Virus record (IMG/VR): IMGVR_UViG_3300042868_002920
Span: 1 to 20,042 of that record
DNA: 20,042 nucleotides
DNA from: a virus
Direction: 5' to 3' (one strand)
The first letter of the stretch is position 1. Each line of letters begins with the position of its first letter. The notes under the pieces were generated by a model that made no database searches, was not told the DNA's origin, and saw nothing but the letters and a program-made list of their open reading frames with translations. This document shows, piece after piece, positions 1 to 20,042 of the stretch. Made by a program: the position numbers and the translations under genes.

Positions 1-24
1 CTTTACTTCACACATGGGCGAAAA

Positions 25-52
25 TAAATTTGCATATTTTACACTATATTTG
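25..52 (+). promoter_or_regulatory. Tandem -7 boxes upstream of small terminase gene
   Basis: Two exact matches to the Bacteroidota -7 consensus TAnnTTTG lie in front of the first gene: TAAATTTG at 25-32 and TATATTTG at 45-52. The second ends only 5 nt before the ATG at 58, so a transcript from it would have almost no leader. No well-spaced -33 TTTG is visible for either box. A short inverted repeat, TTTAC (38-42) and GTAAA (52-56), overlaps the second box and could be an operator. The call is by consensus only. Confidence 0.45.
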
Positions 53-57
53 TAAAT

Positions 58-528
58 ATGAAAGGGAGACCACGCAAACCCGTTGATTTAAAAAAAATCG
101 AGGGGACTTTTCGCGCCGACCGAAGTCTTGAGCAGCCGATGATTGTCGAGCTGAGTGTTGGAGTTCCACAACCACCCGCTCACCTAAACGCTTTGGGCTT
201 TGAGTATTGGGATATCACTTGCAAGGAGTTATTGAATAACAATTTATTGGCTGGCGCAGATCTCGGGCTGGTTGCCGGGTACTGCAACGAATTGGGGTTG
301 TATAAAAAAGCCTGCGAGATAAACAACAAGGAGGGCGAGGTTGTTGTTAACAGATTTGGCGAGCGTGTTGTTTCGCCGTGGTATGATGTGCGCAGCAAAG
401 CATTGAAGCAAGCGACGCAGATGGGGCAGTTGTTTGGAATCACACCGAGCGCCCGGGCAAGAATTGAAACGGGCAACGTGAAGCCAGCGAGTAAATTAGA
501 ATTATTAAGAAAACCAAAAACCGCATAA
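58..528 (+). CDS. terS: Phage terminase small subunit, P27 family
   Basis: This is the DNA-recognition subunit of the packaging motor, which marks the phage concatemer for cutting and hands it to the large subunit. The N-terminus carries the P27-family signature: GRPRKP at residues 3-8, then KKIEGTFRADR near residues 12-22. The helical middle part includes a run around AGYCNELGLYKKA, and the C-terminus (SARARIE...) is basic. The length of 156 residues is usual for the family. It stands at the head of the packaging operon with the large terminase two genes on, the standard order. The start ATG at 58 sits just after a -7 box and has no Shine-Dalgarno motif. The family call is firm; the packaging mode (cos or pac) cannot be read from it. 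Confidence 0.9.
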   Translation: MKGRPRKPVDLKKIEGTFRADRSLEQPMIVELSVGVPQPPAHLNALGFEYWDITCKELLNNNLLAGADLGLVAGYCNELGLYKKACEINNKEGEVVVNRFGERVVSPWYDVRSKALKQATQMGQLFGITPSARARIETGNVKPASKLELLRKPKTA

Positions 529-529
529 C

Positions 530-781
530 ATGAAAAAGACAGTTAACAAAGCAACGCACAAAGCCGCCTTTGAAACGGCGCACGTTGAATACCAGGGACG
601 CGAGTACAGGATTGAAGAGCGAGGCAACCAATTTGTGATCACCATGGACCAAGGCAGCGGATTCCGTGAGTGTGGCAAGTTTGGTTTGTGGGATGAGGCG
701 TTTGTTTATCGCAACTTGAAACTAGCTGAAGAGGCAAAGGCCATTTTTGAAAGCCAGTGCAAAAAGTTGAAAAGTATATAA
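530..781 (+). CDS. Unknown small protein between the terminase subunits
   Basis: I do not recognise this 83-residue protein. Residues 19-41 (VEYQGREYRIEERGNQFVITMD) look like a beta hairpin, and the C-terminal third (LAEEAKAIFESQCKKLKSI) looks like an amphipathic helix. There is no signal peptide, membrane segment or cysteine-rich motif. It begins 1 nt after the small terminase stop and runs 25 nt into the large terminase gene, so it is translated within the packaging operon. Many HK97-like phages have an HNH nuclease near this position, but no HNH residues are present here. It could be a packaging accessory or an unrelated moron gene. Confidence 0.7.
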   Translation: MKKTVNKATHKAAFETAHVEYQGREYRIEERGNQFVITMDQGSGFRECGKFGLWDEAFVYRNLKLAEEAKAIFESQCKKLKSI

Positions 782-2382
782 GCGACGTCCAATCTGGCGC
801 GGTGCCAGTTTGTGAACACGTGCGCAATGCCGTCGATAGATACGTGGCGGATCGTGCAGCGGGTTGGGGATTTTCTGATACCTACGCTTTGCATGCCATT
901 GAATTTATTGAGCAGTTGGAGCATAGCACGGGCGAATATGCGGGCAAGCCGTTTGAGTTGGAAGCTTGGCAGGCTTTTATAATTTGGAATCTGTTTGGGT
1001 TTTTGAACGAGGACGGTAGCCGTAGATTTACGCGGGCTTATGTTGAGGTGCCACGCAAAAATGGTAAATCTACTTTTTCCTCGGCGATTATGCTTTACGG
1101 GCTTATTGCAGATGACGAATCGGCGGCGCAGGTTTACAGCGCGGCCACAAAGTTAGATCAGGCGATGATGGTTTTCGGGGAGTCGGTTAGGGTTTGTCAA
1201 AATCTGCCCTGGTTGAATGAAGCGCTTACCGTTAACAATTCTGTAAACAATCGGCGCATACTTTACGGGCAATCAATATACAAACCGCTTGAGTGGAATC
1301 CAGGCAAGCAGGACGGACTGAATGCGCACTTTTGTTGCATCGATGAATATCACGCCCATCCAAATGATGAGCTTTACAACGTAATCAGAAACTCAATGGG
1401 GGCAAGGCGCCAGCCGTTGCTGTTTACCATTACGACGGCGGGCTTTAATCGTGAGGCACCCTGCTACAAACACAGGCAGTACTGCGCAGGGGTATTGAGT
1501 GGCAATATAAAAGACGATGCATTGTTTTCGGTGATCTATACATTGGATGAGGGGGACGATTGGACGGACCCGGCAGTATGGGCCAAGGCAAATCCAAACT
1601 GGGGTATTTCTGTAAACCCGCGCCAACTTGAGCAGGGATTGACTGAGGCCAAGGAGTTCGTGCACAAAGAGGTTGAATTTAAAACCAAACTGCTCAACGT
1701 GTGGACTGATACGGCAATGACTTGGATTTCAGACAGCGATTGGAAAGCTTGCGACGGCGCGGATGATCTTGAAGGCGCTTTGTGTTATGGCGGTTTGGAT
1801 TTGGCAAGCACTGGGGACTTTTGCGCATTTAGTTTGTACTTCCCAGAATTTCACGCGATTCGCTCATGGTATTGGCTACCCGTAGAGACGGCCTATAAAC
1901 GCAAGGACGCAGCAGGGCAATCGATTAGGCAATGGGCAGCCGATGGGCATATTGAGTTAACGGACGGCAATGTAACTGATTACGCTTTTATTAAGGCGCG
2001 GGTTATTCAGTTGGCTCAGCAGTACGACATAAAAGATATTGCTTTTGACCGATTCAACTCTTCGCAGTTAGTTATTGAGTTACAAAACGAAGGCTTGCAA
2101 ATGTTCCCCTTCGGCCAAGGCTTTGTATCAATGTCGGCACCTACCAAAGAATTGGAGCGGTTGACAAAGGATAAACAATTAAGGCATGCGGGTAATCCCG
2201 TTACTCGTTGGATGATGGGCAACATAATGCTGCGCACAGATCCTGCGGGTAATATCAAAATAGATAAAGCCAAGTCTGGCGATAAAGTCGATGGGCCTGT
2301 TTCGATAGTTATGGCATTGGGCACTTGCATGCAGGATGCTGCAAAAGAAAAAGAATCTGATTTTTGGTTTGTAAGCTTATGA
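757..2382 (+). CDS. terL: Phage terminase large subunit (ATPase and nuclease)
   Basis: This is the packaging motor protein: an ATPase that drives DNA into the prohead and a nuclease that cuts the concatemer. Walker A is VPRKNGKS at residues 98-105, preceded by the family-typical FELEAWQAFIIWNLFGF and RRFTRAYVEV. Walker B with its catalytic acid is CCIDE at 193-197. The RNase H-like nuclease half shows LDLAS with D348, the segment AFDRF with D431, and a late acidic residue in DKVDGP (D512). At 541 residues it is full length for the HK97-like Terminase_1 type. The start is a GTG at 757 overlapping the previous gene by 25 nt. I keep it because the N-terminal KYISDVQSG segment matches the family and no ATG lies nearby. 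The stop overlaps the next start as ATGA. Confidence 0.95.
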   Translation: MQKVEKYISDVQSGAVPVCEHVRNAVDRYVADRAAGWGFSDTYALHAIEFIEQLEHSTGEYAGKPFELEAWQAFIIWNLFGFLNEDGSRRFTRAYVEVPRKNGKSTFSSAIMLYGLIADDESAAQVYSAATKLDQAMMVFGESVRVCQNLPWLNEALTVNNSVNNRRILYGQSIYKPLEWNPGKQDGLNAHFCCIDEYHAHPNDELYNVIRNSMGARRQPLLFTITTAGFNREAPCYKHRQYCAGVLSGNIKDDALFSVIYTLDEGDDWTDPAVWAKANPNWGISVNPRQLEQGLTEAKEFVHKEVEFKTKLLNVWTDTAMTWISDSDWKACDGADDLEGALCYGGLDLASTGDFCAFSLYFPEFHAIRSWYWLPVETAYKRKDAAGQSIRQWAADGHIELTDGNVTDYAFIKARVIQLAQQYDIKDIAFDRFNSSQLVIELQNEGLQMFPFGQGFVSMSAPTKELERLTKDKQLRHAGNPVTRWMMGNIMLRTDPAGNIKIDKAKSGDKVDGPVSIVMALGTCMQDAAKEKESDFWFVSL

Positions 2383-2564
2383 AATTTTTGGACGACTACA
2401 TGCAGGAATATTACAACAACCTACCGAAATATCGGACCTATGAGGATGCCTACAACGCAACCGAGGAAAAGTATTTCGGCAAGTTTGGCGTGCGTCGGTA
2501 TAAAAACTACGATGTATTCAGGGCAGCATTGAGCAGGTGGTTGGCCCAGGGGCGAAACAAATAA
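2379..2564 (+). CDS. Unknown 61-residue phage protein after terL
   Basis: This small hydrophilic protein is rich in aromatic and charged residues (YMQEYYNNLPKYRTYEDAY, then FGVRRYKNYDVFRAALSRW). It is probably all-helical, with no membrane segment or signal peptide. I chose the ATG at 2379 because it overlaps the terL stop as ATGA; an in-frame TTG 15 nt earlier is less likely. I recall small proteins with a similar YKNYDVFRA-like ending beside terminase or portal genes in other phages, but I know of no assigned function. It lies between terminase and portal, so a structural or packaging-linked role is possible but unproven. Confidence 0.7.
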   Translation: MKFLDDYMQEYYNNLPKYRTYEDAYNATEEKYFGKFGVRRYKNYDVFRAALSRWLAQGRNK

Positions 2565-2565
2565 G

Positions 2566-2604
2566 ATTTGTTAACGTGAGTAATTTAGGGCAGTTGTAAT
2601 TTGC
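2566..2604 (+). promoter_or_regulatory. Candidate promoter upstream of portal gene
   Basis: The 45-nt gap between genes holds ATTTGTTAACG (2566-2576), a 17-nt spacer, then TTGTAATTTGC (2594-2604). TAATTTG resembles the Bacteroidota -7 box with one base fewer between TA and TTTG. It ends 6 nt before the ATG at 2610. The same 11-nt and 9-nt blocks with the same 17-nt spacer recur before the tail fibre gene at 13357-13393, which supports a shared regulatory role. Confidence 0.45.
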
Positions 2605-2609
2605 GGGCG

Positions 2610-3884
2610 ATGAATCTAAAATTCTGGCAGCCAAAAAGAGCGGAGAAGCGCAGTAGCTTATCGCAGCCAACTGATTGGCTTGTGAATACTTTACAAAATG
2701 TTTTCGGATATCAAACAAAAAGCGGTCAGGCGGTTAATGATCGCACGGCGCTATCTATTGCGTCGGTGCACGCGTGCGTTAGGGTTATTGCTGACGGTAT
2801 AGCTGGCTTGTCTTTGAAACTTTACAAAGACGATGGCACCAATCGAGAGCAGGTTGTAATCCATTACGCCACAGCATTGGTAAACGAGCCAAACCCCTAC
2901 CAAACAAAATACGATTTCACCAAATACATGGTGAGCCACTTGGCGCTGAAGGGCAACGCCTACGCTTTTATTAATCGCGACAGCAGATATTTGGGCATTG
3001 AGTTGCACCCGATTGCACCTGATTACGTTCAGCCAATCATGCAGGACGGCCAATTGTTTTACAAAGTGAATCGCAAGGGCTTCCCCGGCATGATTCCAGC
3101 GGCCGACATGTTGCACTTTAAAGGGCTTTGCGGTGATGATCCGCTTGTGGGTTTGTCGCCCATCGTGGTGCACGCCGAAACCTTGGGTATTGATTTGGCG
3201 GCTATTAGCCAAAGCGCGGGCGTCTACAAAAATGGAGTATTGAAATTTTTGTTAACATCGGATGCGCAGATTAAACCCGAGCAGGCAGTGCCATTGAAGA
3301 AATCACTTGATGATGTAATTGATGGGGCAAGCCGTAGCACTGTGTTGCCCAATGGCATCAAGATGGAAAAATTGAGCCTATCGCCAGAAGAGGCGCAGTA
3401 TTTGGAAACCCGCAAATTTTCGGCTGAGGAAATCGCCCGCATTTTTGGGGTGCCCGCTTCCATGATCGGCGCAAAGGATGGCATCAAGTCCAGCGTTGAG
3501 CAGGAATACCAAGATTTTTACGCACGTACTTTGGCATCCTATGCGATTAACATCGAGCAGGAAATGGCCCGCAAGCTGTTAACAGAAAATGATAAGTTAA
3601 CTTATTACTTTAAATTTAACTTTAATTCGCTGTTGAGAGCCTCCGCCAATGAGCGCGCTGATTACTATAACAAAGGCATTCGCGGCGGTTGGCTTTCACG
3701 TAACGAGGCCCGCATGTTTGAAGATGCAAACGGATTCAATGGAGGCGATGAGTATTTGATCGAATCCAATTTGATGCCGTCCAGCAAAATCGATGAATAC
3801 ATGGACGCCAAAATTGCGCAACTAATGAGCACCGCCGACAAAAACAACAATCCAGAGGGTACGAATAACCAAGAAAATATTTAA
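2610..3884 (+). CDS. Phage portal protein, HK97 family
   Basis: The portal forms the twelve-subunit ring at one capsid vertex through which DNA enters and to which the tail attaches. The 424-residue protein has the usual features: an early ALSIASVHACVRVIADGIA helix; a central NPYQTKYDFTKYMVSHLALKGNAYAFI segment followed by LHPIAPDYVQP; and the C-terminal EEIARIFGVPASMIG region followed by the long helix EYQDFYARTLASYAINIEQEM. The tail end (residues ~400-424) is low-complexity and Asn-rich. I chose the ATG at 2610 over an in-frame TTG at 2601, because the upstream TTG lies inside the putative -7 box. The protease gene starts 1 nt after its stop, as in HK97. Confidence 0.93.
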   Translation: MNLKFWQPKRAEKRSSLSQPTDWLVNTLQNVFGYQTKSGQAVNDRTALSIASVHACVRVIADGIAGLSLKLYKDDGTNREQVVIHYATALVNEPNPYQTKYDFTKYMVSHLALKGNAYAFINRDSRYLGIELHPIAPDYVQPIMQDGQLFYKVNRKGFPGMIPAADMLHFKGLCGDDPLVGLSPIVVHAETLGIDLAAISQSAGVYKNGVLKFLLTSDAQIKPEQAVPLKKSLDDVIDGASRSTVLPNGIKMEKLSLSPEEAQYLETRKFSAEEIARIFGVPASMIGAKDGIKSSVEQEYQDFYARTLASYAINIEQEMARKLLTENDKLTYYFKFNFNSLLRASANERADYYNKGIRGGWLSRNEARMFEDANGFNGGDEYLIESNLMPSSKIDEYMDAKIAQLMSTADKNNNPEGTNNQENI

Positions 3885-3885
3885 A

Positions 3886-4497
3886 ATGAAACAAGAAAGG
3901 CGCACATTTACGGGCACTGTTCACACCAGAGAGGACGGCGAAGGCATGCCAAAAGAAATTGGCGGCATTGCTGCTGTCATTAATTCCGCGACGGATCTAG
4001 GATATTTTGAGGAGGTTATTTTGCCGGGGGCGTTTGACAATGCTCTGTCAAAAGATTACGACATTCGCTGTTTGTTCAACCACGAAGCCGAGTTAATTTT
4101 GGGCCGCACAAAAGCAAACACCTGCAAAGTGTTTGTAAATGGCGACGGCAATTTAGAATATACGTGGATCCCAGATTACGAAAACCCTACCCACATGAGC
4201 GTTGTGCGTTCTATTATGCGCGGCGATATCACACAGAGCTCATTTGCCTTTACTATCAAAGAACAAATGTGGAGCGAGTCGGAAAAGTACGGATCTATGG
4301 GCAAGCGCACAATCAAGGTCATCGAGGATTTGTATGATGTTAGCCCTGTAACTTATCCCGCTTACGCTGACACTGAAGCCGACGCCCGTAGCATTGTTGC
4401 TATGCGTGATCAGGAGCAAGAAATCGAAGAGGCCAAAAGAAGCCAAGCCTCTGCCGATGTTATTAAATTGGCTTTATTGAGATACCAAAACCTTTAA
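3886..4497 (+). CDS. Prohead maturation protease, HK97 gp4-like (peptidase S78)
   Basis: This serine protease is packaged in the prohead, where it removes the capsid scaffold domain and then degrades itself. The herpesvirus-assemblin-like fold is indicated by the segment EEVILPGAFDNAL, the catalytic histidine H66 in FNHEAELILGRTKA, and the serine in SSFAFTI (S119, with S118 adjacent). DVSPVTYPAYADTEADAR near the C-terminus is the family's conserved ending. The length of 203 residues is normal. It lies between portal and capsid genes, the canonical place, and starts 1 nt after the portal stop. The family call is firm; the choice of S119 over S118 as nucleophile is by analogy with the xSF pattern. 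Confidence 0.92.
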   Translation: MKQERRTFTGTVHTREDGEGMPKEIGGIAAVINSATDLGYFEEVILPGAFDNALSKDYDIRCLFNHEAELILGRTKANTCKVFVNGDGNLEYTWIPDYENPTHMSVVRSIMRGDITQSSFAFTIKEQMWSESEKYGSMGKRTIKVIEDLYDVSPVTYPAYADTEADARSIVAMRDQEQEIEEAKRSQASADVIKLALLRYQNL

Positions 4498-4512
4498 ACA
4501 AAAAACAAAATC

Positions 4513-5829
4513 ATGAATAAAATTAAAGCATTGAAAGAAGAGCGTGGACGTTTGCTCGGCGAATTGTCTACCTTGCAAACCACAATCGAAAAAGAAGCCC
4601 GTTCTATGGCTGATTCAGAAACCAACCGCTTAAGCGAAATCGAGGCTCGTTTGGGCGCGATCAAAGCTGAGGTTGAAACCTTGGAGAAATTGCAAAACTT
4701 GGCTGCACAAGCTGCCGGTCATTCTGCAAGCCGTGGTGAGGAAAAAGAAAAAGAAAACATGGCTAAAGATTACAGCTTCAAGCGTGCAATCAATTTGGCT
4801 ACCACTGGACGCCGCGAAGGTGTTGAAGGTGAATTTTCTCAAATCGGTGCTGAAGAGTTCCAGCGTTCTGGTGTTTCTGTTTCTGCTCACTCTGTAAAAA
4901 TCCCTTCTGAAGTTTTCAAACGTGATATGACTGCTACTGGCGGAACTTCTGGATCTGAAGGCGGTGTAAACGTTCAAACTTCTGTTGGTTCTATCATCGA
5001 TGTATTGTTGCCTCGCACCGTATTGCGCGGATTAGGCGTACAGCAATTGTCTGGATTGGTTGGTAACTTGGATATGCCAACAGCTTCAACTGTGCCTTCT
5101 GCAGGTTGGAATACTGAAAACGGAACTGCTACCGAAAAGAGCCCTGCTTTTTCTAAGGTAACTTTCAGCCCTAAGCGTTTGGCTGCTTACATTCAGGTAT
5201 CTAATCAGTTGATGATGCAATCTTCAAACAGCATCGATTTGTATGTGCGCAACTGGCTCTTGAATGCAATGGCTCAATCTTTGGAAACTGCTGCTATTAA
5301 AGGCGGTGGAACTAACGAGCCTATCGGTATTATCGGCAACTCTTCTGTAAACGTAACTTTCGCAGGTGGTGCAACTTCTAACAGCACAAACGCTAACGGT
5401 ATCGCTCCAGTATGGGCTGACGTTGTTAACTTGATGAAGGCTGTAGAAAATGCAAACGGTGATGGTGTTGCTTACTTGACTAACCCAAGCGTAAAGGCTA
5501 AGTTGCAAACAACTGCCCGCCAAGCTTCTGGTGTTGAAGGTAACTTTATTTGGCCTTCTGGCGGTACTGATTTGAACGGTTACAATGTTCAAACTTCAAC
5601 TTTGGTTCCTAGCAACTTGACCAAGGGCACTAGCTCTAACTTGTCTGCCTTAATTTTTGGTGACTTCAGTAAGATGGCGATTGCTTCATGGGGCGGTGGC
5701 CTCGAACTCACAGTAGACCCATTCAGTGGTGCAACTGCTGGCTTGACCAACGTTGTTTTAAATTCTTATTTGGACGTGGAATTGTTGCAGCCTACTGCCT
5801 TCGCAGTCTGCAAAGATATCCTTGCCTAA
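4513..5829 (+). CDS. Major capsid protein, HK97 fold
   Basis: This is the main shell subunit. Residues 1 to about 80 form a strongly heptad-like charged helix (KIKALKEERGRLLGELSTLQ...), the internal scaffolding delta domain expected to be cut off by the neighbouring protease. The shell part follows from about residue 90-120, with typical pieces GGVNVQTSVGSIIDVLLPRT, the P-loop-like KRLAAYIQVSNQLMMQSS and KGGGTNEPIGIIG. At 438 residues it is standard. Codon use stands out from its neighbours: TCT, GCT, AAC, GGT and CGT dominate, as expected for the most highly expressed phage gene. The upstream spacer is A-rich (AAACAAAAAACAAAATC) without a Shine-Dalgarno motif. The protease cut site cannot be fixed by eye. 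Confidence 0.94.
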   Translation: MNKIKALKEERGRLLGELSTLQTTIEKEARSMADSETNRLSEIEARLGAIKAEVETLEKLQNLAAQAAGHSASRGEEKEKENMAKDYSFKRAINLATTGRREGVEGEFSQIGAEEFQRSGVSVSAHSVKIPSEVFKRDMTATGGTSGSEGGVNVQTSVGSIIDVLLPRTVLRGLGVQQLSGLVGNLDMPTASTVPSAGWNTENGTATEKSPAFSKVTFSPKRLAAYIQVSNQLMMQSSNSIDLYVRNWLLNAMAQSLETAAIKGGGTNEPIGIIGNSSVNVTFAGGATSNSTNANGIAPVWADVVNLMKAVENANGDGVAYLTNPSVKAKLQTTARQASGVEGNFIWPSGGTDLNGYNVQTSTLVPSNLTKGTSSNLSALIFGDFSKMAIASWGGGLELTVDPFSGATAGLTNVVLNSYLDVELLQPTAFAVCKDILA

Positions 5830-5868
5830 TATCCTGCCCGCTTGGGGGCGTTAAAGTTCCAAGTGCCG

Positions 5869-5893
5869 GGGGTGATCTTGACTGCATCGCCCC
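5869..5893 (+). other. Strong RNA hairpin between capsid gene and next gene
   Basis: GGGGTGAT (5869-5876) pairs with ATCGCCCC (5886-5893) over 8 bp with one G-T wobble and a 9-nt loop. A shorter GC-rich stem may form just upstream (GCCC with GGGC near 5836-5849). No T-run follows, so this is not a classical intrinsic terminator. It could attenuate read-through, block 3' decay of the capsid message, or mark a processing site. It lies 10 nt before the next ATG. Confidence 0.45.
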
Positions 5894-5902
5894 TGGGCCA
5901 AT

Positions 5903-6097
5903 ATGAAAGTGAGATTTGTAGCAAACCCTACAGGAAAATTTAACCTAAGTTACAACGTAGGCGACGAAGTGATTATTGAAACTAAGCAGGCCATGCTCTT
6001 AATTGAGGGAGGTGTTGCTGAAGAGATTGCAGTATTGACGCCTACCAAAAAGAAGGCAAAACCAGTAAACCCTGAAACCGAATTAGACGCCGAATAA
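5903..6097 (+). CDS. Small unknown protein in the head-connector module
   Basis: This 64-residue protein has a beta-rich first part (MKVRFVANPTGKFNLSYNVGDEVII), a helix-like middle (TKQAMLLIEGGVAEEI) and a Lys/Glu-rich disordered tail. The pattern of a short beta unit with a GD turn and a terminal KKKAKP tail occurs in small proteins found right after the capsid gene in many siphoviruses; I know of no established function. It sits 1 nt before the connector gene. A capsid-decoration or head-completion role is possible, but only by position. Confidence 0.7.
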   Translation: MKVRFVANPTGKFNLSYNVGDEVIIETKQAMLLIEGGVAEEIAVLTPTKKKAKPVNPETELDAE

Positions 6098-6098
6098 A

Positions 6099-6758
6099 AT
6101 GTTTGTTAGCCGTAGATATACCGCCTTCGCAAATGCCGCCACTGACTACTTAAGTTTGGCAGATGCAAAAACCCATTTAAGGGTTACAAGTTCCTCAGAT
6201 GATACTTACATTTCGGGGCTTATCTCTATGGCAATTGATGCCTGCAGTAATTATTTAGGCTACTCGATTCGCAAAGGGACGGCAAAATATGGGTTTGACT
6301 CATTTACAGGCATGCCTGCGCTCGTGAATCCCGTGAATGGCCTCAATATACCTTCGGGCAATTATCTGCGCTTAAACACGCGCTGTTTGGCTATTAACTC
6401 CGTGAGTTATGTGAACGACTCGCAGGCAGTTGTTGCTTTTGATTCTGGCGATTGGTTGGTTGCGCCTGATCCGATGGGCGGGTATTCTCGAAATATCTTT
6501 TTTGAAAATACGCCATCCTCTATAACGGATGATGTTATTAAGTATATTGTTGAAATTTCTGAGGGCTTTAATCCTGTAGGCACTTCATCTGTAGATCCTG
6601 ATACAATTCTACCCGCCACGATTAAGCACGCGGCGCTGTTGTTGGTTGCACAGTATTACGATAACAGGCAGGCCATCATTGCGGGGAGTATTAACAGCGA
6701 AATGAATTTTGGCTTTCATTACTTACTCGATCCGTACAAAATCCAAATCATGATCTGA
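6099..6758 (+). CDS. Head-tail connector protein, gp6-like / phiE125 gp8 family
   Basis: This adaptor docks beneath the portal ring and starts the neck. The diagnostic opening is SLADAKTHLRVTSSSDDTYISGLISMAIDACSNYLGYSI (residues about 19-58): the LADAKxHLRV-DDxxI motif followed by an amphipathic helix. The middle is beta-rich, and the end returns to a helix (ATIKHAALLLVAQYYDNRQAI) also typical of the family. The length of 219 residues fits the longer phiE125 gp8 type. It is 1 nt after the previous gene, and its stop shares one base with the next start (TGATG). The call is by motif and position. Confidence 0.87.
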   Translation: MFVSRRYTAFANAATDYLSLADAKTHLRVTSSSDDTYISGLISMAIDACSNYLGYSIRKGTAKYGFDSFTGMPALVNPVNGLNIPSGNYLRLNTRCLAINSVSYVNDSQAVVAFDSGDWLVAPDPMGGYSRNIFFENTPSSITDDVIKYIVEISEGFNPVGTSSVDPDTILPATIKHAALLLVAQYYDNRQAIIAGSINSEMNFGFHYLLDPYKIQIMI

Positions 6759-7078
6759 TGAATGCGGGGTTAATGGATGTTTTGGTGAGCCTGCAAAGTT
6801 ACACCGAAACCATAGATACAAACACAGGCGAGAAGCTGCAAACGTGGACGGAATATGCAACGGCCTGGGCGCAGCGCGTAGAGCAGGAAAGTGGTGCCGA
6901 GAATGTAAACGCAGACAGGCGCGAGCATAAGCAAATTGTAATGTATACCATTCGTTTCAATTCGGCCGTAGGCGTTAAGCACAGGGTGGTTGATGACAAC
7001 GGAGCGCACAACATTGTTAACATTGCAAACCTTCAGCGCAATCTATATTTGAAACTACAAACCGAATTAACGCAATAA
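6758..7078 (+). CDS. Head-tail joining (head closure) protein, SPP1 gp16-like
   Basis: This small beta-barrel protein seals the connector and joins it to the tail. The 106 residues follow the Phage_H_T_join pattern: an opening VSLQSYTETIDTNTGEKLQTWTEYATAWAQRV, the polar stretch NADRREHKQIVMYTIRFNSAVGVKHRVV, and a final INIANLQR-like strand (here VNIANLQRNLYLKLQTEL). It overlaps the genes on both sides by one base (TGATG in, TAATG out), so translation is coupled across the neck module. The call rests on motif and synteny and is quite secure. Confidence 0.85.
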   Translation: MNAGLMDVLVSLQSYTETIDTNTGEKLQTWTEYATAWAQRVEQESGAENVNADRREHKQIVMYTIRFNSAVGVKHRVVDDNGAHNIVNIANLQRNLYLKLQTELTQ

Positions 7079-7539
7079 TGGCAAACAAACGCGAGACAAA
7101 AATGGACGGCCTTGCTGAAATACTTTCAGCACTGGAAAAAATGGGCGTCGATGTCAAGTCTGAAAAATTGCAGAACATGATAAAAAAAGAGTCTCAGTGC
7201 ATTATTGATACGGCTAAAAGTTTAGCGCCTGCCGATACAGGCAACATGCGAAACTCAATCGGCTTTATTACAAAGATGGATAAAGATAACAGAGAGCGCG
7301 TTTTGATTGGTTTAAATGGCAATTATTACAACCATTATTTGGGCGTGATGTTTGAGTATGGAACTGTTGCTCGTATACAAGAAAGTACTGGAAGGTACAC
7401 GGGGCAACTTGGAACACAACGCGCATTTATGCGGCCCGCAATGGATCAAAATAGAAATCGTGTAATCGAAGGTATTAAAAAAGGCGTTGATCAAATCATT
7501 GCCGATTTAGCAAAGAAAAATAATCTAATATACAAATAA
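7078..7539 (+). CDS. Neck / tail completion protein, HK97 gp10-like
   Basis: This protein belongs to the HK97 gp10 family, which acts at the head-tail junction during tail attachment. The family marks are all visible: an N-terminal helix (LAEILSALEKMG), TAKSLAPADTGNMRNSIGF in the middle, the FEYGT motif after the HYLGVM strand, and RAFMRPAMDQNRNRVIEGI near the end. The length of 153 residues is normal. It overlaps the previous stop by one base and is followed after 2 nt by the tail tube gene. The family call is firm; its exact role (tail completion or neck) is from the family. Confidence 0.87.
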   Translation: MANKRETKMDGLAEILSALEKMGVDVKSEKLQNMIKKESQCIIDTAKSLAPADTGNMRNSIGFITKMDKDNRERVLIGLNGNYYNHYLGVMFEYGTVARIQESTGRYTGQLGTQRAFMRPAMDQNRNRVIEGIKKGVDQIIADLAKKNNLIYK

Positions 7540-7541
7540 CC

Positions 7542-7982
7542 ATGGCAATCTCTGGACCAGTAAACGGCACGCTGATAAGCATCTATAAAGATGTTAGCGG
7601 AACCTTGACCAAAATCGCAAACGCGACATCTCATTCAATCGACATTTCTAAAGATATGATCGACGTTACTAACAAAGACAGCGCAGGCGCAAAGGAGTTT
7701 ATCGCCGGCGAATATGGCTACACTTTGAACGTTGAAGGTATTTTTGAAGAAGATGCATCTGTGAGCACAAGCGGTTTGTCTTTTAAAGATCTTTTGACCG
7801 ATTTGTTAGCGGGTACTTCTGTTACAATTGTAATGACTACCAACAGCAGCGGAGATCAAAAATTAACAGGCGGCGCTTTCTTCAGCAGCTTGAGTTTGAG
7901 CGCACCTAACAATGACAAAGCAACCTTCACAGGAACTTTGCAAGGTACTGGCGCCTTGACCATTGGCACCGTATCGCCTTAA
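7542..7982 (+). CDS. Major tail (tube) protein
   Basis: This is the subunit of the tail tube, polymerised as stacked rings around the tape measure. The 146 residues are beta-rich with short turns, starting MAISGPVNGTLISIYKDVSG, with an ISKDMIDVTNKDSAGAKEF segment typical of TP901-1-like tail proteins and the ending FTGTLQGTGALTIGTVSP. There is no signal or membrane segment. Its place just after the gp10-like neck gene and just before the tail chaperone pair supports the call. Codon use is intermediate toward that of the capsid gene, as expected for an abundant protein. Confidence 0.87.
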   Translation: MAISGPVNGTLISIYKDVSGTLTKIANATSHSIDISKDMIDVTNKDSAGAKEFIAGEYGYTLNVEGIFEEDASVSTSGLSFKDLLTDLLAGTSVTIVMTTNSSGDQKLTGGAFFSSLSLSAPNNDKATFTGTLQGTGALTIGTVSP

Positions 7983-7994
7983 TACTTTTTGTCT

Positions 7995-8002
7995 TATCTT
8001 TG
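7995..8002 (+). promoter_or_regulatory. -7 promoter box upstream of tail chaperone gene
   Basis: TATCTTTG is an exact match to the Bacteroidota -7 consensus TAnnTTTG in the only gap of this module. It ends 4 nt before the ATG at 8007, so a transcript would be leaderless or nearly so. No correctly spaced -33 TTTG is visible. Confidence 0.45.
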
Positions 8003-8006
8003 TGGC

Positions 8007-8333
8007 ATGAGCCACATTATCATTGGGGGTGTTCAGCACCCCCTTTTGTTTAACATGAACAGCCTGCGCAACGTTATGCAGTTGGCTGGAATGGAAAATT
8101 TCGCAGATCTAAACCTGCAAAAAGACCTTGCCAAATCGATGGACTTTGCACTAAGTTGCGCGTTCTATGGGATATTGGAAGGCTACGAAGCCGACGGCAA
8201 AAAAACGCCATATCCCACCATCCAAAAGTTGGGCGCATCGGTTAAAAGATTTACAGAGTTGAGCCCTGCATTGGATGAATTCACGCAGGCAGTTAGTGAT
8301 TTCTTTAGCACTGAAGAGCCAGAGGGAAAGTAA
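8007..8333 (+). CDS. Tail assembly chaperone, upstream frame (lambda gpG-like)
   Basis: This cytoplasmic chaperone coats the tape measure protein while the tube polymerises and is absent from the virion. The 108-residue product (SHIIIGGVQHPLLFNMNSLRNVMQLAGM...) has the usual short strand followed by helices. The C-terminus, EEPEGK, sits on a frameshift site so that part of the ribosomes continue into the next frame. I chose the ATG at 8007 over an upstream in-frame TTG at 7989, which lies inside the presumed promoter. Position between tube and tape-measure genes plus the frameshift element make the assignment strong despite low sequence conservation in this family. Confidence 0.82.
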   Translation: MSHIIIGGVQHPLLFNMNSLRNVMQLAGMENFADLNLQKDLAKSMDFALSCAFYGILEGYEADGKKTPYPTIQKLGASVKRFTELSPALDEFTQAVSDFFSTEEPEGK

Positions 8334-8366
8334 AAGCCAAGGGCGACGGCGCACCGCTAACTTGGC
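8324..8366 (+). promoter_or_regulatory. Programmed -1 ribosomal frameshift site with stem-loop
   Basis: GGGAAAG at 8324-8330 is read as GGA AAG in the zero frame, directly before the TAA stop at 8331-8333. It is the same heptamer as in the lambda G-T genes. Slipping by -1 gives GGG AAA and enters the downstream open frame. Five nt after it, GCCAAG (8336-8341) pairs perfectly with CTTGGC (8361-8366), with a small inner CGG/CCG stem, a well-placed stimulatory structure. Confidence 0.85.
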
Positions 8367-8674
8367 GCAAGATTGAGCGCATCAGTTACGGCGAATTGAA
8401 TCTAACTGAGCGAGAGTTTTGGAAATGCTCGCCACGATTTTGGCGTTTGAAATTGGAGGGGATGCGTGAGGCGCAGCAACAGCAGTACAGAAACCAATGG
8501 GAGATCACTCGCTGGGCAGTTGCTACAGGCATGGCGCCACATTTAAAAAAGCCAATTGAACCGAAAAGGCTGTTAACATTTCCATGGGAGGAACCTGAGT
8601 TTTTGTCTATTCACGAAGCGGTTAAACTATATTCGCATGTCTTTGATAAGTTAACCCCAGACGCCAAGGCATGA
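8330..8674 (+). CDS. Tail assembly chaperone, frameshift-extended C-terminal domain (gpT-like)
   Basis: This is the downstream part of a fusion made by -1 frameshifting at 8324-8330; the full fusion would be about 222 residues (108 plus 114). The frame is open from 8315, has no ATG before well inside the domain, and offers only a TTG at 8396, so independent translation is unlikely. The segment NLTEREFWKCSPRFWRLKLEGM, a basic Gln-rich helix, and a later KRLLTFPWEEP match the second-frame domain of siphovirus chaperones, which binds tail tube protein in lambda. Its stop overlaps the next start as ATGA. The frame change is supported by sequence; its efficiency is unknown. Confidence 0.8.
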   Translation, partial: VKAKGDGAPLTWRKIERISYGELNLTEREFWKCSPRFWRLKLEGMREAQQQQYRNQWEITRWAVATGMAPHLKKPIEPKRLLTFPWEEPEFLSIHEAVKLYSHVFDKLTPDAKA

Positions 8675-9165
8675 GCGCACCCATAAAAATAGTATATAAC
8701 ATTTTAAGCAATGCGTCAGACCTCACGGCGTTGGTTTCCACTCGCTTAAATCCTTTGCGGATTCCGCAAGAGTCTGCATTCCCTGCAATTGCTTATAATT
8801 TAGTCAGCGTAATTGCAAGCCCTACCAACACAAGCCACTCACGCACAGACTTTGCTCGTGTGCAAGTTAGTAGTTTTGGCACCACGTTTGCCGATGCGAT
8901 GGAGACAGCCGCACAAGTTAGAGCTGCGTTTGAAGCTGCTACCTTTCCAGATACTTTTAATGGGGTTTACTGCCAGGCGATTGAGTTCGATGGCGAAGTG
9001 CATTTGGTTGAGGATGAGGCGGGATTTGCGGGAATTTATCACGTTGCTCAGGACTTTATTATTAATTACATTTATGCCGCGCCAGTGCCATCTGGTGCTA
9101 GTTATTTGTTGCTCGAAGATGGCGCATATTTATTACAAGAAGATAGTTATAAAATAGAATTGTAA
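8671..9165 (+). CDS. Tail terminator / completion protein, DUF3168-like
   Basis: Proteins of the DUF3168 group (related to lambda gpU and HK97 gp10-neighbour proteins) cap the growing tail. The 164 residues show the usual order: an N-terminal helix (IKIVYNILSNASDLTALV), R-I-P with FPAIAYNLVS, a strand RTDFARVQVSSFG, and a helix DAMETAAQVRAAFEAAT. The C-terminus adds a repetitive YLLLEDGAYLLQEDSYKIEL, a beta-hairpin-like extension not needed for the core fold. The gene overlaps the chaperone stop as ATGA. In lambda and HK97 the equivalent gene lies before the tube gene; here it lies between chaperone and tape measure. The call is by pattern and is moderate. Confidence 0.72.
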   Translation: MSAPIKIVYNILSNASDLTALVSTRLNPLRIPQESAFPAIAYNLVSVIASPTNTSHSRTDFARVQVSSFGTTFADAMETAAQVRAAFEAATFPDTFNGVYCQAIEFDGEVHLVEDEAGFAGIYHVAQDFIINYIYAAPVPSGASYLLLEDGAYLLQEDSYKIEL

Positions 9166-9167
9166 GC

Positions 9168-10964
9168 ATGGCAAGGTCCTTAAATATAGTAATTGGCGCA
9201 AACATTGAAAAGCTCAGACAGGGCTTTAATGATGCGATATCAGTAATAAAAAAGGCGGGCGGCGAAATGTCTGCCGATGTGGCAAAGAGCGCAAAGAGCA
9301 TTGAGGAGAAGCTGGCAAGCATTGCAACCCGTAACCCAACGATGGGGACTGTTAGGCAGTTGACTCAGTTGGCTATGGAAGCGCGGGCATTGGGCCCAGA
9401 GTTTGCGGCTTCCGCTGATCAGTTTATAAAAGAAGCGGGTAGAATCAAAGATAGCATAGGCGATGCCAGGGCAGAGGTTGGGTATTTTGCAAGCGATACC
9501 CGACGCCTCGATGCGGTATTGGGTGGAGTGCAGGCAGTTGCCGGAGCCTTTGGAGCCGTTGAGGGGGCACTTGCATTGGCAGGTGTTGAGAATGAAGATC
9601 TACAGAAAACAATGGTAAAGCTGCAGGGCGCCATTGCTTTGGTGAATGGAGTTCAAGCCATACAAAACGCATTGCAAGCCGAGAGCGCTGTGCGTATTGG
9701 GATAACTACGGCAGCCACTAAACTTTATACATTAGTAACGGGAGGCGCAACAGGGGCGACGCTTGCCTTTAGAACAGCCTTAATGTCTATAGGTGTTGGC
9801 GTTGCAATTGCAGGGATTGGCGCATTGATTGCAAACTTTGATAAATTAAAGAACGCAATTTTTCCCGCTGATGCCGCGCTAAAAGGATTAAATACAACGC
9901 TCGATAAAACGATAGCCAAAAACGAACGCGATATAAAAGTAATGGAGGCAAAGGGCAATAAATTAGGCGCCTTTGCTTTACAAGAACAGAATTTAAATTT
10001 AACGCTACAAAAGGCTCGGGCAAACTTTGGCAAAAATAATAAAGAGAACTGGGGCAAAATAATTGACGATACTAAAACAGCGTTAACCGTATTAAAAATA
10101 CAGAGAGACAATTATAACGCAGCCGAGGCCGCCAAACAACAAGAGCACGAGGCCGAGATTTTAAAGCAAAATCAAGACGCCTACAATAAGCGTTTAGAAA
10201 ACTTTAGAAAGTACAAAGCACAAAGACAATTAGAGGCGGAAAAGGCTAGGAATGAATTGAAGGCAACAGAAATCGAAACCGTTGCCAGCGGACCACGCCA
10301 AGGAATCAAAACAATAGATCCTGCGCCTATTGATATTAAGGCACCGCAAAAACTTGAGCATACATTTACGCAGATTGATTATGCGATGCAAAACCAAATC
10401 GCAAAGCAGGAAGAGTATGAAGAGCGTTTTGCGAAATCAATGGAGGGAGTTAACCAGGCGTTTAATAGTTTAACTGCTGACGGACTCGAAGCGTTCGGGG
10501 TGTTGTTGGGCGATATTATGACGGGGCAAATTGGAAGCTTCCAAGATTTTGGCAAGAAATTACTGGGATCCGTTGCGGCATTCATGAAATCATTTGGGCA
10601 AGCATTGATTGCAACGGCCACAGCGTCGAAGGCTTTTAAGGAGTTATTGATTTCCAACCCTGTGCTCGCAGCTGCTGCGGGTGTTGCATTGGTTGCGGGT
10701 TCTGCGGTGATCACTAATATGCTGAACAAAGGCCCAGAGATGACAGCCTTCGCTGAGGGAGGTATTGTGAGCGGGCCTACATTGGGATTGGTTGGTGAAT
10801 ATCCAGGGGCGAGTAGTAACCCTGAAGTAATCGCACCACTTGACAAATTGAAGGGCATGCTAAACACAAACGAGCAAAGCGGCTACGTTGCAAGCACTAC
10901 AATACAAGGTCGCGATTTGGCAATTGTTTTGGAACGATATAACAAAGACAGAAATAGGGGATAA
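9168..10964 (+). CDS. Tail tape measure protein
   Basis: This protein fills the tube lumen and sets tail length. The 598 residues are almost entirely helical, with long charged coiled-coil parts (residues 235-360), Ala/Gly-rich hydrophobic segments near 122-142, 204-223 (ALMSIGVGVAIAGIGALIAN) and 498-518 (PVLAAAAGVALVAGSAVIT), and the C-terminal FAEGGIVSGPTLGLVGEYPG motif followed by PEVIAPLDKLKGML that is common to tape measures. It is short; at the roughly 1.5 angstrom per residue known for siphoviruses it implies a tail of about 90 nm. Its position after the chaperone pair is canonical, and the stop shares one base with the next start (TAATG). Confidence 0.92.
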   Translation: MARSLNIVIGANIEKLRQGFNDAISVIKKAGGEMSADVAKSAKSIEEKLASIATRNPTMGTVRQLTQLAMEARALGPEFAASADQFIKEAGRIKDSIGDARAEVGYFASDTRRLDAVLGGVQAVAGAFGAVEGALALAGVENEDLQKTMVKLQGAIALVNGVQAIQNALQAESAVRIGITTAATKLYTLVTGGATGATLAFRTALMSIGVGVAIAGIGALIANFDKLKNAIFPADAALKGLNTTLDKTIAKNERDIKVMEAKGNKLGAFALQEQNLNLTLQKARANFGKNNKENWGKIIDDTKTALTVLKIQRDNYNAAEAAKQQEHEAEILKQNQDAYNKRLENFRKYKAQRQLEAEKARNELKATEIETVASGPRQGIKTIDPAPIDIKAPQKLEHTFTQIDYAMQNQIAKQEEYEERFAKSMEGVNQAFNSLTADGLEAFGVLLGDIMTGQIGSFQDFGKKLLGSVAAFMKSFGQALIATATASKAFKELLISNPVLAAAAGVALVAGSAVITNMLNKGPEMTAFAEGGIVSGPTLGLVGEYPGASSNPEVIAPLDKLKGMLNTNEQSGYVASTTIQGRDLAIVLERYNKDRNRG

Positions 10965-13357
10965 TGGCACGCATTTACTACGGCTCATTTAAGAGTATAC
11001 AGGATATTGATTACAGGGTTGAGTTGTGGGATGCGCCAAGCGGTAGCACCACCTCGGGCACCGAGTTAAAACTTGCGGGCGAGGGCTTTGTAATTGATCG
11101 CGAAGGCGAAGGCACTGCAACCTATGAAGAATTTTTAAGGCCATCACGATGCTCAACGGAGTGGGTGATGCCAAACAATACTGTACTGGCTGACTTTATT
11201 TCGATAAGTACAGAGGCTGAAAACAATTGGGCCATGATTGTATATCGTGAAGATGTGCCTATTTGGATTGGTAGAGTTATTGCCGATCAGATGACGCGCC
11301 TGCGTGAGGCCATCCAAGCAAAGCCACGAATTAAACTTGCGGCGGTTGATGGTTTGGAATTGTTAAAAGGATTTCGTGTTAGTGATCTGTGGTTTACTGA
11401 TGGCATAATTACAGGCTCCTATCTTTTTCGCAAGTGCCTGGAACAAATTGAATTGAGTGAGTACTGGGTAGTGTTGGGTATTAATTCAAATTACTTTTAT
11501 GATGCCTCTTTAATGTATGCCAGTGCGGCCGCATTAAAAGGGATTCATTTGTTAAGCTTCAACCTTAACGCCTTTGTCAAAAACTTTGACCCCATGAAAG
11601 ACGTGCGGGCCATCGATGTAGACGCGGGATATTATGCCGATAGCAACATGCTCACCTGCACCGAGGCAATGGAGCAGATTTGCGCAGCCTTGCAAGTTAG
11701 GTTTATTCACGAGATGGCAGGCTATTGGATGGTGCCAGTAAACGGTTACTTTAATACTACGCTCGCCTATCGCCGTTACTCCTATACACTCGGCTACCAA
11801 GGCACGGGCACCTATACCCACAGGCAGACATTGGCAAGCCCACGACCGCAATGGGAAGCCAAGCCGTCGCTTTACTATCAGCCCGCTGCAAAGTTGGTGC
11901 GCATCGATACAGAGCGTAGGCTTGCAGGTAGCAAATACCGCACTTATCAAAACGCTGTAGATACCATTTTTTCCAGTGAGTTCACAGGCATACCAACGGG
12001 CTCAACGCCAGACGATGCACCTATGCGCATTAAGGTATTGGTCAAGTTTACCCGCGCCTATCCCAGCGGCAAGGTTGAGAATCAGACGCAGATCAATTAC
12101 AGGATTTATTTGCGTACTGCCTCGGGTACTATATCTTATTTGCAAAATGATGGGTACTGGAGTAGCGCAGTAAATTCCTTTGAGGGCAAAGTCGATACAC
12201 GTGGGCAGAAAACTACCTGGAATAGTTACATGATTGAGCACCAGTGCACGACAGCCCCCGCAACTTACGACCGTCTATTTGTAGATATTGACTTTGTGTA
12301 TTCAGTTGTTAAAACTTATTCAAAAAGCAAAGGGTGGCAGGTTACGGCTTCGGCTTTGAAACCTTTTTGGGGATCTGTGCAAGTTGCATTTGCCGATAGT
12401 TCAGCCTATCAAAACCCCGACTTTGTTTTTGATGTTGAAGAAATATTTAGCCCAGGCACAACCTCGGCCCTAAACTCTACCGAAATTAATTTGGATATTG
12501 CCCATTACTCGAGTGATTCAAAGTATGCAATCGGCAATATACTGGCTTACAATGGCACTATCAATGTAGTGGCCGATGATTGGTTTGGCGGTTGGGATTC
12601 CGTAACCCATGGCACGCTTACTGAAATGATAGGCACGGCCGTAGGTGGTTGCTACAAAGATTTTTTGCAGGTGGTCCGTGGTGGTTGGGTAGACAGTGGC
12701 ACATTAACGGCAATCAAAACTTTGTATTTTGACGGCGGCGCATGGGTGTTGAATGGCTGTAGCTTTAAAGCACGATCAGAGGCATGGGATGGCGAGTGGT
12801 TGTATTTGGCCCCAACTTATTCAGGGCTTACATCAACGGGCGAAGGTTACAAAATAGACCCCAACAAAAACGATGACAAAGTAAATTACGCACTGGAAGC
12901 CGTGGCCGAAATGAATGGATCAATTAACTTTGTGCCTGAGCAGGTATTGGAGTTTTTGATTAACGACGCAGAAGGCGCACCAACAACTCAGCCAACTATT
13001 AACACACGTTGGGAGGTGATGCTGGAATATGTGGATAGTTCAGAGGTTGTAAGGTGGCACGTGCAAGAACACAACGCAAGCGTAACCTACACAGCAGGAA
13101 CTCACACAATTACAAACGGCTACGAGTTAATTATTTGCAATACTACGGATGGCAATGTAACTGTAAACCTACCAAACGCTACCGAGAGCAAGGGCAAGAA
13201 ATACTATTTCCTAAAGAAAGCAAGTGCCCACGTAGTAACTATAAGCGGCGGGTCGTATAATATAAACGGATCCAGTTCAACTACAATCAATCAGCAATAC
13301 GGCAGCAAGACAATTATAAGCGACGGCGCCCAGTGGTATATTATTGCGAGCGTTTAA
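10964..13357 (+). CDS. Large tail-tip / baseplate protein
   Basis: This 797-residue protein follows the tape measure, where other siphoviruses encode distal tail and tail-hub proteins. The N-terminal part (IYYGSFKSIQDIDYRVELWD, then GEGFVIDREGEGTATYEEFLRPSRC) looks like a beta-sandwich distal-tail domain. The middle (residues about 110-280: KLAAVDGLELLKGF, YLFRKCLEQIELSEYWVV, ALQVRFIHEMAGYWMVPVNGY) resembles hub proteins. The last 80 residues, from YELIICNTTDGNVTVNLPNATESKGKKYYF to the end, match a small beta module often found at the ends of phage tail proteins. No catalytic motif or signal peptide is seen. It probably combines Dit- and Tal-like roles. The gene family name is not certain. 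Confidence 0.72.
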   Translation: MARIYYGSFKSIQDIDYRVELWDAPSGSTTSGTELKLAGEGFVIDREGEGTATYEEFLRPSRCSTEWVMPNNTVLADFISISTEAENNWAMIVYREDVPIWIGRVIADQMTRLREAIQAKPRIKLAAVDGLELLKGFRVSDLWFTDGIITGSYLFRKCLEQIELSEYWVVLGINSNYFYDASLMYASAAALKGIHLLSFNLNAFVKNFDPMKDVRAIDVDAGYYADSNMLTCTEAMEQICAALQVRFIHEMAGYWMVPVNGYFNTTLAYRRYSYTLGYQGTGTYTHRQTLASPRPQWEAKPSLYYQPAAKLVRIDTERRLAGSKYRTYQNAVDTIFSSEFTGIPTGSTPDDAPMRIKVLVKFTRAYPSGKVENQTQINYRIYLRTASGTISYLQNDGYWSSAVNSFEGKVDTRGQKTTWNSYMIEHQCTTAPATYDRLFVDIDFVYSVVKTYSKSKGWQVTASALKPFWGSVQVAFADSSAYQNPDFVFDVEEIFSPGTTSALNSTEINLDIAHYSSDSKYAIGNILAYNGTINVVADDWFGGWDSVTHGTLTEMIGTAVGGCYKDFLQVVRGGWVDSGTLTAIKTLYFDGGAWVLNGCSFKARSEAWDGEWLYLAPTYSGLTSTGEGYKIDPNKNDDKVNYALEAVAEMNGSINFVPEQVLEFLINDAEGAPTTQPTINTRWEVMLEYVDSSEVVRWHVQEHNASVTYTAGTHTITNGYELIICNTTDGNVTVNLPNATESKGKKYYFLKKASAHVVTISGGSYNINGSSSTTINQQYGSKTIISDGAQWYIIASV

Positions 13358-13395
13358 TTTGTTAACGAGTCGGCGGTAGGTGTTTTGTAATTTTG
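13357..13395 (+). promoter_or_regulatory. Candidate promoter upstream of tail fibre gene
   Basis: ATTTGTTAACG (13357-13367), a 17-nt spacer and TTGTAATTTTG (13385-13395) fill the 42-nt gap. TAATTTTG at 13388-13395 is an exact TAnnTTTG match ending 4 nt before the ATG at 13400. The TTTG at 13358-13361 is 26 nt from it, longer than the usual 19-21, so TTAACG may be the real upstream element. The arrangement copies that before the portal gene. Confidence 0.5.
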
Positions 13396-13399
13396 GCAT

Positions 13400-14545
13400 A
13401 TGCCAGACCAGAAGATTTCGGAACTCGCCGCCATTACAACCATTGACAATGCGGCCGATGTTCTGCCTATTGTTGATACAAGCGCAACCACCACAAAGAA
13501 AGTAACGCCCACGCAGTTAAAGACTAGTTTGGCGTTGAACAATGTAGACAACACAAGCGATGCAAACAAGCCGATAAGTTCAGCGCAGCAGACTGCATTG
13601 GATGCTAAGCAGGCGACGTTGGTGAGCGGTACCAATATTAAGACAGTCAACAACACAAGTTTGTTGGGAAGCGGAAACATTGCCATCAGTTCGGCAGTTG
13701 CTTGGGGCGGGGTTACTGGCACTTTGTCAAACCAAACAGATTTGCAAACGGCATTGGATGGCAAGGTTGATGAAAACACCGCCATCACTGGAGCAACCAA
13801 AACGAAGATTACTTACGATGCCAAAGGTTTGGTAACTGCTGGGGCAGATGCAACCACAGCGGATATCGCAGATTCAACAAATAGGCGTTATGTAACCGAT
13901 GCGCAATCTACGGTGATAGGAAACACAAGCGGAACAAACACAGGCGACAATGCAACCAACTCACAGTATTCAGGTTTGGCAACAAGCAAACAGGATGCGT
14001 TGGTTTCAGGTACAAACATTAAGACCGTAAATTCAACTTCTTTGTTGGGTTCGGGGAATATCGCAGTTGAACCAATAATAACCGCCACAACTTCAGCGGA
14101 TTACTACAGAGGGGACAAAACATTTGCAACCCTTAACAAGGCTGCGGTAGGTTTGGGCAATGTTGACAATACTTCGGATGCAAACAAACCCGTAAGCACA
14201 GCCACACAAACGGCACTTGATGCAAAGACCAACAAACTCATTACCACCAACAGACAAACCGCATCTTATACTTTGGTTTTGAGTGATGCTGACAAATTGG
14301 TTGAGATGAATGTGGGCAGTGCTAACAACTTGACAGTTCCTTTGAATAGTTCAGTTGCGTTCAGCACAGGCACTCAAATCCTTTTAGCACAATACGGATC
14401 AGGACAAACTACGGTTGTGGCTACAAGTGGCGTAACCATCCGAAGCAATGGGGCAAAGTTGAAATTAAACGCCCAGTATAGCGGTGCAACTTTGGTGAAG
14501 ATTGCTGAAAATGAGTGGTATTTATTTGGAGATATAGCATCGTAA
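13400..14545 (+). CDS. Repeat-rich tail fibre protein
   Basis: This is a probable side or tip fibre that contacts the host surface. The 381 residues contain two copies of a fibre repeat: NVDNTSDANKP at residues 48-58 and again at 254-264, each followed by a TALDAK turn. They also contain two copies of VSGTNIKTVN-TSLLGSGNI (from residues 75 and 202). Between them lie the common fibre motifs TKTKITYDAKGLVTAGADAT and NRRYVTDAQSTVIGNTSGTNTGD. The C-terminal 90 residues (ASYTLVLSDADKLVEMNVGS...) form a beta domain of the kind also at the end of the tail-tip protein. The repeat copies differ at many synonymous sites. The fibre call is strong; receptor and partner are unknown. Confidence 0.87.
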   Translation: MPDQKISELAAITTIDNAADVLPIVDTSATTTKKVTPTQLKTSLALNNVDNTSDANKPISSAQQTALDAKQATLVSGTNIKTVNNTSLLGSGNIAISSAVAWGGVTGTLSNQTDLQTALDGKVDENTAITGATKTKITYDAKGLVTAGADATTADIADSTNRRYVTDAQSTVIGNTSGTNTGDNATNSQYSGLATSKQDALVSGTNIKTVNSTSLLGSGNIAVEPIITATTSADYYRGDKTFATLNKAAVGLGNVDNTSDANKPVSTATQTALDAKTNKLITTNRQTASYTLVLSDADKLVEMNVGSANNLTVPLNSSVAFSTGTQILLAQYGSGQTTVVATSGVTIRSNGAKLKLNAQYSGATLVKIAENEWYLFGDIAS

Positions 14546-14546
14546 T

Positions 14547-15365
14547 ATGATACTTTCAACACACGGAATTTTGAGTTCAATTAGTGGGGCTGTGCCACTT
14601 CTTCTTGATATATACCCATCAGCGGCAGTGGCTTACTCGGTGCGTAAATTGAGAACTCTATACACAGGTAGTGCGATTCGTGTGCGTAGGTCAAGCGATA
14701 ACACCGAGCAAGATATTGGATTTACCGCATTGGGCAACCTTGACGAATCCGCACTGACTACTTTTTGTAGTGGTACAAATGGCTTTGTAACTACTTGGTA
14801 TGACCAAAGCGGAAATGGTGTTAATTTTACACAAACAACCGCAGGAAGTCAGCCACAAATCGTAAGTAGTGGAACGATATTGACACAAAGCGGTAAACCG
14901 TCAATGTCGTTTAATGGAAGTACACACAATTTTGATTGTACATCTACTACAATATCTGTACTTGATTCTTCTTTATTTATTACATACAAACAAAATGCAG
15001 CAGCACAAGCAAATCAATTATCATTACAAAACGGAAGTTCATATCCTTTTTTGAATTATTCAGGTACAATTTATTACGCAAGCACTTTGACAAGTGTTGG
15101 GACTTCCGCTTTGGGTGACGGAAATTTTGGATTGGTTACTATTAATTTACAAGTAGGAACAACACAAACTTTCTACAAAAACAATACTTTAATTTTTACA
15201 AAAGCCACACCGACAGCAGGAGCGCAAACATTTAACAAATTATGCGGGTCTCCATTTGGGCCGCCAACGCCACAAAATCATAGCGAAATTATTGCATATC
15301 CTACAAATCAAATCGCAAATAGAAACGCAATTAATACTAATATAATCACTTATTATGGTTTGTAA
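14547..15365 (+). CDS. Lectin-like receptor-binding protein (ArabFuran-catal / ConA-like domain)
   Basis: This is probably the sugar-binding adhesin at the tail tip. Residues 28-100 carry the strong signature of a phage module usually assigned to the alpha-L-arabinofuranosidase B catalytic family: VAYSVRKLRTLYTG, AIRVRRSSDNTEQDIGFT, and NGFVTTWYDQSGNGVNFTQTT. The rest is beta-rich (KPSMSFNGSTHNFDC, FGLVTINLQVGTTQTFYKNN), as in concanavalin-A-like jelly rolls. The 272-residue protein has no signal peptide. From about 14930 the DNA becomes clearly A/T-richer than the tail genes, hinting at exchange. Family resemblance is firm; enzyme activity is not implied, since these phage copies are more plausibly lectins, and catalytic residues were not checked. 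Confidence 0.78.
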   Translation: MILSTHGILSSISGAVPLLLDIYPSAAVAYSVRKLRTLYTGSAIRVRRSSDNTEQDIGFTALGNLDESALTTFCSGTNGFVTTWYDQSGNGVNFTQTTAGSQPQIVSSGTILTQSGKPSMSFNGSTHNFDCTSTTISVLDSSLFITYKQNAAAQANQLSLQNGSSYPFLNYSGTIYYASTLTSVGTSALGDGNFGLVTINLQVGTTQTFYKNNTLIFTKATPTAGAQTFNKLCGSPFGPPTPQNHSEIIAYPTNQIANRNAINTNIITYYGL

Positions 15366-15594
15366 TGGCTACAAATACAACACCGAACAGGAAGCAATCA
15401 CCGCCCGTGAGTTGTGCGATACTTACTACGGCATCCCCGTTACACCTGATGACATCACACAGAATTGGGTTGACTATCAGTTTGCAGAATTAAACACACC
15501 CCAATTTTGGTACATTGTTTTTGATGAATCACTCACACCAATACTCGGAACGCCAACACAATTTGAAGTTGTAACCCCACCATTCCCATACTAA
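15355..15594 (+). CDS. Small accessory protein after the receptor-binding gene
   Basis: I do not recognise this 79-residue acidic protein. It has a helical start (NTEQEAITARELCDTYYGIP) and a Trp/Tyr-rich second half (NWVDYQFAELNTPQFWYIVFDESL). It begins inside the previous gene (11-nt overlap) and its stop shares one base with the next start, so it belongs to the fibre transcript. Small genes at this spot often encode fibre chaperones or tip proteins; that is inference from position only. Confidence 0.68.
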   Translation: MVCNGYKYNTEQEAITARELCDTYYGIPVTPDDITQNWVDYQFAELNTPQFWYIVFDESLTPILGTPTQFEVVTPPFPY

Positions 15595-15875
15595 TGACAA
15601 CACCGAAAGTAAAACCCAATGCGCTACCTGTTAGCTTTGACCAATTCCGTAAAAACCCAGTTGCTGCCGTGGCTTTTTGTATGCTATTGGCTGTTAGTTA
15701 TTTGTATATGGACTTGCGTTCGGGCTACAAGGAGCAGATTGAAAAGAGTAATCAAAAAATAGATGCCTTGGATATTAAGATAGATCGCCTCAGCTACGCG
15801 TTGAAAAAATCAGATAGCGCACTGGCTGCCGCCATTACTGAAATCCGAATCATGAATACAATGAGAAAACTATGA
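15594..15875 (+). CDS. Membrane-anchored coiled-coil protein at start of lysis cassette
   Basis: The 93-residue protein has a short cytoplasmic-looking N-terminus (TTPKVKPNALPVSFDQFRKNP), one membrane helix near residues 23-41 (VAAVAFCMLLAVSYLYM) and a long heptad-patterned tail (EQIEKSNQKIDALDIKIDRLSYALKKSDSALAA). Single-span proteins with a coiled coil on the outer side are found as inner-membrane spanin components or as antiholin-like proteins. It overlaps the stop before it (TAATG) and the start after it (ATGA). Which role applies cannot be decided from sequence. Confidence 0.68.
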   Translation: MTTPKVKPNALPVSFDQFRKNPVAAVAFCMLLAVSYLYMDLRSGYKEQIEKSNQKIDALDIKIDRLSYALKKSDSALAAAITEIRIMNTMRKL

Positions 15876-16240
15876 AACATTTTACTTTGATTTTTGCCGC
15901 CTGTTTATTTGTTAGCATCGTTGCTGTACCTACCGACAAAGCCAAGGCGGTGCCAGTGGATGAGGTTGAGGCAATGTTGGGCAAGATTACAAAAAATTTG
16001 CAAGCCGCATCTGTTGCAACTGCACAGGCGAAGGCAATGGGTGAAGCGATGGTTGAAAGTAAGGTAGCGGAAAAGGCTGAATTGAAGGAGGCTGTAGTTA
16101 AGGCGCAGGCCAAGGCCCAGGTGTTTGAATTGAAGGCGGAAAAGTATGCCACCACAATGCGGATCATGGGCGTTGATACTGCACTGGCTGAAATGGACAC
16201 GCTAAGCCTCAACAATATGCTAAAACTAAACGGCTTGTAA
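15872..16240 (+). CDS. Exported helical protein of the lysis region
   Basis: The first 26 residues form a signal peptide (MKHFTLIFAACLFVSIVAVP...), with a likely cleavage after AKA near residue 26. An alternative reading as lipoprotein at C11 lacks a convincing lipobox. The mature part is Ala/Lys/Glu-rich, helical and probably coiled-coil (KNLQAASVATAQAKAMGEAMVESKVAEKAELKEAVVK). It lies between two other small envelope proteins in an overlapping series, so a periplasmic role during lysis, such as a spanin-like linker, is possible. I do not recognise a family. Confidence 0.68.
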   Translation: MKHFTLIFAACLFVSIVAVPTDKAKAVPVDEVEAMLGKITKNLQAASVATAQAKAMGEAMVESKVAEKAELKEAVVKAQAKAQVFELKAEKYATTMRIMGVDTALAEMDTLSLNNMLKLNGL

Positions 16241-16241
16241 A

Positions 16242-16364
16242 ATGGCAAAGGCAAAAACAACAACCTCGGCCAGTTGGCAACCAAAGCCCAAGCGTAAACT
16301 GCGCAGGCACACAAAGCACATCAACAAACACAAATCAAAAAAGCCCAGTGTTGGGCAGGGATAA
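16242..16364 (+). CDS. 40-residue very basic small protein
   Basis: ATG at 16242 opens a 40-codon frame ending TAA at 16362, 1 nt after the previous stop and 1 nt before the next ATG. About 40 percent of residues are Lys, Arg or His (PKPKRKLRRHTKHINKHKSKK), and the end is PSVGQG. I recall short basic proteins with a similar -GQG ending in Bacteroidota genomes and phages, without known function. Perfect fit between its neighbours argues that it is real despite its size. It could bind nucleic acid or the membrane surface. Confidence 0.6.
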   Translation: MAKAKTTTSASWQPKPKRKLRRHTKHINKHKSKKPSVGQG

Positions 16365-16365
16365 T

Positions 16366-16599
16366 ATGAAAAAGATACTCGAAATTTTTAAGGGCGATAA
16401 CGGCCAACTTTCCAGCAAGCGCTTTGTAGGGATCATTGGCGCATTTGTTTTGTTTGGCACGATGGCACACAACTCAATGAGCCCGCAGGAGATTGCACCC
16501 AGTGCGGAATTGGTGGCCGCTGTTGAATGGGTTACAATCCTAACGCTCGGCTTTACATCGGTCGATAAGTTTAGCGGCAAAAAGGGTGAGCAAGAGTAA
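16366..16599 (+). CDS. Putative holin
   Basis: The 77-residue protein has two hydrophobic spans, residues 20-36 (FVGIIGAFVLFGTMAHN) and 48-65 (ELVAAVEWVTILTLGFTS), short charged ends and a basic C-terminus (DKFSGKKGEQE). The start MKKILEIFKGDNGQLSSKRF resembles phage holins of Bacteroidota that open with an SSKR segment before the first span. Such proteins make the lethal membrane hole that times lysis. I chose the ATG at 16366 over an in-frame upstream start, as it directly follows the previous stop. Its position among small membrane proteins before the endolysin supports the role. Confidence 0.7.
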   Translation: MKKILEIFKGDNGQLSSKRFVGIIGAFVLFGTMAHNSMSPQEIAPSAELVAAVEWVTILTLGFTSVDKFSGKKGEQE

Positions 16600-16888
16600 C
16601 CTCACCATCCTGCTATTGATCCTGCTTGTTTTTGGCGGGATGGCTTACGTGGAATTTGCAGTACCAAAACGCGAGCGGGTAGTGCACGGCCCAGCGATTA
16701 GGATCGTTGAAAAAGACCTCGACACGCTCTACCAAATTCGCCTGAAATACAAAGCCCTGCACGATACACAAATTGTAATAAATCAAAAATATGATACGCT
16801 CTATATTGCTCTTAATGGTGATACTTCTTGCGGCACCACATTGCGCCTTATCGCAATGCACAGACAGCTCGACAGTCTCGGCAAGTAA
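16586..16888 (+). CDS. Putative inner-membrane spanin-like protein
   Basis: The 100-residue protein starts with GTG at 16586, 14 nt inside the holin gene. It has one N-terminal membrane span at residues 5-26 (NLTILLLILLVFGGMAYVEF) and a long polar, mostly helical outer part (IRIVEKDLDTLYQIRLKYKALHDTQIVINQKYDTLYI). This is the shape of an Rz-type inner-membrane spanin. Its last 98 nt overlap, in another frame, the start of the next exported protein, much as lambda Rz contains the start of Rz1. The pairing is inferred from architecture, and there is no sequence match that I recognise. Confidence 0.62.
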   Translation: MSKSNLTILLLILLVFGGMAYVEFAVPKRERVVHGPAIRIVEKDLDTLYQIRLKYKALHDTQIVINQKYDTLYIALNGDTSCGTTLRLIAMHRQLDSLGK

Positions 16889-17096
16889 TTACTATCTGCT
16901 GAAGGGCGCAGAAGCCCGCGAGAATCTGGCGTTGTGTATTGAGTACCGAAAGGTGGATGCGGAGGTTATTGCGCAACAGGATAAGATCCAGGCGAAGTTA
17001 TTAGACGAATTGCAGAAGCGTGATATCAAATATAAGCGCCTCCGCCGCACAACTTATGCAATTGCAGCCGTCTTTTTAGTAACTTTGATCTTATGA
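16791..17096 (+). CDS. Exported or two-span protein overlapping the spanin-like gene
   Basis: The 101-residue protein begins inside the previous gene (98-nt overlap, different frame). Residues 4-21 (SILLLMVILLAAPHCALSQC) look like a signal peptide; LSQC ends like a lipobox but has Gln at -1, so lipidation is doubtful. A charged coiled-coil follows (AEVIAQQDKIQAKLLDELQKRD), then the basic YKRLRRT and a second hydrophobic segment at 86-101 (YAIAAVFLVTLIL). A C-terminal anchor is not found in classical outer-membrane spanins, so it may be a different kind of lysis helper. Its stop overlaps the endolysin start as ATGA. Confidence 0.65.
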   Translation: MIRSILLLMVILLAAPHCALSQCTDSSTVSASNYYLLKGAEARENLALCIEYRKVDAEVIAQQDKIQAKLLDELQKRDIKYKRLRRTTYAIAAVFLVTLIL

Positions 17097-17656
17097 ATAT
17101 AGCAGTATTAAAGGCCACGATGGCCGCCAAAAAATATGCCTTCTTTGAAGATGGCGAGTATAACCTAAACATCGTGGGGATCCGTAATAGTTCCACAGGC
17201 AACAAAGTTACCAACGCATTCGACGATAAGCTTGTATGCGCCTACAAAATACAAAACACTTGGGTAGTAAAAGAATGGGCTGCAACTACGGATAACGGCG
17301 GTGGCACTGCTCGCTTGGTTGCAAATCAGTACAGAGGTAGCCACGCTATTGGATTGCACCAGGGAAAGTATGAGGCGCTCAAACAATGCGGCCCTGTAAC
17401 TGTGTACCGGGATTACACCAAAGACGGAATTTATCAAACAGATAAGACTGAAACAGGCGTTTTTGGTATTAACATTCACAAGGCTGGAGTTGACAGTGCC
17501 CGGGTGGATGACTGGAGCCACGGCTGCCAAGTGTTCAAACGCGTTGCAGATTTCAACGAGTTTATGGCACTCGCAAAAAAAGCGGCCACCATTCACGGCA
17601 ACCGCTTCACATATACTTTGCTTGAATCTAAGGATTTGGTTCAGCCGTTGGGTTAA
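17093..17656 (+). CDS. Endolysin-type protein with L,D-transpeptidase-like catalytic motif
   Basis: The 187-residue protein carries NLNIVGIRNSSTGNKVTNAFDD, a central GSHAIGLHQGKYEALKQCGPVTVYRD segment, and the catalytic block GINIHKAG (H129) followed by WSHGCQVF (S142, H143, G144, C145). H...SHGC is the YkuD / L,D-transpeptidase active-site pattern. In phages of Bacteroidota such proteins sit at the end of the lysis cassette and are thought to act on peptidoglycan. There is no signal peptide, so the holin would have to release it. The start ATG overlaps the previous stop; M10 is an alternative. The 3' end overlaps the opposing recT gene by 29 bp. Whether it cleaves or transfers crosslinks is unknown. 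Confidence 0.75.
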   Translation: MNIAVLKATMAAKKYAFFEDGEYNLNIVGIRNSSTGNKVTNAFDDKLVCAYKIQNTWVVKEWAATTDNGGGTARLVANQYRGSHAIGLHQGKYEALKQCGPVTVYRDYTKDGIYQTDKTETGVFGINIHKAGVDSARVDDWSHGCQVFKRVADFNEFMALAKKAATIHGNRFTYTLLESKDLVQPLG

Positions 17657-18224
17657 TTAGTTTAGCGTTGATCGCTGCAACCCCTGCGGGCTCTTCGTGT
17701 TGGATATCTACCACCTCCTCAACGCTGTGCATTCCCATCGTAATCTCGGGGGCGTAGAGACGGCCAAAGAAAGCGGCGGCCCTGTAGCGCATCATTAGCT
17801 CGGGCATTGTTTTCCATTTGCTGCCTGCCTTGCTTACCCACCCTTCGGCGTTTGCCATTGCCATCGTAACGGCGGGGCCTTCTACGGTCTCGCCTGTTGC
17901 CTTTTCGGTGGCTACTGCCTTAATCCCTTTGTCAAGATCACCAACAAAGCGCAGGGCGGTGAACTTTCCGCAGCCGTTTATTGCAGCGATCACGAATGTA
18001 CTGGACCAACTCGGCCGCCCGTGAATGATATGCAGGTTTTGCATAACCATAAGCGGCGAGGCTCCAATGCGGTTTGCAATTTCCAAGGCTACCAAAGTAT
18101 TGGCAACATTGCCTTTGTATTGTTGTGGCACCAAGTCTGAAGCGCTCAGGGCTTTTGCTTGGCGTTGGGCCAACTCGAAGCTGCTGAGTGGCGCGGGGTT
18201 TGTTTCTGTTATTTCTGTGCTCAT
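17628..18224 (-). CDS. recT: RecT-like single-strand annealing protein
   Basis: This recombinase coats single-stranded DNA made by the partner exonuclease and anneals it to a homologous strand. The 198 residues show the RecT pattern: an N-terminal FELAQRQAKALSASDLVPQQYKGN, an ANRIGASPLMVMQNLHIIHGRPSW core, and PELMMRYRAAAFFGRLYAPE at residues 141-160 followed by GMHSVEEVVD. It is shorter than E. coli RecT (269 residues). The start ATG overlaps the exonuclease stop as ATGA, so the two are co-translated. The family call is strong. The gene converges with the endolysin gene, and no terminator is visible between them. Confidence 0.9.
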   Translation of the reverse strand: MSTEITETNPAPLSSFELAQRQAKALSASDLVPQQYKGNVANTLVALEIANRIGASPLMVMQNLHIIHGRPSWSSTFVIAAINGCGKFTALRFVGDLDKGIKAVATEKATGETVEGPAVTMAMANAEGWVSKAGSKWKTMPELMMRYRAAAFFGRLYAPEITMGMHSVEEVVDIQHEEPAGVAAINAKLINPTAEPNP

Positions 18225-18985
18225 AAAATTACCTTAGTTACTATTTCGCTATATCCGTGCCATATGTTCGACTTCTTACAAAAGCCGTAGGTCATCAGAT
18301 TCTTTTTGTATTTCTGGCGCGCTTCCTTTAGATCCTCGTTGCCGATAAAATACCAGCCAACTAAATAGGGAGGGTGCTTTTCGACAGCCACAAAAAAGAA
18401 ACCATTGCACGGCTTTCCTGTGGCTTCCTCGAGCCCGTCGGAGTAAAATGCGGCCTGCACATCGTATCGGTACTTTTTAACGCTCTGAGCGAATCCTCTG
18501 GGGCTTGCGTCCTCTGTTGTTTTTAGATCAATAATAACGTTGTCAGGAGTCAACCAATCGGGGCGAGCCTTGCAATCAATTTCCGTCTCTTCATCATTCC
18601 AGTAAATGGGTTGCTCAGCAATCCCGTCCTTAAGTAGATACTGCGCCGTCCGATGACCGCGGACGCTTTCCATTATCCTCTCAACCATTGTGGCGCTTTC
18701 TGCATCCAATGGAATGAGGCCCTTAGAATGCTCGAGAAAATTCGCCCAGGTTTCTTTGCCTTCTTTGGTGCGTCGGTCGCAATGAGGGGCAACAGCATAG
18801 CGTTTGCCGAACTCAGCGGGTTCAAACACTGCACAATGAGCAGCGGAGCCAATGATTAGCGCAGGGGTTTCTTTTTGCGGTAAGGCGTTGGGGTTTAGAT
18901 AGCGCTCGTAATAAAGTGCTGGGGCGCGATTAATTAGGTCGAGGCCGCTCTTTGAGACGCGGCTAATGTCTGTGTGGTACTGCAT
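18221..18985 (-). CDS. RecE-like PD-(D/E)XK exonuclease (DUF3799 family)
   Basis: This nuclease makes single-stranded tails for RecT. With the start at M(18985) it has 254 residues: SRVSKSGLDLINRAPALYYERY at the N-terminus, GSAAHCAVFEP with H50, E124 in AEQPIYW, D143 in KARPDWL, and the catalytic D153-L-K155 in VIIDLKTT, then YRYDVQAAFY with a Gln typical of motif IV. This is the C-terminal nuclease unit of RecE alone. An in-frame ATG 14 codons upstream exists at 19027, but the -7 box TAAATTTG lies between the two, which favours 18985. It is the first gene of a two-gene minus-strand operon with recT. Confidence 0.88.
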   Translation of the reverse strand: MQYHTDISRVSKSGLDLINRAPALYYERYLNPNALPQKETPALIIGSAAHCAVFEPAEFGKRYAVAPHCDRRTKEGKETWANFLEHSKGLIPLDAESATMVERIMESVRGHRTAQYLLKDGIAEQPIYWNDEETEIDCKARPDWLTPDNVIIDLKTTEDASPRGFAQSVKKYRYDVQAAFYSDGLEEATGKPCNGFFFVAVEKHPPYLVGWYFIGNEDLKEARQKYKKNLMTYGFCKKSNIWHGYSEIVTKVIL

Positions 18986-18989
18986 AACA

Positions 18990-19021
18990 TTTGCAAATTT
19001 ATCGCTTTTTTTGTAAATTTG
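18990..19021 (+). promoter_or_regulatory. Promoter of the HTH gene
   Basis: TTTG at 18990-18993 and TAAATTTG at 19014-19021 are separated by 20 nt, matching the complete Bacteroidota promoter consensus (TTTG, 19-21 nt, TAnnTTTG). The -7 box ends 6 nt before the ATG at 19028, so the message would have almost no leader. This is the best promoter match in the window. Confidence 0.68.
18994..19001 (-). promoter_or_regulatory. -7 box of the exonuclease-recT operon
   Basis: Read on the minus strand this is TAAATTTG, an exact -7 consensus match ending 8 nt before the ATG at 18985. No clear -33 TTTG lies upstream of it. Together with the plus-strand -7 box it forms an inverted repeat, CAAATTTA, 12 nt, TAAATTTG, across the divergent control region. 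One protein could cover both promoters. Confidence 0.5.
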
Positions 19022-19027
19022 TAGCAT

Positions 19028-19204
19028 ATGGAAAAAAATATCGTTACTGATTTAAAAATTAAGGCAATCCAAAAAGGCGTAACCCTGACCAAACTTTGCG
19101 CACTTGCAGGCGTGAATCGGTGCGTCTTAACTCACTGGTCAAGAAAGGAGCCGAAGAGCCTAGAAACGTTGAGGAAATTGCAGGATAAACTCGCAGAACT
19201 TTGA
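19028..19204 (+). CDS. Small helix-turn-helix regulator
   Basis: The 58-residue frame encodes a minimal Cro/C1-like DNA-binding domain: MEKNIVTDLKIKAIQKG, helix 2 at residues 19-26 (TLTKLCAL), turn AGV, and recognition helix 30-38 (NRCVLTHWS). It ends in a charged helix (SLETLRKLQDKLAEL). There is no dimerisation or cleavage domain, so it resembles Cro or a transcriptional activator more than a full repressor. It faces the exonuclease-recT operon across a 42-nt divergent promoter region containing an inverted repeat, a natural binding target. A consensus promoter directly precedes the ATG. It is followed by a strong terminator structure. Confidence 0.75.
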   Translation: MEKNIVTDLKIKAIQKGVTLTKLCALAGVNRCVLTHWSRKEPKSLETLRKLQDKLAEL

Positions 19205-19205
19205 G

Positions 19206-19213
19206 TATATTTG
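19206..19213 (+). promoter_or_regulatory. -7 box preceding a terminator-ended short transcript
   Basis: TATATTTG is an exact TAnnTTTG match starting 2 nt after the HTH stop codon. A start site about 5 nt downstream would fall near 19218, at the base of the first hairpin of the candidate small RNA. A -33 TTG at 19178-19180 is 25 nt away, too far for the consensus, so promoter strength is uncertain. Confidence 0.4.
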
Positions 19214-19217
19214 CGCC

Positions 19218-19267
19218 GTTAGTGTGGTGCTAACTGCCTCGGGTTTCGGCTCGGGGCATTTTTTTTT
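19218..19267 (+). ncRNA. Candidate small RNA of about 50 nt
   Basis: Two adjacent hairpins follow the -7 box. Hairpin 1 pairs GTTAG (19218-19222) with CTAAC (19230-19234) around a 7-nt loop. Hairpin 2 is the terminator described separately. Box, expected start, two stacked stems and T-run follow with no spare bases and no open reading frame. It could be a genuine small RNA or merely the 3' end of the HTH mRNA. I do not recognise a known RNA family. Confidence 0.35.
19235..19267 (+). terminator. Rho-independent terminator
   Basis: A 9-bp stem (19235-19243 with 19250-19258, two G-T wobbles, 6-nt loop) is followed by nine T residues (19259-19267). It ends transcription from the HTH gene or the candidate small RNA and insulates the membrane-protein genes downstream, which have their own promoter. 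Confidence 0.82.
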
Positions 19268-19276
19268 CAAATTTAT

Positions 19277-19306
19277 TTTGTTTTGTGGATAATGCCTTTA
19301 TATTTG
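19277..19306 (+). promoter_or_regulatory. Promoter of the small membrane-protein operon
   Basis: TTTG (19277-19280) and TATATTTG (19299-19306) are 18 nt apart, near the Bacteroidota consensus spacing. The box ends 21 nt before the ATG at 19328, leaving a short leader, unlike the other promoters here. It lies directly downstream of the terminator at 19235-19267. Confidence 0.58.
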
Positions 19307-19327
19307 CAACCACATAGCACCACATTT

Positions 19328-19543
19328 ATGAGTTTAGATATTATTTACCCAATCATTTTAGCGCCTGCTACCATTGCGGTGGCCTACTGCGCTCACGTAA
19401 TTCGCCGCAACAAAAAGCGCAGAATTGAAACCCCTGAAGCCGAGCCGTACAAATTTGAGCGCGATGAATTTCGCCCCGAGTTTGATGAGTTCACGCAGAT
19501 GCTTGTGCAGCGACGTATGTATAAGGGGAGGGGGGACAAATGA
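19328..19543 (+). CDS. Small single-span membrane protein
   Basis: The 71-residue protein has one N-terminal membrane helix (residues 4-24, DIIYPIILAPATIAVAYCAHVI), a basic stop-transfer block RRNKKRR at about 26-32, and an acidic then basic cytoplasmic tail (EFRPEFDEFTQMLVQRRMYKGRGDK). I chose the ATG at 19328 since upstream in-frame codons overlap the promoter. Its stop overlaps the next start as ATGA. I do not recognise a family. It lies in what looks like an early region next to the recombination genes, where membrane-located exclusion or host-takeover proteins are common; that is only inference. Confidence 0.66.
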   Translation: MSLDIIYPIILAPATIAVAYCAHVIRRNKKRRIETPEAEPYKFERDEFRPEFDEFTQMLVQRRMYKGRGDK

Positions 19544-19725
19544 GCCTTCGCACTACTATGCTCTGCTTTGCGCAGGCCCTGCTGATCACCTATGCAGGAT
19601 TTGTATTTGTATCGGGGCAATTCAACCCGTTGACGTGGCCAGAGAGCGCTCGCTTTTCTTTTATGCTTTGCGTGGCTGCGCTTTATGTTTTAAATCTTGT
19701 AATAAAAAACGATAATGATAATTGA
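19540..19725 (+). CDS. Small two-span membrane protein
   Basis: The 61-residue protein has two hydrophobic helices, residues 6-25 (TMLCFAQALLITYAGFVFVS) and 38-54 (ARFSFMLCVAALYVLNLVI), joined by GQFNPLTWPES, and ends in an Asn/Asp tail (KNDNDN). It is translationally coupled to the gene before it (ATGA) and overlaps the next by 11 nt. The shape is holin-like, but the position outside the lysis cassette makes that uncertain. No family recognised. Confidence 0.62.
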   Translation: MSLRTTMLCFAQALLITYAGFVFVSGQFNPLTWPESARFSFMLCVAALYVLNLVIKNDNDN

Positions 19726-20042
19726 AATCTTAACCGCAGCAACAGCCGGCAGCACGATCGTGCTCGGGCTTGCCATTAACGCCTCACGCGCTCAGGTGCG
19801 CGGATTGGGCAAGGAATTAAACCGCAAAACTTTGCAATATGCCAAGCAATCCACGCGATTGCTCGACCTGCAGGCTGAAGCCAGAGCAGAAAAAGACAAA
19901 GCAAAGACGTGGGAGGATCGCGGGCAGGATTGTGCCAAGCGTTTGCTCATTGCTGAGAATGATTTGGCAGCCTCATTGCAGAAATTGTTTGCACTGGAGG
20001 CAAAGGAATCAATTAGAAGAGAGCAGGCGAGGATTAGAAAAG
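19715..20042 (+). CDS. Membrane-anchored coiled-coil protein, cut by the window end
   Basis: An ATG at 19715 opens a frame that runs to the window edge with no stop, giving at least 109 residues. The start (MIIEILTAATAGSTIVLGLAINASRAQ) contains one membrane helix near 4-22. The rest is a long charged helix with heptad character (TLQYAKQSTRLLDLQAEARAEKDKAKTWEDRG, then LLIAENDLAASLQKLFALEAKE). It overlaps the previous gene by 11 nt. The C-terminus, and so any functional domain, is outside the window. Confidence 0.65.
   Translation, partial: MIIEILTAATAGSTIVLGLAINASRAQVRGLGKELNRKTLQYAKQSTRLLDLQAEARAEKDKAKTWEDRGQDCAKRLLIAENDLAASLQKLFALEAKESIRREQARIRK

Follow-up and report, generated by a model that had tools for sequence, protein, structure and literature searches.

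A probable lambda-type −1 ribosomal frameshift between putative tail assembly chaperone frames in a group of uncultivated tailed phages

In phage lambda, the tail assembly chaperones gpG and gpGT arise from frames that are joined by a −1 ribosomal frameshift (PMC5009743, PMC7618472). Shifting yields gpG and gpGT at a ratio of about 30:1; G binds the tape measure and T binds the tube protein (PMC5009743). A shifting rate of 6-7% was found for HK97-like chaperone genes in E. coli (PMC3711429), and the sites G_GGA_AAG and C_CCA_AAG are highly shift-prone in this bacterium (PMC5009743). The Lactococcus phage TP901-1 carries the heptamer GGGAAAG at the 3' end of gpG in its gpG/gpT pair, and this slippery site has been manipulated experimentally (PMC4493119). 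In the Bacillus phage Silence (KT001912, CPT_Silence16/17), the T region belongs to a CDS that is joined from two pieces and annotated as a tape measure chaperone, and the sequence at this place reads C CCA AAG TAG, so that the heptamer abuts the stop codon. Geobacillus phage GBK2 has CCCAAAC 3 nt (one codon) before the stop, and Bacuni_F1 has AAAAAAA, likewise one codon before the stop.

The locus described here belongs to an uncultivated tailed phage known from the IMG/VR virus record IMGVR_UViG_3300042868_002920, all 20,042 bases of which were analysed and are referred to as the window. The window carries head and tail genes of tailed phages, coding for TerL, a portal, a prohead protease, a capsid protein and an HK97-gp10-like protein. 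As in lambda-type G/GT systems, two overlapping frames, here called G and T, are located between the genes for the tail tube and the putative tape measure, and a slippery heptamer lies in phase within the overlap (G_GGA_AAG at 8324). The features discussed below are:

7542-7982: tail tube gene (Pfam Phage_tail_2, PF06199)
8007..8333, plus strand: gene G, zero-frame putative tail assembly chaperone, a 108-aa ORF from ATG 8007 to TAA 8333 with the C-terminus EEPEGK
8315-8674, plus strand: full open extent of the −1 frame T, overlapping the end of G
8324..8330, plus strand: slippery heptamer GGGAAAG, read G GGA AAG TAA in the G frame
8330..8674, plus strand: T region after the predicted slip, 114 codons; the predicted GT fusion has 222 aa and the junction EEPEGK/VKAKGD
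8331..8333, plus strand: TAA stop of G, abutting the heptamer, invariant among relatives
8336..8341, plus strand: 5' arm of the putative stimulatory stem, GCCAAG
8348-8351/8355-8358, plus strand: possible inner 4-bp helix in the loop (tentative)
8361..8366, plus strand: 3' arm of the putative stimulatory stem, CTTGGC
8396..8398, plus strand: rival TTG start for T, not conserved
8671-9165: tail-terminator-like gene (PF11367, phrog_347), between T and the putative tape measure gene
9168-10964: putative tape measure gene, a 598-aa ORF assigned from position and length

Judged from its sequence, this locus very probably fuses G and T by programmed −1 ribosomal frameshifting, as in the G/GT system of lambda. 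Most ribosomes would read G and stop at TAA 8331, thereby producing the 108-aa chaperone, and a minority would pause at GGGAAAG, where the tRNAs on GGA and AAG would move back by one base and pair with GGG and AAA instead. Reading would then resume with GTA AAA GCC in the T frame and yield GT, a fusion of 222 aa; the slip is probably aided by a hairpin further downstream. If the proteins act as they do in lambda, G in excess would coat the tape measure protein, and GT would recruit the tail tube subunit through its T domain. The original prediction had placed GGGAAAG at 8324-8330, in phase for a −1 slip into a frame that is open from 8315, and all of its coordinates were verified; its tail-gene context, phase, slip direction and the missing conserved start of the second frame also hold at the level of the sequence.

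Outside this locus, the window encodes a protein that probably belongs to the tail-fibre region and carries an arabinofuranosidase-like domain (14547-15365; PF09206, E 6e-12). Convergent to the structural genes, it also encodes a DUF3799 PD-(D/E)XK protein and, after it, a RecT-like ORF (17628-19027, minus strand). The latter two are likely a recombination pair, the RecT-like ORF having been assigned by eye without a Pfam match. Shine-Dalgarno-like motifs are almost absent before the genes of this phage, as judged from the gene starts in the window, and this scarcity fits a host from the Bacteroidota. Two scans of genome contigs found no relatives in host genomes.

The heptamer GGGAAAG is found twice in the window (2.31 expected), so that the bare motif occurs at chance level; the probability of an in-phase XXX(A/T)3N motif within an overlap of 19 nt is about 1.7%. 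It is conservation that marks the site as more than a chance occurrence, since neither the heptamer count nor the hairpin energy alone can do so. Relatives were collected in three IMG/VR scans with G or T and one with the G alignment, giving 105 distinct G-T nucleotide sequences whose G is about 70-99% identical to that of the window. GAGGGAAAGTAA is unchanged in all 105, the junction reads GAG GGA AAG TAA in every one of them, with heptamer and TAA invariant, and G always has 108 codons and T 116 codons counted from GGG. The original prediction was open to refutation by relatives that keep both frames and lose the heptamer; none of the 105 has lost it. Synonymous variation was counted in 54 non-redundant sequences, in which the site's codons for glutamate, glycine and lysine show no synonymous change at all, and codons of the same kinds vary elsewhere. 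Synonymous diversity of both genes reaches its minimum, exactly zero, at 8324-8350, a span that covers the slip site, the stop codon, the spacer, the 5' stem arm and a little beyond (permutation P about 1e-4 for the T codons 8330-8347 and 0.014 for the G codons 8322-8330). The nearby tail tube and terminator genes vary freely in their final codons.

The second GGGAAAG of the window, in phase at 17362-17368 inside the ORF 17093-17656, served as a control. Of 40 relatives (83-99% protein identity), only 21 retain it, and the remainder use alternative Gly and Lys codons; the −1 frame at this position closes after three codons. A chance occurrence of the heptamer at 8324 was rejected, as the control site drifts and the site at 8324 does not. 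The ORF that contains the control heptamer encodes 187 aa, matches at least 595 IMG/VR stretches and has no Pfam match; from its position and sequence, its product was guessed to be perhaps a lysis or peptidoglycan enzyme.

The T frame is coding up to the slip site and has no conserved start of its own. In the stretch 8333-8395, dN/dS is 0.126 in the T frame versus 1.6 and 2.2 in the other two frames (rest of T, 0.164; G, 0.192); since the ratio is low only in the T frame, this stretch is translated in that frame. Two relatives (L303 and L306) carry a TGA in the T frame directly before GGG, which reduces the whole overlap to the 10 nt GGGAAAGTAA, and a −1 change in these relatives is therefore confined to the heptamer within these 10 nt. 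The original prediction had described the downstream frame as lacking an ATG, which applies only near its start; the first in-frame ATG is located at 8462 and the first TTG at 8396.

If T were a separate gene with a start of its own, be it TTG 8396, a near-cognate codon or reinitiation after the G stop, the heptamer would be coincidental. ATG, GTG and TTG codons are indeed present further into the frame, and the lack of a Shine-Dalgarno motif before TTG 8396 is not decisive, as the genes of this phage show almost none. However, position 8396 holds TTG in only 21 of the 54 non-redundant relatives and TTA, CTT, CTC, CTA or ATG in the other 33, and the first in-frame ATG, GTG or TTG of T jumps among seven different codon/position combinations across all 105 sequences. 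Protein-level selection in the T frame extends from the heptamer to 8396, and the heptamer is frozen despite the synonymous alternatives available to it. A start at TTG 8396 was rejected on these grounds, and a separate T gene in any of the three forms is very improbable. It is still less credible, to the point of being nearly negligible, that the frame is changed during transcription by polymerase slippage on GGGAAA: such slippage can bring frames together as well, for the most part where runs of A or T are long (PMC3711429), whereas this site has runs of no more than three G and three A, and what stays invariant is the exact ribosomal heptamer in codon phase.

A further possibility is a sub-case of the −1 frameshift rather than an alternative that excludes it. 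Here, the shift would take place mainly after translocation, with TAA in the A site, so that the level of GT would depend on release factors, as a termination-sensing variant of the lambda arrangement. All 105 relatives have TAA immediately after the heptamer, Silence has TAG there, and bacterial release factors altered frameshifting with codon specificity when a stop codon was placed at this position (PMC4373837). On the other hand, GBK2 and Bacuni_F1 have one sense codon between heptamer and stop, and in the HIV-1 element that was tested, frameshifting fell when an intercodon stop was present (PMC4373837). The identity of the stop codon is uninformative and was rejected as a sign of release factor dependence, as these phages end their genes with TAA by default. 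Taken together, this variant appears unlikely. The original prediction had called the stop touching the heptamer notable; the arrangement is invariant among the relatives, but it has precedents in Silence as well as in Rous sarcoma virus and barley yellow dwarf virus (PMC4373837). An abutting stop is expected to lower frameshifting via release factor competition (PMC4373837), and such competition at the stop right after the heptamer may govern the shift rate in this phage. That the fixed stop makes the GT level track release factor supply or termination speed, thereby coupling the chaperone ratio to the termination capacity of the host, is a quite doubtful extension.

Within the preferred reading, a −1 ribosomal frameshift at GGGAAAG, the downstream hairpin is a plausible stimulator. 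The perfect 6-bp stem GCCAAG/CTTGGC was confirmed and encloses a loop of 19 nt; it starts 5 nt after the heptamer, a stimulatory structure being expected at 5-9 nt. It is present as originally described and is conserved, with 99% of cells paired among the relatives and arms free of synonymous change; the closing pair is lost in one variant, which has G for C at 8366. Its support is weaker than had been implied, however, as its stability is ordinary and the relatives show no covariation or compensatory change in the stem. RNA stability was rejected as evidence, as it is not significant (z −0.69 and −0.83; P 0.14 against synonymous recoding of T). The predicted folds of the hairpin region differ among variants. 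The tentative inner helix is kept through G-U/A-U and G-C/G-U changes; it is not part of the minimum-energy fold of most variants. A pseudoknot between the loop sequence CGCT (8355-8358) and AGCG (8376-8379) was considered by eye and comprises 4 bp only, and a search of Rfam gave no match. The dnaX frameshift has an upstream Shine-Dalgarno stimulator; such an element is not expected here because the genes of this phage show almost no such motif.

The assignment of G and T as putative tail assembly chaperones draws on position, homology and structural comparison. T matches phrog_16333, a PHROG of unknown function, with an E value of 2.8e-10, and its match to the Pfam tail assembly chaperone family Phage_TAC_6 (PF09550; E 0.003) is below the cut-off. 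It is homologous to the T part of the joined chaperone of Silence (hhalign 95.8%, E 7.8e-9), and tblastn detected weak relatives of T in Cellulophaga, Bacteroides, Bacillus and Geobacillus phages. G has no family match in Pfam or PHROG and no match among phage records, and a profile comparison with the G proteins of Silence and Bacuni_F1 gave no signal. The AlphaFold model of G is of low confidence (pLDDT 58); the best match of this low-confidence model is a BFVD entry named 'Tail assembly chaperone protein' (E 3.5e-4, probability 1.00, TM 0.62), and a fold search of the PDB with it returned nothing.

Among the closest described sites is that of Silence, in which the stop also directly follows the heptamer; the two phages differ in the motif itself (CCCAAAG and TAG in Silence, GGGAAAG and TAA here), and their G proteins lack detectable similarity. 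T adjoins the tape measure gene in Silence, GBK2, phi39:1 and Bacuni_F1, whereas the terminator-like gene 8671-9165 intervenes in the phage described here. This gene, the stop codon directly abutting the heptamer and a G without detectable sequence similarity to known families also set the locus apart from the lambda system. TP901-1, which shares the heptamer, is an unrelated phage of an unrelated host, and the likeness concerns its published site. In Cellulophaga phage phi39:1 (L309, KC821626; 3430-3812), a T-like frame is open in +1 (or −2) relative to the preceding G-like gene, at the A-rich sequence AAAAAAAAGAAGG TAG; the record annotates no fusion, and the direction is unlike that in the window.

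The frameshift proposed for this locus would thus be an ordinary, well-supported example of the lambda-type G/GT class, the trick itself being already known. Its value lies in documenting such a shift, at an identical heptamer, in uncultivated phages that form a large group and lack Shine-Dalgarno motifs; the search with G alone matched more than 230 stretches. Furthermore, natural variation within the group narrows the place of the slip to 10 nt. In practice, T will be split or cut short by gene callers when these genomes are annotated.
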